This document shows positions 1 to 64,000 of a DNA stretch of 64,000 bases, piece after piece. How positions within the stretch are numbered: the stretch's first letter is position 1; every line of letters starts with the position of its first letter. The notes beneath the pieces were generated by a model. The model worked only from the letters and a program-made list of their open reading frames with translations. It made no database searches and was not told the DNA's origin. The position numbers and the translations under genes were made by a program. The stretch comes from Siphonodentalium dalli (lineage: Eukaryota > Mollusca > Scaphopoda > Gadilida > Siphonodentaliidae). The DNA lies in NCBI GenBank assembly GCA_032622095.1, contig CP136062.1, positions 195,121,887-195,185,886 of the forward strand. Direction: 5' to 3'.

Positions 1-1864
1 AAATATGGTGCTAAGTATGAAATTTCCAACTAGTGAAATTTTTTACCAACTTGGTGGGTGAGACAACAAGCCACATGTCGGCACACCCTGCATGTGTAAT
101 AGCCAGTGCTATACCACACAACATCATGTACCAAACTATATCCCCAAAACTTCTACAAAACTTCATGGGGTGGAATCCCCCGATTTGCCGAAAACGTCAT
201 TTTCGCCACCCCAGAATATTATGCATGTACATGTACGATTAAATTATTAAATACGTGTATATATATTTCCAAATAACTTCAACACTTTGTTTGTCATTTC
301 GGAAGTTACGTGAGTGCAGGATCTTGGCGACGGAGGGTGGGGTGTTCCACGCCATCCCGACTTTGGTTAAATGTTCAACAGTTGAAAAATTCATGCTTGG
401 TTTGAACTTTCAGAAAAAATATGTTTGATTGTTCTAATAGTTCTATATTCGATGTACACACTGGAGACACTCTGTACGAATGTCATAATCGTGTTAAAGG
501 CACGGGTGGCGTTCAAATCGCCATCAACAGAAGGAATATTAAAATATATATAGATTTGTTCATATGCCAAACAAAATCAGCGCGTAAATAGTATATTGTC
601 GTCAAGACGTACGATTGTGTACGTAAACAAGAGCCTGTTCGTGTTACAGAAGTTGTGCTTCTGTTTACATAACACAGCACAATTCTATTGGTTAATAACG
701 CAAAAATTATATAAACGCTCTTTATTATTTCCATATCAGGAAAACAGTAACAAAAAACGCTCTTTATGTTTACCATTTCCGGATCTAAACAAAAGCCAGG
801 TTCTGTAACGTTTTTTGCTTTTGTTTACATAACAAAGGAAAAACAATTGACAATAACATACTGCTTATGCCATATTTCTGATTGGTATAAGAACAAAGTA
901 TGTCTATATTTTACTATTCTTTCTGTTTATGGCGGTTTTTGACGGAGGTGAATATTTTAACAGCATAACCACCGCCAACACAGCCCGTATCTTTAATAGT
1001 CCAATACCTACTTTAGGTTGTTTTCCCCGAGAAAAACCGCTTGAATGCCGCAGTGCGAATGCCGTTCTGATCAAACCCAATCACCCATCGGTAATTAGTC
1101 CACGATCACACGGCTATAATCTGCACTATTATATCGCAGTGTTCTATTGTACTCGACGCCTTCTCTGTGCCTCCCAGAAGTTTGTGATCACGGTAATTGT
1201 ATTCCATCGTACAGCGCCCTGGCGTTTTTTCAAGTTCCAATTTGATGTCCAGGATATGTCGTTCAGCGGAGTCGTTCAGAAATGTCCAATTAGCATTCAA
1301 GACGGCGGCCAAATTTTTTTCTGTGAAATGCGAAGTAGTCTTGTTATAAACAACATCCTCGATTTAGCCAATTTCGGGGTTGATCCCCGAAGAAATTGTC
1401 ACTGAAGTGATTTTGATGTCATTGGACACTGTGTGTTACATAACATATTCAAAATACAAGAAAATCCAATCTGGGGAAAACAGTTGGAGCTCCTCGAATT
1501 TTTGGAACCTATTTCATTGTTGCTCGGTTGGTAGCAAATACAAGGCATATATAGAGCTCCCTGAACATCCGAACACTAATTATAGGTATTGAATGTTTCT
1601 ATTTTCACTCTTTATCGACCATAAATGTTCTCTGAGTGTCGAACGCTCTTTAACGCACTGGCGAAGCGAAAACGCTCTCAACCAAAGTTACTGTTTCCTG
1701 TTTCCGTAAGTTTACGGAGCAAAGCGTTGGAAAAATGTTTGCCACCACTATTTTCCATTTGCGGAACTATTAACCACAATCTTACACAACTTTGTTCCGT
1801 AATTGCACGGTACAATCATCTGTAAAAAAATGTTATGGTTCAAAGTACTATGTTCTTACGGACT
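1..1864. other. No supported gene; short repeat echoes only
   Basis: I see no coding region here that I can support. Bases 301-420 resemble the dispersed repeat built around GGGACGTGGC and GGAAATTT words seen at 19.1, 25.8 and 33.7 kb. Bases 1440-1480 match, in inverted orientation, bases 7621-7668 (shared core AAGAAAATCCAATCTGGGGAAAA). Open frames such as 929-1405 show no recognisable domain. Bases 1700-1745 are related in inverted orientation to 2708-2760. Confidence 0.5.
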
Positions 1865-2277
1865 AAAGGTCAATGCACACCGGTCGCGAGCGCACGATTA
1901 TATATAACGGCCGCTTTTCTGTCGTCCGTCGTAGTTTAAAGCGCGAGATTTTTATATTCACACCGCAAGCGGCTGAATCGCTGACCACGAGGCGATCACA
2001 ACAGTGATTTTATGCTTCGTCGATTTCTCGCTTTGTGGCAAACTAGCGGGATAATTGGGTCGCTGTCAAATAGGATATTTATACGCGCGTACTCCTCCTA
2101 TTTGAAGGCGACATATTTATTCGTCGTCGCGATAACAAAGGTGGTGGAGGACTTTAGCGACATGCTGATAACTGAAGGGCAAGGACAAATGAGAAGAGAA
2201 AATGCATGGCAAGAGCTCGACGTAAACAACAGGATACTGGTTAATGTTTGGTCCCAATTCATTCCAAGCTTGTGAAG
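1865..2277 (+). repeat. GC-rich dispersed repeat (CACACCGG..CGCGAGCG family), longest copy
   Basis: The unit starts AAGGTCAATGCACACCGGTC and runs through a conserved body (GTCGTCCG, CGCTTTGTGGCAAAC, TCAAATAGG) to a coding-looking end. The end reads EDFSDMLITEGQGQMRRENA then more residues to a stop near 2275. Other copies lie at 2522-3020, 3476-3966 and 5143-5325. The MxDFS-like start of the terminal frame recurs in the copies near 3485 and 3940. This suggests a non-autonomous derivative of a DNA transposon that keeps the first codons of a transposase (PIF/Harbinger-type is possible). The shared sequence is seen directly; the transposon class is inference. Confidence 0.55.
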
Positions 2278-2521
2278 TCACTTTGCCCACAATTGCCCCC
2301 CCCCCCCCCACCTCACATAACAAATATCACAAACTGGAAATATAGAATGAAATTCAATTAAACGCATTTTTTTTAATGAGAATTTAGGAAGCCCGTGAAC
2401 CATTCCACTTGACATACTATATATTTGACAATTAACTGAGTTTGAAAAACTCTTACATGTATATGTTTTGCAAATTCTGATTAAATTGTCCATATACATT
2501 GTATTTGTGACCTGCCTGTAA

Positions 2522-3020
2522 ATGATGCACTCAAACGATTATCTACCCAATCCATCGCGCGCGACGAAGCGATCCAGTCGCTTTCGGTGTGAATCTAAAA
2601 TTCCCACTCTTTGAACTGCTACGGACGACACAAAATGGCCATAAAAATCGCGCGCTCGCGCCCGGTGTGGATTGACCCTTGCCTTCCGTAATATTACGGT
2701 ACAATATGCTGGCAAATATTTTTCCTGCGCGTTGCTCCGTAAACTTACAGAAACTCTGTTATGGAATTGGCATGTCACACATTCTCGTAAGTTTAAATAT
2801 ACAGTTCCGTTCCATTATTGTATGACGCGATTACGTTGAACCTGTGGGTTTGCACTGAGGATCAATCCACACCGGGCGCGAGCGCGCGATTTTTACGGCA
2901 GTTTTCTGTCGTCCGTAGCGGTTCAAAGCGCGTTATTTTTATATTCACACCGAAAGCGACTGAATCGCTTCGTCGCACGCGATAGTCAGGGTAGATAATC
3001 GTTTGAGTGCATCATTTTGG
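2522..3020. repeat. Inverted pair of the CACACCGGGCGCGAGCG repeat
   Basis: The left arm (about 2522-2695, minus orientation) and right arm (about 2861-3020, plus orientation) are near-complementary. Outer ends read GATGCACTCAAACGATTATC and its complement. Each arm holds the ACACCGGGCGCGAGCGCGCG end facing the centre. The central spacer of about 165 bp contains CTCCGTAAACTTACAG, which is also related to 1690-1740. The structure looks like a foldback element or two head-to-head insertions. Confidence 0.6.
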
Positions 3021-3475
3021 GTCACCAAAATTGTCTCCGAGATTCTTCAATGTGTCTTTTACATTGTAGAACTGTTGGAAAAACAAACCAAAATATGCAT
3101 TAGTTTCAACCATTATCACAGGTACTGTTTTTGGTCAAAATTATAACTGTGCATGGTAATTTCAAAGCTAAAAATAGTTTTGAATTTCAAGTCAGGTCAC
3201 ACATTCATTGGATATGGACATTCTAAACATAATTTGCTCAAAGTAAACGTATACATGTATGAGTTTTTCAGACTCATTTCATTGTAAAATATAATATGTC
3301 AAGTGGAATATTGTATGGACTTCCTAAATTCTTATAACAATTGCGTTTAATTGAATTTCATTATATAATTCCATTTTGTGACTGTTTTTATTGGGGGTTG
3401 CATCATTACAAGCCTGGGCTGCCTATTTGGAATGGAACTGAGACCAAAACCTGCACTTCAGTTAGAAGCCTGGCG

Positions 3476-3966
3476 CTAAAGTCCTTCATCGTTTTTAGTA
3501 TCGCGACGACATATAGGACAAATACGAACGGATAAACATCCTATTTGACAGCGATCCAAATATCTCGCTGTTTTGCCACAAAGCGAGAAATCGACGGAGC
3601 CTAAAATCACTGCTGTGATCGCGTCGTGGCCAAGGTGTGAATATAAAAATCGCGCTTTTTGAACCGCTAAAGGTCGTTCCACACCGGGCGCGAGCGAGCG
3701 ATTATAACGGCCGTTTTCTAACGTCCGTAGCAGTTCAAAGCGCGCGATTTTTATGTTCACACCGCAAGCGACCGACTCGCTGACCACGAGGCGATTATAG
3801 CAGTGATTTTATGCTTCCTCGAATTCTCGCTTTGTTGCAAACCAGCGAGATAATTGGACGGCTCTCAAATAGGGTGTTTATATGACCGTAATTTTTCTAT
3901 TTGATGACGGCACACTGATTTGTCGCCGCGATAATGGAGGACTTTAGCGAGAGGCTAATAATCGAA
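3476..3966. repeat. Second inverted pair of the CACACCGGGCGCGAGCG repeat
   Basis: Bases 3476-3665 carry a truncated minus-orientation copy and 3666-3966 a plus-orientation copy. Both contain CTCGCTTTGT, TCAAATAGG-like and GGACTTTAGCG segments. The right copy ends ATGGAGGACTTTAGCGAGAG, readable as MEDFSER. This frame is shared with the copy at 1865-2277, so the conservation is at least partly protein-like. Confidence 0.6.
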
Positions 3967-3973
3967 GTACAAC

Positions 3974-4084
3974 GCCATGTGTGTCTGTATGACACATGTG
4001 TGTCTGAATGACTGTGTGTGTCTGTATGACTGTATGTATGTATGTATGCCATGTGTGTAACTGTGTCTGTATGACTGTATGTCG
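3974..4084. repeat. Degenerate TGTGTCTGTATGAC microsatellite
   Basis: Repeats of ATGTGTGTCTG, GTATGACTG and TATG run across this stretch. It directly abuts the end of the preceding inverted repeat pair. The frame on the minus strand (MAYIHTYSHTDTHS) is a by-product of the simple repeat and not a gene. Confidence 0.8.
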
Positions 4085-4345
4085 CTATGACCAAATAATT
4101 AAACCATTTATTTTTGTGATTTTTCGTGACTGAAATTCCACCTTAGATTACTATATTCAGTTTATTCCTTGTAAAGAACTACAATCATGGACCGAATAAT
4201 CTGCTCCATTGGCTGGTGAATTATATTTTGGTATAATCAGGGGAAATGATAAAGAATATAACGAGGCTAGTTCATTCCAAAAGACGTTGTGGTAAACATG
4301 AGACAATGCATTCATCAACTAATAATAATCGCGTATTATAATACC

Positions 4346-5062
4346 GGGTGGGTGCACTATTATAACTAATGTGTAGAAACGATTACAAGTGCCGTTCTAC
4401 ACATAATGTGTACATTTTATTACACACAATTGTGTAAGAACGTAGAGCGTGCGCATTGCGTGCCTTCAGTTTCATAGTCTGCTACATGACGGCGATATTG
4501 TTTGAGTATATGTTTTCTCAATACCCATGTCATTTTGAGTGACGAGAATAAACAAATTGTAGACAAGGAATGTAATTCAGAATTCCGACTTGTGAGTATT
4601 GTATTAATGATATATGAGGATATATTTGTTAAAACTTTCATGAAGAATACTGCTCTTACTCTTGTTTATATGATTGTTGTAATACGTTAATACTAATCAC
4701 GTGCAACCACGCCACGGCCATGGTTTGTTCATTTAAAACGAAAACTCACACATGACAGAGCAAAATATTACGTACCATTGTACGCCAAGGAAGTTTTAAC
4801 ATATAAATCTCCATTTGCCATGAATACTATATACCCACAGTTCGGAAACTGAACTTTACATTCTTGTCTACGATATATATGTGTAAGAATTTACACAAAA
4901 TGTGTAAGGCATAGGTGTTGATTTTATGCACACCAGTGTGTATAAATGTCTATAAATTGACCCATTTATTGTGTAAAATATGTTTAAGATAAAAAATGAA
5001 TAATGGTTGTGTAGCAAGGCTACACGTTGTGTGTAGAAACCCTACACATTAGTCATAAGTGT
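4346..5062. mobile_element. TIR element rich in TGTGTAG words (MITE-like)
   Basis: The ends hold inverted motifs: GACTAATGTGTAG (read on the minus strand near 5045-5060) matches TAACTAATGTGTAG near 4364-4377. Both sit next to GGGTGGGTG-type sequence. The interior repeats TGTGTAG, TGTGTAAG and their complements many times (4405-4440, 4880-5060). No transposase frame was seen. Element class is unknown. Exact ends need comparison with other copies. Confidence 0.45.
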
Positions 5063-5142
5063 GTGGGTGGGGGTATCCCCCATGCAGCCACCTGACTCCC
5101 CTGAAATTAGCGTACACACAGAATAATAACCTGACTATCGCG

Positions 5143-5325
5143 CGTGACGAAGCGTTTCAGTCGCTTGCGGTGTGAACACAAAAATCGCGCGCTTTGAACT
5201 GCTACGGACGTTAGAAAACGACCCTATAATCGCTCGCTCGCGCCCGGTGTGGAACGACCTTAAAGAACGAGAGAAAACGGCCGTAAAATAATCGCGCCAT
5301 CGCGCCCGGTGTGAATTGACCTTAG
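5143..5325 (-). repeat. CACACCGGGCGCGAGCG repeat, two minus-orientation copies
   Basis: Two GCGCCCGGTGTG ends lie at about 5240-5262 and 5306-5325, each followed by GAACGACCTT or GAATTGACCTT. The left part shares CGACGAAGCG, GTCGCTTGCGGTGTGAA and TTTGAACTGCTACGGACG with the copies at 2.5 kb. The doubled end suggests one copy was nested into another. Confidence 0.6.
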
Positions 5326-8110
5326 ACTAATTTGCATTCATGTTATTTCTCGTTCACACAGTTTAATGATAGAGTTAGTTCGATATTACTGGCAAATAAT
5401 CCAAGAATGGTTCAGTGAACACGAACCATTTGACGCAACTGAAAGTAGTTTGAAGTCGTTATCGATGTGACTGAAATCCGGCAATGGTGATTCTGTGAAC
5501 TGTGACGATGTTGAGGAAATCGGGGCTAATCCAATCGAAATTGGACAACTTAGTTGTTACAGACGCCTTAATCAAGAGTAGCAATCAAATTGTAAGCCTA
5601 GATAGTGTGTACCCCGGAGTCAAGATAACCAAAAGGTTGAGTTTGACCCGGCGATGCCGTTGTGCAGCGGGAACATAACATGGCCACGTTTTCAGCCATG
5701 AACTGACCATGATTCCATCGCCGCACTTCAAATATTACGCTATGCATAAACAAGTCAAGGCACAGCTTGCGAAAACATTGATAGAACCACGTTAGCCCCG
5801 TTAGGAATCACTGAACTAAATGGTTTCCCATAGGCGACAGTGTTAACGTTTCGGCCAAATTTACTGAATTGAAGCCTGCAGGCCATACCAGTGATGTTTA
5901 CCCAGCTAGATTGACATCAGTTGATCACGAAAATGCAATAAAAATCATAGGTCATGTGTTTACTTTTTAAAATAAATCCCCAAGTGTACGACAGGGCTAT
6001 CCCACAGCCAAATTTGATCTGGAAAAACCCAGAACTACAGCAGCTAGTTAAATAAATTTCCCGCTCACAAAAATCCATTCCCCCATTCATTCACCAGTTT
6101 AAATTATTTAGATATGATGTACAAATCAAATAAACGCGATGTGATCCTTAAATAACGTGTCGCATGCATCAGGTGAAGGTCATTCTTCAGTTACCTTCAC
6201 CTTTAGCATTCCACGGTGTACTTGCTCCCCGACTCTAGAACACATTTAGCTCCCTGATTCCGTTATGCACCAGCAGGAACGCATGCATTTATTGGTGAGG
6301 GGCTGTTCTCCACATAATTAAGTGGACTAAGGGTGTTATTTATGGCGAATTGTGTCAGGCATATGCGAAGTATGTGGGATTTTGATATTGGGGAAGCTGC
6401 ATGTTTTTCGACGGCTACTGCCAGGGTCCATCAATGTCAGATCACGAGCATAGACGTAAGACGTGCAGGGATCATTGCTGATTGTGATACCACCTGGGCA
6501 ACGTATGGTCATGGCAAATCCGGATCATTTAACAAGATAGAATCACCACACATTGAAACATAGCAAAGTGACAGGGCTAACCAATAGGATGTGGGTCGTC
6601 TCGCTTTGATGTTTCTTGTGTCTCTGTATGGTGGGCAAGATGGTGACTACCTCAACAAGTTACGTTTTATCAAATCCGTAGACATTGTTTTTTGGGTAAA
6701 TGACCACTTCATCCTCATAGACTCACTTCATTCCTCTCGACTGGCAATTCGTTTGGCTAATCTATAGTAATAGTAAAATGAATCAAACGTCAATTTCAAA
6801 TTTATATATTATACTGAAATATACAGAGCAGTGATCATTTCAAATTTTATATTTGTCAAAATGTCTTGTTTCACTTTTCATCCTCTAAATTCGACCTTTA
6901 CTTCATCCATGTCTCTATTTTCCACTCCATATCCTTTGTCTCCTACCTCTCGATCTCTAATACTATCTTTTCATTACGCAATACTGTTCTTTTCTGAGGA
7001 GATGGCTCCATATAAGCGCCTCGCGTACTTTCATATATAGTATGCTGGTGCACTTGCAAATCATTACTTGGAATAATATTGAAGACTGATCCTATGGAGC
7101 AGCTCCACTGGGGTTGGAAGTCTGAGAAATTAAACTTGCCCCCATCATGACATACCTTGGTTTTAATGTGCTGTTGCCTGTGGTGATTATCACGGGAATA
7201 ACTGCAAGAACACCGAGGCAGTTCTGGTCCCAAACGGTATCGCAGCCATCTTGACAACCATATAGCGTGTTTTTTTGTGGTTTTCCGTGCAACTGAAATC
7301 AATCTTCATGATAATCGAATGCCAGATGAGCATATCTTGTTGACAGATCAAATCGCATTCCTCAATGGATTTCTGATGATAGTGGGACATATTCATGAAA
7401 TGAGAATTGTACGGCCATTTTGGCCGCTAAGTTATGTTGTTTTTGGACGAAGTTCGATTTCTTTTGTTTTTTGGACGAAGCTCGATTTCTTTATGAGTGT
7501 TCGAGTATTATCATCAATTCTCTTCGGACTTAGTGGGTTTCCTGTATGATTAATGATAGTTTAGGGGTAATATGACGAAAACCCATATTTTGGCAACCAT
7601 CTTGGACGTCGTCTTGATTCCTGAATTTTCCCCAGATTGGATTTTCTTGGATTTTGGATATGTTAATATATAGTGTTCCCCGCGTCGAATGACTCCATAA
7701 TGTTCTCGGTAACAATTTCTTCCGGGTCCGATGCCAAATCAGACTCTACAATTAATGACGCATGTGTTGGCGGGTGTTGACCCCGAATAATGTTCTCTCA
7801 TCAAATAATAAATTCTCAATGTAAAATCGTGACTGATTGATATATGTATACGTGTACGGAATAAATTATCAATGTTTCCTCATCAGTGCACTATATTGCA
7901 ACATAAAAACATTCTCATGTTCACAGCGAACTCCTCAATTGGGTTCAAGGTCCAAATTTACGTTTTGCATAAATACAAACAAGAAGCGCAATGCACTTTT
8001 GCTGAAGAATTTCTCTGGAACTATACACTAAAGGCGACAACTTTCTTATATTGTCACCCTACCAACCGAGCCACAGAACACCCCCTCAACATGCAAACTT
8101 ACTGTAGTGT
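5326..8110. other. No supported gene
   Basis: No recognisable protein domain or RNA gene was found. The frames at 6333-6563 and 6943-7302 have no motif I know. A local duplication TTGGACGAAG(T/C)TCGATTTCTTT occurs twice at about 7442-7492. Bases 7621-7668 are the inverted partner of 1440-1480. It is probably intronic or intergenic DNA upstream of the GPCR exon. Confidence 0.5.
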
Positions 8111-8125
8111 ATAGGGCCTGTGCCC

Positions 8126-8416
8126 ATGTATATATACGTGACGCCACGACAAAACGACTCGACAATAAATTGTGCTTCATTAGATTACTCAGACAGAATT
8201 TGCACACTATGTAATCTTGAAATCGGCGACGAATATCACATGGTAATGAAATGTAGGGAACTTAATGAACTTAGAATAAAATACCTGAAACCCTACTACT
8301 ACCAGAGACCTAACACTCACAAACTAGCCGCTCTTTTCAACTCCCGAAATCAAAAGACAGTTAAAAATCTATCAGTTTTTATTAAGAAGATCCTAGAAAT
8401 ATTCAGGTCCACCTGA
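8126..8416 (+). pseudogene. C-terminal fragment of a non-LTR retrotransposon RT protein
   Basis: The frame encodes a CxxC...H...C module (ICTLCNLEIGDEYHMVMKC) followed by a lysine-rich tail ending at a stop at 8414-8416. This arrangement is the usual C-terminal end of APE-type non-LTR polyproteins. There is no in-frame ATG with a domain upstream, and an in-frame stop at 8105-8107 marks the 5' truncation. The 3' UTR runs to an AATAAA near 8579 and an A-run at 8599-8611, as expected for target-primed reverse transcription. The insertion therefore looks like a 5'-truncated copy. Clade cannot be assigned from so short a piece. Confidence 0.7.
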
Positions 8417-8611
8417 GGCTTATTACCACCCGCCTGACATATTGAAACAACCGAATACCGTCCAACATTTCTATATTCTATTATTATGCCATATATAATA
8501 TATACATGTATACCTGTACTGAAATATATTGTATATTATATCCATATATATCTGTAATGTCTTAATTTGACGATCAGAATAAACAATTGAAAATTGAAAA
8601 AAAAAAAAATT
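8417..8611 (+). mobile_element. 3' UTR and poly(A) tail of the truncated non-LTR copy
   Basis: An AT-rich 3' UTR with ATATATA runs ends in GAATAAACAATTGAAAATTG and then 13 A bases. The tail marks the 3' end of the insertion. Comparing the bases after 8611 with those before about 8111 did not give an obvious target-site duplication by eye. Confidence 0.7.
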
Positions 8612-9714
8612 AGTATGACGATGAACGTTCCATGCTCACAGCTTATGACTATTCACAATTGGGTTACGTTCATACAGTTGGCGATATTTCCTGGACAACT
8701 TTCGTAAAATTCTCTATTGATGACTGTCTATTGCAAATTGATATATATGTCTTGGGTTATGTTATCACATATTAGGACGGTGAAATGACACGAGTTATTT
8801 CACTATTGAATATTTCCAGATATTTGAAGGTTTCGGGAAATTGTCAGTAGTATAACTACTTACGGAATTACGTAAATCTCGGTGCGCATGAAGTTAAACT
8901 GTTGGATATGTGCATTTTGAAAGTATAGTTTGTCATTCACATTCTAGCACACTACAGACATAGACAGGATATTCAGTATTTTTTATATCAAATGTGATGG
9001 CAGCAAAATTGACGGATATTTTTTAATAGTGTATATGTTATTATATACACAAAGCATCCATTTGATCTAATTGGAAGATATACAAGCAAGATAACTCACG
9101 CCCACGATTCTGGGCGTAAAGTCTGTCATAGTAACTCGGTCCAAAACAGCATCGACCCAACCGATATCTCAAGCTGTTGTGGACTGAGAAGACTTGGTCT
9201 AGAATCAAATATCCGAGGCTGATCGAGGCGTACATTACAATGTAAACAATCTCTATTAAATTGTCCTTTGGTGATGTATCCTCTCCAAATTGAGTGTAAA
9301 TTCCTCTGTAAGATATCTGCCTAGTGGAAGTGAGATTGTATTAAGTTCGGGGATTCATATAATAAAGGAACGCCTGCGTTCTGTCTTCTGGTAGAAGAGT
9401 GCGAAAACCTTTATGCGAAATGGGTCGACGGACAATTATCGCTGTTCAACACTCCACTGTGAGCTTCCTCCAGCTTATGTGAGCATATATCCGTTTTGTT
9501 GACAATCTGCTTGGCAAATTGTTCCATTCATTAATGCGATTTGTAATATGACCTGATGGACCAAAATGTGATTGATGCAATTGACAAGTTAATTAACTGT
9601 GACGGTAGGCAACACAGCGTTGTGACCAGTACAGAAAGGCACTCTGACTTGGACAGACGCGATTCCACAGTTTATTACATAACAAACTAACAGATATGTT
9701 ATGGTAAAAGCCTT
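8612..9714. other. No supported feature
   Basis: AT-rich sequence without recognisable frames, repeats or RNA genes. The short frames present lack motifs and any composition bias typical of coding DNA. Confidence 0.5.
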
Positions 9715-9718
9715 TTAA

Positions 9719-10101
9719 TCCTTTACCCAACAGAAGGGCCCTGTGCCAATGCATTCTCTTATATATGCGAGTCGACCATAGGTCGCCTCGCATATATAAG
9801 AGAATGCATTGGCTTAACACATTAAAAATTATAAAATTGTTAAAGAATGTAAGAAAAAATGGTAAAAAGTGTTAAAAAAAAGATTTTTTTTAGGCCAATG
9901 CATTCTCTTATATATGCGAGGCGACCTATGGTCGACTCGCATATATAAGAGAATGCATTGGCACAGGGTATAACTGTAACTATCACAATGTGGTCAAGGA
10001 GCCGGTTCCAATGATATCCATATTTGTATGGTTTTATTGAGACAGACCGAAGATATTTTAGGCTGTTGAAGCTTTATTTGGCCGGTTTGTTGGGTAAAGG
10101 G
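9719..10101 (+). mobile_element. piggyBac-like MITE carrying a paired 67-nt hairpin module
   Basis: TTAA (9715-9718) precedes the left end CCTTTACCCAACAGAAGG, and GGTTTGTTGGGTAAAGGG runs into TTAA (10102-10105). TTAA duplication plus ends starting CCCTTT is the piggyBac superfamily signature, so this is a non-autonomous MITE with no transposase. Inside are two hairpins, 9746-9812 and 9895-9961, each 67 nt. Each has a perfect 26-bp outer stem starting CCAATGCATTCTC, one mismatch, a 5-bp inner stem (CGACC/GGTCG) and a 3-nt loop. The second is the exact reverse complement of the first. The module is bounded by CCCTGTG and CACAGGG. A full-length copy in the opposite orientation is at 16168-16498. 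Confidence 0.85.
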
Positions 10102-10616
10102 TTAATGTGCTGCAGTAACAAGATATTTCACCGATACCGTAAGCTAACCAGGGTTGGTTAGGATAGGATTATTTATTTACAATATACTATACAATATTAC
10201 CCTGGTTTTGTTATACATGAAGTCCTTATTTTACCATTGTCATTGCGGACTGCATTATGTATAGTAATATATTTACACACTAAGTGTTGTCATCACTAAA
10301 TCCAGCATTCTGATTGGTCGGCGCCCACGTGGCTAGTTGCAGTTATTTCTTGGTGAATGCGTAACGTCTCATAACACCAAGCTAATAACACAATCGATAC
10401 GTCATTAGGTTTGGAAAGACGAACGCGTAATGCTTTGGGCGCATTTTGACTCGCGCAGGATTGACTTAATACATCATCGGGTTTCAACATGAAGAGAAAT
10501 TGTTCCTATTAACTTTTGCCAAGGGTGCTATTGGGTATTTTGGGCTGATCTTGTCACGATACACTTTTCGATTTAAATATATTTACAAAAGCGGCTTTTT
10601 CGCTAAATGTATATAA
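10102..10616. other. No supported feature
   Basis: Low-complexity AT-rich sequence with no domain-bearing frame. I see no RNA gene or clear repeat copy in it. Confidence 0.5.
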
Positions 10617-10781
10617 ATATAAGGATTAACTGTCATGTGGACTATTTTTATGGAGATGTAACGGTGAGGTAAGTGGACATAACTTGTATGTAAAACCCTT
10701 CGGGTTTTACACAAGTTATGTCCACTTACCTCACCGTTACATCTCCATAAAAACAGTCCACATGACAGTTAATCCTTATAT
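10617..10781. repeat. 165-bp long hairpin (arms about 77 bp)
   Basis: The left arm begins ATATAAGGATTAACTGTCAT and the right arm ends with its complement, ATGACAGTTAATCCTTATAT. The centre is GTAAAACCCTTCGGGTTTTAC, giving a tight TTCG-capped tip. Only a few mismatches break the stem. It is not related to the hairpin module at 9.7 kb. It is probably a foldback transposable element; as a transcript it would make long dsRNA. Confidence 0.85.
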
Positions 10782-10997
10782 ATTGACGGATACAACACTG
10801 ATAGGATACAGATCCTGGTAGTGCATTGTCCCGTCACTTGTCTTCCAGATGAATTTAGGACTGAAGTTATATGATAACGATAATTTATTTGTGATTTATG
10901 CACTATACTAGCTGATGTGCCCGACTTCGTCCTGGCTATTTAGGGATTTCTTTGTGATCGCCTCCGTCTGGGCAGATCGGTCTAGAAACTTGCATAT

Positions 10998-11290
10998 ATG
11001 AGCGTATATGATCGAGATCAAGGTCAATGTTAACGTCAGGGTCGCACGTGAAACTGGACCCGCCCATATTGTTCCCGGGATCAAAGTAGGTCTACACGCC
11101 AAACTAGAGTCCGATCGGTCGAGATCAAGAAACATGCCTACATGCAGTGAGCGTATATGAGCGAGGTCAAGGTCAAGGACATGGTCGCACGTGAAACTGG
11201 ACCCGCCCATGTTGTTCCCCGTATCAAAGTAGGCCTAAATACCAAATATGAGTAGGATCGGTCGAGCAGTTTTCGAGTCTATAACACACA
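10998..11290 (+). repeat. Tandem pair of about 148-bp units
   Basis: Two units share GAGCGTATATGA, GTCGCACGTGAAACTGGACC, CGCCCAT(A/G)TTGTTCCC and ATCAAAGTAGG. The second continues into ATCGGTCGAGCAGTTTTCGAG and an ACACACA / CAGAGAGACGGACAGA tail. The tail style is common among dispersed invertebrate repeats. No gene is present; the minus-strand frame at 10908-11210 simply reads the repeat. Confidence 0.7.
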
Positions 11291-11569
11291 CAGTCACACA
11301 CAGAGAGACGGACAGATGTTCCAAAAATATATAGTAGATAAACGTTTAAACATACATATTCGCATGAAGAGATATACATGGCATAATGATTATTTTTACA
11401 TAATTATTAGTACCACTATATATATACAGCGCTGACCAAACCGGTTTTGTGGGGCATCCAAGTAGCTGAGAAATTGACCACAATGTCTGTATGTATGCGG
11501 GATAATGTCGCATATTCTTATATTATTAGCATGTATGTGTCATATGAATCTTGCATCTATTTTTTTCAG

Positions 11570-11658
11570 GGAAACGACTAAAAACATTCCGAGATTCGTT
11601 AGGCAAGCGTTGTATATATTCGCCGTGTCCAATTCTTGTATGAACCCAATTGTGTACG
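11570..11658 (+). CDS. Class A (rhodopsin-like) GPCR, internal exon with TM7
   Basis: The 89-bp exon follows a polypyrimidine tract and CAG (TATTTTTTTCAG) and ends at a consensus donor, G|GTGAGT. It encodes ETTKNIPRFVRQALYIFAVS then NSCMNPIVYG. NPIVY is the NPxxY motif of TM7 in rhodopsin-class receptors, preceded by the hydrophobic TM7 core LYIFAVSNSC. The exon starts with the last base of a codon and ends with the first base of the next. The exon at 47358 begins with the two bases needed to complete it as Gly. The NSCMNPIVYG wording resembles GnRH/AKH/corazonin-type peptide receptors, but one exon cannot settle the subfamily. Upstream exons were not found and likely precede the window. Confidence 0.85.
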
Positions 11659-11718
11659 GTGAGTAGTCGCATTGTTTTATTAGAGATGTATCGCAAACTC
11701 ACGATTACAGCTAATTAA

Positions 11719-12233
11719 CCCTTTATACACAGTAATGCCCTAAGTAATCGACTCCATAACCACAGCAGAATTATGGGTAACTTTTCAGGATTTAGTCGGA
11801 AATATGGCTTGTTGCCATTCATCGGAAAGCTCTCCCGGAGAGCTTTCCGATGAATGGCAACAAGCCATATTTCCGACTAAATCCCGGAGAGCTTTCCGAT
11901 GAATGGCAACAAGCCATATTTCCGACTAAATCCTGAAAAGTTACCCATAATTCTGCTGTGGTTATGGAGTCGATTACTTATGGCATTACTGTACTAAATG
12001 GATTATCAGTCAGTTAACAAGTGTACATCGACATGGTCTATTATTGATTTGCAGGGATGTATAGGTAATATAAGCAGACGACAGCTAAATAGTAGTGCAG
12101 GATGTGTCATTTGATAAATGTTTATATAATAAGTTCAACAAACGACCTGTCGTCTGTCGTTTGTCGAACTTATTATCTGAACGTTTCATCTGGGTTAACT
12201 ACTCATCAGTTATGCTTTATAGTATAGAAATGG
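11719..12233 (+). mobile_element. piggyBac-like MITE (family 2) with nested palindrome
   Basis: TTAA (11715-11718) precedes CCCTTTATAC, and the right end reads GTATAGAAATGG followed by ATAA. The body matches the complete copy at 48596-48891: both contain CTAAATGGATTATC, GTTCAACAAACGAC and ACTACTCATCA. Near the left end the element is interrupted by a large palindrome (about 11728-11992). Family 2 has TIRs close to CCCTTTCTATACTAAA and TTAA target duplication, typical of piggyBac-type MITEs. No transposase is encoded. Confidence 0.75.
11728..11992. repeat. Nested long palindrome with one arm duplicated
   Basis: The left arm runs from ACAGTAATGCC to about 11834. Its complement follows, but a 49-bp section beginning CCGGAGAGCTTTCCGATG is present twice in tandem (about 11836-11884 and 11885-11933) on the right side. 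The outer ends CAGTAATGCC / GGCATTACTG resemble Tc1/mariner-type ends beginning CAGT. That assignment is inference; the sequence sits inside a family-2 piggyBac-like MITE. Confidence 0.8.
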
Positions 12234-12762
12234 ATAACATTTACATTTACACACATGTTGCACTCACAAACAATTGTTGACATGGAAGTAGTGGTCTGTA
12301 TTAATGATTAAAGAAGCTTGCTATGTCTGGTGAATAATGGGGCCCGGCGAGTACAACATGTCGGTACAAATGTTGCGAACTGCAAGTTCCCGTTCAAACG
12401 GCTAACGCCAAAAATGAGAAACACACATTCCTCGTGATATACGTCACGGTTTTTGTTTGTTTCGATATCAAGAGAAAATTTATCTTGCCCTCCGCAAAGA
12501 CTTTACCGCAATTTCCAAACGTATAACATTTTTGCCCCAATTGTCACTTTATAACATATGTGGGGAAATATGGATCTGCATGGCGTGGATCTTAAATATG
12601 GTAAATTTGAACACACACCAAGCGATAATATTTAATTAACCCGCACTAATGCTGTTTTAGCACGTTGTATTGTCCGAGGGGATGCTATAAGGCGACCATC
12701 GCACAATGAAAATGTATGGAAGATTGAATTTTGTTTGTGTTGCTTCCTGCACATATAGCAGG
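12234..12762. other. No supported feature (intronic)
   Basis: The stretch lies inside the large GPCR intron. I see no domain-bearing frame, repeat copy or RNA gene. Confidence 0.5.
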
Positions 12763-12853
12763 TTCTGTATAATCCACCCGAAAGACACAGCGGATCTGTA
12801 TCTCCAAACATACAAGCAGGCCTTCTTCGTCAAACGAATTTACAAATAAATTG
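12763..12853. repeat. 91-bp direct repeat, copy 1
   Basis: The segment starts TTCTGTATAATCCACCCGAA and ends ACAAATAAATTG. It recurs at 13434-13524 with one visible difference (CCACCCG versus CCATCCG). Flanking sequences are unrelated, so the duplicated block is sharply bounded. The minus strand of the block is open and reads NLFVNSFDEEGLLVCLEIQI, but I recognise no domain. Confidence 0.85.
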
Positions 12854-13433
12854 TTTTATGGTTTATGCCAAATGGCAAAGGTGATGTCAAGGCCTAGTAA
12901 TCTACAAACTGGGTGGACTGCACCACACCGACCCCACGGACTAGCAGGAAAAAACTAGTATGGAAGATCGACTGGTAACCGAGGGCGAACCCTCGGCTAT
13001 CTATAAGTCAACAAAGGATATAGAATAGTAAAATGACTGATAATTCTGTCGCTATAAATATAATTTTTCACGTGATACGTGCATAAAACGGGTGTGTGTA
13101 TATCATGATGGAAAAGGAACGTAGCTGTAAAGCATATTAAAGATATGGGGGTGGTTTAAGGTTTTGTTGCCCAATTTGTACAGATACAGGTTTCCCCGTC
13201 CATCATGATATAAGATTTGTGAGGCATGATCCAGGAGCGGTTTACAGAAATTTGGAAAATATTTGGAACGTACATACCAAAGTAAAGTTGAATAGCCAAA
13301 ATAGATAATTTTGAACTTTAACAAAGAGCTCCCACATTTTGGAAAGATAGAATTGACACCGGAAGCGTCATCAGTTGCTAGCGCTTGATTCATGACTTCC
13401 TAAACGGTTGCCATGTTTATCCTTTTCGGCACT
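12854..13433. other. Unassigned interval between the 91-bp repeats
   Basis: A 97-codon minus-strand frame (13103-13393) is open but shows no motif I recognise. It could be part of an unknown element bounded by the 91-bp direct repeats. I do not call it a gene. Confidence 0.35.
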
Positions 13434-13524
13434 TTCTGTATAATCCATCCGAAAGACACAGCGGATCTGTATCTCCAAACATACAAGCAGGCCTTCTTCG
13501 TCAAACGAATTTACAAATAAATTG
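13434..13524. repeat. 91-bp direct repeat, copy 2
   Basis: Second copy of the block at 12763-12853, same orientation, start to start 671 bp apart. The near identity implies a recent duplication, or the terminal repeats of a short element. Confidence 0.85.
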
Positions 13525-13895
13525 ACCAATAATGGCCATTCGAATTTAGATCTGATCGACAAGGCATGTAACGGTTCAAGTTGTAAATTGGCGAATACTT
13601 GTAGTTCACAACTACGTCCTGTTCATCCGGCATATATTATTTCCGATAGATGTTGAGGTAGGTGTCATAATCATCAACATCACAGAGTTTCTGACTAAAG
13701 TTTTATCACAATTGTCAGTGGAATTGGTGGTGATGTCGAATTTCGCGGGGGATTTGGCGATGTTGTCCAAATATTTTTTTTCAATTGACTCAGATGTAAT
13801 GAAATTCACGTACACATGTGATATATGTCAACAAACTTATTAAATACTCAGTATATATAAAAAATACCATCAACATAACATAACATATATACACA

Positions 13896-14435
13896 TTAAT
13901 TTTGGATATTATAAACTGTATCCATATACTCCAGAACATCGATTTCCCCTGCTCTGAAAACTCCCTGAATTATATATCCATCTTTGCGATACTTCATCTT
14001 CCGTGGCACAAGCCTCCCACCTGCTCTCGGCTGGATGATGGTTGCTTCCTGAAAGGCTTGCTCTTTAAGAGATCTATCATCCTGAAGATGTTCGGGTGGG
14101 AGCGGGATAGCACCATCTGAAGTTTTCGGTGCCAACCTTCGACGTGATCTGTTGTTCGTGGACCAATGGTGTCGTGGTGGTTCCACATATGGCGGCCATG
14201 GATCCCTTCTACCAAATACTGTGTAATGTAGTCCGTGAACTGGGTGACATTATCTTCTAGAACAATGTTGTTACTCGCGGGATAATCTTCCAGAGCTTCG
14301 AACCGGTACCATGGGAGGGCTATAGAGCTTGTTGTATGAGGGTCTTATGATCATTTCCTTCACTTTCTTCGTATAGCTGTTGCAGATGGCATTTCTTTAC
14401 ATTTATCAAAATTGCTTGGCCGAAATGGAATAGGC
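13896..14435 (-). pseudogene. MULE-type transposase C-terminal remnant
   Basis: Read on the minus strand from 14435, the frame gives FHFGQAI, then a stop or frameshift after TLIQQAL. A second frame follows (PWYRFEALEDYP, then RTTDHVEGWHRKL and HPNIFRMIDLLK). A third frame follows with RKMKYRKDGYI and EIDVLEYMDTVYNIQ. Those pieces, in that order, match the C-terminal half of Mutator-like (MULE) transposases of animals: CxFHF.QAI, R(T/N)NxVEGWH, HPxIWxFIDxLK, then a basic segment and LDYL. At least two frame changes and a stop show it is dead. The catalytic DDE region upstream is absent. It lies in the GPCR intron in antisense orientation. Confidence 0.8.
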
Positions 14436-14759
14436 TGTCGGAAATAGTCATGTCTATTTATGGAATTATGAAAATCGATCACTGGTATATATGCATTCGA
14501 GAGAACTTCCTGTTTTCAGATTTGATGAAAGTAGTGGAACGCGTTCCTCGTTTTGTATTTGTTATTTTTATTTGTCATGTCTGTTGATGATAGGAACCAA
14601 TGTGTCCAACTTGTTTACAACTGCTATTGTTATTGTGAATTTGCGAAACCTCTTAATACTTTATATCGTTTTTTATTTGATAACTACGTCTATACCTGCA
14701 TGCGTATCAGTCCGTATTGTCTCCATGAGTGCTAGCTTGTTCATCTGTCAAAAACATAA

Positions 14760-14804
14760 AAATATATATATATATATAGCTATATATATATATATATATA
14801 TATT
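14760..14804. repeat. (TA)n microsatellite
   Basis: Two runs of TATATATA separated by TAGCTA. It is simple-sequence DNA with no other signal. Confidence 0.9.
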
Positions 14805-16167
14805 GAGACTTCAATACCTTACTAGTATTCACAGATCAACACAATTTTTATAAAACCCGATTTCAAGACAACAAATAGTTGTTTTGTGAATAAAATACAG
14901 AAAACTGGATAAAACTGAAAATTGTATTGTGTATATTATTTGTCTAAAAAACATTTAAAGTGATGTATTTCTGACGAAGCCTACCGTTGTTCTCGGTGAA
15001 AGCTATGATATTGGTTGGGACGTCTGGTAAAACATAGCAATGCTTTTAAGAAATTGGGTTTTTTGTTTTCTCAAATTGTCCACTTCGCTGTATTTGACAA
15101 ATTCGAACAAATTGAGATTTGAACGAGAGCTCATGCGCAATCAAGAAAACATTAACGCATTAATATTCACGAAAAACCAATGTCAATGATTAAGATCTGT
15201 ATTCACCACTCGGATGTGATGAATTCAGTTGTGCTTTTTGTTTAGATATATATATACATTGGCAAATTAATCAGTCTCCATATAAAACATGCCCGACGAA
15301 AGACATGAAAAATGTAAAATTCAACAACTCAATTGGGGATATTATTTGCTTAGAGTAACATTTTGATCACTTAAAATTCCTCTAATAACTGACGCCATTT
15401 AATGTGCCCGATCTGTTTTGACACCAAATGATTTAAAATTTTCAGGAAAATGACAAATATATAAAACTAGCAGATTCGCCCGCCACTGGCGGCATTCGTC
15501 CCATGGCTTTGTTCGAAAACGCAATTGCAACAGCTTCCGAGACACGTGTGCTGCATTTGCAAAAAAAATCGTTGAAATCCGCCAGTTTTACCCGATTTGA
15601 CCTTGAATTGACCATTTTGAATGTCAAGGTCAGATCCTGGTAACGATTTGACCCGTCCAATACAGCAATAGGGTTGAAGTAAGAATTCTCAGTTAAAGTT
15701 GTTTTGCTCTGTGATTATGAGTGGTATGAGCTTCAATTTCTGATTGGTGCATGCACTTCAAGTTGTCAACCGTAAGCAATACCTGGAATCCCAGATGGTG
15801 GTGAACATTGCTGTCGTGTTGCATACTATACAGTAAGTCTGTTTTGTTGGAGAGAATTCCCATCAAATGTATATAAATGCATATATTATCGAGATGCTAT
15901 TTTATACTACCCTTTGTAGGACAATATGGTACTTCATTCTTTCAAGATGGCTTCCACGATGGCTCCCGGAAGCGACCCAATAGCGATTGTATAACGAAGG
16001 TGATTACTAGTTACATGTACTACCGATTAATAGCAGTTGAGAAATCACAACATCTCAGTCAATTGGGTCCGAATCGGCATCTCCAGTTTAGACCTTGGAG
16101 GTCAGCAATTTTTACATCAACTCGAGCGATGTAAACAGGTCGGTAAATGGACGTGTCAGTTGGTTAA

Positions 16168-16498
16168 CCCTTTACCCAACAAACCGGCCAAAAACGCCCA
16201 AATAAAGCTTCAACAGCCTAAAATATCTTCGGTCTGTCTCAATAACACCATACAAATATGGATATCATTGGAACCGGTTCATTGACCACATTGTGGTGCT
16301 TACAGTTATGCCCTGTGCCAATGCATTCTCTTATATATGCGAGTCGACCATATGTCGCCTCGCATATATAAGAGAATGCATTGGCCTAAAAAAAATATGT
16401 TAAGCCAATGCATTCTCTTAAATATGCGAGGCGACCTATGGTCGACTCGCATATATAAGAGAATGCATTGGCACAGGGCCGTTCTGTTGGGTAAAGGG
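16168..16498 (-). mobile_element. piggyBac-like MITE with paired hairpin module, second copy
   Basis: Exact TTAA duplications (16164-16167 and 16499-16502) flank ends CCCTTTACCCAACAAACC and GTTCTGTTGGGTAAAGGG. This is the cleanest copy for defining boundaries. The two 67-nt hairpins are at 16318-16384 and 16405-16471, separated by only 20 nt instead of about 82 nt as at 9.8 kb. Small differences occur: loop side TATGTCG in the first hairpin and CTTAAATATG in the second. The non-hairpin arm (AAGCTTCAACAGCC, ATATCTTCGGTCTGTC) matches 10010-10085 in reverse, so the whole element is inverted relative to the first copy. Confidence 0.9.
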
Positions 16499-17248
16499 TT
16501 AACCTGACCCGCCCATTTAAAAACATGTTCACTATATCGCTCGAAATTCATTCCAAACATGGCCACGGAGTTCATCCGGTGTTGAACACGTCCAGTGTTC
16601 AGTCCATTTTGGTTTAATCAAAACTATGTAGATCACCTAATTACTTCGCTAGATACTGGCAAAAATATAACAAGCAAAAAGCGTCACATGCACACACCAT
16701 ACATTTCAATAACAATATTATGCCCCATCCACACGGAAACCAACATAACAAAATTTTTTTTATCTGCATTGTCATTGTAGAAGTTCCTATACAGAGCATA
16801 ATATAATTCTGATATTATATAATTACACCAGGAACGTGGCTAGTGGGGCGCCTAACTTCGGTTCCCGCTTGCACCCCCCCCCCCACAACCGGTACTTCAA
16901 GCTTTCCAACCTGGCACTTACTATGTTTGGAGAAAAAAATCGTCAACTGATGGCCATTCAAGACCAAACATTTACGAAAATGCGAAAATATGCTATCATT
17001 GCTCTATAATTTTATTTTTTACAGTAAATACTGGTTGGAAAAACAAACTTTCCAAACAATCCTATTTTGGTCTATATTTTCAAATGATTTTGACCAAAGT
17101 TAGGGCCTCATCCGACCCCACCACTCCGTCTGTGACCAGGTTATATAACATCCCTGATAATGATTGAACTTAATTCCTGAAATATAATTTATCGGCAAAT
17201 TGGACCAATCATAAATTCAAACATGATCTGACTTGACCTGTATTTGAA

Positions 17249-17566
17249 CGATTGATTGATTGATTGATTGATTGGGGTTTATTGTCGCTTTAGCAACTAA
17301 GGCCATGTCACGACATTGTCAGTTTTAGTGGTGGAGGAAATCCGCACACTTGCGACTAATCTAACAGTGATTTCAATGGCTGATAAACTCGACAACCATG
17401 TGCGGCAACCCACCGGCCATCGGCGAGTAACTGGTAACTCAACCAGATAACGATTTCGAGTTACAAAGTCCACGATGGAAACATGTGGATTTGAACCCTT
17501 ATCGCCAGCGCTGGAGGGCGAAACGGCTTGGAGTTGTACCCCTAACCGATTGAGCCACCGAGGCCC
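17249..17566 (-). mobile_element. tRNA-derived SINE with target-site duplication
   Basis: Read on the minus strand it starts GGGGCCTCGGTGGCTCAAT and carries a pol III A box (TGGCTCAATCGG) and B box (GGTTCAAATCC) at the spacing of a tRNA head. It then has a tRNA-unrelated body and ends GACAATAAACCCC followed by (AATC)n. Identical flanks CCTGTATTTGAA at 17237-17248 and 17567-17578, extending as YGAT, form the target-site duplication. The (AATC)n tail and AATAAACCCC end resemble SINEs described in molluscs and other invertebrates. It is intronic and antisense to the GPCR gene. Confidence 0.9.
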
Positions 17567-17579
17567 CCTGTATTTGAAT

Positions 17580-17815
17580 GATACCAGTTTATTAAATTTT
17601 TAGTCGAGTTTTTCTCTCCAAAACTCGACTTATAGTTTGATGAGGGACGGTGGACGGGCGGGCGGGCGGTGGACGGGCGGGCGGGCGACGTGTTTTGCTT
17701 ATAACTCAACCGTTTATTGACGGATTTATTGTGTGAGTACACATCCATGCACGTAAGCTGCAGACAAAAAATCGGGCTCGTCCGCACATTTATTACATAG
17801 TTATGGCCCTTTGAA
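17580..17815. repeat. Leader of the tandem array (GTCGAGTTTT / GGACGGGCGGGCGGGCG)
   Basis: The sequence TTTAGTCGAGTTTTTCTC and the complement AAACTCGACTT form a small stem, followed by a GGGCGGGCGGGCGG block. It directly precedes the 161-bp tandem array, so the two likely belong to one element. It starts at the SINE target duplication. Confidence 0.6.
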
Positions 17816-18788
17816 TTTTCAGCTCGTTAGCGCGATAACTTCAACAAACGTTATCCGATTTGATTGAAATTTGGTATATAGGTGTTTCCCAAGAATATCT
17901 CGGATGAGTTCGAAAACCGGCCTGGTCCGATAAAATTTGATAGAGTTATGGCCCTTAATTAGTCATTTTTCACGAATTTTCAGCTCGTTAGCGCGATAAC
18001 TCCAACAAGCGTTATCCGATTTGATTGAAATTTGGTATATAGGTGTCTCCCAATAATATCTCGGATGAGTTTGAAAACCGGCCTGGTCCGATAAAATTTG
18101 ATAGAGTTATGGTCCTTAATTAGTCATTTTTCACGAATTTTCAGCTCGTTAGCGCGATAACTTCAACAAACGTTATCCGATTTGATTGAAATTTTGTATA
18201 TAGGTGTCTCCCAAGAATATCTCGGTCGAGTTCGAAAACCGGCCAGGTCCGATAAAATTTGATAGAGTTATGGCCCTTAATTAGTAATTTTTTCACAAAT
18301 TTTCAGCTCGTTAGCGCGATAATTTAACAAACATCATCCTATTTGATTGAAATTTTGATATATAGGTGTCTCCCAAGAATACCTCGGACGAGTTAGAAAA
18401 CCGGCCCGGTCCGATAAAATTTGATAGAGTTATGGTCCTTAAGTAGTCATTTTGTACGAATTTTGAGCTCGTTAGCGCGATAACTTCAACAAACGTCATC
18501 CGTTTCAACTAAAATTTTGTATATAAGTGTCTTCCAATAATATCCTGGACGAGTTCGAAAACCAGCCTGGCCCAATAAAATTTTATAGAGTTATGGACCT
18601 TAATTAGTCATTTTTCGTGAATTTTTAGCTCGTTAGCGCGATAACTTCAACAAACGTCCTCCGATTTGTTTAAAATTTGGAATAGACATACTTGCCAAGA
18701 ATATTTCGGACGAGTTCGAAAACCAGCCTGGCCCGATAAAATTTGACGGAGTTATGGCCCTTAATTAGTCATTTTTCGATTTTACCTA
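17816..18788 (+). repeat. 161-bp tandem array, six units
   Basis: Units begin AGCTCGTTAGCGCGATAA at 17821, 17982, 18143, 18305, 18466 and 18627, giving spacing 161, 161, 162, 161 and 161. Each holds ATTGAAAT, TATATAGGTGTC, CGAGTT(C/A)GAAAACC, GATAAAATTTGATAGAGTTATGG and TTAATTAGTCATTTTTC. The last unit is more diverged. The period is constant despite substitutions. No reading frame runs through the array. It may be the internal part of a dispersed element with the GGCGGG leader and the tail at 18789-18900. Confidence 0.9.
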
Positions 18789-19104
18789 TTAATTAGTCTA
18801 CCGATACTGATGCACACCAATTGGCGGTAGCCACCGGCGGTAAGCCACCGAAAACGAGACACAGCATCTCTGATGCCACCTCTTGTTAAACTATCGGACA
18901 GCTCCATATAGAAATACTTTCGATCAATAAGCTCTAGTTATTTCATTGATTACTAATTTAGATATCTTCCAAAAATCACCTGAGACGAACACGTCTGATT
19001 GGTATCTCGCTGTGCTGAAAAGGGCGACTCCTGGATACCCAAGTCATCAAACTGACATGTGGAATCGTTTGTTCGGCATATTGAGTTTGTTCACAACATA
19101 GGAC
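18789..19104. other. Tail after the tandem array; otherwise no supported feature
   Basis: GGCGGTAGCCACCGGCGGTAAGCC forms a short GC-rich inverted motif at 18823-18847 and likely ends the preceding element. I see nothing further up to 19104. Confidence 0.4.
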
Positions 19105-19700
19105 TACATAACCAGGGACGTGGCGACAGGGGTTGGGGTCTCACACCCCACACACCCTGAATTTGGTCAAAATTGTCACCTGTTGGAAATTTCATACTTG
19201 AAACGACATTTGTTGGAAATTTAACGCGAACAATGGTTGAAATGTTCTCGTTGTTTGATTTTCCAACATTTCTTCAGTGGGGAATTTGTTGTTTTCAGAC
19301 CAACATTTGCATATTTTCCAACTTTTGGTAAAAATGTTGGACTGAAATGTCCAACACTTGGAAAACTTGAGGCCGGTCTAGAAGCTAGGTTTTTGAAATT
19401 TTCATGTTTAGATTTCAAAGTGTTCTTATACCTGGCCGAAACCATGGTCAGCCCGGCGTTTCGTGGTTGCACCCCCGTGACCAATAAAAAATTGCTAATA
19501 TATTTAAGAAGAAACAAAAATCGGGGTGTGAATTTGCCTGTCCAGAGTTAGACCAATAGATGTTAGGATTTTAAAAATTTCAGGTTCAGGTCTCAAAATT
19601 TTCTCATACAAATGGAATTACGCAAACGTCTGGAGTTTGGTCTGGTTGAAAATTCTAAGGTGTGCAGCCCCAAATGGATACCGTCAAGCTACGTCCCTGA
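19105..19700. repeat. Dispersed repeat of the CAGGGACGTGGC / TTGGAAATTT family
   Basis: The copy begins CAGGGACGTGGCGACAGG and is studded with TTGGAAATTT, TTTTCCAAC and CCAACATTT words. Related stretches occur at 301-420, 16830-16930, 25800-25980, 26087-26870, 33720-34030 and 50140-50300. The words are self-complementary in places, which creates many small stems. No transposase or RT is encoded. The open frames on both strands (for example 19237-19551) follow from the biased words. Confidence 0.6.
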
Positions 19701-19886
19701 ACATAAATGGGGCCAGACAGACACACACTCAAGATAACTGCCGAGAGAGTATAGGGCTGTAAGAGATTCATCGTGAATTCAATGTACCGCGATACACTTT
19801 CAAACGACACACGTGCCGTATCATGTCATGTGTATCGCGATACAGGAAATCAAATAATTTCTTAAGATGGGCATGTGCATGAGAGT

Positions 19887-19955
19887 AACACCTCACTGGG
19901 ATTCGGCGGGCTCACCACTTTGGGATCTTTAGCGATTTTGGTTCCGACTCTATTC
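19887..19955 (+). repeat. Inverted repeat, partner of 22859-22925
   Basis: CACTGGGATTCGGCGGGCTC, then CCACTTTGGGATCTTTAGCG, is repeated in opposite orientation 3 kb away with a few changes. Bases 22395-22490 carry a weaker related segment. I take it as a fragment of an unnamed dispersed element. Confidence 0.7.
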
Positions 19956-20330
19956 TGTTGATGGAAAACCTACCCTGCTAAGAGAAAATTGTTATGGAGA
20001 GTATTAAATAGCCATGCTTTTGTCCAATTTGTCCGCATTGAGTAAATGGATATTCATATAACCATATAACCTACCGCTAAAACGATGATTGAGATAGGTG
20101 TCTCGTTGTGTCCATATATGGCGATCAGCCAGATTTGGCTTTGAATATCGTGATTTCCAACTTCGGCATCAGTTTTTAGTTGAACAGAGACGGAATAAAC
20201 CATGATACTTACTATAATTGTAATATGCCATCACCAGACTGTCTCAATTGCATTTCGATATCATTAATATCGTCCGCCGTTTTTATTTAATCGTGCATTT
20301 TTGAAATGCACACGGGCTCCGACTCTTATA

Positions 20331-20789
20331 TGTGACCCGCCATATCAAATCCAGTCGTAAGTCGGGATTTTTTTACCCTGTGCCAATGCATTCTCTTATA
20401 TATGCGAGTCGACCATAGGTCGCCTCGCATATATAAGAGAATGCATTGGCCTAACAATTTTTTATCATTTTTTTTAAATAAATGTTTCTTACAATTTTTA
20501 GGACATAAAATAAAAAACATCCATTACCCTGCAGGGAGCCCCACACAAATATAGAAGCACATAGAAGAGTGTCGCCTGCTCATGTTTGTCTGGGGCTCTG
20601 TATGGGTGAAATTATAAAATTGTTAAAGAATACAAGAAAAAATTATTAAAATTGTAAAAAATTGTTAGGCCAATGCATTCTCTTATATATGCGAGGCGAC
20701 CTATGGTCGACTCGCATATATAAGAGAATGCATTGGCACAGGGTAAAAAAATCCCGACTTACGACTGGATTTGATATGGCGGGTCACAT
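20331..20789. mobile_element. 459-bp palindromic element carrying the paired hairpin module
   Basis: Outer arms TATGTGACCCGCCATATC and the complement flank the same hairpin module found in the TTAA-flanked MITEs. Hairpins are at 20383-20449 and 20670-20736. The outer ends are unrelated to CCCTTTACCCAACA. Arms are complementary for about 119 bp. The centre (20500-20620) holds a second inverted motif, GGGAGCCCCACACAAA / TGTCTGGGGCTC. The AAATTGTTAAAGAAT spacer after the centre matches the spacer of the 9.8-kb copy, so the module moved as a unit or the ends were exchanged. Confidence 0.8.
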
Positions 20790-21430
20790 ATCTAGAAAAT
20801 TGGTTGGCTCCGGCTCGTTTGCAAAGGCAGATCATGGCAAAACAAATTAAATGCTCTGGCTTCGACTCGTTTTTTTAAAGGATCCGACTATTATATCTCA
20901 AAAAATTACTGGCTCCAGCTTGTTTGCATTGGAAAATCATGTGTAATTGTCGAACTGATAACGAGTTGGTGAACTAGTCTAGAGACACAATTGCACAATT
21001 TACCCCTCATTGAATTTTTTTTTTTTTTTTTTTATTGGAATAAACAGACATCAATGAAGAATGTAAATACAGAGAGGGTACATGTTATTATAAATAAAGT
21101 TACATTCTTCCAATTCTCTCACATCTTGCTCACTTCATTTACAACGTTATGTTTATCCATCCTTGTAATTAGTTATATATTTATCTTTATTGTATGACTA
21201 TCGTTTTTCTTTCCCCAATACCGCTATTGTATAGCGATCATTTCCTGACCATCGGATCAGCTGCAGTTTGACCCGATGTCGTACCACCCTTCTCTATCTC
21301 GCATACTGCGCATGTCCGTAAAAAAGCCGGACGATTTATTATACAAAACATTTTCCTTCTTTATTCTTGTTACTATTGGTTTCATAATTAATTGTGCTTT
21401 TTAAATAAAAATCATGTCATATAATAAACC
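20790..21430. other. No supported gene
   Basis: A run of T bases at 21007-21030 followed by AT-rich sequence. The frame at 20991-21197 starts in the T-run and is not gene-like. Confidence 0.5.
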
Positions 21431-21595
21431 TGTTATCGCTACAATGAATTGATCTGGGCTTCGCATCACGTCTCGTTGAAGAGGTCAGATCGCTGGATCA
21501 AACTCGACGCCTGTGGCGGCTCGTTTGATCCAGCGATCTGACCTCTTCAACTCGACGTGATACTTCGCCCAAATCAATTCACTGCAGCGATAACA
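21431..21595. repeat. 165-bp long hairpin (arms about 77 bp)
   Basis: The left arm begins TGTTATCGCTACAATGAATT and the right arm ends AATTCACTGCAGCGATAACA. The inner stem TGGATCAAACTCGACGCC is complemented by GGCGGCTCGTTTGATCCA-type sequence around the tip. It has the same overall length as the hairpin at 10617 but no sequence in common. It is probably a foldback element. Confidence 0.85.
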
Positions 21596-21819
21596 TGTAT
21601 TTATCCCCATTCTGATTTTCATTTTCTTGCCATTTTGCAGATTACATATTATACTTCTTCTAAAATGTTCAGCGATTGAAGAAAATAAAGATATGTTTAT
21701 TTAAGAATTAATAAATTTCACATATTTCTATATAGTGGACGACAGCGTGCACATAATTATGGTAATGCCATCGTTGTGTATCCGCATTATTCGATTTTAT
21801 TTATATTTCGACAAAAATA

Positions 21820-22260
21820 AAGGGTGTTGTGGGGTGGCCCACAAGACACTCTTTCCACGTACTCTACACCCCCACCCCGATCCAAAATGGTCGGCGTCCA
21901 GATGGGTTCAACTAGGGCACCAATGGCATTTCTCGACCCCGTGACCGATCAAGGTCAAATAAAGGGTGTTGGAGGGTGGCCAAAATACATTCTAAATATT
22001 CACCCCACACAACCCACCCCGATCAAAAATGGCCGCCGTCCAGAGGGGTTCAAATAGGGCACCCATTTCTCGGCCCCTTGACCGATTTAGGTCAAATAAA
22101 TAGAATGACTTGGGAGCACCCAGCATCACCCTTTATTTGACCTGAAATGGCATGGATGCCCTATTTGAGTCCTCTGGATGGCGGCCATTTTGAATCGGCT
22201 GGGTGTGTGGAAAGAGTCTTTGTTGGCACACTGCAACACCCATTATTTTAGCGAAATAAA
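21820..22260. repeat. Tandem and inverted units of GGTCAAATAAAGGGTGTTG
   Basis: Two direct units (about 21818-21960 and 21950-22090) share AAAGGGTGTTG, CCACCCCGATC, AAAATGG and TTCAA(C/A)TAGGGCACC. An inverted unit follows (about 22110-22255), containing CACCCTTTATTTGACC and GGCGGCCATTTTGAATCG. The arrangement resembles a decayed foldback or MITE cluster. No gene. Confidence 0.65.
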
Positions 22261-23080
22261 AAAACATCGAAAGGGAATAAGGAATGAATCGGAATTTGAC
22301 AATTAGTCATAAGTAGAAACATGATAATATGCCCAAACTGAACCTCTCACAGTGCTCGTGTGAACATATTGCACTCATTTCGAACAGAACGAAAGTGTCA
22401 CGATCACTAAAGATCCACGGTTCATGGTCGGATAAAGAACCTGATCCCAAAATCAGTAACGAGTCGGACCCATTTTGGATATTTCGTTTTGAAGCTCAGA
22501 AAGACTGAATGATGCATGCACACGTTATTATTTTATGCTAAATCCTTTTTATACAGAACATATAGCCATACCCTTGAGATAAAATCGAAATCGCTTCGTT
22601 TTTTTTTAATAAACACAGTGCAAAGTTTCAATGGTAAATCACACAGATAAGCGCGTGTTTCAGTGCATGATGGTCAATATATGTATATATTGCCCAATTT
22701 TCGGGATCGAACATAGCTAACACAACAGTACGAAACTTAAAAGGTATACTCATCGCTCATCGAAAAACTATATCGAGAGACTCACCTTCCATCCATATTA
22801 AAGCCTTTCCTCATCAAAAACTTTTTGATAAATATCGGAACAGAATCGGGTCCTGATCACAAAAGAGTCGGAATAAAATCGCTAAAGATCCCAAAGTGGG
22901 GAGCCCGCTGAATCCCAGTGAACACATGCAATGTTCACTCAAGTATATATATGAGTATTTGACTCCCCTAGCTATCTATTCAACTGTATTTTATTTTAAC
23001 ATAAACTCTATATCCAATTACATATATGTTGGTTCTAATTTTTAATGTCGTATTCATTTGAGAACACTAATTTAGTGTAT
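22261..23080. other. No supported gene; holds an inverted repeat arm
   Basis: Apart from 22859-22925 (inverted partner of 19887-19955) and a weaker relative at 22395-22490, I see nothing I can name. Confidence 0.5.
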
Positions 23081-23243
23081 CGTGATATGTATCGTATCGT
23101 TGATTATGTATCGTGATTCGTATCGTATCGTGACCCCATCACCAATCCCATCATTGTCATCATTATGCCCATCATCATCAGCAACAACAACAGCATCAAC
23201 ATCGGCGTAATCATCATAATCATCACCACTTCCACGATCATCA
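23080..23243. repeat. GTATCGT words followed by CAT-rich microsatellite
   Basis: TGTATCGTGAT(A/T)(T/C)GTATCGTATCGT repeats at 23077-23131, then degenerate CAT/CAA triplets to 23243. The minus-strand Met/Asp-rich frames are by-products of the triplet repeat. Confidence 0.85.
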
Positions 23244-24161
23244 TGTTTGTAAATTCTCGAATCATGAGATATATACATTTGCATTGACACATGCTATTTT
23301 CAGCAGAAGAAAATGAGATTTCGGCATTCGAATATGAGTATGTATAATACCGGATATATTGCGGGGTCGGGAAGTTTTCTTCCGTCGATCTCCACAGGCC
23401 ACCACGAACAGCTGTTCTGTGAATTGATTGACTTTATCTGAAGTGATCTCTTACCACTAATATTTTCCTCGTTTATTGTGGTCTTGGGTTCTTGTGAAAA
23501 ATAGATTGTGTCGGTTAGGTGGTCTTTCTAGCGTGGTTACAAATGGCAAGTAGAAGACACTCGCCTTGACTAACTCAATTATGCATGTCAACAGTCGTAA
23601 TTTAACATTGCTTGTGGTCTCCATCGCAATGGGACTCACCGCGACGTTCGTTTTTTGCAGCATCGCGCAAGTTTCCTTTCTCAGATGATTAACGATTCTC
23701 GCCAATTGTCACATTCGCATTCAAGAACGTTTCCTGTCAATTGCACCAAATCAGAACACGCAATAATCCAATCCATATATTGTAAACGCTACCAGGGGAA
23801 ACCTGTTTTAAAAGTTACATTGTGGCAGCGCTAACATCGCAGACGCTTAATTTAGCAGGCAAATAACTCCACTGAACGTAGAAACTAAACCGACCATCAA
23901 CAAGAAAATTAAAAACTTACCCAGATATTCCAACAAAGTTGCCTTCGCTATGTGTGGGTTACTAACTCGGAGCCGATAATGATGACCGTATGTGCCATTC
24001 TCCTTACCAACTGAACCACCGGTGACCCATTCCTTGTTGGTCGTATTCTCATGCAAGCGTGCTGAACAATTGTACAGAAGCGTCAGCAGACACAGGAAAA
24101 TTTGTATATCCATCATGAAAGAATACATGAAACAACGCACCACCCTCCATTCTCCATATGT
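23244..24161. other. No supported feature
   Basis: No domain-bearing frame. Minus-strand frames at 23457-23705 and 23847-24143 have no motif I recognise, although the latter has hydrophobic stretches. Confidence 0.45.
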
Positions 24162-24221
24162 GTTAGGGTTAGGGTTAGGGTTAGGATTAGGTCTAGGGTT
24201 AGGGTTAGAGTTAGGGTTAGT
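24162..24221. repeat. Interstitial telomere-like (TTAGGG)n tract
   Basis: About ten hexamer units, mostly TTAGGG with variants TTAGGA, TCTAGGG and TTAGAG. TTAGGG is the ancestral animal telomere repeat. The tract is short and imperfect, so it is interstitial rather than a chromosome end. Confidence 0.95.
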
Positions 24222-24959
24222 GTATTCTTACATGAAGGACATATCGGCAAATCAACTGGTCTCCATTGTATTCACAAACTAGGTTTATTTTATAGACCGT
24301 GTCGTTTTATTTGGTAGCCCCTGAGCGCACACGTTACCTTCGCTATAGCGTTCCACTGTGAAAACATCCGGTAAAACTTTAGGGTATAAAGTGCCGGCAG
24401 CTGTGATACCGTTAGAATCAGCCGCAACATTTACGGTAAAATCCGCTTATATAATTGAACGGTCAATTCATGCAGTATACTGTTTTATTTCCCAGTAAAT
24501 CACTATCTCCCGTGTACACTAGCGGTATTTCTGTTAAAATGTTAATTTTATGTAAATATCACAATCCCCCATAATCGTGGTAAATGTTAATTATCTCATG
24601 AAATTCATTAAACTGTTTATGTCCGACCAGTGGATTTGAGCATCTTTATCTAAAAAAAAACATTACGTCATGTGTAATGGTGTGAGCTTTTCAACTACGA
24701 GTAATACTATTTTTCGACCAATCTAAAACACACGAATCGAGCCTCCACTTTTAAAATAAAGGAACAAAGGCTTTAGCAATCACATGTATAACTCAAATTT
24801 ATGTTATGGTAAAACATTTGAATTGGCATACTTGTTGAAATTTCACTTTGTAGTCCTTCAAGTTTCCAACTCCAATGAATAAATGTTCAAACTCTAACGT
24901 GAGGGAACTGATGTTATTGGTACAGAGCTAACATTTTGGGCAAATCTTATCAGGCCGAG
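24222..24959. other. No supported feature
   Basis: AT-rich interval with no recognisable frame, repeat or RNA gene before the Gypsy fragment. Confidence 0.5.
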
Positions 24960-25800
24960 CTTGAATGCTGCGTCACATGATAGGAGTCAACTACACTTCC
25001 CGGATACAACGTGAAAAATGTCTGAGAGTTCTTGGTCACCACATTTCAGTCTAACCGTAAATTGTCCAAGCGTACCCATGTGTTGTATTGAACGATCAGG
25101 GAATATCTTAATAGTTGGTTTTGGTGACATATTCTTAAAGTCACGTTCATCGATCACATTTAACCAGCACTTGAGTCAGCCATCAATCGGGTCACAGTTA
25201 TTTCGATGCCAAACCAGCTGGCCAAACAATAACATCGGTTATTTTGTGGTGCTCATAGCGAACACATATTTTGCAACACTTTCCTCGGATTGCTGATCTT
25301 CGATACTAACATTTCCCATTTTTGCTGTCAGTGTCCTAACTTTCTGTTTGTTATTACGATTGCGATCACAGTGTCGGTTATGTATCAATTTATTTTCACC
25401 ACGGTATCGGCCATGCGGTCGAATTTTCTGAAAATGATTGAAACCCGAACATGCCGTACACTGTTTACCATATACAGGACAAACTGTTCTACCTGGGTGT
25501 GGCAATTGTCACCGCATAAAATATTGTGAAGATTCAATGTCAATGGTAGTATGCTTGATGGCAACTTCCTCGGTTCTCGCTTTGTCGAGCAACTGTATTA
25601 GTGTCATAAAACTTTGTCAGGCAGTTCATCTTGTAATTTTGATGAAATTATCCATGGATATTTTGTGTTTTTATCTCGTGACCATTTTTCCTATCGTATA
25701 CCAGCATCTGCATCAGGATTCGGATCAATCCCTGGAAAATCTGGTTTCATGCTTGCCATTTCGATATATGTTAATCCTTGTCGCCAATGTGATGTATCGG
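24960..25800 (-). pseudogene. Ty3/Gypsy gag-protease fragment, antisense
   Basis: On the minus strand, a TGGCGACAAGGATT primer-binding-site-like motif near 25785 is followed by a gag start (MASMKPDFPGIDPNPDADAG) and then in-frame stops. A zinc-knuckle half follows near 25505-25400 (CPVYGKQCTACSGFNHFQ). After about 25240 comes a protease-like stretch with LNVIDERDFKNM. The order PBS, gag, knuckle, protease is that of a Mag-like Gypsy element. Several stops and frame changes make it non-functional. The 5' end coincides with a CAGGGACGTGGC repeat. It is an independent copy of the type seen at 53.6-57.6 kb. Confidence 0.75.
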
Positions 25801-26086
25801 CAGGGACGTGGCTAGAGGGGGGTGTCCACCTTGATAATATTCCAACTGCACCCCCCCCCTTGAATCTTGAATCAGACCAATGTTTTGCATAATTCCATTT
25901 GCACCCCCCCCCCCCCTTGAATCAAACCAAAACACCTCTTGAATCAGACCAAAGGTTTTGCATAATTTCATTCCCTCCTTGCACCTAAGTGTTCACAAAC
26001 CTAATAGCCTATTTATAAACCCATTGTTCTATCTACTCGGTATGATAATATTCATATATTTTGAACCTGAAAATTGCACAAATCCT
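25801..26086. repeat. CAGGGACGTGGC repeat copy with C-runs
   Basis: CAGGGACGTGGCTAGAGGGG starts a copy with CACCCCCCCCC runs and TTGAATCA(A/G)ACCAAA repeated three times. Related to 19105-19700 by its first words. No gene. Confidence 0.65.
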
Positions 26087-26870
26087 AACATCTAGTGGTC
26101 TAACTCCAGACAAATGCACACGACTATGGGCAATAGACCAGGGCACACCGGGCCGACCATGGTTGTTCGGACCGGCGTGAGAAATTTTTGAAAACTAAAC
26201 AAGAAAATCGCAAAATCCTAGCATCTAGACTGACCTCAAGCATTCCTAGTGTTGGAAATTTCAAACCTCATACTCTCTCTTAGTTTGGAAATTTTCCAAC
26301 TGATGACCATTTCAGTCAACAATTTTAACCAAATGTAGTAAAATATTGTTTTCTTAAACTCGTTAGCAGTTTTTTATTGGCCACGGGGAGGGACCAGGAC
26401 ACACCGAGCAAAAAATCGCAAAATCCTAGCATCTAGACTAGCCTCAAGCATTCATAGAGTTGGAAATTTCAAACCTGACACCCCGACTCAGGTTGGAAAA
26501 TTTCCAACTGATGACAATTCCAGTGACAATTTTGACCAAATGTTGGACAATATGGTTTTCTTAAATTATTAACTAGAAGTTTTTGACTGGCCATGGGGGA
26601 GGGACCAGGACACAAGCTTTCCAAGTGTTGGAAATTTCCAACCTGATACCCCCTAAGGTTGGAAAATTTCAAACTTATGGCCATTTCAGTCCAAATATTT
26701 TACCAAAAGAAGGAAAATATGCAAATATTGGTCCAAAAACAATAAATTCCCCCCAATAAATTGTTTTAAAATCAAACTACAAGAACATTTTCAACCTATT
26801 GTTGGTGTGAAATTTCCGACTAATGTTGTGTTGAAATTTCCAACTGTTGAAACGGCGGTATATCAATATA
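26087..26870. repeat. Tandem units of about 200 bp, TTGGAAATTT family
   Basis: Units share AATCGCAAAATCCTAGCATC, TAGACT(G/A)(A/G)CCTCAAGCATTC, GTTGGAAATTTCAAACCT, TTTTCCAACTGATGA and GGGAGGGACCAGGACACA. Unit boundaries fall near 26200, 26405 and 26600. It reads like an array of the dispersed TTGGAAATTT family; the last unit is truncated. Confidence 0.7.
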
Positions 26871-27344
26871 TGTCAACCTATATTATACATCCTTCCAAAT
26901 TACGAAGACACAATTTGAAAGCTCGAATGAGCCATGCCCGTTTAAACGTACGAAGTAAAATAGAAACGAAAAATTGTCGCAACCACCATTATATATATGG
27001 CACAAACAGTATAGTGGAAGAAGAAATAATTTGCGCTAATTCTCAATATTTTGAGCGCAATATTAAGCGCGATGTGTTGCAATATTAAGCGCGAAATATG
27101 GCGATATTAAGCGCGAATAATGCAATAATATCGCAAGCGGTGCGCTTATAAGCGTTTCCACTTGCAATATTATTGCGATATTGGGTGCGCCGATAGCGCG
27201 CTTAATATATCACTTCTTTTGACTGGTACTGTACCGGATAAAATCCGAAATAGAGGCAGAGACTCAGACTGAATCTTTCTATGGAATGATTGTTGAAGGT
27301 ATAATTACACACAAAACGCCGCCTATGACTGAAATGAACCAATC
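26871..27344. other. No gene; short GCGC/ATATTA repeats
   Basis: Bases 27030-27210 repeat AATATTAAGCGCGA and its complement several times, giving local foldback. I recognise no gene. Confidence 0.55.
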
Positions 27345-28304
27345 ATTATAATATATTCCAATGCACTTAGGCCAATATACCCCGGAAACACCACATATAA
27401 CCTGTCGCAATGTATAGTCCGGTTCACCGCTTCAATGTTAGATATTCCTACGCGCCAAAATTGCCGTTAGCTGAATTCCTAATCTCGGCCATGCCCAATC
27501 CAGCCCAGCTCACTGTTTCGTTTCTCTCCATGACGTCACCCTTACGCAGTACATGCCGGCGACGTTACGGAGTAGATGTATAGAGTTGGCGCCCTTGCTA
27601 CTGACTTCCGTTACTAGCTCGTTGCTATATAAACAAACCAGCGGCGGCACTTTTGTCGAAAATTGACAGCCAGTACATTCGCTCTGTATACATGTACTTT
27701 CAGAAAATACAAAACACCACACCGTTATATCCCACCAATGTCAGTGTCTCGATATCATTTGACCACATTTCTTGACATGAAACCGCGACAGACACGGCAT
27801 GAAATACATCGCATTGAGTAAACAATTTCCCATTGTTTCAATTCAACTTCAAGTTCGCGGTAAAATCAAAACCACAATTTGTAAGTGGTAAACATATGAT
27901 AAAGACATGAGGTACATGCAGAAACTAATTGTTGTGCATATTTATTTCTATTTGAGGTGGCAATTTTTCATGTTTATCAGAATTTTTAACGATAAGAGCA
28001 ATGCTAATTGAGGGGCTATATTTTATCTAGCGCATTAAATTTAAAATAAAAAGACGTGAATTGGCTGAGTGTTTTCTATGGCCGCACATTTCGTTGATAA
28101 TTACGAGGCATTTGTTTGACTAAATAACGTTTATAAGTTCGAAGAGCATTAGAATGGGGATAACAGTGTGGTATTTTGTGATTTCGGAAAGGTACATGGC
28201 GAATATACTGTGGCAAATACCCGCCGTCGCCCATGAACTAAATTTGCCACAGTATATTCGCCATGTACCTTTCCGAAATCACAAAACACCACACCGTTAT
28301 CCCC
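27345..28304 (+). repeat. Hairpin-ended dispersed repeat, copy A (empty site)
   Basis: About 1 kb beginning CCAATGCACTTAGGCCAATA and ending in the hairpin at 28156-28304. It matches 57842-59395 along its length, including CGCAATGTATAGTCCGG, GTTACTAGCTCGTTGC, CATGAAACCGCGACAGACAC and GATAAGAGC(A/G)ATGCTAATTG. Copy A has the uninterrupted sequence GATGTATAGAGTTGGC where copy B carries a 649-bp insertion. No coding capacity. Confidence 0.85.
28156..28304. repeat. 149-bp terminal hairpin of repeat copy A
   Basis: Arms begin GGGGATAACAGTGTGGT and end ACCACACCGTTATCCCC, with GGTACATGGCGAATATACTG inside and a loop around CCGTCGCCCATGAA. The stem is nearly perfect for about 62 bp. The same hairpin ends copy B at 59228-59395 with a longer loop. 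Confidence 0.9.
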
Positions 28305-28401
28305 TAAGTATGCTGCTGCACGCGAAGACGATCAACAATTGTGGCACAATATTGGATATCCGTCAAATCCCTTTGATTGCATAATCGTATAATATACAGC
28401 C

Positions 28402-28876
28402 GCGGGGCACAGACTGGGGAACCAACAGCCAGACCCTCATCAACCAGATCTTCGTCCGTCCAATCATGGAGTACGGTGGCCGCCAGTCTCATAACAGCTC
28501 CAAAGACATACATCGACAAACTACAGAAAGTACAGAACAAAGCCCTCCGCATCACACTCCGCCAGCCAACAATGGCCCAACATGGACACAAATCAAAGCG
28601 ATGCAGCGAACATACCTACGACGAAACAACGACTGATGGAACTCAGAAACATGACACTCGCCAGACTTGACAACAGTCGACTCATCCAAGAGCTCCAAAT
28701 ACGAAACCAGCTACTCACCACGAAAAAGACAAAGTCCATCCTTTAATTCAACTCGACGAAACAGACAGACCCATATAGAACTGAAACAGCACCTGACACC
28801 TCCACAACGCCTTGCCTCCAGCCAAAAACCCACACCAGCCGCCACACCCACATACACCCCATGGATGTGCACCTAA
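28402..28876 (+). pseudogene. Non-LTR retrotransposon RT C-terminal fragment
   Basis: The first frame reads QTLINQIFVRPIMEYG. After a +/-1 shift a second reads APKTYIDKLQKVQNKALRI, then QELQIRNQLL in a further frame. This is the conserved post-catalytic segment (xYxxxVRPxxEYGxxVW, xLdklQkvQNkALRi) of APE-type non-LTR RTs. The fragment begins soon after the hairpin of the preceding repeat and has several frame changes. Confidence 0.75.
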
Positions 28877-28965
28877 CTACTAAAAGGGTGTCGTTTGATC
28901 ACCTGGTCGAAGTCAAATGGTGGGTGTATTGATCACGAAGAAAGGGATCTGCAAAATGCTTGGGC

Positions 28966-29233
28966 CGACCATCCTACCCGGCCTTCAGTCCGACCATCCT
29001 AACCGGCCTTCAGTCCGACCATCCTACTCGGCCTTCAGTCCGACCATCCTACCCGGCCTGCACTCCGACCATCCTACCCGGCCTTCAGTCCGACCATCCT
29101 ACCGGGCTTCAGCCCGACCATCCTAACCGGCCTTCAGTGCGACCATCCTACTCGGCCTTCAGCCCGACCATCCTACCCGGCATTTAACCGACCATCCTAC
29201 CCGGCGGGCCATCAGTCCGACCATCCTACCCGG
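28966..29233 (+). repeat. 25-bp minisatellite (CGACCATCCTACCCGGCCTT)
   Basis: About eleven units of CGACCATCCTA(C/A)(C/T)CGGCCTTCAGTC with small indels. It is GC-rich relative to its surroundings. Frames through it (RPSYPAFSPTIL) are repeat by-products. Units differ by single substitutions, and spacer-free tandem order excludes a CRISPR array. Confidence 0.95.
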
Positions 29234-29373
29234 TCTTCGGCCGCAAACGACTCAATCACGAATCCGATCGATGACCACAGATAGTTTCGCGTTGAGCATC
29301 TCCCGGTATAAACTACCTGGACTATACATAAACCAAGTTGGTGAATACGAGCTCTGGTATTTTATCTGTTTAC

Positions 29374-29760
29374 CTAACAAATTATTACATTAGCCTTCAA
29401 AACCATTCCTGTAGATTGCGCCAGATCAGAACACCCGCCAAGTTTATCGGCTTTAATTTGCTCGAAGTCTGTCTTGCATTTGCGCAGCGCTTGCTCGAAC
29501 ATTGAGCGGCTTCTATATATTTTATCATACACATAACCATGTCGTGATTTGTTTATCCTGACCCAGACCTGAAAACAATACCGAGCTTCCCTGTGGATAA
29601 TTTTGTCATAGGTATTCCAGCCAGGAATTTGATCGTGGGATTTAGTTCGTTCGCGTTGAGTTTGGATAAATTTGCTAGGCGATACATTCAAGGCATTAAC
29701 ACCTTGGTCATAAACTTTATCAATCAGGGGACCGTGACCGACGAACAGAAAGCACCGCAT
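29374..29760 (-). pseudogene. Non-LTR element linker fragment (between endonuclease and RT)
   Basis: The 128-codon minus frame contains IPGWNTYDKIIHREARYCFQ, then WVRINKSRHGYVYDKIYRSR, FEQALRKCK and FEQIKADKL. The pattern PGWN-(x)-EAR-(F/Y)-x-x-W-(8-10)-RHG-x(6)-(M/Y)xRxR-xxFxxALR-x(8)-xADxL is typical of the linker between the EN and RT domains in several non-LTR families. Neither flanking domain remains. It is a fragment, not a gene. Confidence 0.7.
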
Positions 29761-30183
29761 TCCGGATCCAGAAGAGTGATGTCAGTATCGCGGAGAAAAG
29801 TTTCGAAATCGCAAAATGGCAGATCGGTATAATGTGTGCGTGTTACCACACAGGCATAATTATAATGCAAATTCGCGTCAGTCGGTGTTGTTTATAATCA
29901 CAGTCACGATTACGTCGGTCCTATGAGACCCGGGTATCACATTACGCGACCTCGCGACTTAAAACGTGTCAAAACGTGTCAAGTGAATAATATCAGAAGC
30001 GCATGACCTTGGTTTGCCATTGGCAGAGGGAATTAAAGACGTCGTTTTACCTCGTAACTTTGCACACTAGTGACATAGACGCATAATGTAATGTGTGCAC
30101 AGCCGAGGTGACATATAGAAAGTGGGTTATTTCACGGTGGGGAAATCACGTGGTTTCGAGATTATGAGTACCACACATTCAAA
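29761..30183. other. No gene; possible upstream region
   Basis: Holds the direct repeat AAAACGTGTCAAAACGTGTCAA (29961-29982) and a CACGTG E-box-like word at 30149. If the mini-exons at 30184-30388 were real this would be their promoter, but no TATA or initiator is convincing. Confidence 0.3.
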
Positions 30184-30226
30184 ATGGCCGAGGCATTCGC
30201 AAACGCGACCAGAAACAAGGAAAATG
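30184..30226 (+). CDS. Tentative first coding exon, unknown protein
   Basis: ATGGCC in a good Kozak context (CAAAATGG) opens MAEAFANATRNKEN and meets a possible donor G|GTAATA at 30227. The reading frame otherwise stops at 30241. The partner exon 30275-30388 completes the split codon in phase. The implied intron is only 48 nt, which is very short. No homologue is recognised. I include it as a weak hypothesis because the phase, start context and open frame agree. Confidence 0.2.
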
Positions 30227-30274
30227 GTAATAAACTAGGATAATGATATATTTTGGCATATTTTTTCATACAAG

Positions 30275-30388
30275 CTGATACCTCATTTGTGTCTAAACTC
30301 ACGACTGTTTGCTCTAACATTCTGACCGAAGTTGTCGAAAGGATTCTATGGACTGGTGTATTTCACGAACCTCCGACTGGCAACTTTG
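30275..30388 (+). CDS. Tentative second coding exon, unknown protein
   Basis: Preceded by TTTTTTCATACAAG and followed by a donor G|GTAAGA. In the phase set by the preceding mini-exon it reads DTSFVSKLTTVCSNILTEVV and then ERILWTGVFHEPPTGNF without a stop. The next exon was not found; a non-LTR element begins 150 bp downstream. No domain is recognised. Confidence 0.2.
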
Positions 30389-30902
30389 GTAAGAACGTTA
30401 TAGAAAACTATTGAGTATTTCCCAACAAATATGGTATCAACTTGTTTTAAAAATAAAGTGGCATATGCTCGTAGCAGTCAAAATGCTATGTTTTGCGTCA
30501 GTTCCTCATATATTTTGTTTTGTTTAGTTTTTTAGTTTAACATATTTCATTGCTCATATACATAGCAATAGGATTGGGGAGACAAGCGCTCGGGGCACTT
30601 AATCTTACCTCCTCTCCCAACACAAAGTAACACAATGGAGACAAACGAAAATAACATAAGCATACGAAATAATTGGTTGATATAGTTTACAAAGTAACAG
30701 AAATAAAATAACTAAACTTATAAATGGAGCAGCCAGATATCTTGACTCTACGAGATAGAAGATGAAAGAGAAGGGGATAGAGGAAACATGGAGAGAGAAT
30801 GAAGAGGAGAAGAAGACCATTACATCCATCCTTGTTTCACACGATTGCTGAAATATGCCAACGGCGTGATAGTTGGAGCGGATTATATGTTTGTTTATAT
30901 AT

Positions 30903-31166
30903 TTAGTCTAACCTTCCTGATGTACGTATGAAATCTTGAGCTCTCATGTATATATTAGCATTTTCGCCATATGGTAAGTTTGGATTGCCAAAAAGCAATG
31001 TGAAAACAGAAAAACGTTCATACTTTGACAAGGCTTCGGCTAGTTTTATCCTAGCTTGCTGATATAGCGGACATGCTAAAAAGTAGTGAAAGGCATCTTC
31101 TTTGGCATATCCACAGTCACAAGTTCGGGCTTGGGAGATATGGTTATGATGCATATCACTGCGCAA
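30903..31166 (-). pseudogene. Non-LTR C-terminal CxC-H-C module
   Basis: The frame carries CDCGYAKEDAFHYFLACPLY, a CxC...H...C module that ends many CR1/L2-type polyproteins, and then FGNPNLPYGENANIYMRAQ to a stop. The equivalent part of the better copy reads CRCGHPAEEANHYFFVCPFY. It is joined to the upstream thumb region (about 31200-31400, containing FFPRCVADWNKI) by a frame change. Confidence 0.8.
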
Positions 31167-31420
31167 TTTACTTCATCCACAGCATATTCGACAGTGTAAT
31201 ATATTAAGTCTCCTATTCCCCGCAAAAATATCCAGGTGGCACACAAATATTAGCTTTTATACTATCTCTAAAGGCTGGTAATGGTTTTGAGCGAATATCA
31301 TCCTTTATTTTATTCCAGTCAGCGACACATCGAGGAAAGAAGGTAGCCTTGAATGTCGATGTGATTACCCCCAATGTGACCAAATCCCTCTTGTGACCAA
31401 ATTCCTGACATTGAATTTCT

Positions 31421-31726
31421 TCAATTCGAGGGGAATTGTACCATATAAGAATGTTTTGTTTTTAATGGAATAAGCACATTCTTTTCATATCTTCTATCCG
31501 AAAGTAGATCCCAACCCAGTTCAAACAAAATTTTATCTTTCGATGTTGACATGGTGCAGCCTGTTACAATCCTAGCCGCGTCAAATTGCACATCATCAAG
31601 TTTATCTAAGATATATTTTGGTGCCCCAAACCACACTGGACTTGCATATTCGAGCAATGGTCGGATATAAGTTAGATACATGATTTCAAGGGTGTGTCTA
31701 TTCAGTGTAAAGTTTAATTTCCTCAT
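31421..31726 (-). pseudogene. Non-LTR RT thumb/connection fragment
   Basis: The frame contains LNRHTLEIMYLTYIRPLLEY, ASPVWFGAPKYILDKLDDVQ and AARIVTG...LGWDLLSDRR. This is the segment after the catalytic palm in CR1/L2-like RTs. In the nearly intact copy the matching stretch is LNRKTLDTIYRAYILPLMDY. The frame ends in the wrong phase near 31421. Confidence 0.8.
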
Positions 31727-31984
31727 CTGGGATAGCCTACCTTATGCTTGTTTACAGACCGAGCGGTGTGGATGCCCCATGGGTGGTTGTCATGAAATTC
31801 GAGACCTAAATGTCTATGTGACTTTGAAAAATAAAGAGTGGCATTACCAAAGATCAGTAAACATAGAGCATTGTTTTAGTCTTACTACTATTAAAGGTCA
31901 TTAACTATTTTTTGCCCAATCATCAATCCTACTTAGGTCATCATTCATTACATTTTCAATATTAGATATTTCTTTATCACCAAA

Positions 31985-32599
31985 AGGTCAAACAAGTATC
32001 ATCTGCAAATAATCATGTAGCTGATAATATACCATCTGCGGTATCATTTAGGTATATAAGAAACATAATGGGTCCAAGGATAGATCCTTGATGCACCCCA
32101 GATTCAACATATTTATACAAACAGTTAGAAGATCCTACTCTGGTCCTTTGTTGGCGTTGGTGAATATATCTTCTAACCCACTCACGTAAGTTTCCAACTA
32201 TACCATAACGTTCCAATTTAAAAAGAAGACCTTTGTGCCAAACTTTATCAAATGACTTTGACATATGTCGAAGGACTGGGTAATAGCATGTACTAGTTTA
32301 ATGAGTTGATATTCCGTGCTATGATTAGGCAGGAACCCCAACTGGTATCCATACATAAGGTTATTACTGTTCAAATGGTAATATACTTCCCTAAATACAA
32401 TTTTCTCCAGTACCTTACTGAGACAACATACAAGTGATACTGGTCTGTATAGGTTCACTTCATATGGACTACCTTTCTTAAACATTGGTATAACACCAGC
32501 CGTCTTCCAAGAGTCAGGAAATCGACCTGATGTTAGTGACATATTAATACTTTTACAAAGAGGTTTACATATGCCAGAACTCGTCTCTTTGATCATCAT
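31985..32599 (-). pseudogene. Non-LTR reverse transcriptase palm, broken
   Basis: The minus strand shows VIPMFKKGSPYEVNLYRPVS and GFLPNHSTEYQL, then a frame change, then SFDKVWHKGLLFKLERYGIV and QGSILGPIMFLIYLND. The catalytic FADDTCLT lies in another frame near 31998-32010, after a stop. Motif order matches a CR1/L2-type RT. The missing CDI(S/Q)KAF block between the two frames and the frame changes mean no active enzyme. Confidence 0.85.
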
Positions 32600-32970
32600 A
32601 TTTGTAATTCCATCATGTCCACATGTTTTATTAGTCGGTAAAAAAAATTCAAAATTGCGATGACCTCATCCTCCCTGGTGGTTAAAGATGGTATGTAATT
32701 AGTCATTTTTGATTGAAAAGGAGGCAGAGTGTCCAGAGTCGTCAAAAAAACTGTTTTGAACAAATACTTTATTAATTATTTCGGCCTTTTCCCCATCACT
32801 CTCAGCAATATTTCCGTTATATTCTAGTTTTTGGTATGCCCCGAACTGTCGTGAAATTGTTCAGTAGTTGCTTTGTGACCTTCCAAGAATTTTTGGGATT
32901 ATGATTCAATGTCAAAGTTGTGTCAATTGATTTCACGAAGGCTCTTCGCTGTTTTGTTGTTTTCATATTG

Positions 32971-33249
32971 TTAACCTTGTTTCTGGCAGTTTTGAATCTG
33001 GCCCAAGCATGGGGTGTTTTTTGGCTTGAGAGCTTTCACTCTCAGTCGATCTCTAATTCTACAATGTCTTCTGAGCTCGCTATTAAACCAACGGTTTGTC
33101 ATTATTTTTCTTACAGTTATATTGTCATTGGGAATGTATGATCTAGCGATGAGCATGAACTTTGATGTAAATATTTCAACTGCCTCGTTAATATCAGTCG
33201 CCTCCCCAAGTAAATGAACCCAATCCAGTTGAAGTAATTCCCGATTCAT
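32971..33249 (-). pseudogene. Non-LTR EN-RT linker fragment
   Basis: The frame carries INEAVEIFTSKFMLIARSYI and NRWFNSELRRHCRIRDRLRV. It corresponds to VNETVELFTNDF and KYWFNSEIRKQLRKRDKL in the better copy at 41.4 kb. It is the most 5' coding part left in this copy. Confidence 0.8.
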
Positions 33250-33290
33250 TTTATCGAAATCAGCTTTATTGTAATTCTAAACTTGATGCT

Positions 33291-34480
33291 TGTTATTTGA
33301 ATTTGGACTGCGCCTCAAAGTTATTTTATTTTATCACGTGGCTTCCGGTTAGCAACTGTGTGGAGATTGCTCAAGCGCGGAAACGACAATGGACCAACGA
33401 GATGAAAATAAAATTGGATACTTCTCAACTTCCGGAGAACTCTTTCGTAATTTGTTGTCAATTATCTTCATTTAGACCAATTTCGTTGGTTAGCTTAGTA
33501 ATGAAAACCAGAGAAGACGTCATGGCACGGACACGCTTGAATAATAGCAAACAATGGACGTTCATATCTGGTCCATAACCTCTTATTTGACGTATAACAC
33601 TTAAGTTTTCCTGCATGCATCGACATATTACAGTCAATGAAAGGTGAAAAAAGTGCGAAATTACTATAATTAGTTTGAGGACTCAAGTGTAGTAGTCGCA
33701 TTAACGAGATGTGTAGTGGCAGGAGGTGTGGTGTGTGTGTCTGATTCCACCCCAACTTTGGTAAGCAATTTCAACAGTTGGAAAATTCCATGCCTGACAC
33801 AGCAACATATGGAAATTTCAAACCAAATATAGGTTGATATTATTGTTATGATAGTTTGATATTATAACCGATATTTACTGAGGAATGTGTGATTTCCGAC
33901 GAATAATCGAATATTTAACTGCTTTCGGTAAATTTTCGGACTGAAATGGTAATTAATTCAAAATTTCCAACCGTAGGAGGTGTTGCGTTGGAAATTGGAA
34001 ACAGTTGGAATTTGGAAACCTTGAAGTACCAGTTGGAAAATTACAAGCCAATGATGATGTAAAAATTATATTTCCTAAAGTTAAGACTTTTGATCTGATT
34101 CAGTTGTGTAGAGTTCGAAATTCCAAAGGTGGACGCTCTCAACGAAGACCCTCTATCCATGTCCCTGGATTTAAGGGTCAGACTCACGTTTTGGCAAAAT
34201 TATCTGGCATTTCAAAATGGATTGTCTTAAAATCAGCCAGGAATTTCTTTGTGAAATTTGGTACAGTCAATTATTGTGACACAATGTTTAAGAACCATAT
34301 CGACCCGAGAATACTATAACTTAATGTACTTTACTTTTATGGCATGACAAAATATTAAAAGTTTACTGGTTTCAGGTACGAAGAACTTTTGTAAAATATT
34401 TTTTTCAAACGTGAAGTTCATATATCGATATCCAAAGATCATGAGAGGAGAGTTAGTTATTCTTGATTCGTGAAATTTAA
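33291..34480. other. No supported gene; TTGGAAATTT repeat segment
   Basis: Bases 33720-34030 are a copy of the TTGGAAATTT family (ACTTTGGTAAGCAATTTC, CAGTTGGAAA). A 104-codon plus frame (34005-34319) starts inside it and runs beyond. It is rich in Lys/Arg and has no motif I recognise, so I do not call it a gene. Confidence 0.4.
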
Positions 34481-34544
34481 CCCTTTACCCAACAGAACGG
34501 CCCTGTGCCAATGCATTCTCTTATATATGCGAGTCGACCATAGG
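34481..34544 (+). mobile_element. Truncated piggyBac-like MITE, left end and half hairpin
   Basis: TTAA (34477-34480) and CCCTTTACCCAACAGAACGG lead into the first hairpin, which breaks off at CCATAGG just past its tip. The right arm, second hairpin and right TIR are missing. It shows that the hairpin tip is a breakpoint. Confidence 0.85.
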
Positions 34545-37076
34545 ATCTAACTCAACATTATGATACAAATGAAGCCTCCTCTCATAGAGCCAAGACCATA
34601 TGCTATTTGGTGATTGCAGTTTTTGTGTAAAATTATTAATAATTCTAGCAGTTCTTGGTGTTGAAATGGACAAAAAATCAAATAATATTTTCAATCTCTC
34701 AAATGTATAAAAAAATCCATATTTTTGTTGTTTCTTCAGAATTGCTCAGATTCTATATACAATGGAGATGATGATATGAGAAACTCAAGATTTTTGCCAG
34801 ATATATTTAGAAAAATTCTTTGTTCAAAATCTCTTGACATTTTTGTCTGGATTTATGCAAAACTTGCGTCTCACCCTTAAGCGATAGAAAACCATATCAA
34901 ATGTTTGCTTAGCTTTGAATACTTCTCAGCCTTGACAACGCCGTGTCACCCCGATATTAATAACTATCATATTACTTCAACCCACTTGATACAAACACGT
35001 CTGGATATCTTAGTGGTATAGTAATAGTTGTATTACACATCATTATCACCCTATGATTATTGTAATAATTGTGTGGTCATATGTGTCACGTCCGATCATA
35101 TCAACCGTGTAGTTTCGAACCACGTTGAGTAGAGCTACTCATGTCTATAAAAACTGCATTTAAAAAATTATTTACATACAATTCGGAAAACCATTTATTG
35201 GCCCAGAAACCATTGGGTGGGCATGGACAATCGTGTGCCGATTGTGTAACCCAATAACCAAACAAACTGTTAAGTGACACGTGCTTTAGCCAACATGAAG
35301 AGCACGGGTGTAAACTGTCATATCGTTTGGCTTATTGACCAGTGGCTTGGCCGCTTTGAGCGACGTGCAATTGTTGAATTGTTCGCTGTTTCAAAACCCG
35401 CGCCAAGTTGTGACCCTTGAGCTCCATAGATCAGCTAATCCGAGCTACTCAGGAAGACATGGCTGAATATTGGCAAAGTAAACAATGACGATGTACACAC
35501 AGGTTGTCGATCTGATAGCTTGTAGATACCACTTCCAGAAAATATGCCACACGATTCGCTAGGCGAATTGGGCGCACTTAGGTTTCACATTGGGCGCACC
35601 TACACAATTTTCGAAAAAAATCGACAGAAAATCAAAATTGTCCCGTCACAAGAATATATTTATTGGCCGAAATTTGTGCGCGTTGGATAGTCGAACCATT
35701 TCTGCAAACTTCCATGGTAGGCTTTTTTGTCAACCTGTCATCTAACAGGGGCAATTCAACTTAGTTTGACCCGAATCGGGTCCGATTTTGCATCATATTT
35801 TAGGGTATGGTCCATCTGACGTCACGCTTTACTCTCATGTCGTGCCCAAACCCGACAAATCTGCCTTGTCGATCATCTAGGATGTCGGACCCCAACAAAT
35901 ATGGTCTCACATTCATTAAAGGGACACCATTTGGGCCCAAAAATAGGTCGAAAATGGTAATTTTCGGTTCTACAAAGACAGAAGCAGAAATAGCATCAGA
36001 GGGGTTAATTGTAATTTTATTGGACGGCTCCGGCGCCAAATAAGCTGTCGTATCGCGTGATTTATGTTTCCAATTTGTTTCATGGGCATAATGAGCACAG
36101 GACTTGTTTCAGAGCAGAAATATGAAAAACGACAAATTTTCACTATAGGTTACAATACACCAAATGATTTACATAGGCCTCAGTGTTAACAAATCCCGCT
36201 GGCCTATATTCGCAGCAAAGCTTTGACCCTGCACGAGTATTTGAAATTAAAGAACGTCCTTTTAGACACACAGAAATGTGCACAAAAGTACTTGTTAGCG
36301 TGGTAGATCACACTGGAGCTTGACAAACGTCACACTACCCTTAAAATTGAGAAAAAACACCTCCCATAAATTATTCGCCGCTTGCACAGCCATAACCATT
36401 TACCATGTGGTTATATTTGATGTTTCTCGACGGGAAACACATTTGTGCATTTTTTCCTGCACTTTTCATCCATGTATCTAAACCATTCAGCTGCCAGAAT
36501 TTTGTTATGCTGATCCTAGCTTGGTAGTGCCAGCGGAAATCACTCTACTAATTTGTATTTGGTGTATTGTAACCTGCACGGCGCATCAACGAACCCTGTT
36601 ATTAAAGCGTTAGATAAAAAAGTTTCGGATCCCCGGCAGGTATCAGAGCATCAATACTAAATGCGACTGAGCCGGAAACAGATATAGTCGGTAATTGATA
36701 CACATAGCGTCATCTACAAATTCGTTATGCGCCGACGTGGAAGAGTCGGGGAAATTCAATTTCCATTTGATCTAACACCATTCCGACTTGGGAATATTGC
36801 AGAAACGTTAATGGTGCAAAGAAAAGCCAGTCAGGCTCATTTGTCGTTTAGATATCAAATATCCCGAATCCACAGGGCGCTTCCTCAGCCCACTCATTCA
36901 GTGTTTGCACTGATGACGTAGGGAATCTACTTTATGTTAATTTGCCCCTGGGGTGTTTCATTAAATTGTCGCCCAGCTGAAATCCACAAATATTGTGCCT
37001 TTACTCACGAGTATTAGAAATATTGCATGCGCGCAGTATATAGCTGAATCATCGTAAAAGCACGCATCTAAATAAT
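34545..37076. other. No supported gene
   Basis: No recognisable domains, RNA genes or repeat families. Frames at 35800-36043 lie opposite each other on both strands and probably reflect composition. Likely part of the large GPCR intron. Confidence 0.45.
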
Positions 37077-37765
37077 CAGTCTATTTGAAAAGCCCACGAA
37101 AATCCTATGTCGGAATTACGTCTCTAGAACTCTATTAAAATTAGGTCTTGTGTTGAAGTTATTACCTCCATTTCATTGGGGAGTGCCGCAGACTGCGCGC
37201 GATGTCATTGAATTGTGGCATCGCAGATCACGTCCGAGATCAGAGGTCAATCTTACTCATCGCAATATAAGAGTCATCATCATCAACTGAGAAAGCACAT
37301 GGAAAATATTTATGTAATTGATTAAATGAATTTTATTTTTAATAATTTGTCATAAATATGTAATATATAATTCAGAAATATATAATTCAATTGGATGACA
37401 ATTAAAATTATTTATCCAAAGTTTTAGATTGTTGTTCTAAAATTAGGTATTTTGCTTGTTCGATAAAAGTCAAATTTTTTTTAGTTTTATTGTGAATATC
37501 AGATATTTTTGCTCAGTTACTTAAGTCTTCGTCTGTTCGACACGCCCAATGTGAGTTTTGTCAAATTTCCTTAATAAAAAAATTATGTTTTGTTTGCAGT
37601 TGTAACTATGCTGTTTTTAGAATACTCCGGTCACCAAAAATAATTCCATTTCTTTTGCCCAGGGTAATTTACCCATTGTAGCCAAGCGTAATGAATGGAA
37701 TCGCCCCCAGACGTAATTCCGATATAGGATTTTCGTCAGCTTTTCAAAGAGACTGCTAAATAATG
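37077..37765. mobile_element. TIR element of about 690 bp, unclassified
   Basis: The left end AGTCTATTTGAAAAGCCCAC, then GAAAATCCTAT and CGGAATTACGTCT, is matched in reverse at 37705-37765 (AGACGTAATTCCG, ATAGGATTTTCGTCAGCTTT). The TIRs are about 45 bp with few mismatches. The interior is AT-rich with no transposase. I cannot assign a superfamily; no clear target duplication is visible. Confidence 0.65.
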
Positions 37766-38260
37766 AGATTGTGCAATAGCATGTCATTTCAATAGCACAG
37801 AGAGCTTGTTCATTATTATCATTCCTTTCTCGTTTCTTCATGATTGTTTATTATACAATTTTGTCACTATACGTGGGGACTGCCTTTTGAATTTATGACA
37901 GAACATGTGAAGAAGAAATCCTATACAGCGAATTTTGCCCCGCACAGCCTGGCGGAGGTCTAATCTTGTGTTGTTGTGCGAACACGTGGTTTTGTTGTTG
38001 TGTTGTTGTTGTTATTGTTGTTTCGCAGAAGATTTTGTTGTTGTTTCGCGGAAGATTTGTGACAATAGCCGATGATTTACGAAAATCCGGAAATCAACTG
38101 ATAACTTCGTGACTCTGTGGTGATAAACAAACCAACATAACAACAATCGAACTGTATTTGCTCTTTGTGGATATAATAATCTCTCGTCTTTGTTCGTTTT
38201 CTTCCATCGCTCGCTCTCAATGGTAAGCCTGTGATTAGATGTCCTAATCTTCATAACATC
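37766..38260. other. GTT-rich simple sequence; no gene
   Basis: A GTTGTTGTTGTG-type microsatellite covers about 37967-38048. Apart from that I see nothing. Confidence 0.6.
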
Positions 38261-38395
38261 TAAGAAATGAATGTAGTGGGTATGGTGATACTGGGGGGTA
38301 CGGTACTGTGGTCGTTGGGGTACACTAAATGTGTCCCAAACGACCACAGCTCCGTATCCCCCAGCAACACACACACTCACTACGTTCATTTCTTA
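38261..38395. repeat. 135-bp imperfect hairpin
   Basis: Arms TAAGAAATGAATGTAGTGGG and the complementary TACGTTCATTTCTTA enclose an inner stem (GTACGGTACTGTGGTCGTT against CGACCACAGCTCCGTA). One arm has a short insertion (ACACACACTC). It is unrelated in sequence to the other hairpins in the window. Confidence 0.8.
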
Positions 38396-39146
38396 TAGGT
38401 ACATAACTTGTTTGGTGATTTATTCCCATAAAAAACTGAGTGTATTCTTATTTATTTTCACAAAATGGCCGATAATCTGAGACTTGCACACGCAGCACAT
38501 TAAGTCAGCCAGATATAAGATTTCCAAACTCTTAGCTCTGATAACGTGGTCGACATAAACAACTGGTTTCAGTTGCAATTCGGCTGAACTTTGAAAAGCA
38601 CGCTCAATTATTCTGTTGACCGCTTTTAGTCTGATTAGGTAAACAATTTGTAACTTCCTGTTCGTGATACACTCGAGATATCTCTGCATTATTGGGATGT
38701 AACCCGAGTGACCCAATTGGCAGTTGACCAATCACCAAACAGGATTTAGTGTATCGCGGACAGTCTATGCAAATATATTCAGATAAGTAGCTTGGTGGAT
38801 CGTTTAGTTAGTGTAAACATATTTTATTGCATAATAATATCGCAACGGTATTGAGACACAAGTTTTACAACTTACAAATGGTCTCTCTCCCCACATAATT
38901 GTATTACACAAAATGAACATAAAATATAATCACACACAAAATAATTCATATGTACAACATCTTTTCACTTATAACAATATAATGATATAATCCCGAGTAT
39001 GACAATAACGGTGGATATTTCTCTTTATGGGGGGGGGGTGGTTCGTCCCGTGGGTCGGTGGTCCAGACGAGTCTTCGCATTCTATATATGTAGTGATAAT
39101 ACAACATGTTACATTTGCAGCGTAGGTTTGCACATCAATGTGTTTA

Positions 39147-41225
39147 CTAAAATTTGAACCGCGATGTCGAGGTTATGTATAATTGAACAGCCCTAAATAT
39201 GTTCCGGTTTTGTGTACTATTCAGGTTAGTATCTCCAAGGAGGAGTTTCTCGAGATTAATAGTTAGTACACCAATGGTAGCGAGTTGGTGAAACAACAAA
39301 CATCGTTGATCTGTGTAAAATGGACAAACAAAAAAATAATGATTTGCTTCTTCGGCCGGGTGACCACAACGACAGCTTGGGTTGTCCGATATGAAGTTAG
39401 AAAATTTGTCACCGTTTAAATCGCTACAGTAATTTCGAAGTTTGCAATGAATGATGTTTATCGCGCGATTTCCGAAATTAAAATAGTCTGGTGGCACAAG
39501 AACTGGATCAGTCGTTAGGTATTTTGTTTTAAAAATACTAATGGAAGATGATTCTTTTATTTTATTTGACAGGGTATTCCATTCCCTAGTTGTATTTGGG
39601 AAAAATGTGTGTTCAAAATGGACAGTTCTTTTGAATGTGTATGGAGGAAAACTTGTTTTATCTCTAAAATCATATCTAGCAGCTGATTCTGGGCGGGTGG
39701 GTAAGAGATTGTTGAGATATTTAGGGGTCTTGTTATTAGTTATTCTGTACATGATATTCATTCTATGAGATTTCCTTCTGTTTGTTAACGTTTGCCACCC
39801 CAATTCTACTAGCAAGTTTTTCACAGGAACGGATCGCGTGAGACCTGTAACAATTCGACCCGCGTCCGCTTGGATGCGATCTAGTTTTGAAATAACATTT
39901 GCTGGGGCGGAGTCCCAGACAACGTCAGCGTAATCCATCAGGGGCAATATGTACGCTCGATAAATTGTGTCTAAGGTTTTCCTATTTAAAGAAAATTTCA
40001 ATTGTCTTAGATATGCAAGGCGGCCATATATTTTCTTTGATAACTCATTGATATGTTTGTCCCAGTTTAGGTCACTCTGTATATTCAAGCCAAGGTGTTT
40101 GTGTGATTCTACTTGGGTTATAGGTTCACCACTGAGAAAAAGATGTATGTCAGGCTGGGCACCGGTATAAGAGAATGTCATGGACTTAGTTTTACTACTA
40201 TTGAATTTTACTAGCCATTGATTTGACCATTTATCTATGGCTTTAAGATCAGTATTTACACCGTCCTCAAGGTCCTGGAGACTTCCATTGCTAGCAGTGA
40301 GGCAAGTATCATCCGCATACATTCTAGTGAAAGATTTAATATTTTCAGCGAGATCATTAATATATACCAAGAATAAGAAAGGGCCAAGAATAGATCCCTG
40401 GGGGATACCAGCGAGTATCTTTTTATATTCTGAAGACGTGTTATTTACCATCACCCTTTGTTTTCGATCTGAGAGATAGTCATTAATGAAAGCAAGAAGT
40501 GGTCCGGAAATTTCACATCGTTCAAGTTTATATACCAGTCCCTCGTGCCAGACCCTCTCGAATGCCTTAGATATATCACAAAATACAGCACATGTATGCA
40601 GTTTATTCTCGAGGGCCTGGCTAAGGGAATGGTTAAGTTCTAACAGTTGGAATATAGTTGAATGCCCAGGAAGGAAACCCGATTGGAAATCGTAAAAGAA
40701 GCCTTTGGTCTCGAAATGCTTAAAAAGATATTTAAGAACAACTTTTTCAAAAACTTTCGCCAGTGTCGGCAGTAAAGAAATCGGTCTGTAATTCTTAGGA
40801 TTTGAGCGATCGTCATTTTTAAATATTGGAATCACATTAGCTTTTTTCCATTCATCGGGGAATTTACACTCTTTGAGACATAATTCGAAAATAATTTTTA
40901 GGGGCTGAACGATGGCATATTTTGTTTCAAGAAGCATTCTTGCACTTATTCCATCGTGACCGTGTGCCTTGTTAGGTTTAAGAGATGAAATAGCTTCCAA
41001 TATATCTTCCGTCTTTACAGGCACATTACTAATGGTGGGGGGAGGTACAGCCTTAATAATGTTTGGTTTGGCGGTGGGCAGCGCGGAGTTGCCGATAAAA
41101 CTGTCATTTAACAGAGTTGCCTTCGATAAATCGTCGACAATAATTTCATAGGAATCGTTCCCAGTTAGTAACTTAAGCGGGGGTAGGGATCCGTTTTTGG
41201 TTCGGTTCAGAATATTATTAACCAT
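39147..41225 (-). CDS. Reverse transcriptase ORF of the CR1/L2-like element
   Basis: The 692-residue open frame starts at an internal Met (residue 1 is within the linker). Fingers/palm motifs: HGHDGIS (88-94), VIPIFK and NYRPISLLP (131-153), GFLPGHST (183-190), CDISKAF (216-222), GIPQGSILGPFLFLVYINDL (273-292) and the catalytic YADD (303-306). The thumb follows (HLGLNIQSDLNWDKHI, LDRIQADAGRIVTG), and near the end CRCGHPAEEANHYFFVCPFY. All catalytic Asp residues are present. It copies its own RNA at the nicked target site (family knowledge). The upstream endonuclease frame is separated by 141 bp with two frame changes. Confidence 0.92.
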   Translation of the reverse strand: MVNNILNRTKNGSLPPLKLLTGNDSYEIIVDDLSKATLLNDSFIGNSALPTAKPNIIKAVPPPTISNVPVKTEDILEAISSLKPNKAHGHDGISARMLLETKYAIVQPLKIIFELCLKECKFPDEWKKANVIPIFKNDDRSNPKNYRPISLLPTLAKVFEKVVLKYLFKHFETKGFFYDFQSGFLPGHSTIFQLLELNHSLSQALENKLHTCAVFCDISKAFERVWHEGLVYKLERCEISGPLLAFINDYLSDRKQRVMVNNTSSEYKKILAGIPQGSILGPFLFLVYINDLAENIKSFTRMYADDTCLTASNGSLQDLEDGVNTDLKAIDKWSNQWLVKFNSSKTKSMTFSYTGAQPDIHLFLSGEPITQVESHKHLGLNIQSDLNWDKHINELSKKIYGRLAYLRQLKFSLNRKTLDTIYRAYILPLMDYADVVWDSAPANVISKLDRIQADAGRIVTGLTRSVPVKNLLVELGWQTLTNRRKSHRMNIMYRITNNKTPKYLNNLLPTRPESAARYDFRDKTSFPPYTFKRTVHFEHTFFPNTTREWNTLSNKIKESSSISIFKTKYLTTDPVLVPPDYFNFGNRAINIIHCKLRNYCSDLNGDKFSNFISDNPSCRCGHPAEEANHYFFVCPFYTDQRCLLFHQLATIGVLTINLEKLLLGDTNLNSTQNRNIFRAVQLYITSTSRFKF

Positions 41226-41366
41226 TTTCCAAAAATACCTCGGGGAGTCTGCTGATGTTAGATTATGCTGAAGATTGTTTTCAAATTTTTTTCTTGCCTT
41301 TTTTTTTTCATTTTATTCAGGGTATTTCGCGCCTTTTTAAAAGTGTTCCAATCAATTAAATTTCCG
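41226..41366 (-). other. Frameshifted linker between EN and RT frames
   Basis: On the minus strand the codons DWNTFKKARNTLNKMKKK are found in one frame and FENNLQHNLTSADSP in another. The switch falls in A-runs (T-runs at 41283-41312 on the + strand), and another shift lies near 41370. Restoring one or two bases would probably join the frames, which suggests either very recent decay or homopolymer sequencing errors. Confidence 0.7.
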
Positions 41367-42350
41367 CTATGAATAGCTCAGTTTATCCCGTTTTCTCAGT
41401 TGCTTACGAATCTCACTGTTGAACCAGTATTTATCTTTCGGTCTGATGAGAACGACGCGACTAGGTATAGTTTCTCGCATAATAGTTAAAAAATCGTTAG
41501 TGAACAGTTCAACAGTTTCGTTTACTCCAAAACCTTTCGTCAGTTTAAGCCAGTCCTTATTTTTAATTATTTGTGATGCGCGCTGAAAATCAGCGGCTCC
41601 ATAATTCCACACGTGCCGTTCAAAATTCGGGTTTAAGGTATAATCGAGTTCCACAACTGCATAAGTTCCATAATGGTCGGATACCCCTGGGTCTATAACT
41701 CCCGAATCAATAGCCACAATGCCATCACTTACCAAGATCGGATCTATACTAGTTTGCGAATTGTCAGTTACGCGTGTAGGTTCATTAATAAGATTTCGGA
41801 TTACTAGACGGGCTTTCATTTCATTTAAATCCGAAGAAGGATCAAAAGCATTTGAGTTCAAATCACCTACCAGTATTACGGAATTTGATACTTTTAAAGC
41901 TAATTCTAGTGAAGTCTCCAGGAGGTCCCAGTAGTTAGGTGAACAGAACTGAGCTGATCTATATGACACTGCTAAAAGATATCTCATTTTGTTTGATATC
42001 ACTTTAAACCACATTATAGAGTCGTCAAACTCGAGAGATGGCTGCCTTTCTGACAATACTTGGTCAGAAAAATAGACACAGATCCCACCGCCGTTTGAAT
42101 CGCGATCATTCCTGATTGGGGGTCCATATCCATCAATCATAATATCAGATGATGGTAATGACGGGTCAAGGTGTGTTTCCGTGAAACAGAGAATATCGAA
42201 ATCGGTAATCATATCAACTATTTTTGTCAATTTGTATCGTATGCTCCTGATATTATAGTGAAATATAGCTAACGAATTTTCGTTGTTTCGATCAATTGTG
42301 CCCGGATTTGGATGCACATCGGACGACATAATAAGTGATAGGGCGGCCAA
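41367..42350 (-). CDS. APE-type endonuclease ORF of the CR1/L2-like element
   Basis: A 327-residue frame with the exonuclease-endonuclease-phosphatase fold motifs: HYNIRSI (31-37), FTETHLD (56-62), VGDLNSN (161-167), SIDPIL (201-206) and SDHYG (224-228). Near the start SSDVHPNPGT (9-18) follows a short hydrophobic run and resembles the DxExNPGP motif often found at the start of such proteins. After the endonuclease the linker reads KYWFNSEIRKQLRKRDKL. The frame opens with TTG, not ATG, and an in-frame stop lies 21 bp upstream. The enzyme nicks the target DNA for primed reverse transcription. Confidence 0.9.
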   Translation of the reverse strand: MAALSLIMSSDVHPNPGTIDRNNENSLAIFHYNIRSIRYKLTKIVDMITDFDILCFTETHLDPSLPSSDIMIDGYGPPIRNDRDSNGGGICVYFSDQVLSERQPSLEFDDSIMWFKVISNKMRYLLAVSYRSAQFCSPNYWDLLETSLELALKVSNSVILVGDLNSNAFDPSSDLNEMKARLVIRNLINEPTRVTDNSQTSIDPILVSDGIVAIDSGVIDPGVSDHYGTYAVVELDYTLNPNFERHVWNYGAADFQRASQIIKNKDWLKLTKGFGVNETVELFTNDFLTIMRETIPSRVVLIRPKDKYWFNSEIRKQLRKRDKLSYS

Positions 42351-42372
42351 AAAAAGAATGGTATTTAGTTAT

Positions 42373-44232
42373 GTTTTCAGTGTGGGACACACGTGGTTAC
42401 CAACCCTCACCACGACCCGCAGATGATTGACTCTGTTATTCTTTGATCACGATTCCAATATTTCCCGTGTCAGTGATGGTGACTGTTAAGGACATACAAC
42501 ACCAGCGTTAAATGTCACAAGCCACGTTAATATGAGAGTTTTTGCGTCGGTCGCGGGACAGGGCGATGTCTAGAATAGTGGTGGGCGTCGAAGTTAATTT
42601 AATGATTCCTCCTATCTCATTTCCGGAACCAAATCTTTCTCAGTAGTCGCGCAATTACTGTCGTGTTGCATACACGGACGTAAGTGGCAGGTTGATCAAA
42701 ATGGCGGTCCCGCGAGGTCTATCCCGCCTGAAGAATTATGTGACTTGAAATTCAATGCGTAATTGGGTCACCACTGTCAGCCATTACTGTCGTATAATTA
42801 GGACAATGGTTGCTCCATTTCGACTATCCTGTACTTTAAACCTACATTGATAGTCTAGCCAAATAGGGGCTAAGTGGGCTTTTGGGTGGTTCAGTTACCA
42901 GCCGATTAGCTAGGATGAGCAGCAAGCATTCAAACTACCCGGTTAGTAGGTGAACCACATGCAGGCCGGTAGCGTGGTTTTTAATTAACCAATTAACACG
43001 AACAGTGAGAATCAATTATAAATTATCAAAATACTCTCACATTATAGACAGGCCGTCAGTAAATATTGTGTACAGCTCCACCATTGTAAACCACGGTCCA
43101 GAAAATACGGATTCGTCATCGCAGGTCTAGTGTCCGATAGTACAGAAGTTATCGGTTGATATATAATGAATTATGTTCCCGGTTATTGCTATAACGTATT
43201 GTACAGATAAACACAGCACATCGAGATATAACTAATAGAATAGATACAATCATAATTATCAAGATCATATTCTAAATTGTATGTTACATGTACTACCATC
43301 TTATGTGTTGGAAGGATCAGACCACAATCATTCCACCATACCGATGGTGATACACGTCACAGGTAGGTGTATCGTATACATCATACCGTATTAGGATGCA
43401 TGATACACCATACGTTGTAATAACTACTAGCGTCGAGAGATACCAAGAACCACTCTCTCTCCGGCGGCCGAACGATATACCTCTGTCCACCTTTTACCGA
43501 TGCTCCTGCTGTGTGTATCACTATGACTTATACACATATAAAATTATCAAAAGCTACGGACAGTTATTGTTATCTATGTTCCCGACACGGCCAATTCAAC
43601 ATCTAAACCCTAGACACCGGGACACTAGCCCAATTATCCGGGTCTAACTGGACCATCGAATGGTATGTTTAATTGCCATTATTAAGATTATAATATACAA
43701 TACAAAAGAATGATCTAAATTGACAAAAAGCTTATCCCGACACAACTTATACGTGTTATAACTTCTCGATATAATGTCCAATCAAAACATGCTAGTTGTC
43801 GTAAGTATTGATTTTCGCTGTCGATAGAACGCAGCGGTTCGCATTAGGCAAGTACGATTATTTAGCTCGACTCTATATAGACATTACTGCTAAACCGTGG
43901 GTCTAGCTGGATCAGGTTTAAACCAGAGATGACGAATGTTCCACTTAGGCATGCAGTCTCGAGATTAAGCTGTCAAACGGCGGTTTGAACCTAGGAATTT
44001 ATATAGACTAGGTTTAACCATTTTATAGTACATACTCATTGACGAGTAGTTCCATTAGGAACAGTGTTCGCGCTGTCGGTGGCCAAATTTGGCAATGGCC
44101 AATCTTTTTCGAATTTGGCTAATACAAATTTCATTTGGCTAAACGGGATGGTCGAAAGGGCCGATAGGGCCTTTCCTTCACCCCTCGTGATTTTTGCCTT
44201 TAATTTAGAATACGAAATACAGGGGGGGGGGG
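42373..44232. other. No supported gene
   Basis: A 30-bp motif ACACCAGCGTTAAATGTCAC at 42500-42519 recurs at about 44601-44620 next to a MITE. Otherwise nothing recognisable was found. Homopolymers (a G-run, then an A-run) close the interval at 44222-44248. Confidence 0.45.
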
Positions 44233-44264
44233 GGGTAAAAAAAAAAAGGTCTAGACATTCAATA

Positions 44265-44534
44265 GATAGTTGTTTTTATTTCTTCTTTTTCTTTCTCCTT
44301 TTTGCTGGAGGTTGTTATGCTGTTGTCGGTGTGGGATTGCCCATGCGTTGTTCTGCTCGTGTATTTTCGATCATTTCCCTGGCTTCGTCCTTGAGGGATC
44401 CTGAATCCATTGTTGCCCAAGCCGATTCCATCGATTCTATCAGGTCGTCGGTGTATCTTGGCGTCGCCTGGTCTGGTGTTGTTTGTCGTGGATTTCTCTT
44501 TGGAGACTCCGGCGGTCGCGGTGTTGGCGGTTAA
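44265..44534 (-). pseudogene. ORF1-like fragment with basic C-terminus
   Basis: One minus frame reads PRYTDDLIESMESAWATMDS and EAREMIENTRAEQRM, then a stop, then QPPAKRRKKKKK and a second stop. The acidic-helical segment followed by a polybasic end looks protein-coding and resembles ORF1 proteins of non-LTR elements, but I recognise no defined domain. It is cut on the upstream side by the MITE at 44639-44901. Confidence 0.4.
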
Positions 44535-44638
44535 GTGGAAACGATGGCAGCGATGGTAAGAGTTCCATCGTCACACCGAAGTCACACCGAAGTCATACGA
44601 CACCAGCGTTAAATGTCACAAGCCCAATGCCACGATAA

Positions 44639-44901
44639 CCCTTTACCCAACAGAAGGGCCCTGTGCCAATGCATTCTCTTATATATGCGAGTCGACCATA
44701 GGTTGCCTCGCATATATAAGAGAATGCATTGGCTTAACACATTAAAATTTATAAAAATTGTTAAAGAATGTAATAAAAAATGGTTAAAAGTGTTAAAAAA
44801 AGACTTTTTTTTAGGCCAATGCATTCTCTTATATATGCGAGGCGACCTATGGTCGACTCGCATATATAAGAGAATGCATTGGCACAGGGTATAACTGTAA
44901 C
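44639..44901 (+). mobile_element. piggyBac-like MITE with paired hairpins, right-truncated
   Basis: Left end ATAACCCTTTACCCAACAGAA, hairpins 44666-44732 and 44816-44882, then CACAGGGTATAACTGTAAC, where the match to the 9.7-kb copy stops. The right arm and right TIR are absent. The loop in the first hairpin has one change (GGTTGC). Its left half is nearly identical to the copy at 9719, suggesting recent common origin. Confidence 0.88.
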
Positions 44902-44904
44902 GCC

Positions 44905-45125
44905 GACGTCCGGTGTGACGTCGGCGTCCCTGCTTCCGCTGGTGGTGGTGACTTCCACCGGCTGTGGGAACTGGGCGTCTCTTAGTTATCCCCTTTCTCC
45001 ATTTAGTCCTCCTGATGGCGTCTCTGCGGCGTCTTGATGGGTTCTTTGCCTTCTCCTTCCCGGGCTTCGTCTTCTGGCCTGCCCCCTGAAGAGCGTTTGT
45101 ATGGTTTGTGAGTTTGTAAGTAGAT
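44905..45125 (-). pseudogene. Arg/Lys-rich ORF1-like fragment
   Basis: A minus frame gives KPGKEKAKNPSRRRRDAIRR and TKWRKGITKRRP, a strongly basic stretch consistent with a nucleic-acid-binding ORF1 segment. It lies upstream (minus-strand sense) of the fragment at 44265-44534 and may have been continuous with it before the MITE inserted. Family unassigned. Confidence 0.35.
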
Positions 45126-45750
45126 TACTATCTGCCCATGCACAGTAGGTGTTTGCCTACTGTTCATCGGGTGGATGCCACCGCAGCAAGAAGCAAAGCC
45201 TCTCCCCCATTCCGAACCTGGACCGGCGATGAAGACTTACCTTGCTTTCTGTTATGAGTTTTGTGTGGAATATGTATTATTTTGAGTTGTGGGTGGTTGT
45301 AATTTAGTGTCCTATTTTGTGCTTGCATGGTCTCCAGTTGCCTTAGTCTGTTGTATTCACGGCTTATACTACGGGCTCAACGCGAGGAGGAGGGTGCAAT
45401 GTCGCCGATTGACTTAAGGTCGGTCGGGGCTCCTCAACTCTTGATGGTGCAATGCCCGCCTTCCACTCCTGTGTGAGTGTCCGAGACCCGTTGACCTGGT
45501 TTTGTATTCGGTCGGAGGATGCGGCCGAGGCCAGACTGGGTTGCTAGTGTGTTTTCGGAAGGTTTGGTGAGTTAGATAATGTTTCCTAGTTTTATCTCCC
45601 ACCCATCCTCCCACGGGCACGGCGCAGGTGAAAGCATGCATTTGCAAAGCTGTGTGGGCAGTTTGTTAGTAGCGTGTGTTGGGATTATTTTGTTTATTTA
45701 AAGTATTTTTCGGAGTTCCGGTCCCTCTATTAGTGATCTGCCTTGCCGTT
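45126..45750. other. GC-richer unassigned stretch, probably retroelement 5' region
   Basis: GC content rises here compared with the surroundings (for example ACTACGGGCTCAACGCGAGG). A 78-codon minus frame has no motif. It may be the 5' UTR/ORF1 region of a non-LTR element whose ORF1 fragments lie at 44.3-45.1 kb. Confidence 0.3.
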
Positions 45751-45754
45751 CTCT

Positions 45755-46030
45755 GATCCTTCTTGTTTTCTCGTTTCTTCTGAACAGAAGGCAAATATCC
45801 GACTACACGTCAATAAAACCATATAGTAAGATATTCCTTGTTGTTCTACTGTTTCTTCTTGTTTTCTCTTTTTCTCTTTTCTTCTGTAGAACTAAAGGCA
45901 AATATCTGACCCCACGTCAATAAAACCATATAGTGATCTATGTTCCTTGTCGTTCTACTATTCCTTCTTGCTTTCTCTTTTCTTCTGTAGAACTAAAGAC
46001 AGATGACTGACTACACGTTTCTTCTTTCTG
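45755..46030 (+). repeat. Three tandem units of about 100 bp
   Basis: Units share TTCTTCTG(A/T)A(C/G)A, AAGGCAAATATC, TGAC(C/T) and CACGTCAATAAAACCATATA, and then TTCCTTGT(T/C)GTTCTACT. The third unit is less well preserved. It lies just 3' (minus sense) of a non-LTR RT remnant and may be its repeated 3' UTR. Confidence 0.75.
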
Positions 46031-46084
46031 TTTTCCTTAGTCCTACTTAAGTTTTTTTTGTTTTTTTTTTGTTAAGTGTATTTG

Positions 46085-46340
46085 TTCGGAGATCTAGTTC
46101 CTCGATTAGTGAGCTGCCTTGTAATCTGTGTAGAGTTTGAGCCGCTAAGATATTAAACCTATATTGCATGGGTGTATGTCAGCTGTTGAATGTAGGGCCC
46201 TAATTGTGGTACGAATATTTTCCTGCAGTGCTATTCTTAAAGCGGAGTTTTGAATTACTTGTAGTTTATTTAGGGTTGCCTTGGGTAGTTCTGCAGTAAC
46301 AATTGCCCGATATTCCATAATTGGTCTTATATACGTAGAG
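46085..46340 (-). pseudogene. Non-LTR RT C-terminal fragment
   Basis: The minus strand reads YIRPIMEYRAIVTAELPKAT, LNKLQVIQNSALRIALQENI, a stop after NIGLIS, and then in another frame ILAAQTLHRLQGSSLIEELD. These are the post-palm segments of an APE-type RT. It lies just downstream of an endonuclease start (46430-46696) in the same orientation, so most of the element has been deleted. Confidence 0.78.
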
Positions 46341-46429
46341 TTAATTGGTCTTATATACTTTAGAGTTTAGACGTGTTTATAAAATATATATTTCTATTAC
46401 GATAATTTCGTCTGAGAGTTTAGACGTGT

Positions 46430-46696
46430 TTATGATATATAAACCAATATCGCGACACACCCCCATAGAAGAGGTGTCTTTCCTGTGCATATTGAAGCCC
46501 GGGATGAGAATTTGATGCCGTTGCCTAGTTTTGTTTCGTTTACAGTGAGTATATCTATTTTGTTTTCTTCGACATATTCTATTAGTTCCTGTTTGCGATC
46601 CCTGATGCTATTCGCGTTTATGTGGGCTATGTTAAGGTTGCTTTGTGATGCCATTATTATCTCTCGTCTGCTTATATATCCCACCCATGTGAACAA
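46430..46696 (-). pseudogene. Non-LTR endonuclease N-terminal fragment
   Basis: The frame contains LNIAHINANSIRDRKQELIE, YVEENKIDILTVNETKLGNG and later WGCVAILV. N in HINAN and E in NETK are the first conserved motifs of APE-type endonucleases. The frame ends after the GG(V/C)AI block. Together with 46085-46340 it forms an internally deleted copy. Confidence 0.78.
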
Positions 46697-46763
46697 TAGA
46701 CCATTCCAATGTAGACATTTATAACTGACTGCATGGGATAATCTATTTAGTTAAGAAAGGGTT
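46694..46763 (-). mobile_element. piggyBac-like MITE family 2, truncated end
   Basis: In reverse it reads CAACCCTTTCTTAACTAAAT, GATTATCCCATGCAGTCAG and GAATGGTCTATT, matching the left end of the copy at 48596. Only about 70 bp remain. It abuts the endonuclease fragment. Confidence 0.7.
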
Positions 46764-47357
46764 GTAAAAAATAAATGAGTGATCGATCGCGTCTTATCAT
46801 GCATATTCATGCCGCCACCATTTTTTTAAGCATCGGGATTAAACGTCCTTAACCCTTTCTGTACTACGTTGATTCTCTCACTAGTTAATAAAAGGATTAA
46901 AGACCCGCTCCATTTTCGAACCCCCAGATCTCATTATATAAAATATATGCCATATTACATACCATTTGAAAGAGGAAGCTCCAAAAAAATGTAGTATCAA
47001 TTTATCCGGTGTAATAAACTGTGAACATGTTATTTTGTAGAGGTATCGACGTGTTCTATGTGCTTTCGTTCATCTGGATGTACTGCGAAGTCTATAATAT
47101 TTTCAATCGAAGGGGAATCACTCTATATCTTAGTTTGAATTATGTTTCATTCTGGGAGCGAGACGGGGGAACTATTTCTACGAATTCAGCTATTTTTCTA
47201 TTAATCTATGCGCACCTTCTGAGATACGGACGTTCCAAATGGTGATGCATTATAGTAGTTTAATTAGATTGTTATTAAAACCGTATATCAAGGCACTGTA
47301 AAAACAATAATCGGTTACTCGAAATTTTTAATTTCACAGTATTTCCATCTCTTACAG
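46764..47357. other. Distal GPCR intron; no other feature
   Basis: TTAACCCTTTCTGTACTACG at 46851 looks like an isolated piggyBac-type end. The 3' splice site of the long GPCR intron (ATCTCTTACAG) closes the interval. Confidence 0.5.
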
Positions 47358-47455
47358 GACTATATGCTGCGAAGTTCAAGTCGGAGCAGCGGGACTGCTG
47401 CTTGTGGCCGAAAAAACGACGTGAGCTTAACACCACAGTGACGACAAAATTATAG
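47358..47455 (+). CDS. Class A GPCR, terminal exon (helix 8 and C-tail)
   Basis: After a CTCTTACAG acceptor the first two bases (GA) complete the glycine codon left open at 11658. The exon continues LYAAKFKSEQRDCCLWPKKR and RELNTTVTTKL to TAG. NPIVYG|LYAAKFKSEQRDCC is the usual layout of TM7, an amphipathic helix 8 and a palmitoylation-type CC pair. The tail is short and basic. Phase, splice signals and protein logic agree across a 35,699-bp intron. This end of the receptor couples to G protein at the plasma membrane (family knowledge). Confidence 0.85.
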
Positions 47456-48485
47456 CGTTAATTCATTCCTGACGTCCAGTGATTTTGTACGGACAATACG
47501 TGTATTAAAACGAACTTTTAAACGAGTTGTTAAAAAATAGTATATTTTACCGATATCTGGCGATATTACAACCTATATTACAATAAACGTATGCTCACTT
47601 CAACGTTAACCCTTCCATGACTGGAGCTTGCTGAAATGTTGTGAAAACCCTGTGCCAATGCATTCTCTTATATATGCGAGTCTCCCATGGGGAGCCTCAC
47701 ATATATAAGAGAATACATTGGCCTAACAATATTTACCTTGACCTTGAAAGCCAAGCCAGTGCATTATCTTATATAGGGAGACTCATATATAAGAGAATCC
47801 ACTGGTACATGATCTTTAATTCTGCACCAGCGCAGCTCCCGTCGTGAAAGGCTGTAAAACTCTAACACGTGTAAGTTATATACAACGACATTTCGCAAAG
47901 GGTTACGGATATCCGTTCGTAGTCAAGAACAGAAGTTTCTACATGATATCGAGACAGCTGCGAACGAGGACATTGCTAAATTATTGTCCACATAAAGGCG
48001 ACTGGTGTACTTCTACTATTATCTTAATGTTCATATCCTGGTTGTGGTGAGGGAGGAGTCCGAGTAGTCATAGACTCAGATACATGTTACTCAGATAGCA
48101 ACCAGAAGCGTGTTCATTTCAGCTGATCAGATCTCCGGGGCCGCTTTGTTGGTGCCGAGCAGGAATTGTGTGGTAGCAAATATGCCCTTATATATATATG
48201 CCTCCTCAATCACAAGGTTGGTACAACTGTTTGTAGGAGTGGAACGCTGTTGCTAATGGATTTCTCTGACAAGGACGGTGCTATACTCTAGAAATGACCA
48301 GATTCCGTGACCGGCATATGCGATGCCCAGGTTCTATAAGTCTGAGGATACTCTATTACTCTATTAGGGGGCGGCATTAAGACAGTCTAGCCTGACTATG
48401 CCACCCCCTCGAATATACAATGTAATATTTGTCAAATGTATCATGCATTAATATGTGTATATTGAAATAAAATATCCTATCCCAT
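47456..48485 (+). other. GPCR 3' UTR with two candidate poly(A) signals
   Basis: AATAAA occurs at 47582-47587 and at 48466-48471. If the second is used, the UTR contains the hairpin MITE at 47606-47857 and a stem GGGGGCGGCAT / ATGCCACCCCC at about 48365-48410. If the first is used, the UTR is only about 150 nt. The choice cannot be made from sequence alone. Confidence 0.5.
47606..47857 (+). mobile_element. Divergent MITE with paired hairpin module, third end type
   Basis: TTAA (47606-47609) and CCCTTCCATGACTGGAGC face an inverted GCTCCCGTCGTGAAAGGC at the right. The first hairpin (47655-47721) keeps the 67-nt length with a changed inner stem (CTCCC/GGGAG). The second (47756-47805) is shortened to 50 nt. 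The outermost bases changed in pairs (CCAGTG with CACTGG). It sits in the likely 3' UTR of the GPCR gene. Confidence 0.8.
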
Positions 48486-48595
48486 CATATCCTTACGCAT
48501 GGGAGATTGTGGTTCGTCAGGACAGTTAGTTGATCTACAAACTCTGTATGTTGCGCTGGAATGATAGGATCATTGAATGTTACATCCTGACTTAA

Positions 48596-48891
48596 CCCTT
48601 TCTATACTAAATGGATTATCCCAGTCAGTTAAAAAGTGTACATCTGAATGGTCTATTATTCATTTGGAGGGATGTTAGAGTGATAAAAGCATACGACATA
48701 TAATAAAAGTGCAGAAAGATAACTATTTATTGAGGGAAATGTTAAAAAATAAGTTCAACAAACGACATCGGATCTCTTACCGGTATGCCTTATCCCGCCG
48801 AGCAACCTGACCGTGTGGGAAGATAAATGTGCTTTCGGAAACATTTGCTATGGGATAACTACTCATCAATGATGCTTTAGTATAGAAAAGG
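48596..48891 (+). mobile_element. piggyBac-like MITE family 2, complete copy
   Basis: Exact TTAA duplications (48592-48595 and 48892-48895) flank CCCTTTCTATACTAAATGG and CTTTAGTATAGAAAAGG, giving TIRs of about 16 bp. The 296-bp body has no coding capacity. Copies at 11719-12233 (with a nested palindrome) and 46694-46763 (truncated) belong to the same family. Confidence 0.88.
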
Positions 48892-48895
48892 TTAA

Positions 48896-49511
48896 TTTCA
48901 TCCGATACGGACGTGCTTATAATAAATCAGACTGTTTTCACTCATATACTCTGGATTAGTGGTCACTCATTTCCAACTTAACTTGCCTGTAGGATATGTC
49001 TTATCAGTTAGTATGAAAATGAGGACTTCACAACTAAAGGTTATATTGAATTTTGCATGTATACTCTATTTACCACGTAAAGTGTTGCCACCTTAATTTG
49101 TTTATTTGTTTTTATATGTTTATTGTTCACACATTTAATTCACTTGGTTTTTTGCGTAATTGTACACACAAGGAAGAGAGAATAGAATGAAAAGTGGTTG
49201 TGCCATGTTGTTGTGTTATTGAGACCGGTTTAATTTTTGTCTGGTGCTCGCATGTGAAAGTGAGTGTTTGTGTATCTATCCGATACGATTAAACTATGTT
49301 TCATCGATTGCTTGTCTCGTGTGTTGGGTCCAGATAAGGTGTTCCTATAAAACTACTGTCGCGAGACGGACAAGTATTATCTAGTAGTCAACGAGCTGCG
49401 TTCTATGTCCAAACGAAGTCAGTGTAATATGATACAACGATTTGGTTAGCAGTCAATGAAATGTGAACCGTGCTATACTCAAGACAGCATTAAATAATAT
49501 TCACGATCGGG
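48896..49511. other. No supported feature
   Basis: AT-rich sequence downstream of the GPCR 3' UTR. Nothing recognisable. Confidence 0.5.
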
Positions 49512-49795
49512 GTTTGACATGGTAAAACTATGGTAATAACCATATAGTAACATCAACCATAGTATCATACAACGGTATTTTGTGCTGGAAATTGACTATG
49601 GTACAAAAAAGAACATGTTTTTACCACAGTAAATTTACCACACAAAAGCCCATTGTAAATTACTATGGCTTATGGTTTTTACCATAGTTTTACCACTCAA
49701 ATTTACTATGGTTTATTTTACAATGGTTATTACGATAGTTTTACCACCCAAAATAACATTATAAATTAACTAGGGTTTATTTCGCTATGGTCATG
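49512..49795. repeat. Degenerate ACTATGGT / ACCATAGT array
   Basis: The words ACTATGGT, ACCATAGT, TTTTACCA and ATTTACTATGG recur in both orientations. The core CCATAGT/ACTATGG gives many short inverted pairs. A related but distinct array is at 62690-62960. Confidence 0.75.
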
Positions 49796-52677
49796 TTGGA
49801 CATGGCACCTGTTTTACTGGCCGGCCATATTTATTTAAATATATTTGAATCACCACTGCCCATGAACCATGCACACCAAATTTCAGATTAATCAGTCGGT
49901 GGTTCCAGAGAAGATCTTTTAAAGAATATGAATGATTTAATTTGACAGAAAAGTCCCCCTAGCCCCTCCATTTCTTGACTATCAAACTCTTTTTAAACAA
50001 GACAGTAAAATGACTATGGGGTCAGTCAACAGACTGTAGTTTACGGAGGGCTGTGACTCTGAACACTACAATGATCAGTACTTATCAAATCACTTTAAAA
50101 CAAGTAGTTCTAAACATGGACACATGTAGAGGGTCTTCGTTGAACGGCGGGAGGGATGTCCACCTTGAAATTTCTAACTGCACACCCTCCCCTCCCCCAT
50201 TAAATCATTGCCCATTAACTCCCAACTGATCCAAACTAACTTACAACTGGCACTTCAAGATCTACAACTGGCACTTCAAGATCTCCAACTGTTGGAACTT
50301 TATCAAACCCTTACTGTTAATACCGGTGTATATCAAAATTATCACATGTAATATGGGAATCTATATACATGTACCAAATATAAATTCATAGCATAGATAG
50401 GGTGGGTGCGGGAGTATTAAATTTCATATATCTGCCCCTATTTGCACCAAATGTAAATCCCAATCTATGAGATCCATTGATCTAGTAATTTCAAAGGGTA
50501 TATTATAGAAGTTGACGTGAGTTCATTTTCCTTAAAATAAGTTACAAAATTAAGGGAAGGGTTACTATATATCAACATGGCACCTTGATAATTGTTCCTT
50601 GAAATCATCAGCATAATAAATAAGACACATCATTTTCAGACAAAAAAAGAGTTAATATATAAACATAATGTTGTAACACCTGCCTGTACAACTGCATATA
50701 ACACAGCACATGGGAATTAATCTAATTTAAATTGAAAATTATTATACTAATAAACATTATCCAGCTGTTTGTATTATGTGTTTATCAAACACTGTCAGAT
50801 AAGATAAGATCTCGTTTCATGCACAAGATGTATTAGAGAGAATGGCAGACAGACAAGCTTTATATTGTTAGTGAAAGAGATGACTTCTCAAATAATATTT
50901 GGCATTAGGAATGTGAAAGACCAACATTTGTAACGGGTACATGTACTTATTTGACCCTTCAATTGGCACGGGTAACAATCTGTCTGTTCGCGATTTTTCT
51001 CCCAGAGCCTTGGACCGATTCCAACTAAATTTTGTGGGGGAGTATGTGTACCATGGTGGATGTTATAACGTGGTTTAGTTTTTAAAATTTAAATTAAATT
51101 TCCATTAATAAAAATTGAGCAAACGGAAAAATCTAAAATATTTTATTTTTTCATAAAAAATAAATATTTTTTATAATGTTTTTATTATTATTTTGGTTAA
51201 ATTGAGCAAGAATCTGTCACACAAGGACCCTCCAGATATAACAACAATAGGCTGAATTGTTTAAGAATTACAATGGAGGGAAAGATTTAAGTTCCACCGC
51301 CCTATTTGACCTAGTGACCCCATTTGAACAAATCTGAATCCGAGTCACCCAAGGACCATCCACACCAAATATGACATAATGCGTCTTCGTGCTTCTGGAG
51401 CAGATGCATTGTAGATACACCTGTGAGGTGACATATTTGTGAGCTGCAGACAATTCTGTGTATGTTGAAGTACTCACTGTCCATGTACCAGTGGGGCGCA
51501 GACCAATACAGTCAGCAGGCAAAATTTAGTTGGGTGCGACGAGATATTAAAAGTCAATCAATGAATAAATATTGCGATCTTAGTTGAAATATGGTATTTT
51601 CTTATAGACACCAATGTTATTATCAGTTTGGGCCAAGTGGGTTTGATACATAAGCATCTGAGTCAAAGGTATGATTATGCAAACTTCTGAAGTGGTGTTG
51701 CCCAATATAGTGTACGCCACATGTCAACGGTGAATGACTGGTCCAAACACTCAAGCGGGACGCAGAAAATGCAACGATTTGACTGGGTGATACCGTCCGG
51801 TTGAAATGGAAAAAAATGTCAAGTCCATTTTGCCTTGTGGGGTGACAGACAGAAATTCATATGCAGCTCACAAATACAATTTTTACTCATTTCAACATCA
51901 CCACTTGTGAGGTGCACCTCGAGATATGTATCTTAATTCAGCAAACAAGTACCTCTACGGGCGAACGGACGGACGACGGACTAGGAGGCGTGATTATAGT
52001 TCCAACGGAGATTTTATTCCATGCGAGCTTATCAAATCAATTAGTGTCTGATTCCCGAATATAAATTGTATCTGGTTGCATAGCATTAGAATTTATAAAT
52101 CCCCCCACCCCACCCGGGGATACGAGAAACACCACATGCGTCATGCACATGCACTCACCTGTTCAAATCAGCACTTAACAACGGTGTTTAATTGTCAGTT
52201 ATTTAGCTACAACAAGCGAACCAGTAATGTTGTATGTTATAGAATACAAACGCCAAACTCAAACCTGGCGCACAGTGGCACAATGCCATATATGGCTAAA
52301 TAAGTCGAGTGTGGCTTTTAGCCGAAGCTTTTTTGATTGAAAATATTGTTTTATGAAAGCTACTAAAAGCCAAGCTTCATTGTTTTACATTTGCAACACG
52401 CTGTTCTGATGTGTTCTCGTGTGTATTGCTATCCGCGAAGTCTACATGATCGTGCCACAACATTATCTAGTATACACCTGAGTTCATAGAGGGTCGTAAC
52501 GTCTTTTGATTGGACGAAGTTCCATCACGTGCCAGAGGCAAGAATTTTGCAAACTATTTCTGCGAACTACCGCACCCATGCTGACGTCACAATTAGGCGC
52601 AATGCCAGAATTTTGGCTTCGTGTGGAATAGCGGGCGATATTTTCCCTCGATGGTGTCTTCTGAACAGCAAGCAGGA
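49796..52677. other. No supported gene; fragments of dispersed repeats
   Basis: Bases 50140-50300 hold a copy of the GGGATGTCCACC...TTGAAATTTC family with GGCACTTCAAGATCT(A/C)CAACT duplicated. Bases 50940-51350 (TTGACCCTTC, CTTGGACCGATTCCAACTAA, ATTTTGTGGGGGAG) read like an invertebrate dispersed repeat. No domain-bearing frame was found. Confidence 0.45.
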
Positions 52678-52761
52678 CTATTCTAACACATATTAACACT
52701 ATTCTAACACATATTAACACTATTCTAACACATATTAACACTATTCTAACACATATTAACA
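52678..52761. repeat. Perfect 21-bp tandem repeat, four units
   Basis: CTATTCTAACACATATTAACA is repeated at 52678, 52699, 52720 and 52741 without a mismatch. 21 bp is a multiple of three, so the minus strand reads an IVLICVR heptad, a by-product rather than a protein. A recent expansion is likely. Confidence 0.97.
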
Positions 52762-52769
52762 TTTTTTTC

Positions 52770-53609
52770 AGCTTGACGGGATGTCAGAAATTGGGGATTT
52801 ACTATCTGAAGAAACAAGAACGAAACGAGGAACACGAACAAATTCCGAGTAACAGAATGACTATTTGGAGTAACAGGAACGGAACAAGGAACAGGAACAA
52901 CTTCCGACTAACAGTAACAGAATGACTATTTGAAGTAACAGGAATGAGGAACAGATATATAAGTTCAAATTTATCGCGTTTTACGATAATGCGTATTATA
53001 CATTACTATTATACATCATTCGAAAGCATAGCCTCCCCCTTCATGAATATTGCAACAATTAAACACTACCTTTGAGAACTAAGCGTATAATTGGCCAGGA
53101 ACGTCGAGCGGTGAATCGGAGATTAGCAAAACGTAAAGTATTCCGAGTAACAGAAATGAGGAACAGAGATATAAACTTAATTTTCTCGCGTTTTACGCAA
53201 TGAAACAATACACGTTCTACATCATTCGAAAGTATAGCCACTCCAATTCTTTAATATTGCAACATTTAAACACTTCTTTGAGATCTAAGCGTATAATTGT
53301 CCAGGAACGTCGGTCGGTGAATCGGAAATTAGCAAAAAAGTTTTTGTTTCCGAGTAACAGGAATGAGGAACAGAGATATTAACTTAATTTTCTCGCATTT
53401 GACGCAATGAAACAATACATGTTATACATCGTTCGAAAGCATAGCCTCTCCCCTTCTTTAATATTGCAACATTTAAACACTATTTTTGAGAACTAGGCGT
53501 ATAATTGTCCAGGATCGTCGAGCGGTGAATCGGAAATTAGCTAAAAACGTAACAGGAATGAGGAACGGAGATATAAATTGAATGCTATATCATTCGAAAA
53601 CATAGCCTC
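52770..53609 (+). repeat. About 200-bp satellite, direct-orientation block
   Basis: Units are recognised by GTAACAGGAATGAGGAACAG at about 52935, 53147, 53354 and 53549, giving spacing of 212, 207 and 195 bp. Each has CATTCGAAAGCATAGCC, ATATTGCAACATTTAAACAC, AACTAAGCGTATAATTG and GTCGAGCGGTGAATCGG. A leader of shorter GAACAACTTCCGA / CTATTTGGAGTAACAG words lies at 52800-52930. The block ends abruptly at the Gypsy LTR. Confidence 0.9.
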
Positions 53610-53788
53610 TGTGATATTGTTAGAGTGAATATTGAGTGTGACTTTAAAAGAGTTTGTTTACTTCCTATTTGAGGTATTACCTCCTTTGGCTGTTTGTACA
53701 TGTGGCTTCCTGAAGTTGAAATTATAGAATGTGATTGAATCTAATTTTATTCAATGTAAACTCAATATAACAAGATCCAAACATGACA
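53610..53788 (+). repeat. 5' LTR of the Gypsy element
   Basis: Begins TGTGATATTGTTAGAGTGAA and ends near ATCCAAACATGACA. The start is repeated at 57520, which defines the LTR. A primer-binding-site motif TGGCGACGAGGATGG follows at 53791. Confidence 0.8.
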
Positions 53789-53875
53789 ACTGGCGACGAG
53801 GATGGGATATGTGAAACATTTTTTCCAGAAAATGTTGTAAATTGAACTTTTATTGCATTTTTTGTCTTGCAAATC

Positions 53876-54460
53876 ATGGTGATTTCCCTACCACCATTCC
53901 CCGCTTTCGATACTTCAGATGAATCATCCGTTGCATTGACATGGCCTAAATACCTGGTTAAGTTCGGGAACTCTCTGATTAAAACAGATATTAATGATTA
54001 GGCCAAAAAGAAAGCGTTGTTGTTGCATTATGCAGGCCCCGGCGTGTATGACATTCATGAGACAATCAAAGTTGAAGCAGTACCAGTCGCGCAGGAACAA
54101 CAAGCAGTTGATGTTTATGATGCTTATGTAGATTCGTAGACAGGCTCTTCGAAATCATATGGCATTGGGTGACATTCTAAAAGCAGCGCGAGCTTTAGAA
54201 ATCTCGGAAGTACAAGCATCTGAAATCGAACATTCTAATACAAGTTAGTCAGCTTCAAAATTCATTCGGAATCGTGGTCACAGTCCGAAACAATATTTCC
54301 ATCATAAATCGGCTACTCCCAAGTCGTGTTTTTCTGTGGACAGTATCTTCACATAAACAAGATTTGTCCTACGAAGGGACACACGTGTGGTTTTTGCGGA
54401 AAAGATAAACACTTTTCGCGAGTTTGTCATTCTAGAACTATAACCGCTAAATCAAAAAAG
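53876..54460 (+). pseudogene. Gypsy gag, broken
   Basis: Starts MVISLPPFPAFDTSDESSVA and shows KKKALLLHYAGPGVYDIHET after an in-frame stop (IND*AKKK). Further stops follow. A late frame carries FFCGQYLHINKICPTKGHTC then GFCGKDKHFSRVC, the paired zinc-knuckle-type region that ends gag. Gag forms the retroelement particle (family knowledge). Confidence 0.82.
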
Positions 54461-54579
54461 TCATCAAATCAACAATTTTACAAAAATAATCAAAACAAAT
54501 CGCATCGCAAAGAAAAGTATGACGCTGGCAGGAAAAACGCACATACAGTGGACTATAAGTCTGAATCAGATTCATCAAA

Positions 54580-54935
54580 CAATGAGTACGTATTCTGTAT
54601 GGCCAATTCCGCAAATCCTGATTCGTGTCCACATACCGATGTCAAAATTACTGATGTAAAGGTACGTCAGTAAATGTGATGGACATTGACACATACAAAT
54701 CGCTAAATCGGATTCCGAGACTTGAGAAAGTTCGCTCGAATTATCATCGAATATTCGCATATAATGCGTAGGAACCATTGCCAATGCATGGTAAATTCAG
54801 TGTCACTATCGAAGCAAGCAACCGAACGGCAGTCGCGACATTCTACGTTGTTAAAGGAGAATGTGAACCGTTATTGAGCTCCAAAACGTGTCAGAAACTC
54901 AGACTTATTCAGATTGTTTATAACATCTCTGAACA
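54580..54935 (+). pseudogene. Gypsy protease region, broken
   Basis: GTSVNVMDIDTYKSLNR marks the stretch right after the catalytic DTG, which is interrupted by a frame change (TDVK|GTSVN). Downstream PLPMHGKFSVTIEASNRTAV and ECEPLLSSKTCQKLRL lead to the RT. A stop lies at FAYNA*EPL. No functional enzyme. Confidence 0.7.
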
Positions 54936-55800
54936 ATCATCTTGCGACAAAATCATTCAACGATATGAACATCTGTTTACCGGCGTTGGACAATTGAAAG
55001 ACTATGAAGTTAAACTTCATATTGACGAACAAGTTCCTTCGGTGGCTCAAACGTTTAGACGTATTCCATTTCGCATGAGACAGAAAGTAGAAACCGAACG
55101 GTACACTCTTGAGAAGACGATACCATTGAGCGTGTAACTGATTCAGCGACACTGTGGGTATCGCCAATCGTCGTTGCGCCAAAGACGAATGATCCAGAAA
55201 AAATAAGACTGTGTGAAGACATGAGATGTCCAAATTAAGCAATCTTGCGTGAACGACATGTCTATCCAACTGCTGATGATTTAATGTACGCCGCAAATGG
55301 ATCTCAATTCTTTTCTAAAATTGATTTATGACAAGAGTTTAACCAATTCGTCTTACATCCAGACTCCAGATACATCACGACGTTTGCTACTCATGTCGGA
55401 TTGTCGCGATTTAAGTGTCTAAATTTCGGTAGTTGTAGTGCGCCTGAGAAATTTAACTATTTTGTGAATCAAGTACTGTCTGGAATTCCGAACGTAATCA
55501 ACGTGTCAGGTGATATCTTAATTCAGGCCAAAACTGAAGTCTAACACGACGAGACATTAGTGCGCGTGTTTCAGAGGTTGGACAAACACAATTTAACTCC
55601 AAATAGACACAAGTTTGAATTTAAATAGACTGAAATCAAATTCCTTCGAATGGTCTTCACCAGCAATGGTACCAAAAAGGATCCAAACAAAGTTGAATCT
55701 ATAAGAAACATTCGTGTTCCACAATCGCTATCTGAACTTCAATCGTTTCTCGGTATATATGGTGACGTACGCTTTGCGGTACATTCCGAATTCGTTGAGT
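54936..55800 (+). pseudogene. Gypsy reverse transcriptase, broken
   Basis: Identifiable in order: FRRIPFRMRQKVE, TLWVSPIVVAPKTNDPEKIR, RLCEDMRCPN*A, YPTADDL, SQFFSKIDL* and FNYFVNQVLSGIPNVINVSG, then FLRMVFTSNGTKKDPNKVES. The catalytic block reads NVSGDILI where active enzymes have (V/I)xDD, so one catalytic Asp is replaced by Gly. At least three in-frame stops and one frameshift occur. Confidence 0.85.
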
Positions 55801-55815
55801 GAACCTTTGTGACGA

Positions 55816-56334
55816 TTGACTCGGAAAAATGTGTGGGACGAAGATCAACGAAGATCATTCGATGAAATCATCAGGTGTTTGACTAGTAAATCTTGCTTGG
55901 CATATTTTAATCCCGAAGCCGAAACTGAGATAATTGTTAACGCTAGTCCGGTTGGTCTCGGAGCAATTCTAGTGCAGAAACATTCAGGAAATATGAAACC
56001 GGTTGCATACGCTAGCAAGATTTTAAATGATACAGAAAAGATGTATACACTCAATTCGAGGCTCGAGCGTGAAGACATTGCTATTTCATGGGCATTGCAT
56101 CACTTCCGCATTTATGTCACTGGAAAACCTTGCAAAGTTGTAACTGATCATCGACCGTTGATGAACATTTGTGCAAATCCCAGATCGTGTCCGTCGGCTC
56201 GTGTAGAGCGTTGGTTGATGAAATTGCAAGATTTTGATTTTACTGTAGACTATAGACCGGGGAAATCAAACCCAGCTGATTTCGTTTCGAGATACTCTTC
56301 TGATATCATTCATGTATCCAAGCAGTTGGTGTGA
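55816..56334 (+). pseudogene. Gypsy RNase H domain (open but mutated)
   Basis: A 172-codon open stretch with VNASPVGLGAILVQKHSGNM, PVAYASKILNDTEKMY, RLEREDIAISWALHHFRIYV, TGKPCKVVTDHRPL and FDFTVDYRPGKSNPADFVSR. The first catalytic Asp (usually DASP) is Asn here. The frame ends at a stop before the integrase. It is the longest undamaged part of the element. Confidence 0.85.
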
Positions 56335-56335
56335 A

Positions 56336-57224
56336 AATTCGCACAGAACCACTGTATGAATGTGCTTCCTGGTCATGTTTGGGAAAACGTTTCCGCTGAT
56401 TTGCTGCGGTCCTTTGTCAGAAGGTGGCTATCTTCTGGTGGTGGTAGATGAGTATTCGTGATTCGTTCAAATATAATCTGTGTATTCCTGAATTCGACAA
56501 AATTTTCACAACGATGGGTGTTCCGCGCACCTTGAAAACGGACAATGGAAGTCCGTTCAACAATCATAAATTAAAAGCATTTTCCGGATATTTGGGATTC
56601 GTTCATGAGAGGATAACTCCAGTATGGCCTCAGGTAAATGGAACGTCTGAGAAGTTCATGTTTAACATAAAGAAGGCTCTTCAGACAGCTGATGTCGAAC
56701 ATAAGCCTTACCAGCAAGTGTTGTTCCAGTATTTACGGAACTATCTGTCATCACCACATTCAACGACAGGGGTTCCTCCCATCGTCTCTTATCTTCAAAT
56801 ATCAAGTGAAGAATAAACTTCCGTCATTGGACAATGTCGTACCCACAAATGATGATGAAATTCGAACGACAAACCATGAGAGAAAATAGAAAATGAAAGA
56901 AAGGGCTGATAAACAACGATGTACTCAGCACACAACCATTAAAGTTGGTGATATGGTTTTGATGAGCAAGACAGAAAGGGAAAGTTGGTGACCCGATTTA
57001 ATCCCAAATACTATCGGGTAATTCATATGAACTGTCCTGAAGTGACAGCTAAATTGATCGATGGACGAAGTGATAAAACTGTTACAAGAAATGTATCACA
57101 TTTCAAAGTTGTCACTGGTGGAAAGGAGCTGAATCAGTCAACAGACTATTCGGATGACTCCGACATGGAACATTACCCGCCTGAAGCTGATGAAATGATT
57201 ATCACCAATCCACTCCACCGATGA
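56336..57224 (+). pseudogene. Gypsy integrase, broken
   Basis: The catalytic core is visible in pieces: a degenerate start around 56370-56450 in a different frame, then TTMGVPRTLKTDNGSPFNNH, GFVHERITPVWPQVNGTSEK and YQQVLFQYLRNY. The second Asp (TDNG) and the Glu (NGTSEK) are kept. A stop at 56814-56816 is followed by a C-terminal part with RKVGDLI-like residues and VTRFNPKYYRVIHMN, ending near 57222. Confidence 0.82.
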
Positions 57225-57519
57225 TATACAGACACCAATATCTGATAGCATATATTTCCGAGGAGATCGAACAGAGGTGTACTACCAAAGACTGATCGAG
57301 GAGGTGTAATATTGAAGTAGAACTGTGTGAAAGTGTTGTGAATTCGAGTAGGATTTTAAGTCTGTAAATGACTTTATAGTAATAATGGGTTTTGAGAGTT
57401 TCAAAGAGTGTTAACTTTCATAAGTTTTTTTTTAGTTTAAAAGTTTAAATAACTCATTATCTTTTCTTTTCAGAAGTTCAATATTATCAGTCAAAAGTAA
57501 ATTTTCAACTTAAAGTGGA
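57225..57519 (+). other. Gypsy 3' non-coding region
   Basis: Non-coding interval between the end of integrase and the 3' LTR; AAAGTGGA directly before TGTGATATTG could be a short polypurine tract. Otherwise featureless. Confidence 0.5.
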
Positions 57520-57593
57520 TGTGATATTGTTAGTGATTATTGACTTTAAAAGAGTTTGTTGACTTCATGTTTGAGGGATTACCTCCCTTGGCT
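57520..57593 (+). repeat. 3' LTR, first 74 bp only
   Basis: TGTGATATTGTTAG, GACTTTAAAAGAGTTTGTT and ATTACCTCCCTTGGCT match the start of the 5' LTR with several substitutions and a gap of about nine bases. The rest is missing and satellite DNA follows immediately. Confidence 0.85.
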
Positions 57594-57841
57594 TCTCGCA
57601 TTTTACGTAATCAAAAAATATTTATTATACATCATTCGAAGGCATGGCCTCTCCTCTCCATGGATATTGCAACATTTAAACATAACTGTTTAGAACTAGA
57701 CGTATAATTGGCAAGGACCGTCGAGCGGTGAATCGGGAATTAGCCAAACGTGAATTATTCCGAGTAACAGGAATGAAGAACAGAGATGTAAACTTAATAT
57801 GTTCTCGTGTTTTACGCAATGAAACAATACATATTATACAT
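57594..57841 (+). repeat. Satellite unit between the Gypsy element and repeat copy B
   Basis: One and a part units of the about 200-bp satellite (TCTCGCATTTTACG, CATTCGAAGGCATGG, GTCGAGCGGTGAATCGG, GTAACAGGAATGAAG). Same orientation as 52770-53609. Confidence 0.88.
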
Positions 57842-58094
57842 CATTCTAATGCACATAAGCCAATATACCCCTGGAAACATCACATGGGGGGGGGTATTTA
57901 TCGATAACTTGTCGCAATGTATAGTCCGGCTCACCGCTTCAATGTTAGATATTCCTAAGCGCCAATATTGCCGTCAGCTGAATTCCTAATCTAGTCCATG
58001 CCCAATCCAGATCCGTTCACTGTTCCGTTTCTCTCCATGGCGTCACCCTTACACAGTAGCCTACATGCCGGCGACGTTACGGAATAGATGTATA

Positions 58095-58743
58095 GGTGAC
58101 ACTCCACAGTTTCTGCAGGGATTGGTGCAAAAATAAGGGGGGGCATCAATTCAATAAAAAATAACTGAAATGTGATCCCACAACACATATACAATGTATA
58201 TATACCTGGGTTGAGCACATACTAGGCTTAAAGATTTTTGTACAGAATTGTCATTTTAATGGGGGTAGCAAGAGTTATGCCCCTTGATTGTGTGCCTGAA
58301 AAATGAAATTTTGATGCAAAAATGGCCAAAATAAGCGTATTTCAGGCCCGTGGGACACAACAACCAGAAAATCTATGGTATAAACGCCTATGTTGTCGGG
58401 AAGAACACTGTTTCCTCACAATAATATCAAAAAATTTCAAACTTCTCACCACTGTAATTTAAAAAAAATATATTTTTCATGCAGATGACAAATTTTAGGT
58501 GCTAAAAAGTCACGCTGGTGTCTGGAGCCACTGTTTCGCAGAAATCGCTAATACTTCATACTGGTGGGGTCAAGGTCACCTGAAACAATATTTTTCAAAA
58601 CTCAAAGACATCCTCTAAAAATCCACAAATTCATAACTAACCTTCTCTCAATAAACATACCACACCCATGGTGACAGAAAACACTGGTACTCTATTCTAA
58701 GAAATTTACCCCTACTGATCATTCGAAACTGTGGAGTGTCACC
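58095..58743. mobile_element. MITE with GGTGACACTCCACAGTTTC terminal inverted repeats
   Basis: The 649-bp insert has 19-bp inverted ends (GGTGACACTCCACAGTTTC and GAAACTGTGGAGTGTCACC) flanked by ATA on both sides. The empty version of the site is preserved in copy A (GATGTATAGAGTTGGC near 27576). The comparison gives exact borders and a 3-bp target duplication. No transposase. A 3-bp duplication suits PIF/Harbinger-like transposases, but ATA is not their usual target, so class is open. Confidence 0.9.
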
Positions 58744-59227
58744 ATAGAGTTGGCGCCAGGTCTACTCACTTCCGTTACTAGCTCGTTGCTATATAAACAA
58801 ACCAGCGGTTATATCCCATCAATATCATTGTTTCGATATCATTTGATCAAATTTCTTGTCATGAAACCGCGACAGACACGGCGTGAAATACATCTCATTG
58901 AGTAAACATTTTTCCATTGTTTCAATTCAACTTCAAGTTCGCGGTAAAATTAAAAACCGCAATTTGTAAGCAGTAAACATCTGAAAAAGATGCAGAAACT
59001 AATTGATGTGCATATTTATTTCTATTCGAGGTGGCAATTTTACATCTTTATCAGCATTTTTAACGATAAGAGCGATGCTAATTGAGGGACTATATTTTAT
59101 CCAGCGCATTAAAATTAAAACAAAAAGTCGTGAATTGGCTGAGTGTTTTCCATGCCTGCACATTTCATCGATAAGTACAAGGCATGTGTGTGTCGAAATA
59201 ACTTTTAAGTTCGAAGAGAATTAGAAT

Positions 59228-59395
59228 GGGGATAACAGTGTGGTGTTTTGTGATTTCGGAAAGGCACAGGGCTAATATACTGTGGCAAATTCCCGTTAAT
59301 GGGTTCCGGCTCCGCCGTCGCCCATTAACTAACTTTGCCACAGTATATTCGCCCTGTACATTTCCGAAATCGCAAAACACCACACCGTTATCCCC
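59228..59395. repeat. 168-bp terminal hairpin of repeat copy B
   Basis: Arms GGGGATAACAGTGTGGTG and CACCACACCGTTATCCCC with a long near-perfect stem. The loop CCGTTAATGGGTTCCGGCTC is about 20 nt longer than in copy A and itself contains a small stem (GTTAATGGG / CCCATTAAC). Confidence 0.9.
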
Positions 59396-59990
59396 TAATT
59401 CGAATGCATATCCTCCCCCTTCATGAGTATTGCAACATTTAGACACTAATTTTGAGAACTAAGCGTATAATTGGCAAGGAACGTCGAGCGGTGAATCGGG
59501 AATTAGCAAAACGTGAATTATTCCGAGTAACAGGAATGAGGAACAGAGATATAAACTTATTGTTCTCGCGTCTTACGCAATGAAACAATACATATTATAC
59601 ATCATTCGAAAGCATAGCTCTCCCCTTCATGAATATTGCAACATTTAGACACTACTTTTGAGAACTAAGAAACGTCGAGCGGTGAATCGGAAATTAGAAA
59701 ACGTAAATTACCCGGAGTAACAGGAATGAGGAACAGATATAGAGGTTCAATTTACTCGCGTTTTACGCAAAGAAACAATACATATTGTACATCATTCGAA
59801 AGCATGGCGTCTCTCCTTCGTAAATATTGCAACATTTGAGCACTAAGCATATAATTGACAAGGATCGTCGAGCGGTGAATCGGAAATTCGAAAACGTAAA
59901 TTATTTCGAGTAACAGGAATGAGAAACAGAGATATAAACTTCATGTCCTCGCGTTTGTGAATGTGTCATATATTCTTCATACGTGTAAAA
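59396..59990 (+). repeat. Satellite block, direct orientation
   Basis: Three units with GTAACAGGAATGAG(G/A)AACAG at 59527, 59717 and 59910, spacing 190 and 193 bp. Slightly shorter units than at 52.9 kb. Confidence 0.88.
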
Positions 59991-60224
59991 ATAGTTTTCG
60001 GTATTATTGTGTTAGTTGCGAAAAGTATGTGATTTTCAACGAATAATCTGTTCCTGACAATTTTCGACCAGAACAGATGTCAATTATTTTTCAAAGTTTT
60101 TCAACAGTTTGATGAATAAAAAGCACTCTATGTGCCATAAATGGGTACAGTGGTTGATACCCTTCCCATTTCTGTAAATAAATAGCAGGGATATTGCGTA
60201 ATTTGCGAGAGATCTACGACTTTC
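59991..60224. other. Spacer at the orientation switch
   Basis: TTTTTCAAAGTTTTTCA..., AATAAAAAGCA(C/T)(T/C)CTATGTG and TAAATGGGTA recur at 61080-61160, so this spacer is itself a repeated unit. It separates direct from inverted satellite blocks. Confidence 0.6.
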
Positions 60225-60780
60225 TACGATGAATCTCTTAGGTTCCTCGGGGTGCTAATTTCCTATTCACCGCTCGACGTTCCTTGCCAATTATACGCTT
60301 AGTTCTCAAAAGTAGTGTTTAAATGTTGCAATATTAAAGAAGGGGGAGGCTATGCTTTCGAATTATGTATAACGTGCATTGTTTCATTGCGTAAATGCGA
60401 GAATATTAAGTTTATATCTCTGTTCCTCATTCCTGTTACTCGGAAAAATTTACGTTTTCCTAATTTTCGATTCACCGCTCGACGTTCCTTGCCAATTATA
60501 CACTTAGTTCTCAAAAGTAGTGATTAAATATTGCAATACTAATGAAGGGGAGAGGCTATGCTTTCGAACGATGTATAATATGTATTGTTTCATAGCGTAA
60601 ACGCGAGAAATGTTAGCTTATAATGCATCTGCTCCTCATTCCTGTTACTCCAAATAGTAATTTTTTTTACTCGGAAGTTGTTCATGTTCCTCGTCCGTTC
60701 CTGTTACTCCAAATAGGCATTTGTATTACTCGGAAGTTGTTCCTGTTCCTCGTTCCCTTCCTATTAACATGAATTTGTCA
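60225..60780 (-). repeat. Satellite block, inverted orientation 1
   Basis: Reverse-complement units (CCGATTCACCGCTCGAC, GTTCCTTGCCAATTATAC, TGCTTTCGAA) followed by the leader words TTACTCCAAATAG and CTCGGAAGTTGTTC, in the opposite order to 52800-52930. This is the mirror image of the left block. Confidence 0.88.
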
Positions 60781-61198
60781 ATCCGAACCCGAGGCAGTTA
60801 TTGTTCCTGGTTTGAGATAACTCAACCTACTGGTCAATGAGTTTTCTGATTGGCTGAGCCATACATCCTATATATAGAATAAGCACATGTTTTACTGGTC
60901 AAAAACTTTAATAATATATCACCAAAGAACATAAAAAAACATAATTACTATTAACAATTTGGGGACAACCCGCCCGTGTTTATCGGGACGACTCGCCCCG
61001 AAAACAGCAGAAGGGCGGGTTTTCTCAGGGGCGGGTAGTCCCGTTCCCGATATTTGTCCGGGCAGCTACATTTCTCCCAAAACAGATATCAATCATTTTT
61101 TCAAATTTTTCAGAAATTTGTTGAATAAAAAGCATCCTATGTGACATAAATGGGTAGAGTGAATGATACTCCCAATTTCTCTATATATTTGGCAGTGA
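60781..61198. other. Unassigned interval with short GC-rich inverted motif
   Basis: Bases 60958-61070 hold GGGACAACCCGCCCG and CGGGCGGGT-like words (CGGGACGACTCGCCCC, AGGGGCGGGTAGTCCCG) that can fold. The following part is a repeated spacer (compare 60060-60190). No gene. Confidence 0.5.
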
Positions 61199-62235
61199 CA
61201 TTGCGTAATTTGTGAGAAATCTGCGACTTTCTACTAAGAATCTGTTACGTTCTTCGGGGTGCTAATTTCCGATTCACAACTCGACGTTCCTTGGCAATTA
61301 TACGCCTAGTTCTCAAAAGTATTGTTTAAATGTTGCAATATTCATGAAGGGAAGAGGCTATGCTTTCGAATGATGTATAATATGTATTGTTTCGTAGCAT
61401 AAAACCCGAGAAATTTGAGCTTAAATATCTGTTCCTCATTCCTGTTAATGAAGGGGAGAGGCTATATATGCTTTCGAGTGATGTATAACAATTATTGTGG
61501 CATTGCATGAAATGCGAGAAAATTTAGCTTATATCTGTTCCTCATTCCTGTTACTGCTAATTTCCTATTCACCGCTCGAAGTTCCTGGCCAATTATACGC
61601 CTATTTATAAAATAGTAATTAAATGTTGCAATATTAATGAAGGGGAGAGGCTATGCTTTCGTTTGATGTATAACATGTACATTCTATTGTTTCATTGCGT
61701 AAAATGCGAGAAAATTAATTTTATATCTCTGTTCCTCATTCCTGTTACTCGGAAAAAATTACGTTTTTGCTAATTTCCGATTCACCGCTTGACGTTCCTG
61801 GCCAATTATACTCTTAGTTCTCAAAAGTAGTGTATACATGTTGCAATATTATTTTAGGGGAGTGGCTATGCTTTCGAATGATATATAATGTATATTGTTT
61901 GAATGCGTAAAACGCGAGAAAATTAAATTTATATCTCTGTTCCTCATTCCTGTTACTCGGAATAATTTACGTTTTGCTAATTTCCGATTCACCACTCGAC
62001 GTTCCTTGCCAATGATACGCTTAGTTCTCAAAAGTAGTGTTTAATCGTTGCAATATTCATGAAGGGAAGAGGCTATGCTTTCGAATGATGTATAATATGT
62101 ATTGTTTCGTAGCATAAAACCCGAGAAATTTGAGCTTAAATATCTTTTCCTCATTCCTGTTACTCCAAATAGTCATTCTGTTACTCGCAAGTTGTTCCTG
62201 TTCCTATAGTTCCGTTCCTGTCACTCCAAATAGTC
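61199..62235 (-). repeat. Satellite block, inverted orientation 2
   Basis: About five inverted units, some truncated, recognised by TCCTCATTCCTGTTACTCG, CGCTCGACGTTCC, GCCAATTATACG and GAGGCTATGCTTTCG. It ends with the leader words CTCCAAATAGTC and AGTTGTTCCTGTTCC at 62160-62235. Two adjacent units (61310-61440 and 62040-62155) are almost identical, including TAGCATAAAACCCGAGAAAT, indicating a recent block duplication. Confidence 0.88.
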
Positions 62236-62526
62236 TATCCCTCATGGGTAGTTGAAACTGTCCTGCAGTGGAACCAGAGTAATTACTACGGGATAGTACT
62301 GAGGTACATTCACGTGTCTATAGTATTACTTAGATATGTATATTTATCACATAATTTGGCCATAAAAGCAGTTTCATAATTATCGGTAATAGACACGTTT
62401 AATATCAGCGCGTGCGATGACGTCACGGTGTTCTTCAAATAACTTGCGATCGCTGTAGTTTATGATTGTTGTTTTCGATGAATATTGCGCGTTGCTTCGG
62501 GTTTATTTGATCATGTGATAAAAGGT
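62236..62526. other. No gene; TGACGTCA motif
   Basis: A palindromic CRE-like ATGACGTCAC lies at about 62418-62427. I see no transcript that it could serve. Confidence 0.4.
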
Positions 62527-62667
62527 ATCTCACACTCGTCCTATTTTATACGTAATTTATCAACCTCGTCCTCTAAATTCTATTTGAGCCTCGGTAAACC
62601 TCGGCTCAAATCGAATTTAGTGAACTCGGTTGATAAATTCCGTATAAACTAGACACTCATGTGAGAT
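62527..62667. repeat. 141-bp imperfect hairpin
   Basis: Arms ATCTCACACTCGTC and the near-complement ACTCATGTGAGAT enclose ATTTATCAACC / GGTTGATAAAT and TTGAGCC / GGCTCAA around GGTAAACC. The stem is more diverged than in the other hairpins. Confidence 0.75.
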
Positions 62668-62689
62668 CCTCTATTGACGTTATACTATG

Positions 62690-62960
62690 ATAAGTTGTAC
62701 TAGAGTACTACAACTTGATGTAGACTACGGTAGTGCCTAGTATAGTTACCACAGTATTACTATAGTATACATAATATAGTAATACTGTAGCACGTTTACC
62801 ATAGTACTACTGTGATATCAATATTAAGGTAGTACTCTAGTAAACATCCCTGAGTACTAATATGGTAATACCTGGTATAATACCATAGTGCATGCACTAT
62901 AGTACACGCACCATAGTAAAGTTTCCAAAATACCATGGTACTCTGTACAGTAACTGTACT
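62690..62960. repeat. Degenerate array of TACTATAGTA / CCATAGTAC words
   Basis: Short words such as AGTACTAC, ACCATAGTAC, ACTATAGTA and TGGTAATAC recur in both orientations at roughly 20-30-bp spacing. A similar array is at 49512-49795. Confidence 0.7.
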
Positions 62961-64000
62961 AGACTGGAAAATGTAAACAATGTCATTTGGACACTCTTCT
63001 AATAGAAGTCATGATGATGAGTCTCCATACCAATTTCATCCAGATCCGATAATCTATGGCTGAACAAAAAAACCCTACTATTTCCAGATTAACAAAAAAG
63101 GATAACTCTAGAGCGAGAAACACGAACAACATCAATTTCCCCTCTAATTTTTAAAGCAGTTATGATGACGAATATCAGGTAGCAATACACGATTTCATGG
63201 TTTGTAGGATGGCTGAAACATATGATTTTAAGCATATAAGGGCTGTCAGTTTGGCCTTTGTTATTTCTGGGAGTAATACTTTGATGGTTTAATTATTTTA
63301 TAAAGGTACCATAGCTGACCATAGCATACAAAATGGGATGATGTTTGAATACGAAGTAAGTTTTTGGAATCTGATGTCGGCCAGCTCTGTGTGGTACTCC
63401 ACCGGAAAAGAGCTAGATTTCTCTCCCTTTAAAACTTCTGCACTTGGAAGAAAAAACTTCAAAATTGATACAATAATTTTTTTTAATTTTTTAATATATC
63501 TGACATATATCTAGGCTCTATCAGCTCATATGGTGAGTATAGACCGACATTCCCTCTGCCGTGGTTAGCTATGCGAACGAAGACGGCCAATTTCGGCCAA
63601 AAAATTGTTAAAATGAAGATTTTTCAAAGTCAGTCTAAGGGAGATAATTCAACTTGTGATGAGACAATTACTGCCAAAAGACAGACGAGTTATACTCTGA
63701 CCATTTCTGTATCTTGTAACCAAGCACTCATGTGCTGTTTATCAATGACCATGGCGAAGCAGAAGGTTCTAGTACAGTACCCCCTCAAAGTGGTGAAAAT
63801 GGCCAGAAATCGTGTATTGCTACCTCAATATCATATGTTATTCGGATCCAATAACAAAATGTTATGCCCTAAAGTACAAAATATCGTATTGTGATATCTT
63901 CCCGGACGGACAACAAAGCACTATTTCCAGATGAACAAAGAAGAATAACCTGAGAAAGGTAAACAGGAACACCATATGCCACTCGTTTGAAAGCAGTAAT
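62961..64000. repeat. Terminal interval with a direct repeat; no gene
   Basis: Bases 63077-63165 and 63914-64000 share CTATTTCCAGAT(T/G)AACAAA, GGATAA/GAATAACCT-type and AAAGCAGT segments, about 840 bp apart. The 107-codon plus frame between them (63571-63894) is rich in Lys/Gln and has no recognisable motif. The window ends inside the second copy. Confidence 0.5.

Follow-up and report, generated by a model that had tools for sequence, protein, structure and literature searches.

The window, a 64,000-nt stretch of contig CP136062.1 of the scaphopod Siphonodentalium dalli (positions 195,121,887 to 195,185,886, forward strand), carries a hairpin module at six places. Modules lie at 9746, 16318, 20383, 44666 and 47655, and half of one at 34508. 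All six places had been located in a preliminary description made from the letters alone, and all were confirmed. The modules differ in their host element, named here by its ends: those at 9746, 16318, 44666 and 34508 have family A ends, 20383 has family B ends and 47655 has family D ends. The features are as follows.

9715..10105, plus strand: family A element with the module (CCTTTACCCAACA-type ends after TTAA, and TTAA on either side)
9745..9813, plus strand: hairpin 1 of this element, 69 nt
9894..9962, plus strand: hairpin 2 of this element, 69 nt, almost the reverse complement of hairpin 1
16164..16502, minus strand: second family A element, in the opposite orientation, 18-nt spacer, TTAA at both ends
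16317..16385, plus strand: hairpin of the second family A element
16404..16472, plus strand: other hairpin of the second family A element
20331..20788, no strand given: family B element, a near-perfect inverted repeat with TGTGACCC ends and a TA target duplication
20382..20450, plus strand: hairpin 1 of the family B element
20669..20737, plus strand: hairpin 2 of the family B element
34477..34544, plus strand: family A left end and half hairpin, broken beside the loop (nt 38 of 69)
44635..44901, plus strand: family A element whose right end is lost
44665..44733, plus strand: hairpin 1 of this element
44815..44883, plus strand: hairpin 2 of this element
47606..47857, plus strand: family D element (TTAACCCTTCCATGACTGGAGC...), old and diverged
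47654..47722, plus strand: hairpin 1 of the family D element, inner stem CTCCC/GGGAG
47755..47806, plus strand: degenerate hairpin 2 of the family D element, centre lost

The hairpin consists of a 27-bp outer stem, a T.C or G.A mismatch, a 5-bp inner stem and a 3-nt loop (nt 34–36 of 69). A perfect outer stem had been recognized, but its length is 27 bp rather than 26 bp, with an extra pair at the base (GCC...GGC), and the hairpin measures 69 nt rather than 67 nt; nine of the ten hairpins have the full length. The spacers are variable as described, and the approximate range of 20 to 220 bp becomes exactly 18, 80, 81 and 218 nt between the 69-nt hairpins of the four modules with two full hairpins. 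The search of the window with CCAATGCATTCTC at up to two mismatches showed 21 matches versus 2.23 expected, a number reached in none of 100 shuffles. The DNA fold of a single hairpin was −35.4 kcal/mol (z −15.6). In four of the five full modules, the two hairpins themselves form the arms of a larger inverted repeat (79, 80, 144 and 106 nt). In the RNA fold, the whole 230-nt module takes up this long stem instead of a pair of hairpins (−156 kcal/mol, z −26.9).

The window also contains other features. Two long open frames on the minus strand at 39147–42368 resemble a non-LTR retrotransposon by eye (reverse-transcriptase-like and endonuclease-like), and the open frame at 55813–56334 resembles, also by eye, the RNase H stretch of a Gypsy-type retrotransposon. 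Tandem arrays lie at 17813–18777 (period 161 nt) and at 52934–53552 and 61555–62165 (period 207 nt each).

Host families and copy number

The genome around the window comprises 2.227 Gb in 9 contigs. The genome-wide search for the 27-nt arm with at most three mismatches showed 479,036 matches (240,072 forward and 238,964 reverse), a density of one per 4.6 kb, and no match to a control pattern. Since each module has four arms, this corresponds to approximately 120,000 module equivalents. Pattern counts gave at least 51,426 family A flanks and at least 26,277 family B ends in the genome. Exact-pattern scans of viral_contigs, from which records near the window's genome may be missing, showed no match.

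The window and twenty 10-kb stretches of contig C1, the latter selected for a perfect arm, were read (264 kb) and contained 49 hairpin clusters. Classified by their ends, 18 clusters belong to family A (one also loosely to family E), 12 to family B, 10 to family D and 2 to family E. Families with unrelated ends thus host 42 of the 49 clusters, and the earlier view of the hairpin pair as an internal module common to different elements held, with four sets of ends. The other seven clusters show none of these end sets, which limits the shared-core reading given below. On contig C1 at 0.72–0.91 Mb (L010–L030), arm spacing showed tandem arrays with periods of approximately 14.5 kb and 11.2 kb and modules in each repeat.

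Family A ends are TTAA followed by CCCTTTACCCAACA. Family D ends are TTAACCCTTTCATGACGGGAGC and TTAACCCTTCCATGACTGGAGC, and family E, which has a single hairpin, ends in TTAACCCTTT(C/G)AGTGCCAGG. Family B has TGTGACCCGCCATATC on both sides. The elements read are about 240 to 480 bp long, apart from one family D element of 924 bp. The family A end table had 24 rows, of which three lacked an end; in the 21 copies with both ends seen, TTAA flanked both sides in 15, and six deviated at one or both ends. Family D and E ends, read end by end without a tally, mostly begin with TTAACCC. The terminal motif CC[C/T]T, a hallmark of the class according to excerpts of PMC2872659, is present as CCCTTT in A, CCCTTT or CCCTTC in D and CCCTTT in E, with some copies mutated. 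By their TTAA ends and CC[C/T]T termini, families A, D and E are MITEs of the piggyBac/TTAA class. A TTAA target duplication is absent from family B, in which six of seven copies have identical 2-bp flanks of TA, TT or AA.

The shared part of the elements is larger than the hairpin. CCCTGT or a close variant precedes the hairpin, and an AT-rich linker lies inward of it. The linker motif TTTTTCTTACATTCTTTAACAAT is exact in one A and one D copy and has two differences in B and three in each of two E copies; a search of the 31-nt spacer in the window's family D element did not find it. Since CCCTGT and the linker motif are also common to the families, the shared unit exceeds the hairpin alone. 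By eye, the inner stem differs between families, being CTCCC/GGGAG in D versus CGACC/GGTCG in A, and both versions pair.

A TTAA MITE with family E ends, without the hairpin and with a different interior, is present at L048:2240–2388 and L051:758–905, and both copies are palindromic. L007:2014–2201, read at its ends alone, is likely a further hairpin-free MITE with family E ends. The search gave no true empty site for any host family, and the sole hairpin-free relative found is this MITE with E ends, whose interior is wholly different. The spacer middle of family B (GAGCCCCACACA...GGGGCTCTGTATGGG; window ~20530–20620, L050:7660–7806 and L048:4579) resembles by eye the TTAA family TTAACCCTTTATAGAGCCCCACATA, a resemblance that suggests nested capture. 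At L044:5026–5125 and 6240–6335, arms lie beside family B ends and the apex enters a run of GCC/GGC triplets, at least tens of nt long.

The copies of family A are similar to each other. The rows of the family A search against the L041 copy showed 86 to 98.5% identity, the majority at least 94% (duplicates included), and the window element at 9715..10105 has 96% identity to this copy across 396 nt. The preliminary description had asked whether all copies are recent segmental duplicates. This does not apply to most aligned family A copies, whose flanking DNA differs, but some rows share it (L011/L017/L029, L048/L054 and L053/L055).

The genome profile search for the piggyBac transposase (PF13843) showed at least 128 matches, some genes giving two. 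Many of them sit in open frames of about 500–720 aa, so that movement in trans is plausible for families A, D and E. The probable movers of these families, acting in trans, are the genome's own piggyBac transposases. Five of the 128 matches were inspected over 351 bp on the 3′ side each, where element termini were not located, and no TTAACCC end, shared end or hairpin was seen in these spans. An autonomous element with TTAACCCTTTACCCAACA or TTAACCCTTTCATGAC ends would identify the mover, and hairpins inside it would show the origin of the core.

Divergence, pairing and breakage of the hairpins

The hairpin pair is most likely a passenger of ordinary transposons and not a new functional RNA. 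Its conservation was examined in alignments of 20 family A copies (four of 24 were removed as duplicates) and 10 family B copies. Private substitutions in family A were 11/2,148 in the outer stem versus 64/4,938 in flanks and spacer (p = 0.002), and in family B 10/1,080 versus 63/3,003 (p = 0.011). The outer-stem rate is approximately 0.4 of the rest in both families, where private refers to the 20 or 10 copies sampled from many thousands, and some of these changes are therefore older source-lineage differences. Shared substitutions in the outer stem were 0/2,148 in A and 0/1,080 in B, versus 94/4,938 and 19/3,003 in flanks and spacers. The inner stem was not slowed (9/395 in A, 6/200 in B). 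Exclusion of CpG sites changed the A and B rates little, and the simulated bias from choosing loci by a perfect arm was small at these rates.

The genome-wide count, in which copies were not chosen by the hairpin, pointed in the same direction. Among 18,480 family A flanks, the 27-nt arm was intact in 15,535 (84.1%) and the adjacent 27-nt flank in 13,496 (73.0%); the next 15 nt were intact in 13,571 of the 15,535 arm-keeping copies. The loss per nt was 1.16% in the flank, 0.64% in the arm and 0.90% in the next 15 nt, with one family A flank variant counted and part of the flank loss being source-lineage differences. The conservation of the hairpins largely reflects the youth of the families. 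Because the arm is better kept than the flank across the genome, youth alone is insufficient. The hint of function is confined to the conservation of the outer stem in source copies.

This hint bears on an explanation that is compatible with the shared core. The outer stem might be a working part of transposition, either a subterminal binding site or a strand-folding signal, so that sources with a damaged stem stop moving and intact stems alone spread. The absence of shared outer-stem substitutions, the slower private and genome-wide loss with an unslowed inner stem, and the same stem under four sets of ends all argue for such a role. It is opposed by the family E copies with one hairpin only, by family B, whose stem is the same although its ends are of another kind, by the spread of the hairpin-free TTAA MITE with E ends, and by the pairing data below. 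We consider this role possible, at odds clearly short of even.

The pairing test gave no indication that selection maintains base pairing. It showed 38 changed pairs in A and B together. None was compensated; two were changed on both sides and both were broken, and 11 still paired after a one-sided change. The built-in mismatch was kept in 59/59 hairpins (39/39 in A and 20/20 in B), which makes correction between the two arms of one hairpin unlikely.

The loss of hairpins showed a pattern of its own. Among 165 arms with at most one mismatch, 17 had no partner arm, and in 14 of these the hairpin match ended at nt 34–40, at or beside the loop (p about 5e-9 against an even spread). When each event was counted once (shared events in L037/L039 and in pairs in L001, L032 and L044), the proportion was 10/13 (p about 3e-6). 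The half module of the window at 34508 is one of these loop-centred breaks. Such breaks would be expected if an extruded hairpin is cleaved or if slippage occurs there. With its hundreds of thousands of stems, this single genome offers a natural experiment on the breakage of hairpin DNA, and the losses are centred on the loop.

Family D is old and behaved differently from A and B. In 16 D ends, the arm differed from the A/B arm by 7.4% and the outer flank from the D consensus by 9.0% (p = 0.27); these ends were hand-picked from the end list, ends without a readable hairpin were omitted and the local alignment drops badly damaged parts. A slower outer stem was thus found in the young families A and B and not in D as a whole. 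The 11 D ends whose inner stem is D-type differed by 9.3% in the arm and 7.7% in the flank (p = 0.38). The preliminary description had taken hairpins that diverge as fast as spacers as evidence against its view; scored against flanks, the old D copies show such divergence and the A and B copies do not. Equal decay of arm and flank in these 11 ends means that the hairpins are not kept copy by copy. The internal conservation had been taken to suggest function or frequent gene conversion. Upkeep of the structure in each copy is not supported, given the uncompensated pairs, the decay in old D and the lack of an Rfam match at gathering score in the window, and exchange or conversion of the core is possible in five D ends.

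These five ends (three elements) have an A-type inner stem. Their arm differed by 3.2% and their flank by 11.9% (p = 0.0003), where the split by inner stem was made after seeing the data; the contrast is inflated because the flanks of this group were scored against the other D lineage. The candidate replaced cores, with an A-type inner stem and young arms, are at L042:2408–2883, L008:1451–2374 and L022:2309. The A-type D ends look like a young core under old ends, reached by exchange, conversion or a separate D lineage, and the difference between arm and flank fits a core exchanged into old ends.

The same split raises the odds of ectopic gene conversion, in which exchange of sequence among hundreds of thousands of copies would keep the stem uniform. 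The stem is identical in A, B and E though the flanks differ, and the slower private divergence of the outer stem is also in favour. On the other side, the linkers look family-specific by eye in A and B, though B ends are missing from one or both sides of a few B-type linkers. Every hairpin keeps the mismatch, a change in one arm has no counterpart in the other arm, and the 11 D-type ends have not been homogenized. We regard conversion as the rather unlikely cause of the uniformity.

Mobility of the module itself was examined at its edges. The hairpin pair could be a mobile element of its own that inserts into MITEs by means of a hairpin-recognizing enzyme. The only good sign is the stand-alone copy at L060/L061, whose two T-run edges carry a direct repeat of 15 bp; the module at L049 without B ends on either side and the CCCTGT edge, identical in the families read, also agree with such mobility. 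L060/L061 is the single candidate with a direct repeat among the ten that were fetched, and no target duplication was seen by eye around the module in A, D or E. TTAA preceded CCCTGT in 0/92 complete contexts, and TTAA was rejected as the target of the module. We doubt this explanation. A stronger form of it is a long shot: a mobile cassette, the eukaryotic counterpart of bacterial REPINs, that moves between transposon classes and equips its hosts for massive amplification. If it were true, the cassette would have left its insertion mark in the 15-bp duplication at L060/L061 and its footprints in the young cores of old D ends.

The candidates came from 2,521 T-run edges matching a pattern meant to exclude family B. 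Many of 100 listed edges read A plus nine T, as family B with a longer T run would, so they may belong to that family. One fetched candidate (L058/L059) is a complete B element, and four have B sequence on at least one side (L062/L063, L064/L065, L070/L071 and L074/L075). In L066/L067 and L068/L069, no module was seen on the far side, where one was expected. The flank copies are inverted in L072/L073 (12 nt) and in L056/L057 (shorter).

That the hairpins yield small RNAs or double-stranded RNA serving the host is very improbable, since the very stable fold of the 230-nt module is set against zero Rfam families at gathering score within the window, the lack of compensatory changes in A and B, and the decay of old D-type copies at the rate of their flanks. 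An RNA function was rejected on the missing Rfam match in the window and the lack of compensation.

Probable shared core and comparison with known systems

We favour, as the likely explanation, a hairpin-pair core that became common to several MITE families by exchange and was amplified in trans. On this view, a group of non-autonomous DNA transposons (MITEs) would have the module as their common core, with the structure [CCCTGT - 69-nt hairpin - AT-rich linker - 69-nt hairpin - ACAGGG] and half of this core in family E. The core would sit inside unrelated outer ends, of which A, D and E are of the TTAA class and piggyBac type. The core may have switched between end sets, probably by template switching or recombination during repair, aided by the long inverted repeats. 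The near-identity of the hairpins would result from the recent spread of A and B (and of E, by eye) from source copies that kept the outer stem unchanged. After insertion, the copies would decay, often by breaks at the hairpin loop. Whether an internal hairpin helps the amplification of a MITE is a testable question.

Helitrons and Helentrons (DINE-1 and elements of bivalves) are short non-coding elements with hairpins and tandem-repeat cores, and have been reported from bivalves. To our knowledge, Helitrons lack target duplications and terminal inverted repeats; families A and B have both, which argues against their being Helitrons. The double-hairpin elements of fungal mitochondria are small, G+C-rich dispersed units of two adjacent hairpins. 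They share with the module two hairpins side by side.

According to excerpts of PMC3116915, REPINs are short non-autonomous bacterial units of two inverted palindromes and a spacer, tied to RAYT transposases. The likeness to the module, as far as these excerpts go, is of layout only, and the elements that contain the copies here have TTAA or a 2-bp repeat as flanks.

The paper on the CMITEs of Acropora (PMC2872659) was the only one found in the literature to describe an arrangement of this kind, and this module itself was not found in print. In excerpts of that paper, CMITEs are TTAA/piggyBac-class families with differing terminal repeats (mostly CCCTTT...) and an internal region, its origin unknown, that is more conserved than the ends; tandem arrays are also reported. 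The elements are approximately 100 bp long with a 75-base core, and each family has an estimated 18 to 737 copies in A. millepora (PMC2872659). The module resembles CMITEs in having one shared internal region under different terminal repeats. It is alike in kind of arrangement, by comparison of descriptions in excerpts that do not show the fold of the coral core. Here, in contrast, two 69-nt hairpins and an AT-rich linker make up the core, there are approximately 120,000 module equivalents, and one host is not of the TTAA class. Relative to the CMITEs as described in these excerpts, the new features are a core of paired hairpins, the scale and a host family outside the TTAA class. The module is a further case, far larger than that of the coral, of one core under differing MITE ends, and this core is a defined DNA structure.
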